Assembly (NCBI GenBank): GCA_020051175.1
Contig: JAGVJJ010000007.1
Location: 124,001 to 188,000, forward strand
DNA length: 64,000 bases
Direction: 5' to 3'
Source: Bacteroidia bacterium
GTDB lineage: Bacteria; Bacteroidota; Bacteroidia; 2-12-FULL-35-15
Shown here in pieces: positions 1 to 64,000 of this stretch; position 1 is the stretch's first letter, and the number at the start of each line of letters is the position of its first letter. The position numbers and the translations under genes are program-made. The notes beneath the pieces were generated by a model. That model saw nothing but the letters and a program-made list of their open reading frames with translations, did not search any database and was not told the DNA's origin.

Positions 1-2056
1 CTACACTCAATGTATCAAAAACAGGAATGTAGGGCACAATGATGTTCTGGAAAATACCTCCATCCACTGTAGAAACAGAGGTGCAGCCTATATTATCGGC
101 TATCTCAACACGGTAATTGATAGTGGCGTTGCAGGCCTGTATGGTATCAATATAACTTGTACTGGTGGTGGTGCCGGTTATGTTCCATACGCCCGTTGGG
201 TTTTCTTCGTAGATGGTGTAAACACCCAAAGAAGTAGAAGGGTTGGGTGTTGATATCGGGTTCCAGTTCAGCATGGCTGTACCATTAGCCGGGTTATTGA
301 CATTGAGGAGCATAGTGCTTACGGTATCATCGGGAATGGAATACACCTGCCCGAAGCAGCCGGAGCGTGTTCTTACAAAATAATATACCTGACCTGTAGT
401 TGCATTGGCGCCTGCATGTGTATAGGAAGTGGTGGTTAAGCTGTAAGCCAGGATGCTGTCGATGAGTGTGAATGGCCCCCCAGGACTGGTTGATGAATAA
501 ATGAAATACCCGTTAAATGTACCTTCCGGGTCGGGTGGTGCGGCCCAGGTAAGTGTTACATCGCCATTCGGTAAAACAGAAGCACAGCTTATTTCAGGTG
601 ATGGCACAATAGGAGTGGCCAAAACCGTGATAGATACGGTGGAGATGTTTTCGGCAGGAGCAGGGCAAAAATCATCTTTTACCCTGAAAACAAAGGTGTA
701 GGTATTGGCTTTGGTATTGCAGGTAGAATTGTAAGAGATGTGATTGCAGGTTGTTTGCCAGTTAAATGTTGTTGAAACATTTGTTGGGGATGATGTAGGC
801 AATGAGCTCGACAATGTAGCACATGGCGGGTTCAGGCAGCCCGAAGAGGCATTGGTGAAATTGGTGCCAAACTGGGTTCCGGAAGCATTGATGGTCAACG
901 ATTGCGGTGTTACCCCATCGGCAAGCATTCCCGGATCGTTACCATTTAAGGTAAAAGTTACCAGCGTACCGGCCTGAACTGTAGCCTGGTAGGAGCTGTA
1001 GGTAACGGTTGGCATATCGTTGACAGCACAAGGCAAAAGCACCACTTGTATCTCCCGGTAAATTTCTGCCACCAGTGTACCGCATTTCCAGGCTTCCACT
1101 TTAATGTTGGTAACAAAATAGCCTTGTGTATACGATGTAAACGAAATTTCCCCTGTAGCCTGGTTGATGGATGCAGGAACGTTTGCCGGGTTTTGAGTAG
1201 TTCCCGGCAAAGGGCTGTTGTATGAATAACCAGAAGTAAATGGCACAGGTGCAGGATTGGTGCCTAACGAATAAATACCGGTAAAATCGTCAAGAGGCTC
1301 GGCCCATGAATAGGAAAGGGAATCCAGGTCCGGGTCAAAAGCGTTGTGGTTGTATTTGAAAGGCGCGCCAACACAAATAACTGTGCTCGGGCTTTCCAGG
1401 AAAGTAGGTGAAGAATCAAAGCATGGACCGGCATTCTGTCCGTTGTAGGCATACATTACAGCACGTAAAGTAAATCCATAGGAATTAGCACTTTGCAGGT
1501 TGGTAAGCGAGCCATTGCGGCAGCAATCGGAATAGGCAAATATCCAGCCTTGCGCAGGTGGGACACCGGCAAGTGTTGTGGGTGCCGATTCATACACGGT
1601 TTCCTGAACTGCACCTGCCACCGGGCTTCCGCTTGTGGGCCAGCCGGGCTGTGACTCAGCATTGGTACAGGAAATGGTTGGTCCGGCAATGTTGCAGGAA
1701 GGTGAAATATCCGTTTGTACGACCTGGTTCAATGATATATCGGTTACCGAAGGATGGTTGAACACCTTCATCTGGATGGCGGCAGGTATGTCAATACCAT
1801 TACAATCGCGGTAAAGCTTGAGTTTGAAAATGTATTGCCCGTTCCCCTGGCACTCCCAGGTAATTTCTCCACCCATGAGGTGGGAGGCGAAGAGAGCCCC
1901 TCCCAGCCTCCCCGAAGGGGAGGTGATAAGGAATGGAAGAAAATATAAAAACAAAATTAAAACACCTCTCCCCAGCCCCCGAAATAAATTCGGGGCAAGC
2001 TCTCTACTCAGGAGAGTGGACTGGTGTGCGTTTTTACTATTTTGTTTCAGGTTCAT
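1..2056 (-). CDS. Large secreted adhesin-like protein, 5' part only (C-terminus off the left edge)
   Basis: The reading frame is open from ATG at 2056 to the left edge (about 685 codons visible), so the C-terminus and any T9SS sorting domain lie outside the window. The mature N-terminus reads ASHLMGGEITWEC..GQYIFKLKLYRDCNG, the opening typical of Bacteroidota gliding-associated/PKD-type surface proteins. Cys-rich, Ig/cadherin-like beta segments follow (for example KYNHNAFDPDLDSLSYSW), and near the edge a fibronectin-III-like segment (ISCASVLPNGDVTLTW). A hydrophobic core (VLILFLYFLPFLIT, residues 32-45) is the signal peptide, but it is flanked by residues 17-31 and 46-54, which are encoded by palindromic GC-rich repeat DNA (see repeats). 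It is probably exported and surface exposed. Family assignment is by motif recognition only; the exact role is unknown. Confidence 0.8.
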   Translation of the reverse strand, partial: MNLKQNSKNAHQSTLLSRELAPNLFRGLGRGVLILFLYFLPFLITSPSGRLGGALFASHLMGGEITWECQGNGQYIFKLKLYRDCNGIDIPAAIQMKVFNHPSVTDISLNQVVQTDISPSCNIAGPTISCTNAESQPGWPTSGSPVAGAVQETVYESAPTTLAGVPPAQGWIFAYSDCCRNGSLTNLQSANSYGFTLRAVMYAYNGQNAGPCFDSSPTFLESPSTVICVGAPFKYNHNAFDPDLDSLSYSWAEPLDDFTGIYSLGTNPAPVPFTSGYSYNSPLPGTTQNPANVPASINQATGEISFTSYTQGYFVTNIKVEAWKCGTLVAEIYREIQVVLLPCAVNDMPTVTYSSYQATVQAGTLVTFTLNGNDPGMLADGVTPQSLTINASGTQFGTNFTNASSGCLNPPCATLSSSLPTSSPTNVSTTFNWQTTCNHISYNSTCNTKANTYTFVFRVKDDFCPAPAENISTVSITVLATPIVPSPEISCASVLPNGDVTLTWAAPPDPEGTFNGYFIYSSTSPGGPFTLIDSILAYSLTTTSYTHAGANATTGQVYYFVRTRSGCFGQVYSIPDDTVSTMLLNVNNPANGTAMLNWNPISTPNPSTSLGVYTIYEENPTGVWNITGTTTSTSYIDTIQACNATINYRVEIADNIGCTSVSTVDGGIFQNIIVPYIPVFDTLSV
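1893..1925. repeat. Palindromic GC-rich repeat inside a coding sequence
   Basis: Contains the hairpin cctccccgaaggggagg. On the minus strand it reads in frame as SPSGRLGGA (residues 46-54 of the left-edge gene). A homologous element at 44113-44134 also encodes GRLGGA, inside the wbqC-like gene. Confidence 0.75.
1963..2016. repeat. Second palindromic repeat in the same signal-peptide region
   Basis: It has a core hairpin ccccgaaataaattcgggg and outer CTCTCC/GGAGAG ends. Read on the minus strand it encodes roughly residues 17-31 (SRELAPNLFRGLGRG) of the left-edge gene, just before the hydrophobic signal core. Confidence 0.65.
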
Positions 2057-2075
2057 ATAAAAACTACCGTTTTCT

Positions 2076-3362
2076 TTACTTCTTTCCAGCTACCAGCTCT
2101 ATCATGCTTTCCGGGTCGAGGTATTTGTTTGCCAAATCTCTTAATTCAGACGCAGAAATGTTCTTAATGGTTGCAACATAATTATCAAAATAATCGTAGC
2201 CTAAATTATACTCCAGCAACCCTTTAAAACGCTCTGCCAGCGCAAACGGGCCGTCAACACTACGCAGGAATGTACCCAGCATGTAATTTTTAACAAGTTC
2301 CAACTCTTCCTTAGGGACTAGTTCCTCTCTTAACTTATTGATTTCCAGGTATGTTTCATTCAGGGCATCCTGGCAAACGTCTACGCCTACTTCGGTAGAA
2401 ATAAAAAAGTAGCCGGCATGTTTCAAAGATGCTATTCCAGAGCCAATGCCATAGGTGTAGCCCTTGTCTTCACGTATGTTGGACATTAAACGGGAACCAA
2501 AATAGCCCCCCAGTATGGTGTTCAGCACCTGGAACCCCTGAAAATCAGGATGGGTTTTATTGAACATCAGCTTGCCGATGCGTATGGCCGACTGAAGGGC
2601 TTCTTCCTTGTATACCAGGTGTTTAAGGTCGGTTGTGGTTTCAAGTTTTACTTCCTGATGGGGTGGGATTTTATTGCCTGACCAGTCGTTTCCGCCAAAA
2701 TGATCGTCAAGGAGCTTCAGGGTTTCATCATCAACCTTACCGGAAACAATAATCTTACATCCATCAGATTTGTAACGCGCATTGTAAAAATCAAGGAGGT
2801 GGGTACGGTTGATTGCATCAAAATCCGGTTCCTGTACATTTATCCCGTAAGGGTGCTTTGAGCCAAAAAGCAATTCAGTAAAACGCTTGCGTGCAATAAT
2901 GGCAACCTTTTGATTGTTGACAAGAAATTTTTGCTTTTTGTTACGTATGTGCGTATCCAGCTCCGATTGCGGAAACACGCTGTCTTTTATAGCCTGCTCC
3001 ATCACTGGTAAGGTGGATTTCAGGTGCTTGTTGAGAGTATATAAAAAAACAGAAGCATGATCCTGGGCAACAGATGTTTCAAGATAAGCACCGTAATAGT
3101 CTACCATTTCAGCAATCTGAGTACTGTTCAGCTTAGAAGTACCTTCTTCCAGCATTGAATTTACGGTTACTGCCTGCAAAGGCATCTCCTGCTGGTACAT
3201 ACCAGCAGGGAACATAAACTCTATTTTGATGAGGTTTTGAGTACCAGCATTGACGGTGTATACAGGGATATTGTTTCGCAGCTTGTGAGCGGCTGCTTTG
3301 ATCATTTCAATTTTTTCTACTGTTTTAAAAGCAGGAGCGGTTTTTCTATCAGGAATGTACAT
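2076..3362 (-). CDS. M16B family peptidase-like protein, non-catalytic subunit type
   Basis: The 428-residue protein has two M16-type halves. The C-terminal half shows the conserved GGYFGSRLMSNIREDKGYTYG segment with the R/Y pair typical of the non-catalytic M16B partner. The place where active members carry the zinc motif HxxEH instead reads NSMLEEGTSKLN, so no metal site is visible. There is no signal peptide, which suggests the cytoplasm. In M16B heterodimers this subunit helps shape the chamber of a zinc-bearing partner; no partner gene is adjacent here. It lies downstream of the barrel gene at 3415 with about 50 bp between, possibly co-transcribed. The family call is firm; the inactive status is inferred from the missing motif. 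Confidence 0.88.
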   Translation of the reverse strand: MYIPDRKTAPAFKTVEKIEMIKAAAHKLRNNIPVYTVNAGTQNLIKIEFMFPAGMYQQEMPLQAVTVNSMLEEGTSKLNSTQIAEMVDYYGAYLETSVAQDHASVFLYTLNKHLKSTLPVMEQAIKDSVFPQSELDTHIRNKKQKFLVNNQKVAIIARKRFTELLFGSKHPYGINVQEPDFDAINRTHLLDFYNARYKSDGCKIIVSGKVDDETLKLLDDHFGGNDWSGNKIPPHQEVKLETTTDLKHLVYKEEALQSAIRIGKLMFNKTHPDFQGFQVLNTILGGYFGSRLMSNIREDKGYTYGIGSGIASLKHAGYFFISTEVGVDVCQDALNETYLEINKLREELVPKEELELVKNYMLGTFLRSVDGPFALAERFKGLLEYNLGYDYFDNYVATIKNISASELRDLANKYLDPESMIELVAGKK

Positions 3363-3414
3363 ATATCAAATTTACGGTTTTAGCAACAAACAAGATGCCT
3401 GTAAGCATGTAAAT

Positions 3415-4716
3415 TTACCAATTATTATCGTTCATATTGAAACGTACATTTACCACGTTATTGTAGATAGAGCCAAAAGAAAAACTGATGCCCACATAGA
3501 AGTTGTAGGAAAAGTTGGATTTTAGCTGTGTCTGGCCCAGGAGTATGGCTTCAGAGCTTACTTCGTCTTTTTTCAGATAATATTGGTCGTTTACAACAGA
3601 AAAATTCCCTCCCAAGCTCAGGTTAAGCCCGCTGGCAATGTTCCAGGAGATGTCGGGCGTAATATTGACCCTGTAAAATTTTTCTTTGCTGAAATACTGG
3701 AATGTACCTATGTCGCAGCTCAGGTTTCCCCATTTTTCCACCTGCCTGTATGAAATAACCAGTGAGTGCAGAAAATACCAGTCGTTGTATTTGTTTAAAT
3801 AGGTTTGATCGTAAAAATCGACATAGCGGCCTCCGATTCGGTAATTGAAGCGCAACTGCCGCCTGGTGGCTTCTTCGTAAGGAAACACGTTGTATTCAAC
3901 TGCCGGATAAAAAGAAGTGCTGTTGACCAGGTTTTGCACAGTAGAGGAGAAGTAGGTGCTGAAATAACCAACGGCAAGTTTTTTACCAACGCTTATTGCA
4001 TCAAAGCTGTATGCGCCAAAACTGTTGGCACTGCTAACGATGGTGGTTGTATCATCAATGTTGTATTTCTGGTAGTTCCCAAATTGAAAGAAGCCTGTTT
4101 CGAACCTGTTTTTTTCGGAAGTACGGTTAGCACTGAAGTTGGAATTGAAGAACAATGCTTTGCTGTATTCCTGGCCGTTGCCATTGATACTGCCATTGAT
4201 ATTAAAAAGCCATAGGTTCCATTTGTCTTTTACATTGTCTGCTGTACCCCTTTCTTCAAGGCCTTTTACGGAATATTCTATTTTACCTGCGAGTGGGCTT
4301 TTGAGGAGGTAAATAAGAATGCCTTTGGTAAGTGCTTGTTTCATTCCTTCCCTTATTTCGGCATTCGACATATTGGGCAAAGAGTTGAATTTTTCTGCAG
4401 CAATACAGCCTTTATAATAGTTTTCACCACAAAAGTCAAACGTGTATTCAGTGCCTCCACTGCCAGTATTGATGCTTCTTATCAGCACAACTACATCCGC
4501 CAGGTGCCGATCGCGCACAAAATTGAGGTAAGTAATTTCATTTGTGAAATACTGTATGTCGCAATCTTCGCAGTTGATGAACACTTTAGGGGCATCGCTG
4601 CGGAGCGAACTTGTATCGGTAAGCTGTGCATGAAGATTGGTGAAGAAAATAAAAGCGATAAAGAGAGCAATTGCTTTTATGCGATTAAAAAAAATTGCTG
4701 AAAGATGAAATGCCAT
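3415..4716 (-). CDS. Outer-membrane beta-barrel protein of unknown function
   Basis: It starts with a hydrophobic signal peptide ending near FTNLHAQ (about residue 30). An N-terminal domain of about 100 residues follows with VFINCEDCDIQYFTNEITYLNFVRDRHLADVVV in sequence (CEDCDIQ, NFVRDR and DVVVLI are the landmarks) and GTEYTFDFCG. The remaining roughly 280 residues alternate aromatic and polar positions as in a transmembrane barrel (LRFNYRIGGRYVDFYDQTYL). I recognise the N-terminal pattern from uncharacterised Bacteroidota proteins but know no function. The ATG at 4716 gives a good signal sequence. Localisation to the outer membrane is inferred. Confidence 0.72.
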   Translation of the reverse strand: MAFHLSAIFFNRIKAIALFIAFIFFTNLHAQLTDTSSLRSDAPKVFINCEDCDIQYFTNEITYLNFVRDRHLADVVVLIRSINTGSGGTEYTFDFCGENYYKGCIAAEKFNSLPNMSNAEIREGMKQALTKGILIYLLKSPLAGKIEYSVKGLEERGTADNVKDKWNLWLFNINGSINGNGQEYSKALFFNSNFSANRTSEKNRFETGFFQFGNYQKYNIDDTTTIVSSANSFGAYSFDAISVGKKLAVGYFSTYFSSTVQNLVNSTSFYPAVEYNVFPYEEATRRQLRFNYRIGGRYVDFYDQTYLNKYNDWYFLHSLVISYRQVEKWGNLSCDIGTFQYFSKEKFYRVNITPDISWNIASGLNLSLGGNFSVVNDQYYLKKDEVSSEAILLGQTQLKSNFSYNFYVGISFSFGSIYNNVVNVRFNMNDNNW

Positions 4717-4828
4717 AAAAAATGGTTTTCGGGTTGTTTAAAGGTAATGAATTGAATTGGGAATATGAAATTTTAATGTGTAGTTGACCTACGCTCTTCT
4801 CATTTCAGAAAGTAACGAGCGCGAAAGA

Positions 4829-6667
4829 TTATATAATTCCGTAAAGAGATTTACCTTTTGTAGCTAACGCATCGACACGTTTTTCAATTGCAGGGTCTTT
4901 AATTAGCGGAGGTGCGTGATGCGGTTTTATACGGGCATCAATTATCAGCGAGCCTTTACATCCCCAGTGCTTGTTTTCAACGAAGCTCTCAATTCCATGA
5001 ATATCATGGGAAGGATTGCTGCGAGTGAAAGTGATCCACAAAAAATTGTTGAGATGTTGGGCCAGGAAGTTGCTGTCGTCACAGATTACTATCAGGGGGA
5101 ATGGTGATAGATTTGAGTTCCGAAAGCTTTCGGGATGAGATTCGAGATTTGAGATTTGTGTTTCTGTGGTTTGAGTATCTATATATTTATTTCCGGTGAT
5201 TGCAAGTACTCCTGGCATTACAACTTTTGGGTTGCTGAAACCGTTGGGTAAATTGAGATTTTCGATGCTGGTGCCTAGCTCCCTGATTTTATTGCCTGCT
5301 GCGGCAATAACCACTTTGCTTCCGCTGTTTAAATCGGTGCCGCTGTAATCGAGCGTATCGATTGTGGTTCTCGTGTGAAAATGCAGATCCCTTGTCCAGT
5401 CGGCACGTTCAAGCACATGTTTAAAAAACGCTTCCACATTGTGTGTTGTGAGCTGCGGGTTATCTTCACCGGCAATGATGAATAAATACTTGGCAAGGCT
5501 TAGTTGTCCTGAACCCAATATATGATTGGCGATGGTCAGTATTTCCTGTGGCTTACGTTCGTTGTTATAAGGGGTATAGCGCTCGCTGCCAATAGCAAGT
5601 AATAAAGGGTGCACACCAGATGCATCTACAGCATGAACATCTCTTAACCCTGGTATTTCTTTAGGTATTGCATTGCCTGTAATTTCATGGATCAATGCCC
5701 CAAAGCTGGTGTCTTCCTGAGGTGGGCGGCCTACTACTGTGAAGGGCCATATTGCATTGTTGCGGTGGAACACTTTATGAACCCGCATCAATGGGAAATC
5801 GTGTTTCAGGCTGTAGTATCCGAGATGGTCACCGAACGGGCCTTCCGGCTTATTTTCGTTTGGATATACTTCGCCTGTAATTACAAAGTCCGCATCCGAT
5901 GCAATGCAAAAACCATCGTTGTAGCTATAGCGTATTCTCCTGTTTCCTAAAGCACCAGCAAAAGTAAGCTCACTCATGCCTTCCGGCAGTGGCATTACAG
6001 CACCCAGTGTGAGGGAAGGTGGTCCGCCAACAAAAATACTTACTTTAAGTGGTTGGTTTTTTCTGTTGGATTTGGTCTGATGCACACCAATTCCCCTGTG
6101 CAACTGATAATGTAAACCTATCTCTTTGTTTGTAATATATTCGTTGCCACTCAGCTGAATGCGGTACATTCCAAGATTGGAGTTCATTACCCCGGGTTTA
6201 TCAATGTCTTCGGTGTATACAAGAGGCAGTGTAACAAATGCCCCGCCATCGTTGGGCCAGCATTTTATCTGCGGAAGCTCAGAAATGGTTGTTTCATTCT
6301 GAAGGACCGGGTTGAATGAAGTTTTTTTAGGTAATGCTGAAAGCGCTGTTAATGCTACGTTTGAATATTGCAACGGATGTTTGATTGCTTCCAGTGGGTT
6401 GTTTTTTAAGTCGATCAGCGTTTTTATTTTTTCAAGTGTATCCCTGAAAATAAATTTGCTCCGCTCAACTGAACCATATAGGTTAGAAGCCGCCCTGAAT
6501 TTGCATCCCTTGATGTTTTCAAACAAGATGGCGGGGCCATTGTTTTCAAACACACGCAGGTGAATGGCTGCCATTTCCAGCTCAGAGCTTACCTCTTCTT
6601 TTATACGAACGAGGTGCCCGTGCCTTTCCAGGTCATCAATGCATTCCTGTGTGTTTTTGTAGCCCAT
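4829..6667 (-). CDS. UbiD family (prenylated-FMN) decarboxylase
   Basis: At 612 residues it has the size of the longer UbiD branch (menaquinone-type and related decarboxylases). Landmarks are the N-terminal IKEEVSSELEMAAI segment, the central GALGNRRIRYSY, and the signature EGPFGDHLGYYS near residue 275, which carries family active-site residues. These enzymes decarboxylate aromatic or unsaturated acids using prenylated FMN made by UbiX; no ubiX gene is in the window. The substrate cannot be read from sequence; a quinone-pathway role is a guess from length. No signal peptide is seen, so it is probably cytoplasmic. The last codons end at 4829, and a short hairpin separates its start from the M1 peptidase gene upstream. 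Confidence 0.88.
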   Translation of the reverse strand: MGYKNTQECIDDLERHGHLVRIKEEVSSELEMAAIHLRVFENNGPAILFENIKGCKFRAASNLYGSVERSKFIFRDTLEKIKTLIDLKNNPLEAIKHPLQYSNVALTALSALPKKTSFNPVLQNETTISELPQIKCWPNDGGAFVTLPLVYTEDIDKPGVMNSNLGMYRIQLSGNEYITNKEIGLHYQLHRGIGVHQTKSNRKNQPLKVSIFVGGPPSLTLGAVMPLPEGMSELTFAGALGNRRIRYSYNDGFCIASDADFVITGEVYPNENKPEGPFGDHLGYYSLKHDFPLMRVHKVFHRNNAIWPFTVVGRPPQEDTSFGALIHEITGNAIPKEIPGLRDVHAVDASGVHPLLLAIGSERYTPYNNERKPQEILTIANHILGSGQLSLAKYLFIIAGEDNPQLTTHNVEAFFKHVLERADWTRDLHFHTRTTIDTLDYSGTDLNSGSKVVIAAAGNKIRELGTSIENLNLPNGFSNPKVVMPGVLAITGNKYIDTQTTETQISNLESHPESFRNSNLSPFPLIVICDDSNFLAQHLNNFLWITFTRSNPSHDIHGIESFVENKHWGCKGSLIIDARIKPHHAPPLIKDPAIEKRVDALATKGKSLYGII

Positions 6668-6679
6668 AACACCTCTCCT

Positions 6680-6704
6680 TTCCCCTCTCCTCGGGAGAGG
6701 GGAA
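6680..6704. repeat. Intergenic hairpin
   Basis: Inverted repeat ttcccctctcc / ggagaggggaa with a 3-base loop, in the short gap between the M1 peptidase gene and ubiD. No T-run follows on the minus strand, so it resembles the dispersed palindromic repeats more than an intrinsic terminator. Confidence 0.6.
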
Positions 6705-6718
6705 AATTAATAATGATT

Positions 6719-9157
6719 TTAACGTGTGATAATAAATTTTGATTTTGCAAGCACTGTATTGTTTGTACATACCGACACAAAATAAATGCCGCTGCTATAG
6801 CCCGAAGTTTTAATGTTTACAGTGGTTTGCTGGGCATTCAGTTTTTCTTCATAAACTGTTTTGCCATTAGTGTCTGTTATTGTGAGCAAAGCAGCGTTTT
6901 TAATTTTTAATCCTGTTCCCTGAAGATCTATTGTAACCAGGTCTTTTGCAGGGTTTGGAAATAGTTTAATTTCAGAAAGTGCACTTGTTTTTTTGTTTTG
7001 AATTTCCATGGTATGATCGTGCATGGCAAGAACATACTCCCCAAGCTTAAGGGTGTCTATGGTAATTGTACCTCTTTTATCCGCAGTGCCTCCCATAAGC
7101 TTTGTATAGTAAGGATACAGCTGCCAGTCGTCTGCAGTGCTTTTTCTGTACATCAGCACAAGGCTGTCTTCCGGAGCGGTCATTAATTCGTTATCCAGCC
7201 ATTGTGTTCCTGAAAAAGATGTGGTGCGTCCATCGTACGAAATGGTTGCTTTTGCCTTGAAAACAGCAGGAAGAATGCCGTCAACTTTCCAATACCTGTT
7301 AGGGGAGAGACGATAAGGCGGGCAACAGTGTTTAAAGCCATCCGGAGCAGTGTAGTTATGTTCAATTCTTACAAAAGCAGAATCCGTAATGCTTTGAACG
7401 GTTAAATTCATTTTGGCATTTGTAAAAGTGGCATTAGCGGCAGTTTTTAGCTTTTTGTATTCGGGTGTGACTGCATGACTTATTTTTTCGCCCATATTTA
7501 CGGCAGCAAATACAGGGTTAAACGGCAGGTTGAAATTGAACGATGCTGTTTGACCCGACATGGTGAAGGTTTGTGTTTGCTCAGTCCAGTCCGCAGCTTT
7601 AAATGTTATCTCCAGGGGAACATTTGTATAGAAAGCTGGTGCACCCGTTAATTTTTGTTTGATGTATGCAGTAACAGAATAATTACCACCTGAAGGCGTT
7701 ACGGTAAAAGAGTCAATAGAAAAGTGTGGCCAGCCTGGGTTAAATACCCAATCAGTGAAGAAGTAAGACATATCTATCCCGCTTGCAGCAGTGAGTGCAT
7801 CCCTGAAATCAGCACTGGAAACATCTTTGTAGTGGTTCTGTGAAAGGTATGTTTTTACGGAATAAAAAAACAGGCTGTCGCCCATATACCCTCTCATGGT
7901 ATGTGCGATATCTGCACCTTTGTTGTATACGTGGTCGCCATAGGTAAATTCGAATGGGATGTTGGAAAGCGTGAGATTGCCTTCTTTTGGGGTGTTGAAG
8001 TGCAGGTTGTCTTCGTGGTTTGTTCTGACTTCATTGAGGTAGCTCGTATAGCCACTTAAATTTTCTGTAAATAAGAACTCACAATAGCGCGCCCAGCCTT
8101 CATTCAGCCACATGTCCTCCTGAGTACGGCAGGTAGCAAGGTCTCCGAACCAATGGTGGGATAGCTCATGTGCATAAAGTGTCTGGTAGCTTGTGGAGCC
8201 ATCAGCAGTAGCTTTGGGATAGGCGATATTTGTAGCATGCTCCATAGCACCGGCATCAAAAGGAACCATGCAATAACCAACACGGTTCCACAGGTAAGGC
8301 CCGAAATGGTTTTCGTAAGTGGAAAGGGCCGTATTTAAATTAATAAATGAATTTTTTACATTGTTCGTATCGGCAGGAACTGCAGCAAGGATAATGGGTA
8401 TTGGGCCATTTATACCATTGTATGTTTTGTTAACCTCCGTGTAGGGTGCTACAGCTACCGATGCAAGGTAACTCGGGATGGGTTCATTCATTATCCATTT
8501 GCGGGTGCGGTTCCCATTGCCATCTGTTGTATCGTGGGCAAGATAACCGTTGCAATAAGATGTTTTGCCATTGTTGGAAGTGATGTTGAATTCATAAGTA
8601 GAGCGTTCCACAAAGTTGTCAAAACATGGGAACCATACGCGCCCGTATGTGTGCGGATTTGCACCGAAACCAACACCCAGGTTGTATGCATAGCCACTTG
8701 AAAAAGAAAACCCGCCCCATTCAGCGGGATCGCCCTGAGGTGTACCGTGATAATGTACTGTAACCAGCGCAGTGTCGTTTACATTATAACTTGCCGGAAG
8801 ACTAATTAACAGAAGTGTGTCGTTATACGAATATGTTAAATTGGAATTGTTCAATTCAATGGAATCAATGGTAAGCTCAAGTAAGTCGAGACTGAGCTGA
8901 CCTACGTTATTCACCTTCGGGGTGAATTTTACCAGCGTGTTGCCTTTTATAGTATTGTTTGTAAAGTCCGTGATATCCAGGTTAATGGTATAATTCAATA
9001 TATCTACTGTGTCGCTGCGGGAATTCAATGCGCGGGAACGATTGCTTTGTAAATTGTTCAGCTTGTCGGCCCGGTTCTTGTTTTGCTGGCAGTTTTGTGC
9101 GGTAAGCAGGCTTGCCAGGAATAGGGACGCAATGAGAAATGAAATGCTTTTTTTCAT
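6719..9157 (-). CDS. Secreted M1 family metallo-aminopeptidase with T9SS sorting domain
   Basis: The 812-residue protein begins with a signal peptide (residues 1-20, ending SLLTA). The M1 exopeptidase motif GAMEH is at 303-307, the zinc motif HELSH at 330-334, and the third ligand E353 in NEGWARY, spaced exactly as in the family (HExxH-18x-E). A beta-rich middle region follows from about residue 490. The C-terminus (about 735-812) is a type A T9SS sorting domain, with LFPNPAKDLVTIDL and SSGIYFVSV. It should be exported to the surface or medium by the type IX system and trim peptides from their N-terminus. All catalytic residues are present. It lies about 50 bp upstream of ubiD on the same strand. 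Confidence 0.93.
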   Translation of the reverse strand: MKKSISFLIASLFLASLLTAQNCQQNKNRADKLNNLQSNRSRALNSRSDTVDILNYTINLDITDFTNNTIKGNTLVKFTPKVNNVGQLSLDLLELTIDSIELNNSNLTYSYNDTLLLISLPASYNVNDTALVTVHYHGTPQGDPAEWGGFSFSSGYAYNLGVGFGANPHTYGRVWFPCFDNFVERSTYEFNITSNNGKTSYCNGYLAHDTTDGNGNRTRKWIMNEPIPSYLASVAVAPYTEVNKTYNGINGPIPIILAAVPADTNNVKNSFINLNTALSTYENHFGPYLWNRVGYCMVPFDAGAMEHATNIAYPKATADGSTSYQTLYAHELSHHWFGDLATCRTQEDMWLNEGWARYCEFLFTENLSGYTSYLNEVRTNHEDNLHFNTPKEGNLTLSNIPFEFTYGDHVYNKGADIAHTMRGYMGDSLFFYSVKTYLSQNHYKDVSSADFRDALTAASGIDMSYFFTDWVFNPGWPHFSIDSFTVTPSGGNYSVTAYIKQKLTGAPAFYTNVPLEITFKAADWTEQTQTFTMSGQTASFNFNLPFNPVFAAVNMGEKISHAVTPEYKKLKTAANATFTNAKMNLTVQSITDSAFVRIEHNYTAPDGFKHCCPPYRLSPNRYWKVDGILPAVFKAKATISYDGRTTSFSGTQWLDNELMTAPEDSLVLMYRKSTADDWQLYPYYTKLMGGTADKRGTITIDTLKLGEYVLAMHDHTMEIQNKKTSALSEIKLFPNPAKDLVTIDLQGTGLKIKNAALLTITDTNGKTVYEEKLNAQQTTVNIKTSGYSSGIYFVSVCTNNTVLAKSKFIITR

Positions 9158-9216
9158 TGTTACGATTGTTTTTATTGAATTTCAGCTATCCGGTAGAGGA
9201 ACGTATAAACATGTTT

Positions 9217-9264
9217 AATGCCCGGGTAAGCAGACGTAACATAACGTCCGCTCACGGGGGCATT
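9217..9264. repeat. Long imperfect hairpin between genes
   Basis: Arms 9217-9237 and 9244-9264 pair at 17 of 21 positions around a 6-base loop. It lies in the gap between the SRPBCC gene (9293) and the M1 peptidase gene (9157). A T-run follows only on the plus strand, where no gene ends, so a simple terminator role does not fit well. Confidence 0.6.
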
Positions 9265-9292
9265 TCCTTTTTTGTTGATAAGAGTGTTCTTC

Positions 9293-9682
9293 TTATTTTT
9301 TCACAGTTTCAAACATTTCCTGCATAGCGCCCAGGTAATAGGTATCCCAGCCATCGGAAATGCTGTTTACTGATTTTTCAGGGACACCTTCATGCGTAAG
9401 CTCAACAACTGTTTTTTTACCCGTTGCCTTAATAACAAACGTTACCCTGGAAGCATCGGCCCATTGGTCATAAGACCATTCCTGCACTAATCTTTTATTT
9501 TTTACCACTTCAAGGTTGACACCGTACATCTGGCCGCCCCAAAGAGAGAATGTACCTCCGACTTTTGAACTCATCTGGGCTTCATCACCAGACCATATCT
9601 GTATCAGTTCAGGATCAACGAGTGCATTAAAAACCTCTTCAGGAGAAGCGCTCATTTCATACGTTTTTTGAATTGTAGGCAT
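9293..9682 (-). CDS. SRPBCC/AHSA1-like ligand-binding domain protein
   Basis: The 129-residue protein has the START/Bet v1-type pattern of the AHSA1 (activator of Hsp90 homologue) family: an opening strand and helix IQKTYEMSASPEEVFNALVDPELIQIW, a central FSLWGGQMYGVN, the strand RLVQEWSYDQWADASRVTF, and a closing amphipathic helix SDGWDTYYLGAMQEMFETVKK. Such domains bind hydrophobic ligands or act as small-protein partners; the ligand here is unknown. No signal peptide is present. It lies 22 bp downstream of the C1 peptidase gene on the same strand, probably in one transcript. Confidence 0.85.
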   Translation of the reverse strand: MPTIQKTYEMSASPEEVFNALVDPELIQIWSGDEAQMSSKVGGTFSLWGGQMYGVNLEVVKNKRLVQEWSYDQWADASRVTFVIKATGKKTVVELTHEGVPEKSVNSISDGWDTYYLGAMQEMFETVKK

Positions 9683-9704
9683 ATTTTTTTTCTAAAATGT
9701 TTGA

Positions 9705-10955
9705 TTAACTTTTCTTCTGAAACTTAGGTAATAAATCTTTTACGGCATCTTTATGCACAGTAAATGTTGTCATTTTTAATTTTACGAAGTCTTCGTGCAT
9801 GTACCAGTACCCAGGAGCGGTTTGGTTGTTGTGCCCGCCACTGCCAGAATCTTTAATCAAGAACCACGTGCCGTTTTTCCTTTCGGCATAACCAACCAGG
9901 TGCATGGCATGATCATCTGTTGTTGAACCGTTTGAAAAGCGCATCTGGCGAGAGTATTCATCAATATAGGCAGATGGTATATCATAGGTAGGAACCATAG
10001 CGATACCGGTTTTGTTATCCATCCCACTCTCTGAAACATCACCACCGATAGACATGGAATACCCGTTTTTAATGGCATTTTTAATAACGTTCATAAAATC
10101 ATCCAATGGTACATTGTAGTAATTTGCCGAATGCCACCAGTTGTCAGGCACTTTGTATTCAGCCTGTGTCCAGTATGGTGCTTCCATCAATGACATTACA
10201 TCTACATAATCTTCGGGATTCAGTTTCGCAACTGTTTTCAGGTATTCCTGCGGTGTTATTTTTTTACCAGCAACTGTAACTGTAACAGGCGGTTCGCCAA
10301 TATAGAAGTTCATGATTGATTTAATGGTAGCTGCAACCTGGTCGGCATTCCACTGATTGGAAGTTTTTACAAAGTTCAGGTAGTTGCGCATTTCCTCTAC
10401 CATTTTTTTATGATCGTGGAAGGGTTGTCCGCTTTTCATGCCATTGTAGGCCTCAAGTGGGACAATACCGTATTGTTTCATCATGGCAGCAACAGCCTCG
10501 GTTTCGAAACCTTCGTCAAACCAGGATGTTCCACGTGTACGAACAAATTCTTTTGCTTTTTCTACGTATTGCCAGTAAACAGTATATAGTTCAGATAACT
10601 GAATGTCCTGGTTGCTTAAACGTTTAATCTCTGATTCGTAAAAAGAAGTTGTGGAAAAACACCAGCAGGTGCCTGTTTCGCCCTGCGATTCCGGTTTTTG
10701 ATAGAATATGGTTTTGAATTCAGTTGTTGATTTAGGAGCATCAACTGTTGACTGATCCATGCGTAATACAAGAGGTGCAGCAGGTTTAGGCTCAGAAAAT
10801 GCCTGGTTCCCTTTCTTCATGGCCTCGTAATACTCATTGGTTTTGGGCTTAAAAGAAGCTTTATCCTTACGTTCAGTCTGGGCGTTCAGCTGGGTGCACA
10901 ATACACCAGCGACTACCAGTGTGCCTGTTGTTTTAAAAAAATGATTCATTTGCAA
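9705..10955 (-). CDS. C1B-like (bleomycin hydrolase/PepC type) cysteine peptidase, exported
   Basis: The 416-residue protein has a signal peptide (residues 1-25, ending LNAQ). The nucleophile region is QGETGTCWCFS, with the predicted catalytic Cys97. The His region DDHAMHLVGYAERKNGTWF is near residue 350. The position of the usual catalytic Asn (xNSWG) reads IKDSGSGG, so Asp replaces Asn. The long insert between Cys and His fits the bleomycin hydrolase branch rather than papain. Those enzymes are aminopeptidases; export here suggests a periplasmic role. The Asp variant may be a lineage feature rather than loss of activity. It is followed closely by the SRPBCC gene. Confidence 0.85.
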   Translation of the reverse strand: MQMNHFFKTTGTLVVAGVLCTQLNAQTERKDKASFKPKTNEYYEAMKKGNQAFSEPKPAAPLVLRMDQSTVDAPKSTTEFKTIFYQKPESQGETGTCWCFSTTSFYESEIKRLSNQDIQLSELYTVYWQYVEKAKEFVRTRGTSWFDEGFETEAVAAMMKQYGIVPLEAYNGMKSGQPFHDHKKMVEEMRNYLNFVKTSNQWNADQVAATIKSIMNFYIGEPPVTVTVAGKKITPQEYLKTVAKLNPEDYVDVMSLMEAPYWTQAEYKVPDNWWHSANYYNVPLDDFMNVIKNAIKNGYSMSIGGDVSESGMDNKTGIAMVPTYDIPSAYIDEYSRQMRFSNGSTTDDHAMHLVGYAERKNGTWFLIKDSGSGGHNNQTAPGYWYMHEDFVKLKMTTFTVHKDAVKDLLPKFQKKS

Positions 10956-10979
10956 TACTCTGGTTTAATGATTAGTATT

Positions 10980-12383
10980 TTAAAATTGTTTTGAAACAGT
11001 GTTTGTAACATTCATCTGATACATTAAATCGTTGTATTTATCCTGCTCCGGAAGGTGTGTTATCGTATATCCTTCAGACAGATAATTACTGATTTTAACA
11101 GAGTCGATGTAAGATTCAAATATAACAAAATTATTCGGACTTTTTTCTATTGATTCCACCATTATTTCATTGTACCACCAGCCTGCAATTACAACCGTTT
11201 TCTGTTGTGTTGAATCTGCTTTGTTACGAACGGTTTGTGTGTATGCCATTTTCAGTTTGCGTTTTGAATAATCGGAAAAAACCGGACCTGAGAAGGGATC
11301 GAAAAATATTTCTTGTCCGGAAACATTGAATACCATTGAATAATCGGAGTGAGAAGACCCTCTTAATTTATCAGTTAAGTTAATACTGCATATAAAAGGC
11401 GACACCATGAGTGCGATACACAATGCCTTGAATTGTTTTTGATTTAAGTAATATCCGAAAAGTATTATTAGAAAAGGGATTACCGGTATCATGTAACCTG
11501 ATTTCTGTGGCAGCCGGAAATAAGAAATCGTATAAAGTACAATGGTGACGAAACAGGCAATAATAACTTTTTTGTCCAGTTTATTTGTATACGATTCACC
11601 AGATGGTTGCTTTTTGTAGTTTGAAACGATTTTTATGAATGCCGCTGCAATAGCCAGTGTTCCAACGAACCCGAATACTCCCAAAATCATTTTATAAATC
11701 ACTTTTGGAAACGGAGGGTAGGGAAACTGGTCGTAATACATGAAAAAGGAAAGCCCGAACTCCTTTATAACCGGGGCAAATGCCAGTAGCGCTATACCCC
11801 CCATTGGTAAGACAATTTTGGTTAGCGTTTGTAAATTGGATCTGAGGTTATTGTTTTGCCATGTTATTATCATGAAAGGCAAAAGCATTGCACCGCTAGT
11901 AATGCGGCACCCGATAGCAAGTCCGAGAAACAGGCCGCAAAGAGGGTAGTTTGCTTTTAGCAGAAAATAAAAGCTGATAAGAACGAATGCCTGGGTCCAG
12001 ACAAAATCTATGGTGTAAGTGCTGCTGATATAATATACCGGTGTAAAGGCAAGCGCTAATGCCCCAAATACAGGTAGTTTGAATTGAAAGTGCTTTAATA
12101 TCAGTGCAAAAAAAACAACTCCAATGCAGCTGAAGATTGCACATAAACTATTGTAGAGAACAGGGCCATAACCCCATAATGCGGAATAGATGAGCTCCTG
12201 TACAGGATGGCCCGGAAGCCGCGAAGGCTCATAAACTCCTGTCAGCCATGTATGAAATGCTGCCAGGGCAATACCCCAGGAATCTTCCTCGACACCATAG
12301 CCAGCTGACAAAAACGGAATACGGGAAATAAAAACGACAATAAAAAGGAGTAAAAGAATGCCATTTTTGTTCAATGAAAACAT
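10980..12383 (-). CDS. Polytopic membrane protein, GT-C glycosyltransferase-like (PMT/ArnT type)
   Basis: The 467-residue protein starts with a transmembrane helix (NGILLLLFIVVFISRIPF), then a first periplasmic loop with acidic residues (YGVEEDSW) and H/P residues, as in PMT/ArnT-like GT-C transferases, then about ten further hydrophobic segments and a soluble C-terminal tail from about residue 370. Such enzymes move a sugar from a lipid-phosphate donor to an acceptor outside the membrane. Substrate unknown. Other proteins of similar general plan occur at 19601, 26378 and 29829. The stop is 25 bp upstream of the C1 peptidase gene on the same strand. Confidence 0.68.
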   Translation of the reverse strand: MFSLNKNGILLLLFIVVFISRIPFLSAGYGVEEDSWGIALAAFHTWLTGVYEPSRLPGHPVQELIYSALWGYGPVLYNSLCAIFSCIGVVFFALILKHFQFKLPVFGALALAFTPVYYISSTYTIDFVWTQAFVLISFYFLLKANYPLCGLFLGLAIGCRITSGAMLLPFMIITWQNNNLRSNLQTLTKIVLPMGGIALLAFAPVIKEFGLSFFMYYDQFPYPPFPKVIYKMILGVFGFVGTLAIAAAFIKIVSNYKKQPSGESYTNKLDKKVIIACFVTIVLYTISYFRLPQKSGYMIPVIPFLIILFGYYLNQKQFKALCIALMVSPFICSINLTDKLRGSSHSDYSMVFNVSGQEIFFDPFSGPVFSDYSKRKLKMAYTQTVRNKADSTQQKTVVIAGWWYNEIMVESIEKSPNNFVIFESYIDSVKISNYLSEGYTITHLPEQDKYNDLMYQMNVTNTVSKQF

Positions 12384-12425
12384 GCCGAAAAACTTATAAA
12401 AGGGGCAAAGATAAATTGCAATATT

Positions 12426-13187
12426 TTAGCTTATCATACGCTGGCTTACGGCCTCGTATAATATAATTCCAGTAGCAACGGAAACATTTAAGGAGCCAAT
12501 TTCGCCCATTAAAGGAATTTTCGCCTTTGCATCCGATTTTTGAAGATATTCATTAGAAATACCGTTTTCTTCAGAACCCATTATAATGGCTGTAGGTACC
12601 GTAAAGTCCATCTGAAAATAATAGTCACTGGCTTTCTCGGTGCAGGATACAATTTGCAAGCCACATTCTTTTAAAAAGTGAATAACAGTTTTTAAGTTTT
12701 CTTCGCGGCATACCGGCACTTTGTTTAGCGCTCCTGCAGATGTTTTCATCGCATCGGCATTGATTTGTGCTGCACCATGGGCTGGGATAACAATGGCCTG
12801 AACGCCAGAACACTCGGCAGTACGCGCAATTGCACCAAAGTTTCTTACATCCGTTATCCGGTCCAAAATTAAAATGAGGGGTACTTTTCCTTCTTCAAAA
12901 ATTGTGGGGACTATGTCTTGTATTTTATGGTAAGTAATAGACGAAATGTATCCAGCCACGCCCTGATGGTTTTTGGTTGTAAGGCGATTGAGCTTTTCAA
13001 CGGGTACATACTGAAAGGTGATCTGGTGCTGTTTTAAAACAACCATGAGCTCATTGAATAATTCATTTTTTAGACCACTCTGTATATACAGCCTGTCAAT
13101 TTCTTTACCTGCTTTTACAGCTTCGATTACCGGGCGGATACCAAATATTAAATTATCCTCTTCTCTTTTTTATTGTTTGGTTTGCAT
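12426..13187 (-). CDS. rlmB: 23S rRNA (guanosine-2'-O-)-methyltransferase RlmB, in-frame stop at codon 6
   Basis: This is a SpoU-class SPOUT methyltransferase. It has the substrate-binding domain (LIFGIRPVIEA, near residue 15), motif 1 LILDRITDVRNFGAIARTAECSG (core RNFGAIARTA), motif 2 AIIMGSEENG and motif 3 IPLMGEIGSLNVSVATGI. Translation from ATG 13187 gives 253 codons, the expected family length, but codon 6 (13172-13170) is TAA: MQTKQ, stop, KREEDNLIFGIRP. The next in-frame ATG, at 13046, would delete most of the N-terminal domain, and no GTG or TTG lies between. The gene is either nonsense-mutated, expressed from a rare start or by readthrough, or the base is a sequencing error. It lies 45 bp downstream of the GWxTD gene and is probably co-transcribed with it. 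Confidence 0.85.
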
Positions 13188-13232
13188 ACGTTGTATATCT
13201 GTTTTTAGCTTGTCCGCTTTTATCGGATGGTG

Positions 13233-14495
13233 TTAGTCCTGAAGATATGTTCTGCCTTCGCGCCATATATCTACTGCCGTGTACCACGATTGTTTAAACA
13301 CTGCGGAACGCTCGAGTGTATAGTCATTGTTTGTAAAGGGGTTATTCACCCTGGAAAAGGAATAGGAAAGGGAGTTGATATTGTTCTCCTCTCCATAAAT
13401 CCAGGTTTCTGAGGTCAGGGTACGGTAAATAACGTTTGGAGAACCATAAATCAGGTATACCATACCACGGTCTGTTTTCCAGCCTTCCAGGTAAGAAGTA
13501 AAATAATAATTTGCATCCTGAACGCGGTTATAATACTTGCGTATAATTTCTTTTGCCCGCTCCTGGTTACCAGTGCTGTTTAGCCAGAACTTTTCTATGG
13601 CTGCTTTTTTGTTGGTGCTGTAATTTAATTCATCGTATTCCTGTTTCGATGTGATGAAGCGCAATGGGGCAACCATATCGTCCGCTTTTTTTACTTCCGG
13701 GAACACATCTGAGAAGTGAAATAGTGTTAAACCCTCACGTTTGGTAGTGTCGAGCTGAAAATGGTAAAACCCTTTTTTAGGTGCTGTAAATTGAACATTT
13801 CCCTGGTCAGACAATTGAATTGTAAACAGGCTGTCATGTCTGTATTGAAAAGGTTTTGGATCGCTAATGGAGAAGGGTGGGGCCGCAAGGGGAAAATCAC
13901 GGTTATAGTAACGAACATACAGTGTAACGCCTATTTTGGCCTTGTAATTGATTTGTACACTTTCGTTTGACTTTACGTAGGTGCGGAAAAGTGGGGCATC
14001 AGATGTATTTGATGTAATCATAAAATTCTGACGGTTGAGATCATCTTCCTTCTCAATAGCAATTACACCAAGCGTTTCCGTATTTCGGTTCAAATCTGTC
14101 ACTTTAACCCGGAGTACATAGTTTTTACCTTTTGCAGCTTTAATATTCAGTTTGCCGAGAAGCGACTTGTCAGAATTATCATTGTTTTTATCTACAAGCC
14201 GTACGGATGCGCTGTCAATAATTTCTTTTGAATCAAAGGATGGCAACAATCGGTAGGAGATGAGCACGTTTGAATTAAAGTCAATACCGTCAGGTCGCGT
14301 GTACAATATTTCCTTGCTGTTGATTTTGAAATGTAGTTCGGAAATAGAGTCGCTTGCATGAAAAACAACAAACTGCGGACGTATTGTATTTGCATCGTGC
14401 TTATAGGTACTGGTTTGGGTAATGCTTGTTTTGCGGGGAGTTCCACACGCCAGACCAAGCACAATAAGCAGCAGATATATTATGATTTTTTTCAT
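13233..14495 (-). CDS. GWxTD domain-containing lipoprotein
   Basis: The 420-residue protein has a lipoprotein signal with lipobox LGLAC (Cys17), placing it in the envelope. Beta-rich sequence fills the middle. The C-terminal third carries the domain's namesake motif in YLEGWKTDRGMVYLIYGSP, ahead of ETWIYGEENN and the closing WREGRTYLQD. GWxTD proteins are common in Bacteroidota and their biochemical role is not established. Its ATG overlaps the rmuC stop codon (ATGA), so the two are translationally coupled; rlmB follows 45 bp downstream. Confidence 0.87.
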   Translation of the reverse strand: MKKIIIYLLLIVLGLACGTPRKTSITQTSTYKHDANTIRPQFVVFHASDSISELHFKINSKEILYTRPDGIDFNSNVLISYRLLPSFDSKEIIDSASVRLVDKNNDNSDKSLLGKLNIKAAKGKNYVLRVKVTDLNRNTETLGVIAIEKEDDLNRQNFMITSNTSDAPLFRTYVKSNESVQINYKAKIGVTLYVRYYNRDFPLAAPPFSISDPKPFQYRHDSLFTIQLSDQGNVQFTAPKKGFYHFQLDTTKREGLTLFHFSDVFPEVKKADDMVAPLRFITSKQEYDELNYSTNKKAAIEKFWLNSTGNQERAKEIIRKYYNRVQDANYYFTSYLEGWKTDRGMVYLIYGSPNVIYRTLTSETWIYGEENNINSLSYSFSRVNNPFTNNDYTLERSAVFKQSWYTAVDIWREGRTYLQD

Positions 14496-15940
14496 TGTTC
14501 AGTACCTTCTGCAGATTTTGGTGTAGGTAAGTTAAGTTCTGCCGCTTCATCGTTGTCGGCAAATTTGGCTGGCATCTGCTTGGTTGTTTTTGCGCCCAGT
14601 TTTTCAATGTCCAGCGCGCGTTTTACAAGATTGCCAGAACCTTTATGCAATTTATTTATGGCATTGTCATAGGCATTCCTGGATGCATCAATGCTTTTGC
14701 CTATCTTGTCCATATCATCAATAAAACCGACAAATTTATCATACAACGCACCGCTTTGCTTTGCAATTTCTATCGCATTCCTTGTCTGTCGCTCCTGTTT
14801 CCAAATAGAAGCAATGGTACGTAATGTGGCTAATAATGTAGATGGACTTACAATTACAATTTTTCTATCCCATGCAAAATTAAACATCTCCTGGTCGGTT
14901 TGGATGGCTACACTGAATGAGGATTCAATAGGGATAAACAGCAGAACAAAATCGGGGGTGTTGAATTCTGTAGAGCTTTGATATGCTTTTTCACTAAGTG
15001 ATTTAACATGAGTGCGGACAGACAGGACGTGCTCTTTTATGTGTTTTTCCCGGTCATCATCGGATTCGGCATTTACATAGGCCTCATAGGCAACAAGGGA
15101 AACTTTTGAGTCAACAATGATGTGTTTGTTGTCGGGCAACATAATAACTGCATCTGGCTGAATACGCTTTCCTTCCTCATTGCTGGCACTATACTGCATT
15201 TTATATTCCTGGTCCTTTATAAGGCCAGAACGCTCCAGAACCTTTTCAAGAATAAGTTCGCCCCAGTTGCCCTGTGTTTTGTTTTCTCCTTTAAGTGCTT
15301 TTGCAAGGTTATTGGCCTCTTCACTCACCTGTTTGTTCAGCTCAACCAGGTTCTTTATCTCTGCCTTCAGCGTAATCCGTTCATCAGATTCCGTTTTGTA
15401 TGCTTTTTCAATCTTATTTTCGAAATCTTTGATTTTTTCTTTCAGAGGATTTAGAATAACCTCCAGGTTGGTCTTATTCTGGTCCGTAAATTTCCTGGAC
15501 TTTTCATCCAGTATTTTATTGGCAATGTTTTCAAATTCAACAGAATATTTTTTATGAACGTTCTCAAGCTCTGATTTTAGTGTAGTAAGCTTTTCCTCCT
15601 GCGACTGAAATACCTGTTCTGCTTTTGCCAGACGGGCTTCAGCTTTACTTAATTTTTCTTTTTCAAGATTGATTTCCCGGATAAACTTTTCGCGTTCAAG
15701 TGATAATTCGGTTGCCAGCTGTTCTTTTACTGTTTTTAGCTCGTCAGCAATTCTTCTGTTTTCTTTTTCAGCATTGCTGAAATTAGTTTGCAAAACAAGC
15801 TTTTCTTTATCCAGCTCAATAATCTTATTGTCAAGTACGGAAGTGTCAATCCCCTGGTTTTGTTTTAATTTAAACAAGAGGAAGGCAATAACAAAGCCAA
15901 AAATAAAGCCAACAACAATGAATAAAAACTCCATTACCAA
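14492..15940 (-). CDS. rmuC: DNA recombination protein RmuC
   Basis: The 482-residue protein has an N-terminal membrane anchor (FLIVVGFIFGFVIAFLLF-like, residues 4-24), a long coiled coil to about residue 200, and the RmuC core with GNWGELILEKVLERSG, PDAVIMLPDNKHIIVDSKVS and RTIASIWKQERQ. The core resembles restriction-endonuclease folds; RmuC limits DNA inversion between short inverted repeats in E. coli. That link is of interest here because the window is rich in such repeats, but this is only an association. It overlaps the GWxTD gene by four bases (ATGA). Confidence 0.94.
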   Translation of the reverse strand: MVMEFLFIVVGFIFGFVIAFLLFKLKQNQGIDTSVLDNKIIELDKEKLVLQTNFSNAEKENRRIADELKTVKEQLATELSLEREKFIREINLEKEKLSKAEARLAKAEQVFQSQEEKLTTLKSELENVHKKYSVEFENIANKILDEKSRKFTDQNKTNLEVILNPLKEKIKDFENKIEKAYKTESDERITLKAEIKNLVELNKQVSEEANNLAKALKGENKTQGNWGELILEKVLERSGLIKDQEYKMQYSASNEEGKRIQPDAVIMLPDNKHIIVDSKVSLVAYEAYVNAESDDDREKHIKEHVLSVRTHVKSLSEKAYQSSTEFNTPDFVLLFIPIESSFSVAIQTDQEMFNFAWDRKIVIVSPSTLLATLRTIASIWKQERQTRNAIEIAKQSGALYDKFVGFIDDMDKIGKSIDASRNAYDNAINKLHKGSGNLVKRALDIEKLGAKTTKQMPAKFADNDEAAELNLPTPKSAEGTEQ

Positions 15941-16034
15941 TTTTTTACGAATGGCTAATTTAGCGTTTTTTTCTGAGAAATGGCAGTGGTATTTTAGGCA
16001 GGTGAGAAAGTAATTCGGTGCTTAAGAAATTTTG

Positions 16035-17801
16035 TCAGAAGTAATTGACGATCCCAAAATGGAGCTTACCGCTTTTTAATTGTATAGGGTTATCGAATTG
16101 TTTTCCGAGTGCGTAATTTATTGAAAAAATGCCTGCTTTGGTTTCAAAACTTATGCCGGCTCCAAAGCCAAGCGGTGTATCATGAACAAAAGTTTGCACG
16201 TTGTTGTTTTCGTAGTATGCACCATCACCAAACACATAGAGGTATGAATTTTGTTCAAGTATATAACGGTATTCCAGGGTAACTATTGAAAAGGATGATG
16301 CAAAAATGGACTCCTCATCAAAACCTCTCAATGTTCTTAGGCCTCCGATACGATACAGTTCATTTTGAAAAATAGTTTCATTGTAAAGAAAAGCCGCCTG
16401 TAATCCCAGTTTTAGCGTACTTCTTTCACGGACCGGGATAAATAAATTACTTTCCATATCAGCCGTGTATTGAGTGCTATTTAAAGTAAGTTTTTCATAG
16501 ACTACCGGGTTTAGTTTTGCATTTTTTTTAATGGTCTTTGTGCCGATACCTGTATTCCCGATAACAGTAATACCTTTTCTTGGGTTTAGCCGGTAGTCAA
16601 GCTTTTCATATCTCCATCCAATACCATAAGTGTTTATTTGGATGTCAGCATTAGGAGGGAGTGTGGTAAGATATTCCAAACCTTTTGTAGAAAGCAGGTT
16701 AGAGGTTTTATTTGAGTAAAAAAGCTTCAGGTAATTTCCTCCGCTGAGCATATACTGCAAGCCAATATTCTGGTTCACATCCAGGAAGGTTGTATCCCTT
16801 TTATAAAGTTTAAAATTATAGTCAAGGCCAAATGGAGTACGCAGAATAAACGGATATATCAATCGAAGCTTCATATCCTGGGTTTGTGTTTGCAGTCTGC
16901 GCCAGTTCAAATCAATTAATTCACCTTTACCAAGGCCGTTTTGAAGCTTTAATCTTATATCACCTGTAAATAATATTTTTCCCGTTTTATTGTCGGGAAG
17001 AACCCCTACAATACCATCAAACTGGCTGGCTTGTTTCTTTTCCAGGTAAAGAATGAGTTTGTTGAGTTTATTGGTGAATAATACAGTCGCGGGTTTTGAA
17101 GCACGTATAAACGGCAATTCAGATATGCGGGTATTTACCTTTTTCAATTGTGATTCATTGTATAAGCTGCCTGGCTTAATTCCAAGGTAATTGTATATGT
17201 AGACAGGTGCAATTTTTGATGTGCCTTTTATTACTATACTGTCGATTCTTTCTTCTGATTGTTTTGTAAGGGATAGTTTTGCTGAAACAGAGCCTTCAAG
17301 GATAGTGATACTGTCCAGTTTTACCACGGCAAAAGGATAGCCATTGTTTTCATAATAAGTGATCAGCTTTTCCTGCAGCCGCCTTACCTTTTTATAATGA
17401 AGCGGCTGATTATTGTAAAGTTTTTCCCTGTAACCTAGTTCACTCAAGACACCTTCGTCAATATTGCTATTTTTCAAATATGCCCATTTGTATTGGGGCC
17501 CGAATGTAATAAACGCTTTTAATCTGGACGTGTCTGTAGCAAGACTATCATAAGATGCTGTGAGATAAGCATAATCGTAAGCGCTGAGGAGTACCTTCAT
17601 TAGCTCTTTTTCACGTTCCCCAACAGAGTTGAGCGTTTTTTTATAATTCAATTCTTTTAAGAATGCAGGATTGTCGTTTGAGAGAACTTCAAGGTAATAT
17701 GCGTTACCTGCATTACCAGCGCCCGTTTGTGCGTAAACAGGAGCTAACGCAAAAATGAGAAGGATAGAAAATAAAATACCTGAAAATGCCTGTAATCGCA
17801 T
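16035..17801 (-). CDS. BamA/TamA-family outer-membrane protein
   Basis: The 588-residue protein has a signal peptide (residues 1-24, ending PVYAQ). The N-terminal half contains POTRA-like segments (RIDSIVIKGTSKIAPVYIYNYLGIKPGSLYNESQ). A C-terminal Omp85-type barrel follows, with the hallmark RIGGLRTLRGF loop (the conserved R-G-F lid-lock motif), and the chain ends in the aromatic residue of HFGIVNYF, as expected for a BAM substrate. It is shorter than BamA itself (usually about 800 residues with five POTRA domains), so it is more likely a TamA/TpsB-like paralogue. The next gene (17915) is divergent. Confidence 0.88.
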   Translation of the reverse strand: MRLQAFSGILFSILLIFALAPVYAQTGAGNAGNAYYLEVLSNDNPAFLKELNYKKTLNSVGEREKELMKVLLSAYDYAYLTASYDSLATDTSRLKAFITFGPQYKWAYLKNSNIDEGVLSELGYREKLYNNQPLHYKKVRRLQEKLITYYENNGYPFAVVKLDSITILEGSVSAKLSLTKQSEERIDSIVIKGTSKIAPVYIYNYLGIKPGSLYNESQLKKVNTRISELPFIRASKPATVLFTNKLNKLILYLEKKQASQFDGIVGVLPDNKTGKILFTGDIRLKLQNGLGKGELIDLNWRRLQTQTQDMKLRLIYPFILRTPFGLDYNFKLYKRDTTFLDVNQNIGLQYMLSGGNYLKLFYSNKTSNLLSTKGLEYLTTLPPNADIQINTYGIGWRYEKLDYRLNPRKGITVIGNTGIGTKTIKKNAKLNPVVYEKLTLNSTQYTADMESNLFIPVRERSTLKLGLQAAFLYNETIFQNELYRIGGLRTLRGFDEESIFASSFSIVTLEYRYILEQNSYLYVFGDGAYYENNNVQTFVHDTPLGFGAGISFETKAGIFSINYALGKQFDNPIQLKSGKLHFGIVNYF

Positions 17802-17870
17802 AGTATAAAGATAGTCAAATCCCTAAAACGAAAATGAACGGCAAAGATTTCACGATCTCGATAATATTAT

Positions 17871-17878
17871 TAATTTTG
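17871..17878 (+). promoter_or_regulatory. Candidate -7 promoter element
   Basis: TAATTTTG matches the Bacteroidetes -7 consensus TAnnTTTG, 37 bp before the ATG at 17915. No clear -33 element is visible. Its position favours 17915 over 17834 as the start of the following gene. Confidence 0.35.
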
Positions 17879-17914
17879 TTAAAAAAGACACATATTTTTA
17901 AAACTTATCTCCAG

Positions 17915-18799
17915 ATGAAAAAAACATTTTTGACTGTTTCATTGTTCGCTGCCCTTATTATTGCGGGTTGTGGAGGGTCCGAAAAAGGGACTAATGAAAT
18001 GGCTGCTGATACGGCAAAAACAGAGGTAAATGCAGATACTGCAGCTGCTGACCAGAGTTCGGTTCTTTATAATATCCCTTCTCCAATGGAGACCTTTACT
18101 GTGCTTAAGGTTTCGGGTGCAACATTTGATAAATCGCTTCTTAATCCGGTTAACAATATTACAAAATACACGTCAAGCTATGCAAAAGCGGTTAACCTGG
18201 GTACTTACTCGGCTGACCTGTCTTTCTGTCTGCTGTACAAGCAAAACCAGGATATCAACATTTATCTGAAAAATGTAAACGAGCTTACAAGTGCTTTGGA
18301 TATTGACGGTAATTATGTGCAGACTGTGGCCCAGCGTCTGAAGGTAAATTCAAACAACCTGGATTCTATTATGCAGATTGTGTCGGAAGCTACCGTAAAT
18401 GCAAACATGTACCTAAAGGAAAACCAGCGTGATAACATTACTGCAATTGTGACTACTGGCGGATGGGTGGAAGGAATGTATTTTATTGCCAATATTGCAA
18501 ACAAAACAAAAAAAGATGAGATTGTTGGATTGGTTGCTGACCAGAGAAATGTGGTACGTAACCTGGTTAAAATACTTGAGCAGTTTAGCTCAGAGCCTGA
18601 AGTGGCAGGGTTATTGGAAGACGTGAAAGGTATTGCCGCTGTTTATGAAGGGGTGAAGCCAGTTCAGGATGTTGCCCAAGCGTCAACAGAGGACAATATT
18701 GTAAGTATTGGAAACAATACATCTTATGAACTTAGCAATGAACAGTTGAAATCCATCCTGGAAAAAATAACCGCATTAAGAACGAAATTAACCACCTAA
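17915..18799 (+). CDS. Lipoprotein of unknown function
   Basis: Starting at ATG 17915 (a longer frame from 17834 would precede the promoter-like element and bury the signal peptide), the protein opens MKKTFLTVSLFAALIIAGC, a lipoprotein signal with lipobox Cys19, followed by a short Ala/Thr/Asp-rich linker. The mature part of about 260 residues is mainly helical (LVKILEQFSSEPEVAGLLEDVKGIAAVYEGV), similar in character to helical lipoproteins often seen in Bacteroidota; I cannot name a family. A small secreted protein gene starts 16 bp downstream, probably co-transcribed, and an intrinsic terminator follows that. Confidence 0.78.
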   Translation: MKKTFLTVSLFAALIIAGCGGSEKGTNEMAADTAKTEVNADTAAADQSSVLYNIPSPMETFTVLKVSGATFDKSLLNPVNNITKYTSSYAKAVNLGTYSADLSFCLLYKQNQDINIYLKNVNELTSALDIDGNYVQTVAQRLKVNSNNLDSIMQIVSEATVNANMYLKENQRDNITAIVTTGGWVEGMYFIANIANKTKKDEIVGLVADQRNVVRNLVKILEQFSSEPEVAGLLEDVKGIAAVYEGVKPVQDVAQASTEDNIVSIGNNTSYELSNEQLKSILEKITALRTKLTT

Positions 18800-18814
18800 A
18801 CCAAACTTTGAACT

Positions 18815-19255
18815 ATGAAAACAGCAAATAAAATAATCGGTGCGTGCATTTTGTGTTTAGCATTTCATGTGGGTGCTGTCGCGCAATGCAAGTCAATTGT
18901 GAAAGACGCGATACAAAAGCTGTCCCCTTATCAGCATAACGGCCAGGTAAACAATGTTACTATAAAGGATGGTAAAACGGCTGAAATTCACCTGAGTTTT
19001 TATAAGGGGTTGTATTACAAACTCCAGATAAGTTCTGAAAAGTCGCTTGGTAAGGTCCATTTCAGGGTTTTGGATGAAAACAAAAAGGAAGTGTATAACA
19101 GCAACAACGACCAGGCAGAATCCTGGAATTTTTATTCCAATTCTTCCCAGGAGCTTGTGGTTGAAATTATCCCATCCGAAACCAAAAAGGGCTGTGCGGC
19201 TGTGCTTGTTGGAATGCAGGTACCTAAGAAAAGCAATCCTATCAGAAATTTATAA
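18815..19255 (+). CDS. Small secreted protein, unknown function
   Basis: The 146-residue protein has a signal peptide (residues 1-23, ending HVGAVAQ) and a beta-rich mature region (GKTAEIHLSFYKGLYYKLQI, VHFRVLDENKKEVYNS). It has two cysteines, near the mature N-terminus (Gln-Cys) and at GCAAV. The layout resembles small periplasmic beta-sandwich proteins, without a family I can name. It is transcribed with the lipoprotein gene 16 bp upstream and ends before the terminator at 19277. Confidence 0.75.
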   Translation: MKTANKIIGACILCLAFHVGAVAQCKSIVKDAIQKLSPYQHNGQVNNVTIKDGKTAEIHLSFYKGLYYKLQISSEKSLGKVHFRVLDENKKEVYNSNNDQAESWNFYSNSSQELVVEIIPSETKKGCAAVLVGMQVPKKSNPIRNL

Positions 19256-19276
19256 TTTAGCAGCGTTCTTTGCAGA

Positions 19277-19308
19277 TCCCACATTTAAACAAATGTGGGA
19301 TTTTTTTT
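19277..19308 (+). terminator. Intrinsic terminator
   Basis: A perfect 10-bp stem tcccacattt / aaatgtggga with loop aaac, followed by eight T residues, 22 bp after the stop of the small secreted protein gene. No comparable T-run lies on the other strand. Confidence 0.85.
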
Positions 19309-19320
19309 GATTAGCAATTG

Positions 19321-19518
19321 CTAGGGGAATAGAATCGGTTTGAGCTTTACAACTCCGAAAAGAACTATAAACACAAGTATTACAAACAGAATTACCTTAT
19401 AGCTTCCTTTAAAAAATGCTTTATTATTTTTTTTATCCATGCCATAAGCCCAGTACATGGCTATTACAAAGGCAACAAAGAATAATATGGCAAAGATGAT
19501 CTGACCTTTTGAGAACAT
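19321..19518 (-). CDS. Small two-helix membrane protein
   Basis: Using the ATG at 19518 (an upstream ATG at 19545 adds nine residues and is less likely), the 65-residue protein starts MFSKGQIIFAILFFVAF, with one transmembrane helix, a short polar loop YGMDKKNNKAFFKGSYK, and a second helix VILFVILVFIVLFGVV. I recognise this kind of small conserved Bacteroidota membrane protein, but no function is known to me. It converges on the terminator at 19277-19308. Confidence 0.7.
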   Translation of the reverse strand: MFSKGQIIFAILFFVAFVIAMYWAYGMDKKNNKAFFKGSYKVILFVILVFIVLFGVVKLKPILFP

Positions 19519-19600
19519 AATATACAAGAGTTTAAGTGAAAGCAAAAATACAATTAATTAGCACGGTATAAAAGAATAGAATTTATAGTGGTTTCGAGGT

Positions 19601-20708
19601 ATGATTTATAGGGCAAGTCAAAAAATAGACAATTTCTGTTTTGTACTGGAAAAGCGCCTGGGACTTTCTGGTACGGCTGCTATTCTTTCTTTTTTGATAA
19701 TCGGATTGGCGATGCTTTATATTACTCCGCATTTTGAGGCCGCTTATCATGGATTACAGTATTCGCGGCTTTCTGAAGCACCTTTTGATTTTACTCAGGG
19801 CAATTCGCTACGTAACAGGGTGTTGCCATCCCTTATTGGTTATTTAATATTCCTGCGCGGGGATTTGTTTTTTATCGTTCCACTTATTTTTGCGCTGCTT
19901 TTTATCGGTACTACCTATTATGTGTACCCGTAAAAGGGAATATTCGCCTATTGATGCGCTTTTATTTGCCGGTTTTATAGCATTTTCGTCTACTCTCTAT
20001 ATTCAACTGGCTTCACCAGGGTATACCGATATCGTATTTTATTATTTCAATTTTTTGGCATTTGTCCTTATACGTAGACGCTTTTATAGCGCTTTGTTCT
20101 ACTGTTTGGCTTTGCTTACGCACGAAAGCAGCTTGTTTCTGCTTCCCGCACTTATACTTTACTCCAGGTATATCAATAAGCAGGGTGGGTTAATGCTGTT
20201 GAAATATTGTATTTATTTATTGATAGCCATTATTCCTTTGCTTGCTTACAGGTATTGGGTTGCAATGAATACAGTTGTAGAATATGATTTGGCATTTTAT
20301 TTTTCTAAAAAGAATATCATTTTTTGCCTGGGCAAGGTTCTGCCGCTTGCACCGGCTGGTGCTTTTTATGCATTTAAATTGTTCTGGTTTTTCCCGGTAT
20401 ACATTTTATACCGAAGCTGGATAAAAAATGATAAACGGTTTTTTCTTGTTATCGTAAGTATTTTAATTTGCGACTTTGCCCAATTAATAATTGCTTTTGA
20501 CATTACCCGTATGTTGTGCCTGGGATTCCCTGCAATTGTATTGGCTGCTGAAAAGTTAAAAGAGGACTGGGAGCCGGAAAAGTTCACCCGCTATGCATTA
20601 GGGCTCACATTGGCCAATTTTATTATACTTCAGTGTTTTATGAGTGCAGACAGCCTTCATCCGTTGTTACCCTTGCCTTATACCTGGTTAACAGGACTGT
20701 TTGGGTAG
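19601..20708 (+). pseudogene. Polytopic membrane protein (GT-C-like), split by a frameshift
   Basis: The first frame (19601-19933) encodes three hydrophobic segments and ends ...GTTYYVY-P-stop; the second (productive from about 19925 to 20708) continues RKREYSPIDALLFAGF. Removing one C from the ccc at 19927-19929 fuses them to ...YYVYRKREYSP..., a natural cytoplasmic loop between two helices, giving about 368 residues with roughly nine helices. It is therefore one gene broken by a 1-base insertion, or a sequencing error at a short run. The intact protein would resemble GT-C-type or O-antigen-type membrane proteins by layout only; no catalytic motif is certain. Confidence 0.75.
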
Positions 20709-20844
20709 TAATCAGAGGGTTTCAAAGCATTCAGAAGTCTTTCACCATGACCTGATTTTACCTGGGGCATGATTTTTTCTGCTTTACCTTATTACTTTTA
20801 GTAATTTTATGTCTGCACAATTGTGTGTGGCCTTATTTTTATGT

Positions 20845-22962
20845 ATGTATAAATTAAGAATTATTTTACTCTGCTTTGTATTGTCGTTTGCAGCGATGGT
20901 GAAAGCCAGTCCTATTAAAAAAGCGTTTACTGCACTCAAAGTATACAACTACTTTGAAGCGAAAAAGAATTTTGAAAAGGCTCTTAAAAAGGAAGTTGCA
21001 GCAGCTACTTATGGTTTAAGCAATATCTTTTACAGGAATGATAACCCTTTCTTTAATATTGATTCGGCATATAAATACATTTTACTCTCAGACGATGCAT
21101 TTCAGGTGCTGTCTGAAAAAAAGAAAACAGGTTATCAGAAATATAGTTTTACCCAGCAGGCAATTGATTCGGTAAAAAATGAAATTTTTAAACGTGCATT
21201 TGATGTTTATAAAAAGAATAACAGCATTGCTGAACTTAATAAGTTCATAGAACATTATCCCGGTGCTCCTCAACGCAATGATGCTATTGATTTGCGTAAC
21301 AGCATAGCTTACCACGAAGCAAGAAAGAAAGATACCTACCAGGCCTATCAGTCTTTTATAAGCACTTATCCCAAAGCAAAGGAAGTACCTCAAGCCCACG
21401 AGCGCTATGAGCAAACGTATTATCAGGCTTCCACAAAAAACAAATCGCTGAAAGAGTACGAAGATTACCTTCAAAAACGCCCGAACACACCCTTCCTGGC
21501 AGAAGTTGAGAATGCAATTTATAATTTGTCTACCACCGAAGGGACCATAAAGGAATACCATGATTTTATAAAAAGGCATCCTGGGAACCGTAATGTTGAA
21601 GCGGCCTGGAAGCAGATTTATACCATGTACACAGCCGATTATAAAACAGAATCACTTGTTGATTTTAAACTGGAATTTCCTGATTATCCTTATTCGGATG
21701 TTGTAAACCTGGAAATAGTGATGTCGCAAAAGCCTCTGTTTGGGGTGCGTGAAAATGGTAAATGGGGATTTGCAGACTCCACCGGGAAAGTGATGATTCC
21801 CTGCACGTATGAATGGGTAGAGGAATTTGCTGAAGGGGTTGCAGAATGTGGTTTAAGTGGTAAAGCAGGGTTTGTGAACAAGACTGGTAAACTGATAATT
21901 CCGTGTATTTATGATCAGGTAGAGCCGTTTTATCACGGGCTCGCTATTGTACAGCAGAATGGGAAATCCGGTGTTATCAATAAAATTGGTAAAACGGTTG
22001 TTCCTTTTGAATACGATGAGATATCAGAGTTTTCGGAAGGGTTGGCAGCTGTTTTAAAGCAGGATAAGTATGGATATATTGATGAATCGGGCAGACAGAT
22101 AATTCCTTTGAAATTTACCAAAGCTGCTGATTTTTCAGAAGGATTGGCAGCAGTGGAGCTCAACGGAAAAAGCGGTTATATCAATAGTACGGGTGATGTT
22201 GTTATCCCTTGCAAATTCGATTGGGTGGAAAAATTCAGTAACGCAATTGCGAAAGTGCGGATCGATAAAAAGTTTGGGATCATCAATAAAGCGGGCTTAT
22301 TCCTGATTCCCTGTGAATATGATTTTATTGGTGAATTCTCAGAAGATGCATTTTTGGTTGTGAATGATAATAAATATGGATTTACAGATAAGGATGGGAA
22401 CTTGTTTATTCCTCTTGATTATGATTATAACGGAACGTATATGGCAACTTTTAAATTTAAGAATGGTGTTGCTGTTGCTGAAAAAAACAAAAAGCAGGGA
22501 TTGATCAATAAAGCCGGGAAATACGTAACACCTAAGGATTTTGCCCGTATTGAACCTTTCAGTGAGGGCCTTGCGGCTGCAAAGAAAAAGGAAAAGTGGG
22601 GTTATATCGATGAAAAAATGAAGGTGCAGGTTCCCTATAATTTTTCGGCTGCGAATGAATTTATAAGCGGAATGGCAAAAGTGACCGATAAAAATGGAAA
22701 TATTGGCTTTATAGATAAATCAGGCAAACCGGTAATTGAGCTTCAGTTTGATGAAGCGGGAACTTTTAAGAATGGTTGGTGTACTGTTGTTATAGATGAA
22801 AAAACGGGAATTATTGATCTTGCCGGCAGCTGGATATTGCCTTGTGAACTTGATGTAATAACCCAGGTTAAGGAAAATATTCTTCGGTTGGAAAAAAATT
22901 CCAGGCTGGCTTACTTCAATATACTTACAAGGAATTATTTCTGGAAAGAAGAAGGCTTTTAA
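20845..22962 (+). CDS. Secreted WG-repeat protein with TPR-like N-terminus
   Basis: The ATG at 20845 gives a clean signal peptide (MYKLRIILLCFVLSFAAMVKA); a frame start at 20809 adds 12 residues and is less likely. Mature residues to about 290 are helical with tandem TPR-like units of the FIEHYPGAPQRNDAI / FISTYPKAKEVPQA / YLQKRPNTPFLAEV kind. From about residue 300 to the end there are about ten WG-type repeats (NGKWGFADSTGKVMIPCTY, GKSGVINKIGKTVVPFEY, KYGYIDESGRQIIPLKF). WG repeats form extracytoplasmic beta structures; the function is generally unknown. The gene converges on the M23 peptidase, sharing a weak hairpin over both stops (22949-22974). Confidence 0.88.
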   Translation: MYKLRIILLCFVLSFAAMVKASPIKKAFTALKVYNYFEAKKNFEKALKKEVAAATYGLSNIFYRNDNPFFNIDSAYKYILLSDDAFQVLSEKKKTGYQKYSFTQQAIDSVKNEIFKRAFDVYKKNNSIAELNKFIEHYPGAPQRNDAIDLRNSIAYHEARKKDTYQAYQSFISTYPKAKEVPQAHERYEQTYYQASTKNKSLKEYEDYLQKRPNTPFLAEVENAIYNLSTTEGTIKEYHDFIKRHPGNRNVEAAWKQIYTMYTADYKTESLVDFKLEFPDYPYSDVVNLEIVMSQKPLFGVRENGKWGFADSTGKVMIPCTYEWVEEFAEGVAECGLSGKAGFVNKTGKLIIPCIYDQVEPFYHGLAIVQQNGKSGVINKIGKTVVPFEYDEISEFSEGLAAVLKQDKYGYIDESGRQIIPLKFTKAADFSEGLAAVELNGKSGYINSTGDVVIPCKFDWVEKFSNAIAKVRIDKKFGIINKAGLFLIPCEYDFIGEFSEDAFLVVNDNKYGFTDKDGNLFIPLDYDYNGTYMATFKFKNGVAVAEKNKKQGLINKAGKYVTPKDFARIEPFSEGLAAAKKKEKWGYIDEKMKVQVPYNFSAANEFISGMAKVTDKNGNIGFIDKSGKPVIELQFDEAGTFKNGWCTVVIDEKTGIIDLAGSWILPCELDVITQVKENILRLEKNSRLAYFNILTRNYFWKEEGF

Positions 22963-22972
22963 AAGGCCTTCT

Positions 22973-23869
22973 TTACAATCTGATACGTTGCCCTACACGC
23001 AATTTACTTGTAGTTTTTATTCCGTTTTTCTTGCTGATAGCTTTAGTCGTAGTATGGTATTTTCGTGCAATGGCTGAAAGCGTATCACCCTTCTTAACCA
23101 CATGTACCCTTGCTTTTGAGCCAGCCTTATTTTTAGAGGCAGCCTTCTTCGCTTCGACAATGTAATCAAATGTTTTTTTGCTGACACAAAGTGTATCTGT
23201 TACCAGCTTGTGCTCTGTAAACGAAATAATTTCTGTCGGGTCGATTGGGTGTCCAAGGTAACGCACTTCAAAATGCAAATGGCTGCCACGGGATTTACCT
23301 GTATTACCACCTAATCCGATAATCTGTCCTGCAAATACTTCATCACCTACTTCCACATTCATTTTGGATAAATGGGCATAATAGGTTTCAAGGCCATTGT
23401 TATGACGGATTACAATAACATTACCATAGCTTTTGCTTGTTTTTGCAATGCGTACTTTGCCATCGAATGCGGCTCCTACTGCATCGCCTGTTTCCAGGTC
23501 AATATCGGCACCATAGTGAAAACGCTTCCTGCGTGGCCCAAAGCCTGAAGTTACATTGCCCGAAAACGGGTGAACATAGCCACAGCTGCTTTCATCGTAC
23601 AATGCAATTTCTTTTACATCGTCTTTTAAATCTGCGATATCAAATTTGGCTGAATGCGTATGTACTGTGTCCCAGTTACAGTATAGGTCATAAGCCGGAA
23701 AAGAAACCAGAGAATCGCTATAATCGCTGAGCTCATCTTCATCAATTACGAAAGGGATAGTATCAGTTATTTCTTTTTCCGCAGTGACAATTAACACTGA
23801 ATTGCTTTTGATTGCAAAAGCAGAATACAAAAACGAAAAAACAAAAACTGTTGAAATAATTTTTTTCAT
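22973..23869 (-). CDS. M23 family metallopeptidase with C-terminal LysM domain
   Basis: The ATG at 23869 gives a proper signal peptide (MKKIISTVFVFSFLYSAFA); an in-frame ATG at 23932 would put 21 polar residues before it. The M23 domain (about residues 95-215) has both zinc motifs intact: HYGADID and HLHFE, plus the conserved GNVIVIRHNNGLETYYAHL. A LysM domain at the C-terminus (HVVKKGDTLSAIARKYHT...KLRVGQRIRL) should bind peptidoglycan. The predicted role is endopeptidase cleavage of peptidoglycan cross-links in the periplasm. Confidence 0.92.
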   Translation of the reverse strand: MKKIISTVFVFSFLYSAFAIKSNSVLIVTAEKEITDTIPFVIDEDELSDYSDSLVSFPAYDLYCNWDTVHTHSAKFDIADLKDDVKEIALYDESSCGYVHPFSGNVTSGFGPRRKRFHYGADIDLETGDAVGAAFDGKVRIAKTSKSYGNVIVIRHNNGLETYYAHLSKMNVEVGDEVFAGQIIGLGGNTGKSRGSHLHFEVRYLGHPIDPTEIISFTEHKLVTDTLCVSKKTFDYIVEAKKAASKNKAGSKARVHVVKKGDTLSAIARKYHTTTKAISKKNGIKTTSKLRVGQRIRL

Positions 23870-24111
23870 AAAATAAAATTTACCACACGCGGTACCTTTA
23901 TATGGCAGGGATTTTATTTTGTAGTTGACCACTACTGAATGAAATCACACCACGTGTGAGTTTATAAAATTATCTAAATCAGGGTCCATCTTAATTTTTC
24001 AAGACATGCAAAGATGTAACTTTTTTTCAAAAATCCAAATCTGTGCCAGATTATTTTGTGAAAAATACAATGTTAATAAAAGTTAAACGCAAAAGGGTGC
24101 AGTGTTATTGT

Positions 24112-25083
24112 TTAACTGTTTCTTTTTTGTACAGCAGCTTTAAAGCGGTCGTCAGTAAGGGCGTTCAGGAACTCAAGAAGATCCTGTTTGTCCTGTTGTG
24201 TAAGGTTGAGCGGCTTTGAAAGCAGCGTGTCAACATTTATACTGCCATGAACAAATTTCTGAGGGGTATCGTAATAATCAATTACCTCCTGTAGGGTTTT
24301 AAACATTCCATTGTGCATGTAAGGCCCGGTAACAGCAATGTTCCGTAATCCGGGTACTTTAAATTTTCCAATATCAGCTCTGTCTTTTGTTATTTCGTAC
24401 CTGCCTGCATCTTTCAAATCATTACCGTTGTACAAGCCTATATTTTTAAACTCATCGCCCGTAAAGTCGGGTCCGAAGTGACAATCAAAGCATTTGCCCT
24501 TAACATTAAATATCTGCTGTCCGCGTTTTGCAGAAGCGCTGATGGCATTTGTATCATCACGCATATACCTGTCGAAAGGGCTATTGCTGGTTTCGAGTGT
24601 GCGCTCAAATGCTGCTATTGCATCCAATACACTTTCCCTGTCTGGTCGTTTATTGTATATTTTTTTGAAATAACTGATGTAAGCCTCGTTCTTATTCAGT
24701 TTCTTTACTGCTTCACCTACAGGCAATGCCATTTCAACCGGATTTTCAATTGGACCAGCCGCTTGCTGCTCAAGCGTTTCCGCTCTACCGTCATGAAAGA
24801 AGAAGCTACGGGCATTTTGATTCATTGCGCTCGGTGTGTTGCGTGTCCCCAGCTTTCCATCAACTCCCTTGCTCAGCGCTGAAGTGTCTGAAAAAGCATA
24901 TTCCGGTATGTGGCATGAGGCACAACTGATTTGATTGTTTTGAGATAAAATAGGGTCTGAAAAAAGAAGCTCACCCAGATCTTCTTTTGTAACCGGTTCT
25001 TTATGCGAAGGTTTATTTTCTGTACTACACGCTGCAATCAGGGCCAGCAGTAATATATTTATAAGAACAGAAAAAGGTTTCAT
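24112..25083 (-). CDS. Di-heme cytochrome c peroxidase (MauG/CcpA family) lipoprotein
   Basis: The 323-residue protein has a lipoprotein signal with lipobox LIAAC (Cys19). It carries two c-type heme sites, CASCH (about residue 54) and CFDCH (about residue 198), the family segments FFHDGRAETLEQQAAGPI and PGLRNIAVTGPYMHNGMF, and a closing helix. Members reduce H2O2 in the periplasm or modify partner proteins. A TATTTTTG element lies upstream on the minus strand at 25112-25119 and may be its promoter. Confidence 0.93.
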   Translation of the reverse strand: MKPFSVLINILLLALIAACSTENKPSHKEPVTKEDLGELLFSDPILSQNNQISCASCHIPEYAFSDTSALSKGVDGKLGTRNTPSAMNQNARSFFFHDGRAETLEQQAAGPIENPVEMALPVGEAVKKLNKNEAYISYFKKIYNKRPDRESVLDAIAAFERTLETSNSPFDRYMRDDTNAISASAKRGQQIFNVKGKCFDCHFGPDFTGDEFKNIGLYNGNDLKDAGRYEITKDRADIGKFKVPGLRNIAVTGPYMHNGMFKTLQEVIDYYDTPQKFVHGSINVDTLLSKPLNLTQQDKQDLLEFLNALTDDRFKAAVQKRNS

Positions 25084-25111
25084 CAGTTAGTGGTAAATGC
25101 TATTTAACGTA

Positions 25112-25119
25112 CAAAAATA
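25112..25119 (-). promoter_or_regulatory. Candidate -7 promoter element for the peroxidase gene
   Basis: Reads TATTTTTG on the minus strand, matching TAnnTTTG, 28 bp before the ATG at 25083. No clear TTG is seen about 20 bp upstream. Confidence 0.35.
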
Positions 25120-25185
25120 CACTTTTAAAAGTGTAGCAGATATGACTTTTATCAATTTTTAACCTTCATGAATGCATTTGAAGTA

Positions 25186-25193
25186 TATCTTTG
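25186..25193 (+). promoter_or_regulatory. Candidate -7 promoter element for the cyclophilin gene
   Basis: TATCTTTG matches TAnnTTTG and lies 26 bp before the ATG at 25220. The -33 position has no obvious TTG. Confidence 0.35.
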
Positions 25194-25219
25194 TAAAATA
25201 ATTTTTAAAAAAATTTAGA

Positions 25220-25669
25220 ATGAGAACAGCGGAAATCGTAACAGCAAAAGGAACCATGAAGGTTGAATTCTTTGAAAAGGATGCACCCGGAACAGTTAAA
25301 AACTTTTGCGACCTTGCCAATAAAGGTTTTTATAATGGACTAACCTTTCACCGTGTGATACCCGGTTTTGTTGTACAAGGCGGATGCCCTAACGGGAATG
25401 GTACTGGTGGTCCTGGTTACACTATCAAGTGTGAATTAACAGGTGATAACCAATATCACGATAAAGGCGTGCTTTCAATGGCAAAAACTGCTATGCCGAA
25501 TACCGGTGGTTCCCAATTTTTTATTGTCATCAGCAGGGAGCAAACGGCCCACTTGGACAGGAAACATACCTGCTTTGGAAAGGTGGTTGAAGGTTTATCA
25601 ATTATTGACCAGATACGCCAGGGCGATGTAATAGAAAAAATTGTTATTCACGAAGCTCCAAACGCTTAG
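25220..25669 (+). CDS. Peptidyl-prolyl cis-trans isomerase, cyclophilin type
   Basis: The 149-residue protein has the full cyclophilin core without a signal peptide: FHRVIPGFVVQGGCPNGNG (catalytic Arg in FHR), GVLSMAKTAMPNTGGSQFFI and HLDRKHTCFGKVVEG. The length fits small bacterial cytoplasmic cyclophilins. It isomerises X-Pro bonds during protein folding. The unit is monocistronic by appearance, with a candidate promoter upstream and a strong terminator downstream. Confidence 0.95.
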   Translation: MRTAEIVTAKGTMKVEFFEKDAPGTVKNFCDLANKGFYNGLTFHRVIPGFVVQGGCPNGNGTGGPGYTIKCELTGDNQYHDKGVLSMAKTAMPNTGGSQFFIVISREQTAHLDRKHTCFGKVVEGLSIIDQIRQGDVIEKIVIHEAPNA

Positions 25670-25692
25670 CGTTTGATATGTTTTATAAAATA

Positions 25693-25728
25693 AATCAGGC
25701 TTTCCAATGGGAAAGCCTGATTCGTTTT
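25693..25728. terminator. Bidirectional intrinsic terminator
   Basis: A perfect 13-bp stem aatcaggctttcc / ggaaagcctgatt with loop aatg, followed by cgtttt on the plus strand and with A/T-rich sequence on the other side. It sits between the convergent cyclophilin and ACP phosphodiesterase genes. Confidence 0.8.
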
Positions 25729-25743
25729 ATAAAATTCCGTACA

Positions 25744-26325
25744 CTATTTTTTTAATTCCTCGGATATATAGGCTTCCAGTTCCGGGAAGAAAAGCTTGAA
25801 TTCCTCTTCAAATAATAAGTAGTTTTCCTGTAAATCTTTTACCGCATATTCCATGTTCGACTGGAAAGCGGCCCTGCGCGCCATTCCGTTAAATACCTGC
25901 TGAACACCCTCTATCCTGGAATATTGAAATAGAATATTATATTGAATCATGTAATTGGCAAATTGTGCCGACTTTTCAGGTAGGAGAGGGTAATGTAACC
26001 TAACAAGATTGTAGATCCATTGAGTGTATTGCTCTAATCCAATGGTGGAGTAGTTTTTCCAGTTTTTAGCTAAAAAATGGTCGTAATAAATATCTACTAT
26101 AACACCGGCATATTTTTTATAATTGCCACGCAGGCGCTCTTTGCTCAGCTCTACTACGCTATGCGTATCGGTGAAGGTATCAATTTTTCGGTGCAGTATA
26201 ATTCCTTTTTGAACGTCTTCAGGAAAGTGTGAGAAATTGCTGCCTTTTACCGAATCCGCAATAAAATTTCCAATAATAATACCCTCCGAATCCCCCGACA
26301 AATACAAATGAGATAGAAAATTCAT
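25744..26325 (-). CDS. Acyl carrier protein phosphodiesterase (AcpH family)
   Basis: The 193-residue protein has the AcpH/YajB pattern: MNFLSHLYLSGDSEG, NFIADSVKG, the metal-binding HRKIDTFTDTH and VVDIYYDHFLAKNW (seen as IVDIYYDHFLA). The enzyme releases 4'-phosphopantetheine from acyl carrier protein. Cytoplasmic. It is divergent from the membrane protein gene at 26378 and converges on cyclophilin across a shared terminator. Confidence 0.92.
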   Translation of the reverse strand: MNFLSHLYLSGDSEGIIIGNFIADSVKGSNFSHFPEDVQKGIILHRKIDTFTDTHSVVELSKERLRGNYKKYAGVIVDIYYDHFLAKNWKNYSTIGLEQYTQWIYNLVRLHYPLLPEKSAQFANYMIQYNILFQYSRIEGVQQVFNGMARRAAFQSNMEYAVKDLQENYLLFEEEFKLFFPELEAYISEELKK

Positions 26326-26377
26326 TTACTTTGAATTGTTTAGTAAATTTAAGCAAATTATTTGGTTTTTCAATCTA

Positions 26378-27706
26378 ATGAAAGTGTTCTACAGGCTTGT
26401 TATTCCTTTTGTTTGTGTGGTTTTATTCCTATGTGCTTCCAATACCCAATGGAGCAGGGATAACTGGAACAATATTGTTGAAGCAGACGGAAAGGGTTAC
26501 TATGCTTATTTGCCAGCACTATTTATATACAATGATTTGAATTTTACTTTCTTTGATTCTATTGAAAAAAAATATCCGAATCCTCGTCTTTACTATGATT
26601 ACAGGGTAGGAGAGCAGGGGAGACAGGCAAATAAGTATTTTGCGGGAACAGCTCTGGCAATAATGCCTTTCTTTTTTATCGCACATGCTACTGCAAAATG
26701 TCTGGGCATGGAGGCAGATGGATACTCCAAAATATATCCGGTTTGTGTAAATATTGCGGCCATTTTTTATTTGCTGGTAGGCTTATATTACCTGAGAAAG
26801 TTGCTGAGAATATACGATGTTTCCGAAGGTATAATTTCCTTTATTCTTATTGCAATCGCATTTGCCACCAACCTGTTTTATTATGCGGTTTGTGAGCCGG
26901 CTATGTCGCATGTTTATTCCTTTGCATTTATAACTGCGTTTATTTATTTCCTGCATACATTTTATGAGCAGCCCTCAAAGCGTTCGTTTCTTATATTGTG
27001 TGCATTGTATGGAGTGATATTGCTTATTCGTCCGGTAAATGGTCTTATCATTTTAATTATACCATTTGCAGCTATTGAAAAGGAAAGGTTTTTATGGCTT
27101 TTTAGCTATTTCAGAAAACAGGTGACTTTGGTAGTTGCAGGATTTATAATCGTTTCAGCAATAGTTTCTATTCAATTGATTGTATACAAGATTCAAACTG
27201 GTAGTTTTTGGGTGAATTCTTATGGCACTGAGACTTTCAACTGGCTTTCACCACATCCCATTGATTTTTTGATCAGCTACAAAAAAGGGCTGTTGCTCTA
27301 TACGCCTTTGGTTTTAATCAGTTTGGCCGGATTGTATGTATTGTTTAAAAACAACAAATTTCAATTTTATTCATTGTCACTTTTTCTGGTGGTAACAGTG
27401 TATGTTCTTTCTTCGTGGTGGAGCTGGTGGTATGGAGGTAGTTTCGGTTCCCGGGTGTGTATAGAATATTACGCACTCATTGCTATACTTATTGGAGTAA
27501 CTTATAATTATCTAAAACAGCCATGGTTCAGGGCTTTGTACTCTGGTTTAATTGTTTGTGCATTGCTGGTTTGCCAGATACAAACCTATCAGTACCGTTA
27601 TTATTTTATTCACTGGGAAAAAATGGATAAGGAACACTATTGGCGGGTATTTATGCGGATTGACCAGTTGGGTAAAAAAAATCCGAATAGTGATTTATTG
27701 AATTAA
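26378..27706 (+). CDS. Polytopic membrane protein, possible GT-C glycosyltransferase
   Basis: The ATG at 26378 begins MKVFYRLVIPFVCVVLFLC, a transmembrane segment; an upstream ATG (26336) adds 14 residues. The first external loop holds WSRDNWNNIVEADGKGYYAYLPAL-type sequence with acidic residues, in the position of the catalytic Asp/Glu in GT-C enzymes. About ten more helices follow, with aromatic loops (SSWWSWWYGGSFGSRV) near residue 365. The substrate is unknown and the GT-C assignment rests on layout. Its 3' end converges on mazG over a small hairpin. Confidence 0.65.
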   Translation: MKVFYRLVIPFVCVVLFLCASNTQWSRDNWNNIVEADGKGYYAYLPALFIYNDLNFTFFDSIEKKYPNPRLYYDYRVGEQGRQANKYFAGTALAIMPFFFIAHATAKCLGMEADGYSKIYPVCVNIAAIFYLLVGLYYLRKLLRIYDVSEGIISFILIAIAFATNLFYYAVCEPAMSHVYSFAFITAFIYFLHTFYEQPSKRSFLILCALYGVILLIRPVNGLIILIIPFAAIEKERFLWLFSYFRKQVTLVVAGFIIVSAIVSIQLIVYKIQTGSFWVNSYGTETFNWLSPHPIDFLISYKKGLLLYTPLVLISLAGLYVLFKNNKFQFYSLSLFLVVTVYVLSSWWSWWYGGSFGSRVCIEYYALIAILIGVTYNYLKQPWFRALYSGLIVCALLVCQIQTYQYRYYFIHWEKMDKEHYWRVFMRIDQLGKKNPNSDLLN

Positions 27707-27735
27707 TAAGTATGCTAAAGTAACTGTAGTACGCC

Positions 27736-27762
27736 CCCCTTCTCCAAAGGAGAAGAGGAGGT
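27736..27762. repeat. Small hairpin between convergent genes
   Basis: cttctcc / ggagaag (27739-27745 and 27749-27755) within a purine/pyrimidine-rich stretch between the membrane protein gene and mazG. It resembles the dispersed CT-rich palindromes at 6680 and 1963. Confidence 0.5.
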
Positions 27763-27767
27763 GAGGC

Positions 27768-28535
27768 TTACAGCTCCTTCGCTTTGTTCCAATACACATC
27801 CATCTCTGCAAGTGTCATGTCACTCAATTGCTTTCCGGCTTTTGTTGCCTCACTTTCTAAATATTGAAAGCGTTTTATGAATTTTCTGTTTGTCTTTTCC
27901 AACGCATCTTCCGGGTTGATATCATTAAAGCGGGCATAATTGATCAACGAAAACAGTACATCGCCAAACTCAGCTTCAACCTTGTCTTTTGTGGCTTTTT
28001 GTTCCACTTCATGCTTAAACTCTGCAATTTCTTCTTGTACCTTTTCCCATACCTGCTCTGGCTTGTCCCAGTCAAATCCTACCGCACGGGCTTTCTCTTG
28101 TATGCGTGATGCTTTTATAAGCGCTGGCAATGACTTTGGAACTCCACCTAAAACGGACTTGTTGCCTTCCTTCAGCTTCAACTTCTCCCAATTTTCTTTT
28201 ACCTGCTCCTCGTTCTCCACTTTTACATCGCCATAAATATGCGGATGTCTTGAAATCAGTTTTTCACACAGTGAATTGATTACGTCTGCAATATTAAATT
28301 CATTGGTTTCAGAGGCAATGCGGGCATAAAATACGATATGAAGCAAAACATCACCCAGCTCTTTTTTTATGTTGAGCATATCCTTGTCGAGAATAGAATC
28401 TGAAAGTTCGTAGGTTTCTTCAATGGTAAGGTGGCGAAGGCTTTCAATGGTTTGTTTTTTATCCCACGGACATTGCTCACGCAGCTCATCCATTATTATC
28501 AGTAGGCGCTCAAATGCCTTTAATTTTTCCTGCAT
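27768..28535 (-). CDS. mazG: Nucleoside triphosphate pyrophosphohydrolase MazG
   Basis: The 255-residue protein has the two tandem MazG halves: the first with CPWDKKQTIESLRHLTIEETYEL and KKELGDVLLHIVFYARI (metal-binding ExxE and ExxD residues), the second with EIAEFKHEVEQ and EAEFGDVLFSLINYAR. It hydrolyses (d)NTPs to monophosphates, acting in nucleotide-pool cleaning and, in E. coli, in lowering ppGpp. Cytoplasmic. Confidence 0.95.
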   Translation of the reverse strand: MQEKLKAFERLLIIMDELREQCPWDKKQTIESLRHLTIEETYELSDSILDKDMLNIKKELGDVLLHIVFYARIASETNEFNIADVINSLCEKLISRHPHIYGDVKVENEEQVKENWEKLKLKEGNKSVLGGVPKSLPALIKASRIQEKARAVGFDWDKPEQVWEKVQEEIAEFKHEVEQKATKDKVEAEFGDVLFSLINYARFNDINPEDALEKTNRKFIKRFQYLESEATKAGKQLSDMTLAEMDVYWNKAKEL

Positions 28536-28649
28536 TGTTATTTGGGGGTTATAGAATGTACGATAAACCGTTTCGAATATACGAATTATAATATGTATTA
28601 TTTATAAATTTCGTTGTGTCACTTCTGCTGTATTCCCTGATAAATTTAA

Positions 28650-28657
28650 TATTTTTG
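28650..28657 (+). promoter_or_regulatory. Candidate -7 promoter element for the envelope cluster
   Basis: TATTTTTG followed by CAG, matching TAnnTTTG, 58 bp before ATG 28708. The same TATTTTTGCAG is found before the SAM hydrolase gene (59658). Confidence 0.45.
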
Positions 28658-28707
28658 CAGGCCGGGAATTTAAATAATTCGGGTAGCTTATAGTGTCAGT
28701 TTTTAGC

Positions 28708-29808
28708 ATGTATATAAAAAAGAGTATAATCAGTGTTGTTGTTTTTTTAGTGGTATCGTATTTATCACTAGCACAAAATGCACCTGGCAATGATTTTATT
28801 TTATCTGGTCAGGGACATTATGGGTATATCATTAGCCATCGTAACAATATGGGGAACCTTATAAAGGGCCATATATACGGTGGAGAGATGAATTATATCT
28901 TTCGTACTGATGGTTGTAAACCATGGCAGCAGGTACACAATTACCCTGAAATAGGTGTTTGTTTTTTGCACCTGGATCTTGCTAATCCGCAGCAATTAGG
29001 TACCCTGGAAGCTTTGTACCCTTATGCCAATATTCGTTTAAACAAGTCGGATAAGAAGGTAAGCACAAATCTACGTCTGGGTGTGGGCCTTACGTATATA
29101 ACAAAACCATTCAATAGGATTACCAATCACCAGAATGCTGCTATTGGTTCGCACCTGAACGGTTTTGTGAACATCCGTATTAGCTCTGCTGTAATGCTTG
29201 CAGAGGCATGGCGCCTCGAAACCGGTGTGGGGCTTACACATGCATCAAATGGTGCAATCAGCACACCCAATCTGGGTTTGAACATGGTTACCCTGAACCT
29301 GGGTCTGGGATATGCTTTTGGCAATAAAGCCTGTATATACAGGAAGGATACCATCCCTCCTGCTGTAAAGAAATGGGAGCCATCTATTTTGGCTGTAATG
29401 GGTATTAAAGAACTGGAGGCACCGGAAGGGCCAAAGTATCTTGCTTATGGGCTGCAGGCAAATTTATACAGGACACTGAATTATAAGAACAGTTTGGGCG
29501 GTGGTCTTGAAATGGCATATAATACTGCTACAAAGCAGGTATGGGCCAATGATTCTGTATATACAAATAAATTGGGAGATATTCTGCAGGTAGGCGCTAA
29601 ACTCAGTTATGCATTTACAATGCACCGTTTTTCATTGCCTGTTGATTTTGGGTATTATGTGTTTAAAAAGCAAGCCTATAACGGATCGTTTTTTCATCGT
29701 ATTGGCGTAAGGTACAGGGTTACCGATCATATTATTGCCAATGTTACATTGCTTACACATTGGGCAAAAGCCGATTATTTTGAGTGGGGGATTGGTTATC
29801 GTTTTTGA
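28708..29808 (+). CDS. Acyloxyacyl hydrolase / PagL-like lipid A deacylase
   Basis: The ATG at 28708 (five codons after another at 28693) gives a signal peptide MYIKKSIISVVVFLVVSYLSLAQ. The rest alternates as an outer-membrane barrel. Near residue 175 lies the PagL signature GVGLTHASNGAIS, with the catalytic His and Ser of H-x-S-N-G. PagL enzymes remove the 3-O acyl chain of lipid A at the outer membrane. At about 366 residues it is twice the size of classical PagL, in line with the longer acyloxyacyl-hydrolase family in Bacteroidota. It leads a set of co-directional envelope genes. Confidence 0.87.
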   Translation: MYIKKSIISVVVFLVVSYLSLAQNAPGNDFILSGQGHYGYIISHRNNMGNLIKGHIYGGEMNYIFRTDGCKPWQQVHNYPEIGVCFLHLDLANPQQLGTLEALYPYANIRLNKSDKKVSTNLRLGVGLTYITKPFNRITNHQNAAIGSHLNGFVNIRISSAVMLAEAWRLETGVGLTHASNGAISTPNLGLNMVTLNLGLGYAFGNKACIYRKDTIPPAVKKWEPSILAVMGIKELEAPEGPKYLAYGLQANLYRTLNYKNSLGGGLEMAYNTATKQVWANDSVYTNKLGDILQVGAKLSYAFTMHRFSLPVDFGYYVFKKQAYNGSFFHRIGVRYRVTDHIIANVTLLTHWAKADYFEWGIGYRF

Positions 29809-29828
29809 TTTTATAAGGTTATTGTACA

Positions 29829-31295
29829 ATGAATAAAAAACAACTGGTGGGTTTGATTGTTATTGCGCTGACCGGGTTGGCTGTTTTTTATTTTGTTGCC
29901 ACAAAAGCAAAACTGGCTTCATTCACGCACGATGAAAGCTATTCTTATAATTTCTACGTCCATAATAGTTCTATGGACATTATTTCTCACAAAAATTCGT
30001 ATACAAATAATCACCTGTTAAATACCTTGATGATGAAGTATTCGGAGCAACTCTTCGGTGCATCTGAATTATTCTTGCGCCTGCCCAACCTTATTTTATT
30101 GCTGGTGTGCTTTGTATATATGTATTTATTCACCCGCAATTGTAATTTGCTATTAGGTATTTCCATTATGGTTATCATGTTTACCAATATTGATTTAATA
30201 GATTTTTTTGGTCTGGCCAGGGGCTATGGTATTTCCATCGGCTTTATGATAATGAGCTTGTATCACCTGGTAAGGGCATTGCATACCAATAATAACAAAT
30301 TGCATCTTGTGCTTTTCAATATGGCGGCTTTGCTCGCAATTCTGGGGAATTTTACAATGCTCGATTTTTATGTTGCTGCCATCATTGCCTTTAATGCAGT
30401 AAAACTCTATGAAAGCCGCTTCGTATTAAAAGAAAAGTTCAGCTTTTATAAAACCAATAAAACAAATATTTTTATGTTCGTGCTCATGCTTGTGGTTTTG
30501 TATGAGCCGGTCAGAAGGGTGATTACTTATAACCAGTTTGATTTTGGGGGTACAAAAGGTTTTTTTAGTGATACAATGCAGGCATTGGTACTAACTGTTT
30601 TTTCGCACGAACAAAATGTGTTTACACAAACTGTTTTTGTCAAAATGCTGTTTTTATTGTTGCTTTTCGTGCCATTGGTAATCGTTATTGTAAATGCAAT
30701 TAAAAGGAAAACAGGATTCTTTGAAAACAACAAGGCGCTTGTTACTGTTAATTTGGTACTATTGTTCATTTATGTGGAAATTATTTTGCAGCACCTGTTA
30801 TTGCATACAGATTATCTTATTGGGAGGTTTGCATTATTTTTATTTCCTCTTTTTATTCTCAACATCTTCTTTTTATTGGAATATTCGCTTAAATTTAAGT
30901 TCCGGAATTTGATTCTGGGATTTTGTGTTGTGTTGGCGGGGTATTCAATAGTATATTTTTATCGCAATGCCAACTTGTACGCCTCGGCAGAATGGAGTTA
31001 CGACATGGAAACAAAAAATGCAATGAATGCCCTGGCTGAATGGCATGATAAAAATGAAAAGGATAAAGCCGGGAGCAAATTGGCTGTTAACTGGCTTTTT
31101 GAGCCAACAACTAATTTTTACAGGCGTACCCGTAACCTGCAATGGCTTGTGCCGGTGAGCAGGGACGAGCCTGATCAAAGTAGTGATTATTATTACATTT
31201 TTAAAGAGGATTTGAATAAATTGCAATTAAAAAATTACACCACTATTTTTTCGTCCGATCGGACAAATACAGTATTGGTGAAAAATAATTTGTGA
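29829..31295 (+). CDS. Polytopic membrane protein, GT-C glycosyltransferase-like
   Basis: The 488-residue protein has an N-terminal helix (LVGLIVIALTGLAVFYFVA), then ASFTHDESYSYNFYVHN. The HDE in the first external loop matches the Asp/Glu motif of family-39-type GT-C enzymes. The loop continues with NNHLLNTLMMKYSEQLFGASELFLRLPN, a pattern often seen in such transferases. About ten helices follow, and a soluble tail near NFYRRTRNLQWLVP. It probably adds a sugar to an envelope lipid or polymer from a polyprenyl donor. It lies 20 bp after the PagL-like gene. Confidence 0.7.
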   Translation: MNKKQLVGLIVIALTGLAVFYFVATKAKLASFTHDESYSYNFYVHNSSMDIISHKNSYTNNHLLNTLMMKYSEQLFGASELFLRLPNLILLLVCFVYMYLFTRNCNLLLGISIMVIMFTNIDLIDFFGLARGYGISIGFMIMSLYHLVRALHTNNNKLHLVLFNMAALLAILGNFTMLDFYVAAIIAFNAVKLYESRFVLKEKFSFYKTNKTNIFMFVLMLVVLYEPVRRVITYNQFDFGGTKGFFSDTMQALVLTVFSHEQNVFTQTVFVKMLFLLLLFVPLVIVIVNAIKRKTGFFENNKALVTVNLVLLFIYVEIILQHLLLHTDYLIGRFALFLFPLFILNIFFLLEYSLKFKFRNLILGFCVVLAGYSIVYFYRNANLYASAEWSYDMETKNAMNALAEWHDKNEKDKAGSKLAVNWLFEPTTNFYRRTRNLQWLVPVSRDEPDQSSDYYYIFKEDLNKLQLKNYTTIFSSDRTNTVLVKNNL

Positions 31296-31305
31296 TAGTT
31301 ACACA

Positions 31306-32052
31306 ATGAGCAAAAGAGAAATGGCAATTGATAGATGGGTACTGGCAGTGTTTTGCCTCAGCATTTTTGTTTCCTGTAAAAAGGAGAACCGTTGTGATTG
31401 TATTAAACGAACAGGTGATATTATTACCGAAACCAGGGTAATTAATGGTTTTGATAAGATTTACGTAGAGGACAATCTGAAAGTGTTCATTACTCAGGAT
31501 TCAATATTTGAAGTGAAAGTAGAAGCGGGTGAAAACATTGTGCCCCTTATCAGAACAGAAGTGAAAGAAGGTACGCTATACATCAGGGACGACAACCGTT
31601 GTAATTGGTCGCGCAGCTATAACAAGCCGCGAAATGTATACGTGAAAATGCCGGTTATAAATTATATTACCTCTGATGCTACAAACGATATCGTTAGTCT
31701 TAATACAATTACTACTCCTGAATTTGATGTGCAAACGAAAAATTCGGGGAACATTGAGCTCACAGTAAATAATTTGGCAATAGGTTCTCACATGCATGGT
31801 TCAGGTGATTTGATTTTACACGGCATTACAGGTGAGCACGCCTGCGATATTGGCGGAACTTCGTTTTTGCACTGTGAGGATTTACAAACCACATATACAT
31901 GGGTGCATACTTTTACGACTGGTTTGTGTTATGTTAAAGCCAGTAACCTCTTGATTTGTAAAATTGATTACGTAGGTGATGTGTACTGCTATGGTAACCC
32001 TGCTACCATTGAAAAGGAACAAAAAAGTACGGGTCAATTGTTTTTGAAATGA
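31306..32052 (+). CDS. Head-GIN (DUF2807) domain lipoprotein
   Basis: The 248-residue protein has a lipoprotein signal ending IFVSC, then the head-GIN pattern: RVINGFDKIYVEDNLKVFITQ, VEAGENIVPLIRTEVKEGTLYI and repeating beta strands (TKNSGNIELTVNNLAIGSHMHGSGDLIL). This domain forms a right-handed beta fold; its function is unknown, but Bacteroidota have many copies in the envelope. It starts 10 bp after the GT-C-like gene and overlaps the sulfatase gene by four bases (ATGA), so translation of the two is coupled. Confidence 0.88.
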   Translation: MSKREMAIDRWVLAVFCLSIFVSCKKENRCDCIKRTGDIITETRVINGFDKIYVEDNLKVFITQDSIFEVKVEAGENIVPLIRTEVKEGTLYIRDDNRCNWSRSYNKPRNVYVKMPVINYITSDATNDIVSLNTITTPEFDVQTKNSGNIELTVNNLAIGSHMHGSGDLILHGITGEHACDIGGTSFLHCEDLQTTYTWVHTFTTGLCYVKASNLLICKIDYVGDVYCYGNPATIEKEQKSTGQLFLK

Positions 32053-33905
32053 AAAAACTATCTTTTAAAGTTCCTTATGTTGTTTGGCTGCTGGTCTTTT
32101 GGCTATTGTTTTTTGCTCTGTACAGACTGGCCTTTATTATTTATCACCATACAAAAATCCCCAACGACTTTCATTCCGAGACCGGGCTAAGTTTTTTTTA
32201 TGCATTGCGTTTGGATCTTTCGGCTGCATGTGCTGCTGCATTTATACCTTATTTACTGTGGTCGGTACAACAGTTTTACAAGCGCAGATCAATACACTTA
32301 GCAAATAAGGTTTATAACCTGGTATGTATCTCTCTTGTGTCAGTATTAAGTCTCGCAAATCTGAAAATATATGGCGAGTGGGGAACGCTTTTAAGTGCAA
32401 GGGCGTTTAATTATCTTTTGTACCCTCAGGAAGTTTTAACCTTTATTTCTTTTTGGTCATTACTGCTGTTGCTGGCAGTATGTGCGGTTTTTATCTATTT
32501 GGCTGTTAAGTTGTACCGGAGTTTTGTTACTGGTTTTTCTTATCCTGTAGAAAATAGAAGGCTAAAAATTGCTCAGGTAGCTATATTGCCTTTTCTTCTT
32601 GTAGTTGGTTATAGGGGCGGCTTGCAACTCACACCAATCAATGAAAGCAGTGCTTATTATTCTTCGCTTCAAATCAATAACCACATTGCAACTAACAATA
32701 TGTGGTATCTGGTACATAGTATTGTGGAAGCAAATGATAAAAAAAATCCGTATGTATTTATGGATAAAGAAAAAGCAAAGGATATCCGAAACATGCTTTT
32801 TGCAGGCTCTTCCGGGACAAAGCAGCCATTTTTAAATACCACCAAACCGAACATAGTGTTGATCATTCTTGAAAGCTGGACTGCAGATATTATCAAAGCT
32901 CTGGATGGTGAACAGAATGTTACCCCTTATTTCGATGAGTTGCGTAAAGATGGGCTTTTATTTACACAAATGTATGGAAGCGGATTTCGTACGGAACAAG
33001 GACTTGTGTCTATTCTGAGCGGATTTCCGGCTCAGCCCAACAATACGATTATTGCAACCCCTAGTAAAGCGGAACGCTTGCCTTCATTGAATACGGAACT
33101 GGGCAAGTTGGGTTATCAGTCTTCTTTTTATTACGGTGGCGACATAGAGTTTGCGAACATGAAGTCGTACTTGTTGAACAGTCATATCGGGAAAATAATA
33201 GATAAAAATAATTTTGATAAAAGTGAACAGAACAGCAAATGGGGAGCGCATGATGAATTTGTTTTAAAAAAACAGCTAAATGGTTTGAAGGATGAAAAGC
33301 AACCGTTTTTCTCAATTGTTCTTACACTGAGCACTCATGAGCCTTTTGAAGTGCCCATGCAAACACCTTTCAGAGGTGGCGAGGAACAGGAGCGGTTTAA
33401 AAAGGCCGCCTATTATACAGATTATTGTCTCCAAAACTATTTTAAAGAGGCCCGTCAGCAGCCCTGGTATAACAACACACTTTTTATTTTGGTTGCCGAT
33501 CATGGTCATCATCTTCCGAAAGGCCGGAATATGGATCTGCCTGAAAGCCGCAGGATTACTGCTTTATTCACGGGTGGGGCCCTCGTGGAGCAGGTGCGGG
33601 GAAGTACTATGGATAAAATTGTAAACCAGAACGATTTGCCCGCTACTCTTTTAAGTGCCCTCGAACAACCGCATTCACAATTTGGTTGGAGCCGGGATAT
33701 GTTTAATGCCGGCAGCAAAGAGTTTGCCTACTACTCCAATGAAAATGTTTTTGGATGGATTGCCCCACAACAAAATCTCGTATATTCTTTTGGCTCGAAA
33801 AATGTAGATATACAAGCCAAAACACAATCAATTGTAAATGATACTGTTTTAACACAGGGACAAGCCTATTTGCAATGCCTTTATGACGAATATTTAAATT
33901 ACTAA
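32049..33905 (+). CDS. LTA synthase family sulfatase-type phosphotransferase
   Basis: The 618-residue protein has about five N-terminal helices (residues 10-210) and an extracytoplasmic sulfatase-fold domain from about residue 270. Visible active-site parts are IVLIILESWTAD (first metal ligand Glu), SGFRTEQGLVSILSG (Thr nucleophile in the LtaS position) and LVADHGHHLPKGR (Asp/His metal ligands). Gram-negative members move glycerol-phosphate, phosphoethanolamine or similar groups onto lipids or glycans; the acceptor here is unknown. Coupled to the GIN lipoprotein gene and downstream of the PagL-like and GT-C-like genes, which suggests shared work on surface lipids. Confidence 0.88.
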   Translation: MKKLSFKVPYVVWLLVFWLLFFALYRLAFIIYHHTKIPNDFHSETGLSFFYALRLDLSAACAAAFIPYLLWSVQQFYKRRSIHLANKVYNLVCISLVSVLSLANLKIYGEWGTLLSARAFNYLLYPQEVLTFISFWSLLLLLAVCAVFIYLAVKLYRSFVTGFSYPVENRRLKIAQVAILPFLLVVGYRGGLQLTPINESSAYYSSLQINNHIATNNMWYLVHSIVEANDKKNPYVFMDKEKAKDIRNMLFAGSSGTKQPFLNTTKPNIVLIILESWTADIIKALDGEQNVTPYFDELRKDGLLFTQMYGSGFRTEQGLVSILSGFPAQPNNTIIATPSKAERLPSLNTELGKLGYQSSFYYGGDIEFANMKSYLLNSHIGKIIDKNNFDKSEQNSKWGAHDEFVLKKQLNGLKDEKQPFFSIVLTLSTHEPFEVPMQTPFRGGEEQERFKKAAYYTDYCLQNYFKEARQQPWYNNTLFILVADHGHHLPKGRNMDLPESRRITALFTGGALVEQVRGSTMDKIVNQNDLPATLLSALEQPHSQFGWSRDMFNAGSKEFAYYSNENVFGWIAPQQNLVYSFGSKNVDIQAKTQSIVNDTVLTQGQAYLQCLYDEYLNY

Positions 33906-33950
33906 TTATTTTAAGACTTAATGTTATTCCACTTTTCCATATACTCAAAT

Positions 33951-33996
33951 GCGCTTAGGCGCGCTGTCATTTCGAGCTTGTCGAGAAACAAGGGAA
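33951..33996. repeat. Fragment of a dispersed TCGA-type repeat
   Basis: gcgcttaggcgcgc followed by tttcgagcttgtcgagaaac, a palindromic unit of the kind widespread between Bacteroidota genes. It lies in the leader of the T9SS plug gene. Related pieces occur at 39902-39950, 40889-40946 and 46537-46553. Confidence 0.5.
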
Positions 33997-34019
33997 GCCA
34001 TCAAAGTCAAAATTTTAAA

Positions 34020-35381
34020 ATGCGGACGAATCATTTTTTACAATTTCTTCTGATAAAGTTACTGCTAATGAGCGCAGTCGGCTTCGGCCAGGAAAAAAAG
34101 AAGGGCGGTCTCTGGAAGGCCCTAAATACACCTGCGGAGGCCGATACAACAAATGAGGACTATTACGGCAGCAATACTATACGCTACGAAGATTATATTT
34201 ACAAACGTGGAATTAAAACAGTGCGTTTCTACGATGAAAATTTTGAGCTTTCACAACCCATTATTAACCTACTGTCACCGGAACGGCTGAAGCTTAGTTT
34301 TGATGATTTGGACGGTGATTTGAAGAATTACTCTTTTACTGTAATTCATTGCAATGCCAACTGGGAGCCTTCTGACTTAATGCCTGCCGAATACATTGAT
34401 GGTTTCCAGGAAAGTGTTATCAACGATTACCGCTATTCGTTCAATACTCTTCAGAAATACACGCATTACAACGCTTATTTTCCAAACACCAACATGAAAG
34501 CGACCAAATCCGGCAATTATATTCTGAAGGTGTTTGAGGATGGAAACCCTGATAATATTGTGCTTACAAGGCGCTTTTTTATTTATGAGAATAAAATCAT
34601 GATACAGTCAAGGGTATCCGCTGCAAGTATTATTGCAGATAGGAATTTTAAACAGGAGGTGGACTTTACCATCAATCATACGGGTTACCAGATTACAAAT
34701 CCTTATACGGATTTACATGTGGTGATTACCCAGAACAACCGCTGGGACAATGCAAAAACTACGCTGAAACCCTTATTTGTAAAGGATATGGAGCTGGTTT
34801 ATGATTATGATGAGGACAACGTATTTACAGGCGGCAATGAATTCCGGAACTTTGATATGAAAAGTATTCGTTACCATTCAGAACGTATTGCTTCAGTAAA
34901 ATACGATTCTTCATCTGGAACTCATGTTTACCTGGTACCGGATGAAAGACGTACCTTCAAAAGGTACACTACGCTTGGTGATTTGAATGGCAATTATGCA
35001 ATAAAGATACAGGAAGGTAACAACAGCGAGGTGGAAGCCGACTATTGTTTTGTTCATTTCTTTCTTCCCTATGATGAAGTGCTTACAGATGGGAATTTGT
35101 ATGTGTTCGGTGCCTATAATTCCTGGAAATGCAACCGGGAAAATCTAATGATATACAACGAAAAACGTTTTGGTTATGAAGCTACCCTGTTTTTAAAGCA
35201 GGGATATTACAACTATGAATACGCTTTTCTGAAAGATGATGCCCCTGCCGCGGATAATACCCTGATTGAAGGAATGCATTACGAAACCGAAAACGATTAC
35301 ACCATTTACGTTTATCACCGCCAGCAACGCACTTTTTATGACCAGCTTATTGGAGTGAAGCGTTTTAACTCTACGAAATAG
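34020..35381 (+). CDS. Type IX secretion system plug protein (DUF5103 family)
   Basis: The ATG at 34020 yields a signal peptide (residues 1-23, ending SAVGFGQ); a frame extending to 33921 would translate repeat DNA and is rejected. The mature protein of about 430 residues has the family's features: IKTVRFYDENFELSQPIINL, LKLSFDDLDGDLKNYSFTVIHCNANWEPSDL and a C-terminal carbohydrate-binding-like segment LYVFGAYNSWKCNRENLM. The family includes the plug subunit that seals the periplasmic end of the SprA translocon. This fits the T9SS cargo genes in the window (6719, 50348), though the rest of the machinery is not here. Confidence 0.87.
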   Translation: MRTNHFLQFLLIKLLLMSAVGFGQEKKKGGLWKALNTPAEADTTNEDYYGSNTIRYEDYIYKRGIKTVRFYDENFELSQPIINLLSPERLKLSFDDLDGDLKNYSFTVIHCNANWEPSDLMPAEYIDGFQESVINDYRYSFNTLQKYTHYNAYFPNTNMKATKSGNYILKVFEDGNPDNIVLTRRFFIYENKIMIQSRVSAASIIADRNFKQEVDFTINHTGYQITNPYTDLHVVITQNNRWDNAKTTLKPLFVKDMELVYDYDEDNVFTGGNEFRNFDMKSIRYHSERIASVKYDSSSGTHVYLVPDERRTFKRYTTLGDLNGNYAIKIQEGNNSEVEADYCFVHFFLPYDEVLTDGNLYVFGAYNSWKCNRENLMIYNEKRFGYEATLFLKQGYYNYEYAFLKDDAPAADNTLIEGMHYETENDYTIYVYHRQQRTFYDQLIGVKRFNSTK

Positions 35382-35579
35382 CCTTTTGGGGCATTAAATC
35401 CCCGATTCGACAAAAAATTTGGTGTATGCAACCTTTTTGACCAGTTTTACATCCATAAAAGTAACAGCGTTATTAAAATTCAACTGTTCACAATTTTTGG
35501 CTCAATACTTGTTAAATCGTGAAATGAATACTTATCATTGTAAGAAAGGATTCAGTCATTCACTAAAAAAATAAACACA

Positions 35580-35975
35580 ATGGGAATGCAAACCACTCAG
35601 GTAACCCACGGTATACAGATCAGTGTTGAAACTAAGTTTCATACTGACCATTCTGACCCGGACAACCGTAACTTTTTATTTTTATACCATATCACCATCG
35701 AAAACAAAAGTGATTATACGGTGAAGCTGATTTCGCGCCATTGGGATATATTTGATTCCAGCAGCGAGTACCGCCAGGTGGATGGAGATGGTGTTGTGGG
35801 TGAGCAGCCGGTTCTTGAACCTGGTGAGTCGTTTGATTATGAGTCAGCCTGCGATTTGTCTACCGATATCGGCAGAATGAAAGGGAAGTACCTGATGGAA
35901 CGCAAAATCGATAATGCCCGCTTTTACGTTACTATTCCTGAGTTTGAACTGATTGTTCCGGAAAGGTTGAACTAA
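35580..35975 (+). CDS. apaG: Co2+/Mg2+ efflux-associated protein ApaG
   Basis: The 131-residue protein is a single ApaG/DUF525 domain with the fibronectin-like pattern: ISVETKFHTDHSDPDNRNF, FLYHITIENKSDYTVKLISRHWDI, the conserved GDGVVGEQPVLEPGESF loop and GRMKGKYLM. Known from bacteria as ApaG and from F-box proteins; the molecular role is not settled. No signal peptide. The gene stands alone, with about 200 bp of AT-rich sequence upstream. Confidence 0.92.
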   Translation: MGMQTTQVTHGIQISVETKFHTDHSDPDNRNFLFLYHITIENKSDYTVKLISRHWDIFDSSSEYRQVDGDGVVGEQPVLEPGESFDYESACDLSTDIGRMKGKYLMERKIDNARFYVTIPEFELIVPERLN

Positions 35976-36055
35976 ATTAACCCTGTCACTGTCACATCGA
36001 GCGAAGTTGGGACATCTTTTGGCTCGTATGGACGTGTTGATTTTGAGCTTGTACC

Positions 36056-36559
36056 TCAGCTCAAATAAACCACTTCCTTGCCCTTTTTATCAAGTTCTAC
36101 TGTAATGTGCTCCTGCAGGGTAGTAGATAAAGATAATCCGACAAAATCGGCCTTAATAGGGTAACGATTGTGTCCCCTGTCAACCAGGATAGCAGTAGTT
36201 AAGCGTTTTACAGGACTGTTTAAAAACGGTTTGGCACCAAAAATCAGTGTTTTTCCTGAATTTAGTACATCATCCGCAAGTATTATCACCTTGTTATTTA
36301 ATTCTTTGGCTGTAAGGTCGATCTTTATTTCCTTGGCCAAAGGGTTCTTTTTGTCCAGCACAATTTCTATCAGCTTTGTTTTGATAGGTGAAATGGTTTT
36401 TAATACATCTGCAAGCCGTTTCGCAAACAGAAAGCCATTATTAGCAATGCCCGCAATGATGATTTCTTTTTCATCGTAATTGTTCTCATAAATCTCGTAT
36501 GCAATACGGTTGATTTTTTGCTGAATCTGCTTGCTGTTAAGTATTAAAGTACGGTTCAT
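36056..36559 (-). CDS. Phosphoribosyltransferase domain protein (PyrR-like)
   Basis: Starting at ATG 36559 (an upstream ATG at 36589 adds ten residues with no homology-like pattern), the 167-residue protein has the type I PRT fold with the PRPP loop VIILADDVLNSGKTL near residue 100, plus GIANNGFLFAKRLADVL and a closing strand pair. Similar to PyrR-like regulators or uracil PRTs in length. The base substrate is undecided. Its gene lies about 115 bp downstream of a tiny membrane ORF on the same strand. Confidence 0.85.
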   Translation of the reverse strand: MNRTLILNSKQIQQKINRIAYEIYENNYDEKEIIIAGIANNGFLFAKRLADVLKTISPIKTKLIEIVLDKKNPLAKEIKIDLTAKELNNKVIILADDVLNSGKTLIFGAKPFLNSPVKRLTTAILVDRGHNRYPIKADFVGLSLSTTLQEHITVELDKKGKEVVYLS

Positions 36560-36674
36560 AGATTTAATGTGTTTCTGACATCCTGGCATTTGCTGGACGA
36601 TATTGCATATCTTTTGCCTTTATGGCTGATCAATTTTCAAATGTATAAAACATTTTTTTAACCAGTATCCTGTT

Positions 36675-36785
36675 TTATAAAATGAATATGGCAGCAGCAA
36701 CCATAATAATAATTATTACAAGGTACTGCCATACATCAGGAAAATAAATAGTAATTGTTTTCCAGATAGCTTTGAATTGTTCCAT
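36675..36785 (-). CDS. 36-residue single-helix membrane peptide
   Basis: The ATG overlaps the stop of the IMPase gene (TAATG), so translation is likely coupled. The product starts MEQFKAIWKTITIYFPDVW and ends in one strongly hydrophobic helix (YLVIIIIMVAAAIFIL). Amphipathic N-terminus plus one helix is a common plan for small membrane peptides. It is too short for most gene callers. Coding status is inferred from the overlap, the clean start and the helix; it could be chance. Confidence 0.55.
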   Translation of the reverse strand: MEQFKAIWKTITIYFPDVWQYLVIIIIMVAAAIFIL

Positions 36786-37570
36786 TAATTAAAAAATTTT
36801 TGTACTGCCCCTAAAAACTCCTCAAAAGAGGCTGCATTACCTGCAACAATCTCTTTCCCGAAAATATATCCATCCCCGCCTTTAAAATCAGTCACCTTGC
36901 CGCCTGCCTGCTGAACAATAAATGCTCCTGCGGCCACATCCCATGGCTGAAGGCTGTATTCATAAAATCCTTCAAACCTACCGCAGGCAACATAAGCCAG
37001 GTCTGTAGCTGCTGACCCCAGTCTTCTTAAGCCACGGGTATTTTTCATGAAATACTTGAACAGCTCCATGTACTCGTCCATACGTTGATAGTCGTAATAC
37101 GGGAAACCGGTAGCAAGCAAAGATGAGGCTAAAGTGGAGTTGGCTGATACGCTTATTTCTTTCCCGTTGAGGTAGGCCTTACTGCCTTCCCATGCATAAA
37201 AGCATTCATCCAGGTTGATTTCATAGATAATACCCATCACAAGCCTGTTGTCGCGCATTAATGCGATGCTTATGGCAAAACAGGGAAGGCCATGAATAAA
37301 GTTGGTGGTGCCATCCAAAGGGTCAATGATCCAATTGTAATGTTCGCCCTTTTTGGTGGATGTTCCTTCTTCTGCTATAAACCCCGCTTCAGGAAGAAGT
37401 GTGGATAAGCCTTCTACCAGCTTCTTTTCAGCAGTTTTGTCAACGTAGGAAACAAAATCGTTCTTTCCTTTTACCTCTATTTTTGCTGAAGAAAATTGCT
37501 CCTGCTGTTCTTTAATAAAAACACCAACTTTTTTAGTCAGTAAACATACATCCTGGCAAAGCTTTTGCAT
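36785..37570 (-). CDS. Inositol monophosphatase family protein
   Basis: The 261-residue protein has all IMPase metal sites: AEEGTS (Glu), WIIDPLDGTTNF and QPWDVAAGAF. It dephosphorylates inositol-1-phosphate or related sugar phosphates; some members (SuhB) act on rRNA transcription. No signal peptide. A 36-residue membrane ORF begins inside its stop codon. A TAATTTTG sequence at 37589-37596 (minus strand) may be its -7 element. Confidence 0.94.
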   Translation of the reverse strand: MQKLCQDVCLLTKKVGVFIKEQQEQFSSAKIEVKGKNDFVSYVDKTAEKKLVEGLSTLLPEAGFIAEEGTSTKKGEHYNWIIDPLDGTTNFIHGLPCFAISIALMRDNRLVMGIIYEINLDECFYAWEGSKAYLNGKEISVSANSTLASSLLATGFPYYDYQRMDEYMELFKYFMKNTRGLRRLGSAATDLAYVACGRFEGFYEYSLQPWDVAAGAFIVQQAGGKVTDFKGGDGYIFGKEIVAGNAASFEEFLGAVQKFFN

Positions 37571-37731
37571 ATAATCTGAAGGTTTTTACAAAATTACAAT
37601 TTAAAACCAACAGTGCGTAGGTTAAATGTAGTGTTGGCGCACTGAATTTATTACTTGTCGCTTAAAATGTATTCTGTAACACCATTCAGAAAAATATTCA
37701 GTAATTTTGAAATAATAAACAATGGGGGCCA

Positions 37732-38478
37732 ATGAAAAATAAAGCAGCTTATTTATCCGTCATTCAGCGTATTTGTGGTTTGGTTCTTTTTATCACACTT
37801 ATAGGTGTGCCTGTCCTGTCTGCACAAACCACTGCTAAACTTGATGTTTCAATTGCATTGAAAGTGAAAGACGGTGACTTAAAAAATGCCCTGGTTACCA
37901 TTACCCGTAAAGGTGAACCTTTTAAAGTGCTGGATCCCGGCAAGGGCGAAACCAGTGTTGAATTGCCTTTAGGCTATGAATACCAGTTTTCATTTGCAAA
38001 GCTTGGCTACATTACACAAAACATTTACATCGATACGCATGTTCCGGAACACAGGGAAAACGGGACTTTCAGAAAACAGATCTTTAAGGTGCAATTGGAG
38101 AAGGAGCGTGAGGAGGACAGACACGATGTTAAACTCGCCTATAATATGGATATTGAAGATTTCGATTATATCAAAGGCAATATTTCCAAAACCAATAAAG
38201 TTAAACCGGAAAATACAGCTGCCACTAAAACAAAGACCGAAACAAACGTGGTACAGGATCAAACGGATGCTCCTAAGCAGAACGCTAAGGCCGGGTCAAA
38301 AATAAAGGATAAAAAAGTGATCCAGCAGGATACCAAGCGTATCACAACCATTACCATTGTTATTGATGAAAAGGAGTACATCTATAAGAAGGAAGAGTAT
38401 GACTGGGGTGGTACTTTTTTCTATAAAAATGGTGTAGCTATTACTGCTGATACGTACCGTTCTGAAACGGAAGAGTAG
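37732..38478 (+). CDS. Secreted protein of unknown function with a carboxypeptidase-like N-terminal domain
   Basis: The 248-residue protein has a signal peptide (residues 1-31, ending PVLSAQ). Residues 35-125 look like a small beta sandwich of the carboxypeptidase-regulatory type (LKNALVTITRKGEPFKVLDPG, YEYQFSFAKLGYITQ). A Lys/Thr/Gln-rich linker (about 150-200) follows, and a short C-terminal strand-rich segment (TITIVIDEKEYIYKKEEYDWG). Similar domains precede OmpA-like or porin parts in Bacteroidota, but no such part follows. TAATTTTG at 37702-37709 may be its -7 element. Confidence 0.7.
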   Translation: MKNKAAYLSVIQRICGLVLFITLIGVPVLSAQTTAKLDVSIALKVKDGDLKNALVTITRKGEPFKVLDPGKGETSVELPLGYEYQFSFAKLGYITQNIYIDTHVPEHRENGTFRKQIFKVQLEKEREEDRHDVKLAYNMDIEDFDYIKGNISKTNKVKPENTAATKTKTETNVVQDQTDAPKQNAKAGSKIKDKKVIQQDTKRITTITIVIDEKEYIYKKEEYDWGGTFFYKNGVAITADTYRSETEE

Positions 38479-38526
38479 GCGTTCACGCAAAACTTATAGT
38501 TTGTATGGTTGGGATATTTCACCCCC

Positions 38527-39708
38527 TCAACCCATGCTGGATTTAAGTTTACTGGTTTTATCCAATTTTCTAAAATACAATATGCCGGCAACTCCAAGTA
38601 AAAACAACAATGTGGAAATAAGCTCTGCTTGGGTAAACCCGAAATTGCCAATGTGGTAAAGTGTATTAACACGTATTTTTTCTATAAAAAAACGCTCTAC
38701 ACCGTTAAAAATAAGGTAAAGAGAAAACAATACACCCGGGGTGGTAATACGTTTTCTTAAAAACCACAGCACAAAAAATAAAGCGGTACACATCAGTGTT
38801 TCATACAAAGGTGTAGGAAATACCGGTGGAACAAGGTGTGTACAGTACTTGTCGGAAAAGCAATTTGCCAGTGGCTCGCCAACACCATTTACATTATTGG
38901 GATAGTCGTAGCTCCATGCCCAGTCCGGTGCCCAGCTTAGCCAACCTGGTTTAGGTGCAAGATTATCTATCCCCCAATCTCCATCGCCCGCTACCTGGCA
39001 GCCAATACGGCCAACAGCATAAGCAAGCATTAATGCAGGTGCACAGGCATCAATCATGTGGGTTGCTGTAATTTTATTTTTATAACCGTAGTAAATCAGG
39101 GATATGGAAGCCAAAATCAGTCCACCATACATGGTTAGGCCGCTGAAGGAAAACAAGGCATCAATCGGGTCAGCCATAAATTCGTTCCAGTTTTCAAGGT
39201 TGTGAAATATCTTCGCTCCAAGTATTCCGGTGAATGCACCAATCAGGGTCATATTTCCTACATGTTCATGCGGATACATTTCTTTTTCCACCCAGGTTGG
39301 TTTATCCAGCTTCGTTTTTTCCTTTTCACGGTATTTTAAGTAAGCCGAAATACCTGCTCCAAGTATACCTCCCATAAAGCTGCCCTTCAGCGACAACAAA
39401 AATCCCTGTGTATTGTTGGTAAAAGCATTAAAATTAAGGGCGATATACAATACTTTATAACCAATGATGAATCCAATGATTCCAGATGTAACCAGCTCGG
39501 CAGTTGTAGCTTTTTCTCCTTCTAGGAATTTTACTTTAGATGGTTTTAAAAGACCTTCCTTTTCTTTTCTTTTCAACTCTCTCGACCATAGATAAGCAGC
39601 CACTAAAAAGGCCAGCGCAACAAAAAGGCCGAAGCTCTGGAACATTTTAAGAAAGGGCAAGTCGAGACCCAATAAGTCTTTTACAATATAATATAAGGAT
39701 GGATACAT
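38527..39708 (-). CDS. lgt: Prolipoprotein diacylglyceryl transferase family protein
   Basis: The 393-residue polytopic protein has the Lgt signature GRIGCQVAGDGDWG (catalytic Arg in the GRIGC box) near residue 230, and the C-terminal PLYETLMCTALFFVLWFLRKR helix with the family's Tyr/Glu. Lgt adds diacylglycerol to the lipobox Cys of prelipoproteins. It is about 100 residues longer than E. coli Lgt, mostly from a longer N-terminal part with two extra helices and a charged stretch. Several lipoproteins in this window are possible substrates. The symbol is given by signature; a paralogous role cannot be ruled out. Confidence 0.85.
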   Translation of the reverse strand: MYPSLYYIVKDLLGLDLPFLKMFQSFGLFVALAFLVAAYLWSRELKRKEKEGLLKPSKVKFLEGEKATTAELVTSGIIGFIIGYKVLYIALNFNAFTNNTQGFLLSLKGSFMGGILGAGISAYLKYREKEKTKLDKPTWVEKEMYPHEHVGNMTLIGAFTGILGAKIFHNLENWNEFMADPIDALFSFSGLTMYGGLILASISLIYYGYKNKITATHMIDACAPALMLAYAVGRIGCQVAGDGDWGIDNLAPKPGWLSWAPDWAWSYDYPNNVNGVGEPLANCFSDKYCTHLVPPVFPTPLYETLMCTALFFVLWFLRKRITTPGVLFSLYLIFNGVERFFIEKIRVNTLYHIGNFGFTQAELISTLLFLLGVAGILYFRKLDKTSKLKSSMG

Positions 39709-40150
39709 AGTTTCTGAATTAAACGGCTGCTGCCCATTACAAGCAACGTCATTTTACCGTTATGCGGTTGCGAATTTACAAATAATGCAGTTAGGAATTA
39801 CAGGAAAGCCTTATTTGAATACCATTATATAATTTAGGAATAAGACACCTGGAGCCTTTTTAGAATTTCGCTGAAGAATAAAATTTAGCCATCCCGCGTT
39901 TCTCGATCAGCCCGAAATAACCTGCGCGCTTTCATTTCGGGGTGGTCGAGATACTTGAGTAAGGGATATGTTAATAATTTAAATAAAATTTTAAACAGGC
40001 TCTAAGCCGCAAAATTGTGTTGGCAGATGCTTCGTATTGCTTAGCGTCTTTGTGGCTTTATGGCAATCTTATTTTCGCACAATTTAATTGCCCGCCCGAA
40101 ACATAATAAATTCGTAATTTAGCCCTTCTTGAAAACAATAATTATAAAAT
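39709..40150. other. Intergenic region of about 440 bp with a hairpin repeat
   Basis: No ORF is convincing. It holds an inverted repeat (ctcgatcagcccgaaat at 39902-39918 and atttcggggtggtcgag at 39934-39950, 15 of 17 paired) and a stretch near 40020-40065 (cttagcgtctttgtggcttt) of the kind dispersed in Bacteroidota genomes. It separates the divergent lgt and dapB genes, so it should also hold both promoters. Confidence 0.6.
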
Positions 40151-40870
40151 ATGAAAATTGCGCTTATCGGGTATGGGAAAATGGGTAAAGAAATTGAACA
40201 GATTGCTTTATCACGAGGACATGCCATTGTATTAAAGGTAGACAGGAACAATGCCGATACGTATTCTGTTGATGAACTTAAAAAAGCGGACGTGGCTATT
40301 GAGTTCAGCATTCCTAAATCGGCTGTTGCCAACATATACAAATGCTTTGATGCCAACGTGCCTGTAGTGGTTGGTACAACGGGTTGGTTAAGTGCTTTGA
40401 ATGAAGTGCAGGCCAAATGCGTGGACAATAATCAGGCTTTGTTTTACGCTTCCAATTACAGTATTGGGGTAAACCTGTTCTTTAAGCTCAATGAATATTT
40501 GGCAAAGATGATGAACGCTTATCCTGATTACAATGTAAGTATGGAAGAGATCCATCATGTGCATAAGCTGGATGCACCAAGCGGAACGGCTATTTCTTTG
40601 GCTAACCAGGTAATTGAGCAGATCAAAGAAAAGGAGAAGTGGGTGAATGGCGCTACCAATGCTACCAATGAGCTGGCTATTGTGTCAAAGCGCATTGATG
40701 AAGTTCCTGGAACACATACAGTAACGTATTCAAGCGCTGTTGACGAAATAAGTATTACTCACATCGCGCACAACCGTAAAGGGTTTGCCTTAGGTGCTGT
40801 GGTTGCTGCTGAATGGATTGCAGGGAAGAAAGGAGTTTATGGAATGAATGATTTGATGAGCTTTAAATAA
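40151..40870 (+). CDS. dapB: 4-hydroxy-tetrahydrodipicolinate reductase
   Basis: The 239-residue enzyme has the nucleotide-binding GYGKMGKEIEQIA loop at the N-terminus, the VVGTTGW segment near residue 80 and the DapB signature EIHHVHKLDAPSGTA near residue 137. It catalyses the NAD(P)H reduction step toward lysine and diaminopimelate. It is slightly shorter than E. coli DapB (273), as is usual in this phylum. It stands alone, with a long hairpin repeat after its stop. Confidence 0.95.
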   Translation: MKIALIGYGKMGKEIEQIALSRGHAIVLKVDRNNADTYSVDELKKADVAIEFSIPKSAVANIYKCFDANVPVVVGTTGWLSALNEVQAKCVDNNQALFYASNYSIGVNLFFKLNEYLAKMMNAYPDYNVSMEEIHHVHKLDAPSGTAISLANQVIEQIKEKEKWVNGATNATNELAIVSKRIDEVPGTHTVTYSSAVDEISITHIAHNRKGFALGAVVAAEWIAGKKGVYGMNDLMSFK

Positions 40871-40888
40871 GCGTCAAATCCACTGCAA

Positions 40889-40946
40889 GGTCTTCGACAG
40901 GCTTAGACTGACTACGCGCGCGGTCAGTCTGGGCCTGTCGAAGACC
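40889..40946. repeat. Long palindromic repeat
   Basis: Outer arms ggtcttcgacagg (40889-40901) and cctgtcgaagacc (40934-40946) are perfect, inner arms gactgac / gtcagtc (40906-40912 and 40923-40929) are also perfect, around gcgcgc. It belongs to the dispersed CTTCGACA..-type repeats of Bacteroidota, 18 bp after dapB. There is a run of G after it, and no T-run. Confidence 0.8.
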
Positions 40947-41089
40947 AGGGGGGGGGCAAATTTTGTGGAAGAACGAATGTTTCTTTTTTGATTAAAAAGA
41001 GGCACATCTACCTTAGCCAATTTATGTTAATTATAAGGCACATTTTTTAATTTTTGTACTTTCGTAACACATTCTAGATAAACGTTTTT

Positions 41090-42838
41090 ATGGATACTTC
41101 GTATTTGTTATTAATTGTGTTTTCGATCACTACTGTTATTGGTTTATGGAAGCTGTTTCCATTAGCCGGAGAAGAGGGGTGGAAAGCATTTGTACCTTTC
41201 TATAATTTTATCGTTTGGCTCAAAATTATTCAAAAGCCCTGGTGGTGGATTTTTCTGATTATTACTCCCGGTGTAAATTTTTTAATGTTCGGCATCATGT
41301 GTTTATTGCTTGCAAAAGCATTCAATAAACGCAGCTTTTCTGAAAAAGCCATCGCATTCCTCGCAGGGTATCTTTACCTTCCATACCTGGGTTTTCAAAA
41401 GGATACAGTTTATGTTGGACCTGAGGACACAAGTAAACTAAAGCCATCCATAGCGCGTGAATGGACGGAAGCCATTGTATTTGCTGTGGTTGCAGCAACG
41501 GTTATCCGTACCTTTTTCTTTGAAGCGTTTACAATTCCAACTTCATCGCTCGAAAAGTCAATGATGGTGGGCGATTACCTGTTTGTAAGTAAAGTTAGCT
41601 ACGGAGCGAAAATTCCCAATACCCCATTGTCATTCCCATTTGCACATCATACACTGCCTTTTACCGAGCAAACAAAATCCTATGTGGAGTGGTTCAAGCT
41701 GCCTTATTTCCGTTTGCCCGGACTGGCGGATGTGAAGAACAATGATATTGTTGTTTTCAATTATCCGGATGGTGATACCGTTGCGCTCGATCACCAGAAC
41801 CAAAGTTATTACCAGATATGCCGTAACAATGGCTTTAAAAGCCTTTATAATAAGCCCAACGTAAAGGTTAAAATAGGCTATGATGAGCAGGGACAGTATC
41901 TCTACGCTCCTATTGGCGATGTTGTAGCGCGTCCTCCGGATAAGCGCGAAAATTATGTAAAACGTTGCGTTGCCATTGCTGGCGATACACTTCAAATCAT
42001 TAACCAGAAACTATTGATCAATAACAAGCCGGCTTATGTGGCGCCAACTATGCAGTACCATTATAAGGTAAGAACAGATGGAACGGAATTTGACGCTAAA
42101 TTGATTAAAAAGCTGGATATTACCGATGAAGGTAGTGGCTGCTATTTATACAAAATCGATACTACCGGTGAAAAGGAAATAATAGTGAACCTTCCGTTTA
42201 ATAAGGTAGACAAGGTGAAAAGCCTTCCGTTCGTAAAATCTGTAGAGCCATATATTGCGAAAGGGCCAGGAGAGGGGGATCCTAGCATATTCCCTCATAG
42301 CCCTGATTATGCATGGAACAATGATAATTTCGGACCACTTTATATCCCTAAAAAAGGAGCAACGGTGGAGTTGAATACAACCAATATTGTACTTTACGAC
42401 AGGATTATTAAGAATTATGAGCTGAATGACCTGGAAGTGAAAGGTGGCAAAATATTTATCAATGGGCAACCGGCAACATCCTATACCTTTAAAATGGATT
42501 ACTATTTTATGATGGGAGATAACCGCCATAATTCAGCCGATTCACGCTGCTGGGGATTTGTGCCGGAAGATCATGTTGTGGGCAAGCCCGTATTTGTTTG
42601 GATGAGCATTAAAGAAGACAACCCGAATGTTTACAATCCACAGAAGAGTGGTTTCTTAAAGAAATTGAAAACGTCCCTGTTTGAGGATCCGGAGCGCAGA
42701 AAACGTTTCTTTACCTTCGTTGGAAACGATGGCTTGTCGCGTTCTTACCTCATTCACTTTATTGTAATTGTTGCAGCAATATCAGGTTTTGTATATTTCA
42801 AAAATAAACGGGCCGAGAAAAACGCGAAGGACGCTTAG
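41090..42838 (+). CDS. lepB: Signal peptidase I with N-terminal membrane extension
   Basis: The 582-residue protein starts with an extra domain of about 115 residues with three hydrophobic segments (GWKAFVPFYNFIVWLKI resembles DUF5684). The S26 part has box B FTIPTSSLEKSMMVGDYLFVSK with the nucleophile Ser before Leu (a Bacteroidota variant of Ser-Met), box D ENYVKRCVAIAGD with the general-base Lys, and box E MMGDNRHNSADSR. A large insert separates D and E, and a second helix closes the protein (IVIVAAISGFVYF). It cleaves signal peptides at the outer face of the inner membrane. A second homologue follows at 42953. Confidence 0.92.
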   Translation: MDTSYLLLIVFSITTVIGLWKLFPLAGEEGWKAFVPFYNFIVWLKIIQKPWWWIFLIITPGVNFLMFGIMCLLLAKAFNKRSFSEKAIAFLAGYLYLPYLGFQKDTVYVGPEDTSKLKPSIAREWTEAIVFAVVAATVIRTFFFEAFTIPTSSLEKSMMVGDYLFVSKVSYGAKIPNTPLSFPFAHHTLPFTEQTKSYVEWFKLPYFRLPGLADVKNNDIVVFNYPDGDTVALDHQNQSYYQICRNNGFKSLYNKPNVKVKIGYDEQGQYLYAPIGDVVARPPDKRENYVKRCVAIAGDTLQIINQKLLINNKPAYVAPTMQYHYKVRTDGTEFDAKLIKKLDITDEGSGCYLYKIDTTGEKEIIVNLPFNKVDKVKSLPFVKSVEPYIAKGPGEGDPSIFPHSPDYAWNNDNFGPLYIPKKGATVELNTTNIVLYDRIIKNYELNDLEVKGGKIFINGQPATSYTFKMDYYFMMGDNRHNSADSRCWGFVPEDHVVGKPVFVWMSIKEDNPNVYNPQKSGFLKKLKTSLFEDPERRKRFFTFVGNDGLSRSYLIHFIVIVAAISGFVYFKNKRAEKNAKDA

Positions 42839-42952
42839 TGTCATTGCCTGAAACTGAAGTGGTTACTTTTTTGCTGGCTTTATAAGCCCGTAAAATGGTA
42901 ACCATTCCTGTTTATAACCGTATTATTTCATAAACACATTCCAACTGTTGAT

Positions 42953-44011
42953 TTGAAAAAAGGTTCAACCATAAGAGAATGGATAAAAGCAATACTTCTT
43001 GCTTTTATAACAATTATACTTATCCGGGTGTTTTGTTTTGAAGCTTTTACCATTTCCTCTTCTTCTATGGAAAAAACCTTATTTACCGGTGATTATGTAC
43101 TGGTAAATAAGCTTAGCTACGGTCCGCGGATACCAATGACGTTGTTTTCAATGCCTTTCGCCCATCAGCGCATGCCTTTTACTGAAAATACAAACTCGTA
43201 TCTTAACTGGTTGCAACTGCCCTATAAACGGCTGTTTGGGACACCCGATGTGAAACACAACGATGTCATTATGTTCAACTATCCTATGGAAGAGGAACAT
43301 CCTGTTGATCAGCGCATTTATTATATCAAGCGCTGCGTGGGCATTCCGGGGGATATGCTGGAAATACGGAAAGGACAGGTATATATCAACAGCCACTACA
43401 ATGATGTGCCCGAAAAGCTTCAGTTCAGCTATAAAGTAATTTCCGACAAGGATACGGTTGACTCGGAAGCTTTGGCCCGGATTGGCATTACAGAAGGCGG
43501 TAAGCTGCGCAATTTTGGTGAGTTTTGGTTCGGTTTGAGTTCCCAGAATGTAGACAGTATCAAACGCATTATGAATGTTTTGAGGGTAGAACCCATTATT
43601 GAAAAAAAAGGCACTTACAGCGATTATATGTTTCCGGAAGACGAACGGTTTTTGTGGAACGTGGATTTTTTTGGCCCTGTATATGTACCGAAAGCAGGGG
43701 ATTCTATAGAGATGGCTGTGCAGACATTGCCTTTGTACAAGAGGATAATTGATGTGTATGAAAACAACGATGTACGTGTCAGTGGCGACTCCATTTTTAT
43801 CAATGATAAATATGCCACGCATTATACGTTTAAATCAAATTATTATTTTATGATGGGCGATAACCGCCACAATTCGGCCGATTCACGTTTCTGGGGCTTT
43901 TTGCCCGAAAGCCATATTGTTGGAAAAGCTGCTGTTGTTTTGCTTTCTATCAATAAAACAGATTCAACGAGCAGTATACGTTGGGACAGGTGGTTTAAAT
44001 CAATTGAGTAA
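42953..44011 (+). CDS. Signal peptidase I, second copy
   Basis: The 352-residue frame opens with TTG at 42953 (no upstream ATG fits; the protein begins MKKGSTIREWIKAILLAFITI). The anchor helix is followed by box B FTISSSSMEKTLFTGDYVLVNK (Ser before Met), box D IYYIKRCVGIPGD (Lys present) and box E MMGDNRHNSADSR. Both catalytic residues are intact. It lacks the N-terminal extension of the copy at 41090. Its stop is directly followed by the first arm of the inverted repeat at 44016. Confidence 0.9.
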   Translation: MKKGSTIREWIKAILLAFITIILIRVFCFEAFTISSSSMEKTLFTGDYVLVNKLSYGPRIPMTLFSMPFAHQRMPFTENTNSYLNWLQLPYKRLFGTPDVKHNDVIMFNYPMEEEHPVDQRIYYIKRCVGIPGDMLEIRKGQVYINSHYNDVPEKLQFSYKVISDKDTVDSEALARIGITEGGKLRNFGEFWFGLSSQNVDSIKRIMNVLRVEPIIEKKGTYSDYMFPEDERFLWNVDFFGPVYVPKAGDSIEMAVQTLPLYKRIIDVYENNDVRVSGDSIFINDKYATHYTFKSNYYFMMGDNRHNSADSRFWGFLPESHIVGKAAVVLLSINKTDSTSSIRWDRWFKSIE

Positions 44012-44015
44012 AAGG

Positions 44016-44134
44016 CCCCTTCCAGCCTCCCCAAAGGCAAGGGGATAGATAAAATTTTTAATTTTTGAAAATGAATGAACACTATCAAACGGTAAATGGC
44101 TCAAACTCCTCCCCTTTGGGGAGGCTGGGAGGGG
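44016..44134. repeat. Inverted repeat pair bracketing a start codon
   Basis: Arms 44016-44037 and 44113-44134 (22 bp, one mismatch) are inverted copies of a GC-rich element. The 75-bp interval holds the leader and the ATG (44065) of the wbqC-like gene. The second arm is translated as part of that protein (SPLGRLGGA). The same element type is present at 1893-1925. Confidence 0.85.
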
Positions 44135-44742
44135 CTGCTATTTTATCTACTGCATACCTCGGGCCCATCCAGCATTATTCCAAACTTTTTTTATACCCGG
44201 AATGTACTATCGAACACTATGAGCATTTTACAAAACAAACCTACCGTAGTAGGTGCGATGTTTATTCGCCCAATGGTTTGATTACGCTGAGCGTTCCACT
44301 TGTTAAACGCGCAAAGCGGCAGGCCGTGAAAGATTTGAAAATATCGTATGACTACGACTGGCAGCTGCTGCATTGGCGAACACTGGAATCGGGCTACAGG
44401 CGTTCCCCGTTTTTTGAATATTATGAAGATGATTTTTATCCCTTTTACAGTGATAAAAAGTATGATTTTTTGATTGACCTGAATGAAGACCTGCAGCAGG
44501 TGGTACTGGAGCTTTTAAAGAAAAGGCCAAACTATGATTTTAGCACAGAATACCATAAAAGCTATCCCGAGGCTGACGATTACCGCGAAATCATTTCACC
44601 GAAAGTGCCATTGGAAACGGATACGCTTTACCAAATAAGGCCATACTCCCAGGTATTCGATACCAGGCACGGTTTTATACCTAATCTGAGCATTGTGGAT
44701 TTGCTCTTTAATCAGGGCCCCAGGGCAACGGAGTTTATCTGA
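44065..44742 (+). CDS. WbqC family protein with repeat-derived N-terminal extension
   Basis: The 225-residue protein matches WbqC from residue 25 on: ILSTAYLGPIQHYSKL, with DVYSPNGLITLSVPLVKRAK and LKISYDYDWQLLHWRTLESGYRRSPFFEYYEDDF. WbqC-like genes occur in O-antigen and surface polysaccharide settings; the activity is not certain. Residues 15-24 (SSPLGRLGGA) are encoded by the right arm of the inverted repeat, and no other start codon lies between it and the conserved part, so the extension is presumably made. The usual family start is close to the LSTAYL segment. Confidence 0.88.
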   Translation: MKMNEHYQTVNGSNSSPLGRLGGAAILSTAYLGPIQHYSKLFLYPECTIEHYEHFTKQTYRSRCDVYSPNGLITLSVPLVKRAKRQAVKDLKISYDYDWQLLHWRTLESGYRRSPFFEYYEDDFYPFYSDKKYDFLIDLNEDLQQVVLELLKKRPNYDFSTEYHKSYPEADDYREIISPKVPLETDTLYQIRPYSQVFDTRHGFIPNLSIVDLLFNQGPRATEFI

Positions 44743-44762
44743 ACCAAAATACCAATTTGTTG

Positions 44763-44900
44763 TTATCTTTGGCCTTTAATTATTAAGTTAATAGTTATTA
44801 GGTTATTAGTTAATGGGAATAGCTAATGAATTAAACAGAAGCTTTCAATAACGCAAATGCCCCAATAACTTAATAACTCAGTAACCGAATAACATAATTA
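44763..44900. repeat. AT-rich inverted motif region upstream of the carboxylase gene
   Basis: Contains several forms of taataactt / aagttatta-like sequence (attattaagttaatagttatt near 44775 and aataacttaataactcagtaac near 44864) in opposite orientation. It looks like low-complexity or weakly palindromic DNA; no function is apparent. Confidence 0.4.
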
Positions 44901-44912
44901 GCATTTATCGAA

Positions 44913-46541
44913 ATGGATATCGAATTCAATAAAAATGAGGATAAAATGGGCTTGCTGATTTCCGCGATGGAAAAAAAGCTGGAAAAAATATATTTGGGTG
45001 GAGGCAAAAGCCGTATTGACAAGCTGCACGAACAGGGTAAAATGAGCGCCAGGGAACGTATCGAATTCCTGATTGACAAAGGTTCTGAAACCATTGAAAT
45101 TGGCGCTTTTGCTGGCGAGGATATGTACAAGGAACATGGTGGCTGTCCTGCAGGTGGTGTTGTAATTGTTGTTGGGTACGTGAGTGGAAGGCAATGCATT
45201 ATTGTTGCCAATGATGCAACAGTAAAGGCCGGGGCTTGGTTCCCGATCACAGGAAAAAAGAATTTGAGGGCCCAGGAAATTGCCATAGAGAACCGTTTGC
45301 CTATTATTTATCTTGTAGACAGCGCGGGTGTTTATCTTCCGATGCAGGATGAAATATTCCCTGATAAAGAGCATTTTGGACGTATCTTCCGCAACAACGC
45401 GGTAATGTCGGGTATGGGCATACTCCAGATAGCAGCTGTAATGGGCAGCTGTGTTGCTGGTGGAGCCTATCTGCCAATCATGAGTGATGAAGCAATGATT
45501 GTGGACAAAACAGGAAGTATATTCCTTGCCGGTTCCTATCTTGTAAAGGCTGCCATTGGTGAGAATATTGATAATGAAACCCTTGGCGGAGCTACCACAC
45601 ACTGCGAAATTTCTGGCGTTACCGATTATAAATGCAAGGACGATGCAGATTGCTTAACGCGTATCCGGAATATCATGAGCAAAATAGGTAGTGCGGAAAA
45701 GGCCGGTTTTAACAGGGTAAAGGCTGTTGCACCTGCTAAGGAGCAAAAAGAGATACTTGGTATTATCCCTGATACACGAGATAAGCAGTACGATATGCAT
45801 GAAGTGATTGCACGACTGGTGGACAATTCGGAATTTGAAGAATATAAAGAAGGTTATGGGCAGAGCATACTGTGTGGATTGGCCCGTATTGACGGGTGGA
45901 GCGTAGGTATTGTTGCGAATCAACGTAAAGTGGTGAAAAGCAAAAAAGGCGAGATGCAGTTTGGTGGCGTTATTTACAGCGACAGTGCCGACAAAGCAGC
46001 GCGTTTTATCATGAATTGTAATCAAAAGAAAATACCATTGGTGTTTTTGCAGGATGTTACCGGCTTTATGGTGGGCTCCCGTTCTGAGCACGGTGGTATC
46101 ATTAAGGACGGTGCTAAAATGGTAAATGCCATGTCCAACTCCGTGGTACCTAAGTTTACGATTGTAGTTGGGAATTCCTACGGTGCTGGTAATTACGCCA
46201 TGTGCGGAAAAGCATACGACCCCCGTTTGATTGTTGGCTGGCCTACAGCACAAATAGCAGTAATGGGGGGCGCGCAGGCTGCTAAGGTATTGGTACAGAT
46301 TGAGGTGGCTTCTTTAAAGGCAAAAGGTGAAATTATCACCCCCGAAAAAGAGGCAGAGCTTTATAACAAAACAAAAGACCGGTACGATAGCCAGACAACA
46401 CCGTATTATGCTGCTTCACGCCTTTGGGTAGATGCCATCATAAACCCGCTGGATACGCGTAAATGGATCTCCATGGGTATTGAAATGGCGGATCATGCAC
46501 CAATAACAAAGCAATACAATGTGGGTGTAATTCAAACCTGA
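44913..46541 (+). CDS. Acyl-CoA carboxylase carboxyltransferase (beta) subunit, MCC-beta-like
   Basis: The 542-residue protein has N- and C-terminal crotonase-fold halves. Landmarks are KMSARERIEFLIDKGS, the acyl-CoA loop IIYLVDSAGVYLPMQDEIFPDKEHFGRIFRNNAVMSG (core DSAGVYLP and FPDKEHFGRIF, typical of methylcrotonyl-CoA carboxylase beta) and the C-terminal GVIYSDSADKAARFI and FLQDVTGFMVG. It transfers the carboxyl group from biotin to an acyl-CoA such as 3-methylcrotonyl-CoA. The alpha (biotin carboxylase) subunit is not adjacent. Substrate is inferred. Confidence 0.9.
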   Translation: MDIEFNKNEDKMGLLISAMEKKLEKIYLGGGKSRIDKLHEQGKMSARERIEFLIDKGSETIEIGAFAGEDMYKEHGGCPAGGVVIVVGYVSGRQCIIVANDATVKAGAWFPITGKKNLRAQEIAIENRLPIIYLVDSAGVYLPMQDEIFPDKEHFGRIFRNNAVMSGMGILQIAAVMGSCVAGGAYLPIMSDEAMIVDKTGSIFLAGSYLVKAAIGENIDNETLGGATTHCEISGVTDYKCKDDADCLTRIRNIMSKIGSAEKAGFNRVKAVAPAKEQKEILGIIPDTRDKQYDMHEVIARLVDNSEFEEYKEGYGQSILCGLARIDGWSVGIVANQRKVVKSKKGEMQFGGVIYSDSADKAARFIMNCNQKKIPLVFLQDVTGFMVGSRSEHGGIIKDGAKMVNAMSNSVVPKFTIVVGNSYGAGNYAMCGKAYDPRLIVGWPTAQIAVMGGAQAAKVLVQIEVASLKAKGEIITPEKEAELYNKTKDRYDSQTTPYYAASRLWVDAIINPLDTRKWISMGIEMADHAPITKQYNVGVIQT

Positions 46542-46608
46542 GCTTGTCGAAGACTTAGGGTAAGGAATACGCACGAAGATATAAGCTGTAATATTGACCT
46601 GTTACAGC

Positions 46609-46639
46609 TTGTTATAAATAAATAAAAAACTTATTTTTG
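46609..46639 (+). promoter_or_regulatory. Candidate promoter of the DUF6580 gene
   Basis: TTG at 46609-46611 and TATTTTTG at 46632-46639, spaced 20 bp, match the Bacteroidetes -33/-7 arrangement. The ATG is 20 bp downstream at 46659. Confidence 0.5.
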
Positions 46640-46658
46640 TAGAACAAAAGCTAAACTT

Positions 46659-47201
46659 ATGAAATCTAAAGTACTGACTCCTCGTTTTATTTTCCTTACT
46701 ACTGCAATCATTTCAGCAGCGGTTTGCCGTTTGCTGTCACCAATCGACAACTTTACCCCGGTTGCTGCAATGGCCTTGTTCGGTGGTGCTTATTTTACCG
46801 ATAAGCGCATTGCTGTTATCCTGCCGCTTATTGCCATGTTCCTGAGCGATGTGGTATTGGAACTGTTTACCCCATGGGGCTTTCACAATACAATGGTTTA
46901 TGTATATGTGGCTTTTGTTCTTACCTCCTTGATCGGGATTCGTGTAGGACGCAATACATCCGTACTAACCATTGCAGGTGGTTCCCTGGCATCTTCGGTA
47001 CTGTTCTTTATTATCACCAATTTTGGAGTATGGGCTGCAGGTGGCTTTGCAAATGGCTTTGTAGGTTTAAATACCACTTATGTTTTGGGCCTTCCTTTCT
47101 TTGCTCCAACATTGTTGGGTGATTTATTCTACTCTGCTATCCTGTTTGGTGCATTCTATCTGGCGCAGGTAAGGTATCCGGCATTGATTAGGGTGAAGTA
47201 A
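46659..47201 (+). CDS. DUF6580 family membrane protein
   Basis: The 180-residue protein has six hydrophobic segments with the family's conserved PIDNFTPVAAMALFGGAYF and LSDVVLELFTPWGFHNTMVYVYVAF. It resembles substrate-binding S components of ECF transporters in size and helix number; a vitamin or metal role is possible but not shown. It is followed by an intrinsic terminator at 47228. Confidence 0.82.
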   Translation: MKSKVLTPRFIFLTTAIISAAVCRLLSPIDNFTPVAAMALFGGAYFTDKRIAVILPLIAMFLSDVVLELFTPWGFHNTMVYVYVAFVLTSLIGIRVGRNTSVLTIAGGSLASSVLFFIITNFGVWAAGGFANGFVGLNTTYVLGLPFFAPTLLGDLFYSAILFGAFYLAQVRYPALIRVK

Positions 47202-47227
47202 TGTTTTATAAATGATCTATTTCTTTG

Positions 47228-47255
47228 GGGCAGTTAAACTAACTGCCCTTTTTTT
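47228..47255 (+). terminator. Intrinsic terminator abutting the next start codon
   Basis: Stem gggcagtta / taactgccc with loop aac and a seven-T run that ends one base before the ATG at 47256. It follows the DUF6580 gene by 26 bp. Confidence 0.8.
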
Positions 47256-47963
47256 ATGCCTGTAAAAAGTAAAATTGTTTTAATAGTCGGCTCTTTCCTG
47301 ATTTTGATCTTTGGATGGATTTTTTTAAAGTATTACCGTGTATATGCCGTTTACAAGCTACCTACGTGTAATATGGATCCATATTTTCATATAGATAAGA
47401 CAATTTTTGGAAGTAGTCTTTTGAAAGTGCAGAAAGGGGATGTTGCCGTATATATGGGTGATGCGCTGCCAAACGATCTAACAAATAATTCTTACGAGGT
47501 TGTGGGCCGTATTGTTGCTGAGCAAAATGATACAGTTTGGCTAGTCAACGGGATATTGTATGTCAACGGTTTATTGGCAGATGATACCATGAATTTGAAT
47601 TACCATTTTATTCTTCCGGAAGCAGTTGTAGCTGGAAAGCTTACCGAATACCAGGAAAAATACATGGTTCACCCTTATTATGGAAACTGGATAAGTCTTA
47701 ATACCAGTTATGCAAATCTTATGGAGATGGGTGCAAAGGATAGTGCAACCAGGACTGTAGATGGTTCTATGGTCATTACTCCTCTTGATTTTGGGGTATT
47801 TACCTCCGAGCTGTGGAACTATGATAACTTTGGGCCTGTTGCTGTGCCTGAAGAATCGTATTTTATACTGGGTGACAACCGGAGCAACTCAGCCGATTCG
47901 CGATTAAGGGGTTTTATTCATAAAGATAAGATTATAGCGAAGATTGTTACAGGAAACCAGTAA
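47256..47963 (+). CDS. Signal peptidase I homologue lacking catalytic residues (pseudoenzyme)
   Basis: The 235-residue protein has one N-terminal helix, then the S26 order of parts: box B as LPTCNMDPYFHIDKTIF, the box D region as YEVVGRIVAEQND and an intact box E FILGDNRSNSADSRLRGF. In box B the Ser nucleophile is replaced by Asn (N-M), and in box D the Lys is replaced by Gly (VGR instead of VKR). With both residues of the Ser/Lys dyad gone it is unlikely to cleave signal peptides; it may bind or regulate, or may be decaying. The frame is intact, so selection may persist. The start codon directly follows a terminator hairpin. Confidence 0.85.
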   Translation: MPVKSKIVLIVGSFLILIFGWIFLKYYRVYAVYKLPTCNMDPYFHIDKTIFGSSLLKVQKGDVAVYMGDALPNDLTNNSYEVVGRIVAEQNDTVWLVNGILYVNGLLADDTMNLNYHFILPEAVVAGKLTEYQEKYMVHPYYGNWISLNTSYANLMEMGAKDSATRTVDGSMVITPLDFGVFTSELWNYDNFGPVAVPEESYFILGDNRSNSADSRLRGFIHKDKIIAKIVTGNQ

Positions 47964-47978
47964 ATGATGGTCACACAT

Positions 47979-48515
47979 CTATTTTAAGCCCCCTTTTATG
48001 ACTTTTAAGAGCGCTTTAGCGTCTGTATCGTCTAGCTGTAGTCCCAGCTTTATTTCTTTGCCGTAATAGTCAAAAGCGAGCTTTTCACCGGCAATTACCC
48101 AGTAAGAATTATTCAGGCTCTCTAAAAAGGATTCCTTAGGCTCCAGTAGACGTATTTCTTTAATAAAATCGGCTGAGTAGCTTTGTATTTTGCCGCGCCC
48201 GGAAACATCGCGTTTGTATTCCAGTTTATTGTTTCTTATTTTGAGGACTTCCTTACCGGAACGCCTCCACAACCAGGCATTGGTGATTTTGAATTCAAAG
48301 TAAAACCAGAAACCCATCCATACAATCACTGCAATTTTGGTATTGGGATCGGTAATCGTAAAATACTGCGAAAACACAATCATCCCTGCCAGTGTCCACA
48401 GAACCAGCCAGGCGAGCAGCAGTCTGTTTTTTAATTTATCTGCAAGCGCAAGTATCACAATGCTTAGTCCCTCTTCCGTGCGTTTTATGCTGATGCGTTT
48501 CCCGATGTACTCCAT
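47979..48515 (-). CDS. Membrane protein of unknown function, PH-domain-like
   Basis: Starting at ATG 48515 (an earlier ATG at 48581 adds 22 residues and overlaps the promoter region of the divergent gene), the protein of about 178 residues begins MEYIGKRISIKRTEEGL, then has two transmembrane helices (LLLAWLVLWTLAGMIVF, IAVIVWMGFWFYFEF), then a beta-rich soluble part (KEVLKIRNNKLEYKRDV...FIKEIRLLEPKE) resembling bacterial PH-like domains. I know no specific function. It is divergent from the potassium channel gene. Confidence 0.7.
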   Translation of the reverse strand: MEYIGKRISIKRTEEGLSIVILALADKLKNRLLLAWLVLWTLAGMIVFSQYFTITDPNTKIAVIVWMGFWFYFEFKITNAWLWRRSGKEVLKIRNNKLEYKRDVSGRGKIQSYSADFIKEIRLLEPKESFLESLNNSYWVIAGEKLAFDYYGKEIKLGLQLDDTDAKALLKVIKGGLK

Positions 48516-48554
48516 TGTATTCAATAATTGAAAAGCAAAATTATCAATAAATTC

Positions 48555-48562
48555 TATATTTG
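48555..48562 (+). promoter_or_regulatory. Candidate -7 promoter element for the Kir-type channel gene
   Basis: TATATTTG followed by CGC, matching TAnnTTTG, with TTG at 48528-48530 (24 bp upstream, slightly long). The gene starts at 48598 (TTG) or 48613 (ATG). Confidence 0.45.
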
Positions 48563-48612
48563 CGCTTATAATTGTATTCACAGGGTTTCACTTAGGGTTG
48601 AACACGCAAAAC

Positions 48613-49545
48613 ATGCAAAACAAAACTGAATCCAAAGAAATAGGCTTTGGCTCCAAAACCTCGCAGCAGCGAAAAAGGCTCATTAATAATGATGGCTCAT
48701 TTAATGTACACCGCACGGGCCAGTCCATGTGGAATTCTACGAGCATTTATCATGCGTTGATTACCATGAAATGGCTGAAATTCTATACCTGTATTACGGC
48801 CTATTTTATTCTTGTGAACCTGGTTTTTACTTTTTTTTATTGTTTGGCAGGTATAGAGGGACTCAGGGGAGTAGAGGGTGCTACTACTATGGATAAATTT
48901 CTGGAAGCTTTTTTCTTCAGCACGCAAACAATTAGTACGGTTGGTTTTGGCCGGCTGAGCCCGGGAAGTCACCTGGTGAGTACCATAGCCGCTTTGGAGT
49001 CATTATTGGGTTTACTTGGTTTTGCGGTTGTCACAGGCCTTATTTATGGTCGGTTTTCCCGTCCAAAGGCACGAATTCTTTTTAGTGAGAAAGCGCTTAT
49101 TGCCCCGTTTAAAAATGGTACTGCTTTTCAGTTCCGGATTGCAAACAGGATGCGGAATAGTCAAATGTCTGATATTGAGGCTCGTGTGACAGTTGCTAAG
49201 TTCGAAATGGAAAATGGGGTTCCGATAAGACGTTTTCGGCCCCTGGAGCTGGAAATCAAAAAAATCATCTTTTTTCCGATGGCTTGGACAGTAAATCATC
49301 CCATTAATGAGAATAGCCCTCTTTACGGCATGACACAGGAAGACATTAAAAAATCGGAAGCTGAGTTTATGATCTTGTTAAATGGCTTTGATGACACCTT
49401 TTCTCAGAATGTAACTGCCAGGTTTTCATATACTTCTGATGAATTGATTGCCGGGGCCAAATTTGTGAGCATATTTGGCGAAAATAAGGATGGGGAAATT
49501 ACCCAGGATTTGAGTAAAATTAGTGATTATGAGGTAGTTAAGTAG
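48613..49545 (+). CDS. Inward rectifier (Kir-type) potassium channel
   Basis: The frame extends to a TTG at 48598 but ATG 48613 is more likely. The protein of about 310 residues has a slide helix region (SIYHALITMKWLKF), outer helix (TCITAYFILVNLVFTFFYCL), pore loop with selectivity filter TVGFG in FFSTQTISTVGFGRLSPGS, inner helix (ESLLGLLGFAVVTGLIYGRFSRPKA) and a C-terminal beta domain typical of KirBac channels (FRIANRMRNSQMSDIEARV). It conducts K+ across the inner membrane. GFG replaces the more common GYG, as also seen in some eukaryotic Kir channels. Confidence 0.93.
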   Translation: MQNKTESKEIGFGSKTSQQRKRLINNDGSFNVHRTGQSMWNSTSIYHALITMKWLKFYTCITAYFILVNLVFTFFYCLAGIEGLRGVEGATTMDKFLEAFFFSTQTISTVGFGRLSPGSHLVSTIAALESLLGLLGFAVVTGLIYGRFSRPKARILFSEKALIAPFKNGTAFQFRIANRMRNSQMSDIEARVTVAKFEMENGVPIRRFRPLELEIKKIIFFPMAWTVNHPINENSPLYGMTQEDIKKSEAEFMILLNGFDDTFSQNVTARFSYTSDELIAGAKFVSIFGENKDGEITQDLSKISDYEVVK

Positions 49546-49973
49546 TGGCATCACTGTTTTAAACCCTAAGATGTCGCCCCGCTGGGGCTTTCAAATGTCC
49601 GATATAACTTTTCTACTATGATTGCACCCCTACGGGTTTAGATTTTTAAGCTCCGTCAGGAGCGTTACATTAGTGGATAAAAGTATAACCCGTCAGATTC
49701 AGCTCCGTAGGAGTGGCATTTTATAAAAAACTCCGGCTTTGTGGCACTTATGACCACAAGCTAACCCCAAAATTTTACTTCTTTATTTATTTTTCCGACA
49801 CTCTACGCTTATCGTGGCGTTGAATACAATCCATGGATAAGGCTGTAATGACCTGTATTTATAGCATTTTACTTTAAGAATATAGTTGTTTATCCATTTT
49901 TGTCGACAAAATCTGTTTTCAATTGTAATTTTATAAGGAATTCAATCTCAATAAACACTAAACATTTTTGAGT
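49546..49973. repeat. Intergenic region with dispersed short palindromes
   Basis: No ORF is convincing. It holds a row of small GC-rich palindromes: gccccgctggggc (49576-49588), acccctacgggtt (49626-49637), gctccgtcaggagc (49650-49663) and gctccgtaggagt (49702-49714). They are of the GCTCCGTAGGAGC family known from Bacteroidota intergenic DNA. The 3' part leads to a small ORF at 49974. Confidence 0.7.
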
Positions 49974-50150
49974 ATGAAACCGGAAATAAAAAGAATCTTC
50001 GAAGTTTTAAGGAACAAGACTGAAGAAAATCAAAAGGAAATTTTACTGGAATGCGCTTTACAAATAGGCGGTGAGCAATGGAAAAAAGATGTAAATGATC
50101 TGGCAGGTAAAATAGAGAAAAAAGAACCTACAAGTAAGGGTGGCGATTGA
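49974..50150 (+). CDS. Small hypothetical protein, 58 residues
   Basis: Starts at ATG 49974 (an in-frame TTG at 49968 is possible). The product is predicted helical and charged (EIKRIFEVLRNKTEENQKEILLECALQIGG), with no signal peptide or membrane segment and one Cys. No family is recognised. Amino acid composition and good codon use support a real gene, but the length makes this uncertain. Confidence 0.5.
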   Translation: MKPEIKRIFEVLRNKTEENQKEILLECALQIGGEQWKKDVNDLAGKIEKKEPTSKGGD

Positions 50151-50294
50151 TTCTGAGAGAAAACAACTCTGTTAGGCAAAGTATCTTGCTAGGCTTTTAC
50201 TAACAAGGCTTCCAGCCTTTTGCACTGTTTGTCATTTCCATCCTTCAAAAGTATAGAAAAAAAACAGTTTCAATATGTAAATAACCTTAAACAA

Positions 50295-50330
50295 AAAACG
50301 GGTATATGAATTTTCATATACCCGTTTTTA
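50295..50330. terminator. Bidirectional intrinsic terminator
   Basis: Stem aaaacgggtatatga / tcatatacccgtttt with loop attt, A-run on one side and T-run on the other, between the small ORF and the giant repeat gene. It can end transcription from both strands, most plausibly the giant gene (stop at 50348). Confidence 0.82.
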
Positions 50331-50347
50331 TTAAAGAACTCTATTTA

Positions 50348-53300
50348 TTACTGCACAGAGAACTTACCGCTTCCGATAACCTGTTCTTTGGTAGCAATTT
50401 TATAGAAGTACATTCCATTAGACAGCTCTTCTCTGTCAATTGTGAATAGCATTCCACCCTGAGGGCTTGTGCCGGACGCATTTGTTAAAGAAACATTTTT
50501 AATTTCTCTTCCAAGCATATCCATCACAATCATATTTACCTGACCGTTCACCACTGCACCACGTACTTCAATTGTAGCGGTGTTGCTGAATGGGTTAGGA
50601 TAAATCACTACTTCATGCTCTCCGTTCAGTTTATCAACTCCTAGGAAGCTGATGATTGGGAATGGAGGTGATGTAGCAGTACATCCTGAAGCATTGGTTA
50701 CCATTACGGTATAGTTACCATTTTGCGTTGCAAGGTAGCTTTGCGCTGTAGCACCCGGGATTGCAATACCATTCAGATACCATTGGTAAGTAGCACCAGG
50801 AGTTGCAGTAAGCAGGTTTTCCAATTGTGAAATAGAAGCTGTTGCTGCAGGGTCTACAGTTACTGTTACAACCTGTGTACCGGAGCAACCGTTAAATGTA
50901 CCGGTCACAGTATACGTAGTTGTTACAGTAGGGTTCGCTACTACTGTAGGTCCTGTTGTGGTGTTCAGGCCAGTTGAAGGAGCCCACGAGTATGAGTTTG
51001 CACCATTTGCAGTAAGTGTGGCTGAGTTACCAGCACAGATAGTTGATGCCGATGGTGTAACTGTTGTATTTGGTGCAGCACAAGGTGTTGTAACACAGAT
51101 GCTGAACGTGGTCGTTGATGGCATATTTGTGTTATAGTCATACACACGTACCAGGTAAGTATCACCTACAGTAAGGTTAGTTGCAGTTAATACTTCCTGT
51201 CCACCTGTAAAAGAGGTGTCACCACAGCTGATGTTGTTACCGTTGCAGGTACCGCCCATCAGGTCAATCACCGCATCAAACCCAGCCGAACCAATTACAG
51301 TGATGTCATGAGTTGCAGCAGTAGCAACAAATTTGTACCAAACATCATCGTTAGCGCTACCACCGCAGGTTGCAGCGACTGTTTGTGTAGCTCCAGCCAC
51401 ATCACCTGTAACTGTTCCACCACAGGTTGCTCCATAAGCAGTTAGTGTAATTGCACCTGCACAATCATCATTTGAAGGCGCTGGTGGAGGAGGTCCCGGA
51501 GTAGTTACACAGATTGTAAATGTTGTTGTTGAAGGAACACTGGAGCTGTAGTGGTAAACACGCACATAATAGGTGTTACCAACCACAAGGCTATCTGCTG
51601 TTAAAGTTTCAGTTCCCCCGTTGAAGGAAGCATCAGCACAGCTTAAGTTGGTTCCGTTACAAGAACCAGAACGAAGGTCGATCACAGCATCAAATCCTGA
51701 AGAACCAACCACAGTAACGATGTGTGTTGTATCGGTGGCAACAAAACTGTACCAAACATCGTCATCTGCTGTACCTGTAGCACCACCACAAGTGATGGCA
51801 GCTATAGATTGTGTTGCGTTGGCTACATCACCCGATGTTGTTCCACCGCAGGTTGCACCATACACGGTAAGCGGTGTAGCAGCAGCACACTCGTCATTTG
51901 CCGGACCATTGGTAGATGGTGTTGTAACACAGATGGTGAATGTAGTTGTTGCAGGGGAAGTTGTTCCATAATGGTACACACGTACATAGTAGGTTGCACC
52001 TACAGTAAGTCCTGTAGCATTTACTGTTTCTATTCCGCCATTGGTAGTGCTGTTTGCACAATCAATGTTTGTACCGCTGCAAGCTCCTGAACGAACATCG
52101 ATTACTGCGTTTAAGCTGTCAGAGCCATCAACGGTAATTGTATGTGATGTTCCTGTAGCAACAAAACTATACCAAACATCAGCAGCTGTTGTTCCGGTCA
52201 GACCGTTACAAGTGATAGGAGCAATTGATTGTGTAGCACCGTTGATATCACCTGTTGTTGTACTACCACATGTAGGACCATAAACGGTCAGTGGTGCAGC
52301 AGCCGAACACTCGTTGTTTGGAGGAATAGATGTAGAAGGAGTCGTTACACAAATGGTAAACGCTGTTGTTGTAGGAGCGGTATTACCAAAGTCATAAACC
52401 CTTACATAGTAAGTATTACCAACTGTTAAGCCGGTAGCATTGATTACCTCAGTTCCACCTGCCAATGTAGCATCGGCACAGCTAACGTTGGTTCCAGGGC
52501 AAGCTCCGGAAAGTATTTCTACTACAGCGTTCATGCTTGTAGAACCAACAACGGTAACATCATGTGAAGTTGCTGTTGCAACAAATTTATACCAAACATC
52601 ATCTTCAGATGAACCTGTTAAACTGTTACAAGTAATTGCAGTTGACGATTGAGTTGCACCGCCAACAGTTCCATTGGTTACGCCACCACAAGACGGACCG
52701 TAAACCGTTAATGTTGTTGCTCCTGAGCAATTGTCATTAACTGGTGTGGATGGAGTTGGAGTTGTTACACAGATTGTGAAGGTAGTAGTTGCAGGTATTG
52801 AGCTGCCGTAGTGGTATACACGTACCAGGTAAGTGTTACCAACTGTAAGTCCGCTCGCGTGAACCACTTCTGTTCCACCAGTGAATGATGTGTCGGCACA
52901 GTCAATGTTTGTTCCTGTACAAGCACCTGAACGCAGGTCAATAACCGCGTCAAAACTTGTAGAACCAACTACTGTGATATCATGTGTAGTAGATGTAGCT
53001 ACGAAGCTATACCAAACGTCATCATTTGCAGTTCCGGTCCAGCTGTTACATGAAATAGCTGCAATAGATTGCGTTGCATTTGCAACATCCCCTGTTGTTG
53101 CACCACCACATGTTGTTCCGTAAACTGTAAGTGCAGTTGCACCTGAGCAGTTGTCGTTCACTGGTGTTGATGGGGCAGGGGTTGTTACACAAATTGTAAA
53201 TGCACCTGTTGAAGGAGCAGTACTTCCGAAGTCATATACACGTACATAATATGTAGTGCCAATAGTAAGTCCGGTAGCATTCAATACTTCAGTACCACCT

Positions 53301-56300
53301 GTTAATGCTGAATCCTCGCATACAAGGTTAGTACCTGTACAAGCACCTGAGCGTAAGTTTACTACTGCATTCAGGCCGGTAGAACCAACTACGGTAATAT
53401 CGTGTGCTGTAGCAGTAGCCACAAAGCTGTACCAAACATCATCGTCAGCTGTACCCGTACAAGGAGCTGCAGCAACCGATTGTGTAGCACCCAGTACAGT
53501 TCCTGATGTTGCACTTCCACAAGTAGGACCGTAAACAGTTAAGGAAACTGCATCGGCACACTCATCATTTGCAGGAGGCTCAGTACCTGGTGTTGTAACG
53601 CATATTGTAAATGTTGTAGTTGAAGGGAATCCGCTGCCGTAGTCATAAACCCTTACAAAATAAGTAGTACCAATTGTAAGACCTGTAGCGTGGATTATTT
53701 CTTTTCCACCGTTACCTGTACTGTCCGCACAACCTACGTTAGGGCCGGAGCAGTTGTTCTGGTGCATGTCAACAACTGCGTTGAAGCTTGCAGAACCCTG
53801 AACGGTAACATCGTGAGTGGTAGCAGTAGCTACGAATTTGTACCAAACGTCATCATTTGCGCTACCAGTTGTACCGTTACAGCTGATAGCAGCAATAGAT
53901 TGTGTTGCACCCGCTACGTTACCTGTAGTCGTTCCTCCGCATGTAGGGCCGTACACAGTAAGTGTAGTAGCTCCCGCACAGTTGTTGTTTGGCGGAGGTG
54001 TGGTAGTAGGTGTTGTAACACATATTGTAAATGTTGTTGTTGAAGGTGTTGTGCTGCCGTAGTCGTATACCCTTACATAATAAGTGTTTCCGATTGTCAG
54101 GCCGGTAGCAATGATAACCTCTGTTCCACCTATTGCAGTAGAATCAGCACAGTTAACATTCGTACCTGAACAGGCACCTGTTCTAAGGTCAACCACAGCA
54201 TCAAGGTTAGAAGAACCAACCACGGTGATGTTGTGTGAAGTAGAAGTAGCTACGAAGCTATACCATACATCGTCCTCGGATGTACCGGTAAGACCGTTAC
54301 ACAATAGCGGAGCGATAGACTGAGTAGCACTTGCCACATTTCCTGTTGTAGCACCACCGCATGAAGCACCATACACAGTTAAAGGTGTAGCTCCTGAACA
54401 GTTGTCGTTCGAAGGAGTTGGAGGCGGAGGTGTTGTAACGCAGATTGTAAATGTTGTTGTTGCTGCATTTGCAGAGTAGTAATGGTATACCCTTACATAA
54501 TATGTAGTACCTACAGTTAATCCTGTAGCTGTCATTGTTTCTGTACCACCTGTACCGGAAGCATCCAGACAGCTGACATTGGTGCCGTTGCAAGAACCAG
54601 AACGCAGGTCAATTACAGCGTCAAAGCTTGCAGAACCAGCTACAGTAATAATGTGAGAAGTGGATGTAGCCACAAAGCTGTACCAAACATCATCATTAGC
54701 AGTACCCGCACAAGGAGCAGCAGCTATAGACTGAGTAGCACCAGCAACATCACCAGTTGTGGTACCACCGCAGGTAGCACCGTATACTGTTAATGCTGTA
54801 GCACCTGTACATTCATCATTAGCAGGTGTAGGTGTTGTAACACAGATAGTAAATGTTGGGGTAGCAGGAGCAGAAGCGCTGTAATGGTAAACCCTTACAA
54901 AATAAGTGCTTCCCGCAACAAGACCTGTAGCATTGATAACCTCAGTTCCGCCACCTGTTGTAGCGTCAGCACAGTCTACATTTGTACCAGGACATGAACC
55001 AGCTCTTAAATCAACCACAGCATCAAAGCTTGCAGAACCAACTACTGTAATTGTATGTGAAGAAGCAGTGGCAACAAAGCTGTACCAGATATCATCGTCT
55101 GCTGTTCCAGAGAAGGAGTTACAAGTAATACCAGGCAATGACTGGGTTGCACCTGTAACATCACCTGTTGTAGCACCACCGCAGGTAAGACCATACACCG
55201 TTAATGACGTAGCGCCAGAACAGTTGTCGTTAGCTGGTGGTGGAGGTGCAGGAGTTGTTACGCAAATAGTAAATGTTGTAGTTGTTGGAACATTTGGTCC
55301 GTAGTGGTATACCCTTACATAATAAGTAGAACCTACTGTAAGTCCTGTAGCACTTAATACTTCTGTCTGTCCGCTCAATGTAGCATCTTTACAGCTGATA
55401 TTGGTGCCGTTACAAGAACCTGAACGCAAATCAATTACCGCATCGAAAGCTGAGCTTCCTACTACAGTAATGTCATGTGTTGCCGATGTAGCAACAAAGC
55501 TGTACCAAACATCGTCATCAGCAGTACCAGCACAGGTAGCAGCCAATGATTGAGTAGCACTCAGCACATTTCCGGTAGTAGCACTTCCGCAAACGGTATC
55601 GTATACGGTTAACGAAGTAGCCCCTGCACAGTCATCATTTACTGGCGGAGGTGTAGTGATACAGATAGTGAAGGTTGGAGTTGTTGGTGAAGTACCATAA
55701 TTGTAAACACGAACCAGGTAAGTAGTTCCGATAACAAGTCCGGTAGCATTTAATACCTCAGTACCTCCGGTGAAGTTAGCATCAGCACAGTTCAGGTTGG
55801 TACCATTACAAGCACCTGAGCGCAGGTCAACAACAGGGTCGAAACCGGTTGAGCCGGCAACAGTGATGGTGTGTGCTTCAGCAGTAGCAACGAAGCTATA
55901 CCATACATCATTTGCAGCAGGTGCCGTAAAGTTATTACAGCTGATTGGAGCTTCAGATTGAGTAGCACCTGTTACATCACCTGTAACAGCTGAACCGCAG
56001 GTAGGTCCGTATACAACAAGTGCTGTAGCACCACCGCAGGTATCATTTGCAGGCGGAGGAGGAACAGGAGTTGTAACGCAGATTGTAAAAGTGCTGGTGG
56101 TTGGCACGTTTGACGACCAGTGGTAAACACGTACATAATAAGTTGTGCCTATAGTAAGTCCTGTAGCATTTAATACTTCAGTACCGCCATTTGCAGTTGC
56201 GTCTTTACAGCTAAGGTTGGTACCATTACAAGCACCCGAACGCAGGTCGATTACCGCATCAAAGCTTGCAGAGCCAACAACAGTAATATCATGTGTTGCC

Positions 56301-58156
56301 GCAGTAGCCACGAAGCTATACCAAACGTCATCATCAGCAGTACCGGCACAGTTAGCAGCTAAAGACTGGGAGGCACCGGCAACATTGCCTGTTACCGCAC
56401 CACCGCAGGTAGCACCGTAAACAGTTAAAGCCGTAGCACCCGAACAGTTGTCGTTGGCCGGAGCAGGAGTAGTTACACAAATTGTAAATGTTGTGGTTGT
56501 AGGAGCAGTTGAGAAGTAATGGTATACCCTTACATAATAAGTAGTGCCAGCTGTAAGCCCTGTAGCAGTTAACGTTTCAGTTCCGCCACCGCCAGAAGCA
56601 TCTTTACAGCTGATGTTAGTACCGCTGCAGGCACCAGAGCGCAGGTCAATAACCGCATCAAAACTTGTAGAACCAACCACTGTGATTACATGGGATGAAG
56701 CTGTAGCCACAAAGCTGTACCAAACATCGTCATCTGCTGTACCGGCACATGTTGCGGCAAGGGATTGTGTTGCACCAGCTACGTTACCAGTTACCGCGCC
56801 ACCGCAGGTAGCACCGTAAACCGTTAAGGCTGTAGCACCAGAACAGTCGTTGTTAGCAGGGGCAGGAGTTGTAACACATATTGTAAATGTTGTTGTTGAT
56901 GGAGCACTTGAACCCCAGTGGTAAACCCTTACATAATAAGTGGTGCCGATTGTTAAACCGGTAGCGTTCAATACCTCAGTGCCACCGTTTGCCGTAGCAT
57001 CTTTACAGCTTAAGTTTGTTCCGTTACAAGAGCCAGAGCGAAGGTCGATTACCGCATCAAAGCTTGTAGAGCCAACAACTGTAATGTCGTGAACAGAAGC
57101 TGTAGCTACGAATTTGTACCAAACATCATCGTCAGCAGTACCGGCACATGTAGCAGCAAGTGATTGTGTTGCACCAAGTACGTTGCCGTTTGTGGCAGTA
57201 CCGCAGGTTGGTCCATGAACCGTAAGAGAGGTTGCACCAGAACAGTCGTTGTTAGCAGGAGCAGGTGTTGTAACACAGATTGTGAAAGTGGTTGTAGAAG
57301 GAAGTGTGTTCCAGTAGTGATAAACACGAACAAGGTAAGTATTACCTACTGTAAGTCCGGTAGCGTTGATTACCTCAGTGCCGCCATTTCCTGTACCGTC
57401 CATACAAGTAACGTTTGGAGTGGCGCTACAGGTCCCTGATCTTAAGTTAACTACCGCATCAAAGTTGGCCGAACCAACAACGGTAATATTATGCGATGTA
57501 GATGTAGCAACAAATGAATACCAAACATCATCATCAGCTGTACCGGCACATGGTGCTGCTGTAAGCGACTGTGTAGCACCGGCAACGTTTCCGGTAACCG
57601 TACCTCCGCAGGTAGCGCCATAAACAGTTAATGTAGTAGCGTTTGCACAAATATCGTTATTTGGCGCTGGTGTTGTTATACAGGCAGTAAAGGTAGGTGT
57701 GCTTGTAGAACCAGAGAACTCATATACCCTGAAATAATAGGTGTTTCCAATCGTAAGGCTGGTAGCACTGATAACCTCTGCTTGTCCGCCCAAAGTAGCA
57801 TCAGCGCATGACAATGAGTTGCCTGAGCATGCACCATCACGAAACTCAACTACTGCATCAAAACTGGCAGCACCTGTTACAGTAATGGTATGGGCAGTTG
57901 CAGTAGCAACAAATTTATACCATACGTCATTGGCTGAAGTACCTGTAGAACTGTTACAGGTAATTGGCGGAGCCGACTGTGTTGCACCAGCGGTGGAACC
58001 TGAAGTGGAAGAACCGCAGGTTGAGCCGTAGACTGTGAGCGAGGCTGCATTGCCACAAAAGTCGTTGGCAGGAGATTGTGCGTATGCTAGGCCGGAAAAC
58101 AAAAGGGCCAAACAGACTGCAGCATTTTTTAATGTACTACGTAACATTGTTTTCAT
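50348..58156 (-). CDS. Giant secreted repeat protein, 17 PPC-like units plus T9SS sorting domain
   Basis: At 2602 residues this is the largest gene here. A signal peptide (residues 1-26) is followed by 17 tandem units of about 136 residues, each with the pattern NDxCSGATxLTVYGxTCGG..W(Y)xSFVAT..FDAVIDLRSGxC..GTxYYVRVYHY..FTICVTTP. The fold looks like the bacterial pre-peptidase C-terminal (PPC)/jelly-roll type, with four conserved Cys per unit. Two Ig/PKD-like segments follow (NTTVTPSASTICAGNS, GATYQWYLNG), then a type A T9SS sorting domain (VIYPNPFSNTATIEV...SNGMYFYKIAT). It should be a surface adhesin or matrix protein; the ligand is unknown. The unit-level DNA identity is high in places, so repeat number may vary. 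Confidence 0.92.
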   Translation of the reverse strand: MKTMLRSTLKNAAVCLALLFSGLAYAQSPANDFCGNAASLTVYGSTCGSSTSGSTAGATQSAPPITCNSSTGTSANDVWYKFVATATAHTITVTGAASFDAVVEFRDGACSGNSLSCADATLGGQAEVISATSLTIGNTYYFRVYEFSGSTSTPTFTACITTPAPNNDICANATTLTVYGATCGGTVTGNVAGATQSLTAAPCAGTADDDVWYSFVATSTSHNITVVGSANFDAVVNLRSGTCSATPNVTCMDGTGNGGTEVINATGLTVGNTYLVRVYHYWNTLPSTTTFTICVTTPAPANNDCSGATSLTVHGPTCGTATNGNVLGATQSLAATCAGTADDDVWYKFVATASVHDITVVGSTSFDAVIDLRSGSCNGTNLSCKDATANGGTEVLNATGLTIGTTYYVRVYHWGSSAPSTTTFTICVTTPAPANNDCSGATALTVYGATCGGAVTGNVAGATQSLAATCAGTADDDVWYSFVATASSHVITVVGSTSFDAVIDLRSGACSGTNISCKDASGGGGTETLTATGLTAGTTYYVRVYHYFSTAPTTTTFTICVTTPAPANDNCSGATALTVYGATCGGAVTGNVAGASQSLAANCAGTADDDVWYSFVATAATHDITVVGSASFDAVIDLRSGACNGTNLSCKDATANGGTEVLNATGLTIGTTYYVRVYHWSSNVPTTSTFTICVTTPVPPPPANDTCGGATALVVYGPTCGSAVTGDVTGATQSEAPISCNNFTAPAANDVWYSFVATAEAHTITVAGSTGFDPVVDLRSGACNGTNLNCADANFTGGTEVLNATGLVIGTTYLVRVYNYGTSPTTPTFTICITTPPPVNDDCAGATSLTVYDTVCGSATTGNVLSATQSLAATCAGTADDDVWYSFVATSATHDITVVGSSAFDAVIDLRSGSCNGTNISCKDATLSGQTEVLSATGLTVGSTYYVRVYHYGPNVPTTTTFTICVTTPAPPPPANDNCSGATSLTVYGLTCGGATTGDVTGATQSLPGITCNSFSGTADDDIWYSFVATASSHTITVVGSASFDAVVDLRAGSCPGTNVDCADATTGGGTEVINATGLVAGSTYFVRVYHYSASAPATPTFTICVTTPTPANDECTGATALTVYGATCGGTTTGDVAGATQSIAAAPCAGTANDDVWYSFVATSTSHIITVAGSASFDAVIDLRSGSCNGTNVSCLDASGTGGTETMTATGLTVGTTYYVRVYHYYSANAATTTFTICVTTPPPPTPSNDNCSGATPLTVYGASCGGATTGNVASATQSIAPLLCNGLTGTSEDDVWYSFVATSTSHNITVVGSSNLDAVVDLRTGACSGTNVNCADSTAIGGTEVIIATGLTIGNTYYVRVYDYGSTTPSTTTFTICVTTPTTTPPPNNNCAGATTLTVYGPTCGGTTTGNVAGATQSIAAISCNGTTGSANDDVWYKFVATATTHDVTVQGSASFNAVVDMHQNNCSGPNVGCADSTGNGGKEIIHATGLTIGTTYFVRVYDYGSGFPSTTTFTICVTTPGTEPPANDECADAVSLTVYGPTCGSATSGTVLGATQSVAAAPCTGTADDDVWYSFVATATAHDITVVGSTGLNAVVNLRSGACTGTNLVCEDSALTGGTEVLNATGLTIGTTYYVRVYDFGSTAPSTGAFTICVTTPAPSTPVNDNCSGATALTVYGTTCGGATTGDVANATQSIAAISCNSWTGTANDDVWYSFVATSTTHDITVVGSTSFDAVIDLRSGACTGTNIDCADTSFTGGTEVVHASGLTVGNTYLVRVYHYGSSIPATTTFTICVTTPTPSTPVNDNCSGATTLTVYGPSCGGVTNGTVGGATQSSTAITCNSLTGSSEDDVWYKFVATATSHDVTVVGSTSMNAVVEILSGACPGTNVSCADATLAGGTEVINATGLTVGNTYYVRVYDFGNTAPTTTAFTICVTTPSTSIPPNNECSAAAPLTVYGPTCGSTTTGDINGATQSIAPITCNGLTGTTAADVWYSFVATGTSHTITVDGSDSLNAVIDVRSGACSGTNIDCANSTTNGGIETVNATGLTVGATYYVRVYHYGTTSPATTTFTICVTTPSTNGPANDECAAATPLTVYGATCGGTTSGDVANATQSIAAITCGGATGTADDDVWYSFVATDTTHIVTVVGSSGFDAVIDLRSGSCNGTNLSCADASFNGGTETLTADSLVVGNTYYVRVYHYSSSVPSTTTFTICVTTPGPPPPAPSNDDCAGAITLTAYGATCGGTVTGDVAGATQTVAATCGGSANDDVWYKFVATAATHDITVIGSAGFDAVIDLMGGTCNGNNISCGDTSFTGGQEVLTATNLTVGDTYLVRVYDYNTNMPSTTTFSICVTTPCAAPNTTVTPSASTICAGNSATLTANGANSYSWAPSTGLNTTTGPTVVANPTVTTTYTVTGTFNGCSGTQVVTVTVDPAATASISQLENLLTATPGATYQWYLNGIAIPGATAQSYLATQNGNYTVMVTNASGCTATSPPFPIISFLGVDKLNGEHEVVIYPNPFSNTATIEVRGAVVNGQVNMIVMDMLGREIKNVSLTNASGTSPQGGMLFTIDREELSNGMYFYKIATKEQVIGSGKFSVQ
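50988..58078. repeat. Tandem repeat region of about 17 units of about 410 bp
   Basis: The DNA of the units inside the giant gene shows the recurring phrases ccgtacatagtaaggtt-like and ccaaacatcatc-like, about every 410 bp (for example near 51340, 51748, 52168, 53005). Linker length between units varies (prolines), and the first and last units differ most. Confidence 0.85.
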
Positions 58157-58598
58157 GATGAATTAATTAATTGACACTTAAATTAATTGGTACTTATTTA
58201 TTTATTGCTTTAAAACACTACTTTATAGTATCTGTAAAAGGATACGAGCGGCAAAAATAGGGAAAAATTGTAAATTATTAACAATCGGGGTTAAATTTAG
58301 GGTGAATTGTGCTCATTTTAGGGGGCTAAATTGTTGTATTTTAATGATTTATAATAATATGTTAAAATGTGAAAAAAGTGTTTAGGAAGGGTGTTTTTTG
58401 TATTGTTTAACAAAGATGGGCGTTTTTTGAAGTGATTTTCAGGAATTTGCGGAGGGAATGTTAATTTGTCGCAGTGGTACGCGGAGTTTTTTAGCAGAGT
58501 TTCGCTGAAAAAGCTTGTTGGATTTGGTATAGGGGGTGGACTAATGAGTGTTATTCCCAAAGCGAAGTTTTAACCGTCTATTATCAGATTTTTGTGAT
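58157..58598. other. Intergenic region of about 440 bp
   Basis: Apart from the promoter candidate at 58252-58284 there is only AT-rich DNA and a G-run near 58320. Short ORFs in it have no coding look. It lies upstream of the giant gene and downstream of phoH. Confidence 0.55.
58252..58284 (-). promoter_or_regulatory. Candidate promoter of the giant repeat gene
   Basis: On the minus strand TTG at 58284-58282 and TATTTTTG at 58259-58252, spaced 22 bp, match the -33/-7 pattern. The leader to the ATG at 58156 would be about 90 bases. Confidence 0.5.
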
Positions 58599-59552
58599 TT
58601 AGTTGTTGCCACTGGTTTCGTAAACTTCCACAATTTTTTTAACCAGTTTGTGACGTATAACATCATTCCCATCGAGCTGAATGAATTCAATGCCACTGAG
58701 GTTATTTAACAGTTTCATTGCCTGTATTAAACCTGAGGGTTGGTGCTTCGGAAGATCAATTTGGGTTATGTCACCGGTAATCAGGAACTTAGCAGATGAG
58801 CCCATACGGGTAAGGAACATTTTTAGCTGTCCCTGTGTTGCATTTTGAGCCTCATCAAGAATAACAAAGGCATTGTCAAGCGTTCTTCCACGCATAAAGG
58901 CAAGTGGGGCGATTTGGATGATCCTGTTTTCAATATAGTAGGCAAGCTTTTCTGGCGCTATCATATCGTCCAGGGCATCGTACAACGGCTGCAGATATGG
59001 ATCAAGCTTATCCTTAAGCGCACCTGGCAAAAAACCAAGGTTTTCCCCGGCTTCAACAGCCGGCCTGGTAAGTACTATTTTTTTTATTTCTTTGTTTTTT
59101 AGCGCTCTAACTGCCAGAGCAACAGCAGTATATGTTTTTCCGGTACCGGCAGGCCCAATGGCGAAAACCATGTCATTTTTTTTGATGCTCTCAACAATGC
59201 GTCTTTGGTTTGCTGTTCTTGCCTTGATAATCAGTCCGTTATTTCCAAATACAATAACATCGTCCCCTTCCACACTCTCAGAAGATGAACGGTTGGTACT
59301 GCTTTTCCCAAGTATCTGCTCAATTGCATTTTCGGTAAGGTTACCATAGCGGTTGAAATAGGCAGTAAGAACATTTACCACCATTTCCAGCTGGTTTATT
59401 TCTTCCGGTTCACCACTGACTTTAATAACCTCACCGCGCGCAACAATTTTCAGGTTGGGAAAACGCTTTTTTATAAGGCTAAGCTTTGTGTCGTTCACTC
59501 CGTACAAATCAACAGGAGCAATATCTTCGAGAATTATTTTTTTTTCGGTCAT
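58599..59552 (-). CDS. PhoH family ATPase
   Basis: The 317-residue protein has an N-terminal KH-like part (about 1-110: IVARGEVIKVSGEPEEINQLE), then the PhoH domain with Walker A GPAGTGKTYTA (near residue 137), VLTRPAVEAGENLGFLPG and Walker B FVILDEAQNA. Such ATPases are linked to RNA metabolism (YbeZ type). Typical length for the family. Cytoplasmic, single gene, divergent from the SAM hydrolase gene. Confidence 0.94.
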   Translation of the reverse strand: MTEKKIILEDIAPVDLYGVNDTKLSLIKKRFPNLKIVARGEVIKVSGEPEEINQLEMVVNVLTAYFNRYGNLTENAIEQILGKSSTNRSSSESVEGDDVIVFGNNGLIIKARTANQRRIVESIKKNDMVFAIGPAGTGKTYTAVALAVRALKNKEIKKIVLTRPAVEAGENLGFLPGALKDKLDPYLQPLYDALDDMIAPEKLAYYIENRIIQIAPLAFMRGRTLDNAFVILDEAQNATQGQLKMFLTRMGSSAKFLITGDITQIDLPKHQPSGLIQAMKLLNNLSGIEFIQLDGNDVIRHKLVKKIVEVYETSGNN

Positions 59553-59657
59553 TTTAGTGTATTAACTGCTCTCAGTCCTGGTTATGAATTTTTTTAGCCG
59601 AACCAGGTTCATTTTAACTTTAGCTGCAATTTTAGCATCTGAAGCGCGAAAATAATA

Positions 59658-59665
59658 TATTTTTG
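59658..59665 (+). promoter_or_regulatory. Candidate -7 promoter element for the SAM hydrolase gene
   Basis: TATTTTTG followed by CAG, matching TAnnTTTG, 46 bp before the ATG at 59712. No clear TTG about 20 bp upstream. Confidence 0.45.
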
Positions 59666-59711
59666 CAGATGCCGGGGAAAAACAGACGGAGACAATCAAT
59701 TTACAAGCGAA

Positions 59712-60485
59712 ATGGCAATAATAACACTTACTACTGATTTTGGACTGAAAGACCATTATGTGGGTGCTGTTAAAGGAGCCATACTGAGCCAGCTTCCTTC
59801 AGCTGTGATTGTTGACATTTCCCACCTGATAGAGAAGTTCAATATACAGGATGCAGCTTATATCTTAAAAGAGTCCTATCAAAGTTTCCCTGAAAAGTCC
59901 ATCCATATAATTGGTTTACTTAGTGAGTTCAAAAATACAGGTGGCTATGTGGTGGTGGAAAACAACGGCCATTTTTTTATAAGTGCCGATAACGGTATTT
60001 TTTCCCTTCTTTTTGAGGAATATCCTCATAAAGTTGTTGAATTACAGGTGGATAACTCTCAGAATTTAAGTTTTCCGGTGCGTGATGTATTTGTAAAAGC
60101 AGCCTGTCTGCTTGCCCGTGGGGCAGATATAAGCATGTTGGGTACCCCAAGGTCTAGCCTTTTGCAACGCCTGCCGTTCCGTGCAACATCCATGGGGAAT
60201 ATAATAAGAGGCTCGGTAGTGTTTGTGGATTCTTATGGCAACGTAATGACTAACATAAGCAAGAGCCTGTTTGAGCAGGTAGGTAAAAAGCAGCCATTTG
60301 TAATAGAGCTGGCGCGAAGCAACCAGATTGAACGTATCAGTTCGGAATACAACGCTGTTCCTGAAGGGGAAATACTTGCTTTGTTTAATTCATCCGGACA
60401 GCTGGAAATAGCTATGCGCAACGGTAAGGTAAGCAGTATGCTTAATTTGAAATTGAATGATTCAATAACTGTACGGTTCCAATGA
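59712..60485 (+). CDS. SAM hydrolase / SAM hydroxide adenosyltransferase (DUF62) family protein
   Basis: The 257-residue protein has the DUF62 landmarks: ITLTTDFGLKDHYVGAVKGAI at the N-terminus, VIVDISHLIEKFNIQDAAYIL, ISADNGIFSLLF and SVVFVDSYGNVMTNIS near residue 180. Members hydrolyse S-adenosylmethionine to adenosine and methionine, or in some lineages use halide. The hydrolase form is most likely, since no halogenation genes are nearby. The stop codon overlaps the next ATG (ATGA), so the small ABM gene is translationally coupled. Confidence 0.92.
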   Translation: MAIITLTTDFGLKDHYVGAVKGAILSQLPSAVIVDISHLIEKFNIQDAAYILKESYQSFPEKSIHIIGLLSEFKNTGGYVVVENNGHFFISADNGIFSLLFEEYPHKVVELQVDNSQNLSFPVRDVFVKAACLLARGADISMLGTPRSSLLQRLPFRATSMGNIIRGSVVFVDSYGNVMTNISKSLFEQVGKKQPFVIELARSNQIERISSEYNAVPEGEILALFNSSGQLEIAMRNGKVSSMLNLKLNDSITVRFQ

Positions 60486-60772
60486 TAGTGCGTGTTGTAA
60501 AAATGACCTTTAAGCCAGAAAAGGTGGAAGAGTTCCTTAACGTATTTCATACTTACAAGAACTACATCCGCCAAAGCGAAGGGTGCGAGAAGCTGGAGCT
60601 ATTGAACGACATACATTCCAAAAACATTTTTTTTACATACAGCCACTGGCGCAGCGAGATGGATTTAAATAATTACCGGGATTCGGCTCTTTTTGCTACA
60701 GTATGGGGTAAAACCAAAATGATGTTTGAGGCTAAAGCGGAAGCCTGGAGCCTGACCAGGGAAGAGATATAA
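60482..60772 (+). CDS. Antibiotic biosynthesis monooxygenase (ABM) domain protein
   Basis: The 96-residue protein has the ABM ferredoxin-like fold pattern: VRVVKMTFKPEKVEEFLNVF, SEGCEKLELLNDIHSKNIFFTYSHWRSEMDLNNYR and a closing helix. Such proteins are cofactor-free or heme-linked oxygenases or stress proteins; the substrate is unknown. Its ATG overlaps the stop of the SAM hydrolase gene. Confidence 0.88.
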   Translation: MIVRVVKMTFKPEKVEEFLNVFHTYKNYIRQSEGCEKLELLNDIHSKNIFFTYSHWRSEMDLNNYRDSALFATVWGKTKMMFEAKAEAWSLTREEI

Positions 60773-60779
60773 AATATCT

Positions 60780-62492
60780 CTAAGGCTTATAGGTAATGAA
60801 CTGAAAATCACTCTGTATTTTAAAATTGGATGGTGACCATACTGTTATTATCAGGAAACCGCCTCCATCCTGATCGGCTTCTACTTTGGCATTGGTGCCT
60901 GCAAGTGTAACTATGGTAATATAACCTGCGGATGTATAATTTTCACCACTGATCTTAATTTTATACCTGCTGTTTGAACTGTCCCATACGTTTGCAGATG
61001 TAATGTTTCCGGTACTGCTATTTACCGTTCCGTCTGAGCTGATACTTGCATAGGCAATAGGGATAAGGTTGGCGCTTCCAGTAGAGGTGCGGTTCAGCTC
61101 GTTTGAAGTTCCTGTAATGTTAACATTCCCGCTTTCATCGATCCGGAGCCGTTCAATTCCGTTTACCGACCCATTTGGAGTGGTCATAAATTTGAGGTAA
61201 GACCCATTGGCGGTGGAGGTGAAACTTTCAGAAGCGATTGCTACAATTTCTGTTTGATCGTTGGTATGGAAGCCGCTGCCGCTATTATACCCACGGAACT
61301 TTATAGCGCCAAGCTCATCGCCCGTCAGAACTGGTGTAGGAGAGCCAGGATTGCCACGTGCTTTTCTCAGCCAAAGGTGAGCATCTGCAACTGAATTGTC
61401 CGAGTATTGAGTAGATAAAATCCCATGCGGCATATTTGTGGTGGAGCTTACCACTTCCAGCTCGGCATCAGGCGTGGACGTGCCAATACCAACATTGCCA
61501 GTATTGTTGTTATAAATGTTTGTCCCTAAAGTAGTCCATGTAGAGTTCAAAACTGCACCATTTAATGTAAGTCCGTCACCCGGAGTAAAAGGGAACGCAG
61601 GGGTATTCCAGCTGGCAAGTCCGGCAGCATCTGAAGTAAGCACCTTGCCAAGACCCGGTGAACCACCAGTAATTTTAACCTGTCCGGCAACTTCAAGCAT
61701 TGCTCCAGGTGACACTGTTCCGATACCAACGTATCCCGAATTGTTGATGTGCAGACGGTTGCTGCCATTGGTAAGTAGATTAACGGAAGTAAGTGAGCCA
61801 ATATTAAATTGTGAATTGGCATAAATATCGGCATTAAAGCCGGAGGAAAGGAACTCCAGCTCATTGCCGGCAGTAGAAAGGGTTTGTATTGTTAAGGGTG
61901 CTGTAGGGGATGCTGTACCAATGCCTATATTTCCATTGGATGCAATCCTCATTCTTTCAGCATTGTTGGTTTTTATTATCAAACCTTGTGAGTTGGTTGT
62001 ACCCAGAAAATGCGTGTTATCCGCCTGGTTGCCCAGCAATGACCAATTGGCAAAACTGAAAAGGGAAGTTTTGGCATGAAGTGCAAAAGGAACGCTCATC
62101 ATCTGTACGCGGGGCATGGTGAAATACCCTGTATTGCCGGAGTCTATAGCCACTTCAAGAAATTTTTTTCCAACAAACCATTGGAGCGAATCAAAGCTGG
62201 CTGAATCGGCTTTGCCGATAACAAGGTTGAACAGTCCGTATTTATTTGTGCTTACCTGGTTGTGGGTTTCGGAGAATAAAATGTTTCCGGAAATGATTGA
62301 GTCCCATATAGTAAATTTAACATGGAGGTTAGTGGCGTTGCTAAGTGGAAGTCCGTTGGTATCTCTAGCAATTGCCTGATAATTGATTCCGCCCGGAGGT
62401 GGGTAAAGCTGGGAATACGACAAAGAAACCACCATCAATAAAATAAGCGTACTGGTGAATTGTTTTAACTTTATGGTAGATGATAACTGCAT
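60780..62492 (-). CDS. Secreted protein with GIGT-type repeats
   Basis: ATG 62492 gives a signal peptide (MQLSSTIKLKQFTSTLILLMVVSLSYSQ); an upstream in-frame ATG (62513) adds seven residues. Residues 35-140 form a conserved Bacteroidota N-terminal domain (INYQAIARDTNGLPLSN, FSETHNQVSTNKYGLFNLVIG, MPRVQMMSVPFALHAKT). The rest contains repeats around NGNIGIGTASP, GYVGIGTVSP and NVGIGTSTP, as in tail-fibre-like surface proteins, and a beta C-terminus (GGGFLIITVWSPSNFKIQ). No chaperone or T9SS sorting domain is visible at the end. The neighbouring gene at 62609 is related. Confidence 0.82.
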   Translation of the reverse strand: MQLSSTIKLKQFTSTLILLMVVSLSYSQLYPPPGGINYQAIARDTNGLPLSNATNLHVKFTIWDSIISGNILFSETHNQVSTNKYGLFNLVIGKADSASFDSLQWFVGKKFLEVAIDSGNTGYFTMPRVQMMSVPFALHAKTSLFSFANWSLLGNQADNTHFLGTTNSQGLIIKTNNAERMRIASNGNIGIGTASPTAPLTIQTLSTAGNELEFLSSGFNADIYANSQFNIGSLTSVNLLTNGSNRLHINNSGYVGIGTVSPGAMLEVAGQVKITGGSPGLGKVLTSDAAGLASWNTPAFPFTPGDGLTLNGAVLNSTWTTLGTNIYNNNTGNVGIGTSTPDAELEVVSSTTNMPHGILSTQYSDNSVADAHLWLRKARGNPGSPTPVLTGDELGAIKFRGYNSGSGFHTNDQTEIVAIASESFTSTANGSYLKFMTTPNGSVNGIERLRIDESGNVNITGTSNELNRTSTGSANLIPIAYASISSDGTVNSSTGNITSANVWDSSNSRYKIKISGENYTSAGYITIVTLAGTNAKVEADQDGGGFLIITVWSPSNFKIQSDFQFITYKP

Positions 62493-62608
62493 ATCAAAAA
62501 AAGTATTTCCCATATTCCGCTTCGCTTTTGCAGGGATGCAGTTTGGGGTCTGACGTTAAATATAAGAATTTTTTTTGATTTTTCAAACTTTATAATGCTT
62601 TGTAGCGG

Positions 62609-64000
62609 CTAGTTTGTGCTACGTGCGGTTTCCAGCCAGACAGTTCCGTTCCAGATAAGTGTAATTGTATCAGCGGGATTCATGTTGAAATTGCTTGAAC
62701 CAATGTTAACACCAGTATTGTCAAGTATTTTTATTTTACCGTTTCCTGTTTCATCAACGTTTTCAAGAATCAGCACCTGCCCAATTTTAAGTCCGGACCC
62801 TATGCCACCCAGGGTGATGTCACTTGAAGCTACCATCCTTATATAGCTTGCATTGCCAGGTGAAAGCGTATCATTGTCAGCCAGTTTAAATGATGAGGGG
62901 CTGAGCGTAAAGCCGCCATTTACTTCAAGGCTGGTTCCGGGGCTTGAAGTGCCGATACCAACCATGCCTTCAATGATAGCCCCATCGGCCGGTGCAGCGA
63001 TGGTTCCGGAGTAGGTAGAGCCAAGGCTCATTCCCCCCTTTACTGCCAATTCACTTGCCGGTGTGGTGGTACCAATACCAAATTCACCTGTTGGGAGTAT
63101 GGTTGCGCGTACGTTTGATGCAGTAGCAAAATGCAATGAGCGGAAATAATCTGTTCCCATTACGGCAGAATAAGGAGTAGAACCGGTATAAGATACACCA
63201 CCGGAAGAAGATTCAACAACAAATTTGGCATTGCCTGAATCGTTTGTTGCCCTTATGGTTGCAATACTGCCAATGTTGTTGGATTTGACCTGAAAGGTGC
63301 CCTGGCCAGCCTGTACATCAAGCGTGTAGCCGGGACTGATAGTGCCGATACCCACTTTCCCCTGATGATCAATTAGCATACGTGTTTTTGCGCCTCCGGT
63401 GTTGAAGTTATCGGTGGTCGCAAAGTACATTTTTGTACCATAAGTGCCGGAACCTTGCACATACATACCCGCCTGTACATTTGTACGCATAAAGCCAGCA
63501 ACCTCATCGGGTGAGCCAAATGTAATTCCCATTGCATTGTCGCCAATGTTGTTGTAAGGGGCAATGTGAATGGAGCCATAGGAGTTTAAGCCAGGGCCAG
63601 TACTGAAATTCACCGTTGTATCGTAATTTACCTGGAACTTGCCTAATGGATTTGTTGTACTTATACCAATGTTGCCATCTGATGGATTGATATAAAAAGC
63701 AGGTTTGCCACCGTTTCTAATCACAGTGAAGTTTCCCGTGCTGTCAAGTGTATATGAAATATTGTGTTCTTTGGTTTTGATATCTGTGTGCTGAATCAGT
63801 TGTCCACCAAGGAGTACTGTGTCGTTTGAGAGTGTGAGTCCGTTTGCAGCGTTTGCCGCACCGCCTAGTGTAAAAGAGGATGTGGTGGCGGAAGTCAGCT
63901 GGCCCTGTGCATTTACTGTAAAATTAGGGATGGTAATGATTTGTCCTGAAAGGTTCCCACCATATGTTGCTGCTGCAACACCTGTATTTGCTATGTTTAT
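62609..64000 (-). CDS. GIGT-repeat secreted protein, 3' part (N-terminus off the right edge)
   Basis: The frame is open from the stop at 62609 to the right edge (464 codons), so the start is outside. It opens with tail-fibre-like sequence (ANTGVAAATYGGNLSG, AANGLTLSNDTVLLGG), then repeated NIGISTTNPLGKFQVN, KVGIGTISPGYTLDVQ, EFGIGTTTPASELAVKG and MVGIGTSSPGTSLEVNG. The C-terminus (SDITLGGIGSGLKIGQVLILENVDE...LIWNGTVWLETARSTN) is a compact beta domain. Similar in style to the gene at 60780 but not the same. No sorting domain is visible at the C-terminus. Confidence 0.8.
   Translation of the reverse strand: MNIANTGVAAATYGGNLSGQIITIPNFTVNAQGQLTSATTSSFTLGGAANAANGLTLSNDTVLLGGQLIQHTDIKTKEHNISYTLDSTGNFTVIRNGGKPAFYINPSDGNIGISTTNPLGKFQVNYDTTVNFSTGPGLNSYGSIHIAPYNNIGDNAMGITFGSPDEVAGFMRTNVQAGMYVQGSGTYGTKMYFATTDNFNTGGAKTRMLIDHQGKVGIGTISPGYTLDVQAGQGTFQVKSNNIGSIATIRATNDSGNAKFVVESSSGGVSYTGSTPYSAVMGTDYFRSLHFATASNVRATILPTGEFGIGTTTPASELAVKGGMSLGSTYSGTIAAPADGAIIEGMVGIGTSSPGTSLEVNGGFTLSPSSFKLADNDTLSPGNASYIRMVASSDITLGGIGSGLKIGQVLILENVDETGNGKIKILDNTGVNIGSSNFNMNPADTITLIWNGTVWLETARSTN

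Follow-up and report, generated by a model that had tools for sequence, protein, structure and literature searches.

Short palindromic repeats and site-specific nucleases have been described in several systems, three of which resemble in part the sequence considered here. REPINs and BIMEs, described together with RAYTs, consist of two short inverted palindromes tens of nucleotides apart, occur in many dispersed copies and are non-autonomous (PMC6006769, PMC3733652). Rickettsia palindromic elements (RPEs) are palindromic inserts that lie in frame within ORFs, and the ORFs carrying them likely encode functional proteins (PMC3733652). The EDxHD homing endonucleases, of which I-Bth0305I is an example (PMC3943268), bring in the third component, a nuclease. 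DUF559 has been assigned to the EDxHD homing endonuclease family (PMC9403480) and placed with the Vsr-like PD-(D/E)XK nucleases (PMC12907096). The same domain is found in VsrA of Caulobacter, a stand-alone putative mismatch-repair nuclease, and the accessible part of that report mentions no flanking repeats (PMC12907096). The three systems are known separately; the titles and abstracts of the open-access papers searched connect DUF559 neither with palindromes at its flanks nor with in-frame inserts in synthetase genes, although a prior description elsewhere is possible.

The element described here, at the lepB-wbqC junction of genome G000 (4.05 Mb, 117 contigs, an 82%-complete draft), shares features with all three. 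Its two inverted palindromes and many dispersed copies recall REPINs; however, wbqC-type arms flank no RAYT in the genus, the gene that such arms enclose is DUF559, and copies lie in frame in conserved genes. In-frame insertion into ORFs is shared with RPEs, from which the element differs in lineage, probably in sequence, and in that its full-length members carry DUF559. To our knowledge, no nuclease is tied to RPEs. As with the relatives of DUF559 among the EDxHD homing endonucleases, conserved sites of essential genes are occupied in a patchy distribution, but the DUF559 element does not reside in an intron or intein, has paired palindromes as its boundaries, remains part of the host protein and leaves arm-only derivatives. 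The feature at wbqC (44012-44138) is probably a non-autonomous copy of a mobile element that is palindromic, associated with a nuclease and inserted in frame without splicing.

The arm pair at the lepB-wbqC junction

The window is the whole 64,000-nt stretch that was analyzed, G000:C55:124001-188000. Two 22-bp arms (44016-44037 and 44113-44134) oppose each other with one mismatch across 75 bp, and the wbqC ATG at 44071 lies between them, which reproduces the inverted pair around the start codon reported in the initial annotation. A longer extension of the arms pairs 44015-44049 with 44101-44135 (35 nt, 83% complementary). A 26-mer is present in inverted orientation at 44016-44041 and 44109-44134, and its copies in the window number three (44109, plus strand; 44016, minus strand, with 3 mismatches; 1897, minus strand) versus none in 100 dinucleotide shuffles. 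Each arm comprises a short GC hairpin, CCTCCCC-nnn-GGGGAGG, and an outer GGGAGGGGCTT-type tail, and two inverted arms bound the element. Two further statements of that annotation are borne out: the right arm is coding, SSPLGRLGGA being read in frame in the WbqC-family gene, and the left arm starts just past the stop codon of the upstream signal peptidase S26 gene (44009-44011), with a gap of 4 nt. The features are listed in Table 1, where R1 denotes a single-arm covariance model trained on 21 arms without a neighboring nuclease gene.

Table 1. Coordinates of the wbqC element, its neighboring genes and the lone arm in the window.
Feature	Position	Strand	Basis
Left arm	44012..44047	-	R1 44.4 bits, E 4.7e-13; hairpin CCTCCCC-nnn-GGGGAGG with outer GGGAGGGGC tail, partly decayed
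Loop (wbqC leader and first codons)	44048..44102		Sequence; unlike the loops of other copies
Right arm, in-frame coding SSPLGRLGGA	44103..44138	+	R1 54.9 bits, E 1e-16; translation
First in-frame ATG of wbqC, within the element	44071..44073	+	No in-frame ATG/GTG/TTG from right arm to ILSTAYLGP
wbqC-like gene, 223 aa, with putative element-derived N-terminal extension of ~22 residues	44071..44742	+	PF08889 E 5.8e-28
Upstream signal peptidase S26 gene	42953..44011	+	PF10502 E 1.8e-41; stop 44009-44011
Lone arm, in frame in a signal-peptide-like leader (SPSGRLGGA)	1893..1928	-	R1 52.3 bits, E 8.6e-16; ORF context

Copies of the repeat in unrelated genes

The 26-mer pattern, with up to 3 mismatches allowed, has 20 copies in the G000 genome versus none for the reversed pattern. 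At E <= 1e-3, R1 matches 34 arms in G000, many of them in frame within conserved genes, and 8 in the genome of the sister species G002. Most G000 arms are paired in one orientation, the left arm being on the minus strand and the right one on the plus strand. Several pairs start straight after a stop codon and end just short of, or past, the next start, so the position of the first wbqC arm directly behind a stop reflects a general habit in tight operons. Within pairs, the hairpin loop matches that of the partner arm in 24 of 39 cases versus 5.5 expected, a match that likely stems from within-element homogenization or from pairing of the two arms. Selection of the arms for freedom from stop codons in all six frames was considered and rejected, as 14 of 21 arms are stop-free versus 11.1 in dinucleotide shuffles (maximum 15), hardly above what composition gives.

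Other REP families were also seen in this genome. A RAYT-like Y1_Tnp gene (L021, G000:C75, 1100-2900) adjoins a long tandem array of GCGGCAGAGCCGCGAAACATTTGTA repeats, which belong to a different REP family, and a second Y1_Tnp gene (L022, G000:C104, 1150-1950) is flanked by GTCGGGATTGCAAATCCCGACC palindromes, the third REP family of the genome.

ORFs were read around every copy in G000; IleS, FeoB and GldF-GldG were identified by Pfam, and the other host gene names were assigned from conserved motifs. In feoB a whole arm pair lies in frame within the FeoB_N domain. At gldF-gldG (L232, G000:C83, 4317-6806) an in-frame arm pair joins the two genes into a single ORF of 830 aa in which the domains of both proteins are present. 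The ileS gene carries a single arm at C102:54197 as well as a pair at 55122-55572, and leuS (L278, G000:C5) holds a full DUF559 element together with further in-frame arm-like inserts, PPSPLEKGPGDEA and NNTPLLWRGARGEA. Copies are also found in a TonB-receptor-like leader, a thioredoxin-like gene and signal peptides, and the reading frame that is used varies from copy to copy. The proposal that one repeat family gives frame-compatible peptide to unrelated proteins, made originally for wbqC and the ORF at 1897, holds for IleS, FeoB, GldF-GldG and the TonB-receptor-like leader too, with related arms in LeuS. If these copies derive from a mobile element, the recurrent SPxGRxGGA-like peptides in Bacteroidota proteins would be its footprints, and some start codons, N-termini and gene fusions annotated in these genomes would be element-derived.

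DUF559 genes between the arms

Between the two arms of the 451-bp pair in ileS lies a DUF559 domain in frame (PF04480, E 2.8e-33; residues 700-805 in an ORF of 1325 aa). The ileS and leuS copies are the only DUF559 genes found in G000, both in frame and both flanked by arms of the superfamily; the wbqC copy holds no nuclease between its arms. By sequence, the domain matches the structure PDB 3hrl strongly (E 2.6e-20) and that of I-Bth0305I, 3r3p, marginally (E 0.023). In the genus, DUF559 is present in 31 of 36 genomes.

To score flanking arms, the 250 nt on either side of a DUF559 gene were compared for their best inverted match, a score of at least 13 being required; as controls, equally sized placements were drawn at random within these loci. 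Inverted arms flank 53 of the 65 DUF559 loci of the genus versus 4/321 and 0/310 control placements, and 15 of 26 loci class-wide versus 0/118. On plasmids of other phyla 6 of 12 DUF559 loci reach an IR of at least 13 versus 4/61 controls, with clear cases in Pseudanabaena, Picosynechococcus, Deinococcus, Azospirillum and Sphingomonas; in the last of these (plasmid NZ_CP155753.1, L324, 1453-1863) the DUF559 gene and its pair of palindromic arms lie between sufB and sufC in a suf operon. The same inverted-match test gave no clear paired arms at 12 of the 65 genus loci and at about half of the plasmid loci. Since 4 of the 12 plasmid loci (Azospirillum L318, Photobacterium L321, Shinella L325 and Sinorhizobium L326) show a palindrome on just one flank, the evidence across phyla is suggestive. 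The least biased of the tests is that with R1, which was trained on nuclease-free arms: 31 matches fall in 31 DUF559 loci (98 kb) versus 2, both weak, in 31 RAYT loci (96 kb), and those in the DUF559 loci lie mostly just outside the domain, at about 1415-1490 on the minus strand and 1815-1950 on the plus strand. An association between the arms and DUF559 is well supported.

Only 3 congeners have a DUF559 gene flanked by arms of the CCTCCCC subtype; in 5 others, pairs of this subtype occur but no such gene does. Pairs with exactly CCTCCCCnnnGGGGAGG occur in 8 of 36 congeners. Each of the 3 genomes in which precisely this arm borders DUF559 belongs to these 8 (Fisher p = 0.008, not corrected for relatedness). 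The assemblies of 5 of the 8 have no DUF559 flanked by it, for which incomplete drafts may be part of the explanation.

In-frame DUF559 recurs at the same positions in LeuS (RNWIGKSEG / VFTTRPDTIFG), MetH (VALSDFVKP / DYIGAFA), IleS (ELID / FPADFIAEG), Acs and others. Nearly all in-frame members fall in one clade of the DUF559 tree (94/95), with L265, L304, L303 and L327 outside it. Both the target site (leuS, metH, acs, ileS and others; 10 changes versus 21 when shuffled) and the arm type (38 label changes versus 69.6 when shuffled) track this tree. Of 30 congeners, 26 have an empty ileS site; G000 carries the full element, and the other three contain short inserts, namely a recognizable single right arm in G004, a related palindrome in G001 and an insert without clear assignment in G025. 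In G203, which belongs to another family, this ileS site is occupied by the element too, and the DUF559 copies of G203 and G000 are sisters on the tree. The presence and absence at ileS and the sorting by site match the pattern expected of homing; ancestral presence followed by many losses may be an alternative for the patchy ileS pattern.

The arms might instead be independent repeats that act as landing sites, with DUF559 genes inserting into or beside existing pairs without moving them. Nuclease-free pairs do outnumber DUF559-bearing pairs in G000, and a single ileS site has arms of different subtypes in different species. However, arm subtype clusters on the DUF559 tree and the two arms of a DUF559 element are closely alike, as would be the case if the arms moved along with the enzyme, and the free-standing DUF559 clades have distinct arms of their own. 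We regard landing sites as an unlikely account of the association.

An ordinary REPIN moved by a RAYT (Y1_Tnp), the cognate RAYT being absent from the 82%-complete assembly, would account for the architecture of an inverted pair of short palindromes, many copies and GC hairpins, and two Y1_Tnp genes are present in G000. These genes, however, are flanked by other palindromes (GCGGCAGAGCCGC arrays in one case, GTCGGGATTGCAAATCCCGAC in the other), and none of the 31 RAYT loci of the genus is flanked by the wbqC-type arm family, in line with the R1 counts given above. RAYT was rejected as the mover because the arms are lacking around these 31 loci, and the REPIN reading is held to be quite improbable.

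The wbqC start codon and a candidate life cycle

The wbqC locus was read in 30 congeners, G000 included. The 28 loci other than those of G000 and G002 are without the element and mostly start with MN(xx)AILSTAYL or a close variant. The sister species G002 has an arm pair at the same place and is the only one of the congeners read to share the G000 copy; its arms are oriented as in G000 and lie about 150 nt apart versus about 55 in G000. The proteins begin MN...SNSSPVGRSGGVSILSTAYL in G002 versus MN...SNSSPLGRLGGAAILSTAYL in G000, and the arm loops differ jointly between the species, being AAA/TTT in G000 and ACA/TGT in G002. The G000 sequence from the right arm to the conserved ILSTAYLGP contains no in-frame ATG, GTG or TTG, so initiation must fall inside the loop of the element, which thus appears to supply the wbqC start codon. 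As the lepB-wbqC junction in several relatives spans a few nucleotides or overlaps, the insertion presumably split or displaced the original start. In the structure model of WbqC, pLDDT is under 50 at residues 1-18 and the first strand begins at residue 22, which suggests that the element-derived tail lies outside the predicted fold.

The initial annotation viewed the pair as a plausible on/off element, a reading that the analysis does not support. For a regulatory switch, in which an mRNA stem or inversion of the segment toggles wbqC, there are the strong RNA stem predicted across the arm pair (-65.1 kcal/mol, z = -6.0, 24 bp and more), the retention of the pair in G002, and the loss of the in-frame wbqC ATG that a reading of the sequence predicts upon inversion of the loop, whereby a switch is possible in principle. 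However, the same structure recurs at about a dozen unrelated sites, within genes and between genes, so that pairing-capable arms are a general property of the element. Moreover, the loop differs in length and sequence between G000 and G002, and the other congener wbqC loci are without the element. With the predicted stem and the ATG loss as its sole pointers, a switch is not needed to explain the locus and is considered highly improbable.

Returning to the nuclease-associated mobile element, a life cycle can be proposed. In full-length members, a DUF559 endonuclease gene lies between the arms and shares the reading frame of the host protein. The DUF559 enzyme, a Vsr-like EDxHD nuclease, would cut or nick either the hairpins of the arms or a conserved target within the host gene, and repair of the break would copy the arm-bounded DNA into the cut site. 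Because the insert would be read through in frame, the host protein would stay active without splicing. Internal deletion would yield arm pairs and further loss single-arm scars, both of which may be moved in trans. At wbqC, an arm pair would have filled the lepB-wbqC junction in the ancestor of the two species, displacing the original start, and today the element would provide the start codon and a disordered N-terminal tail.

Splicing elements were rejected as an explanation of the ileS insert. By inspection, the insert (GPSPTLPQGKG...LPLGEGKGGA, followed by FPADF) has neither an N-terminal Cys/Ser nor a C-terminal His-Asn before a Cys/Ser/Thr junction, and Pfam finds no intein domain in it; for group I/II introns, Rfam at E up to 1 returned only a chance microRNA match across five loci, and the insert is open throughout.

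Beyond the wbqC copy, we propose tentatively that these loci could form a separate class of mobile element. In this class an arm-bounded DUF559 nuclease (EDxHD, Vsr-like) would home in frame into conserved sites of essential genes (IleS, LeuS, MetH, Acs) as a permanent, unspliced insertion. Its non-autonomous derivatives, either arm pairs or single arms, would reshape start codons, signal peptides and the boundaries between genes throughout Bacteroidota, as at wbqC and gldF-gldG; related loci combining a nuclease with arms would be those in Cyanobacteria, Deinococcus and Proteobacteria. We know of no enzyme for in-frame palindromic repeats; if the proposal is true, such repeats would gain a directly testable candidate nuclease, and a homing-type nuclease could persist in essential genes without an intron or intein.

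Two features of the surrounding window may also be recorded. Three signal-peptidase-like genes lie within 7 kb (41090-42838, 42953-44011 and 47256-47963), and the AT-rich intergenic stretch between wbqC and the next gene (44780-44905) contains repeated TTATTAAGTTAATAGTTATTAGGTTATTAG-type units.
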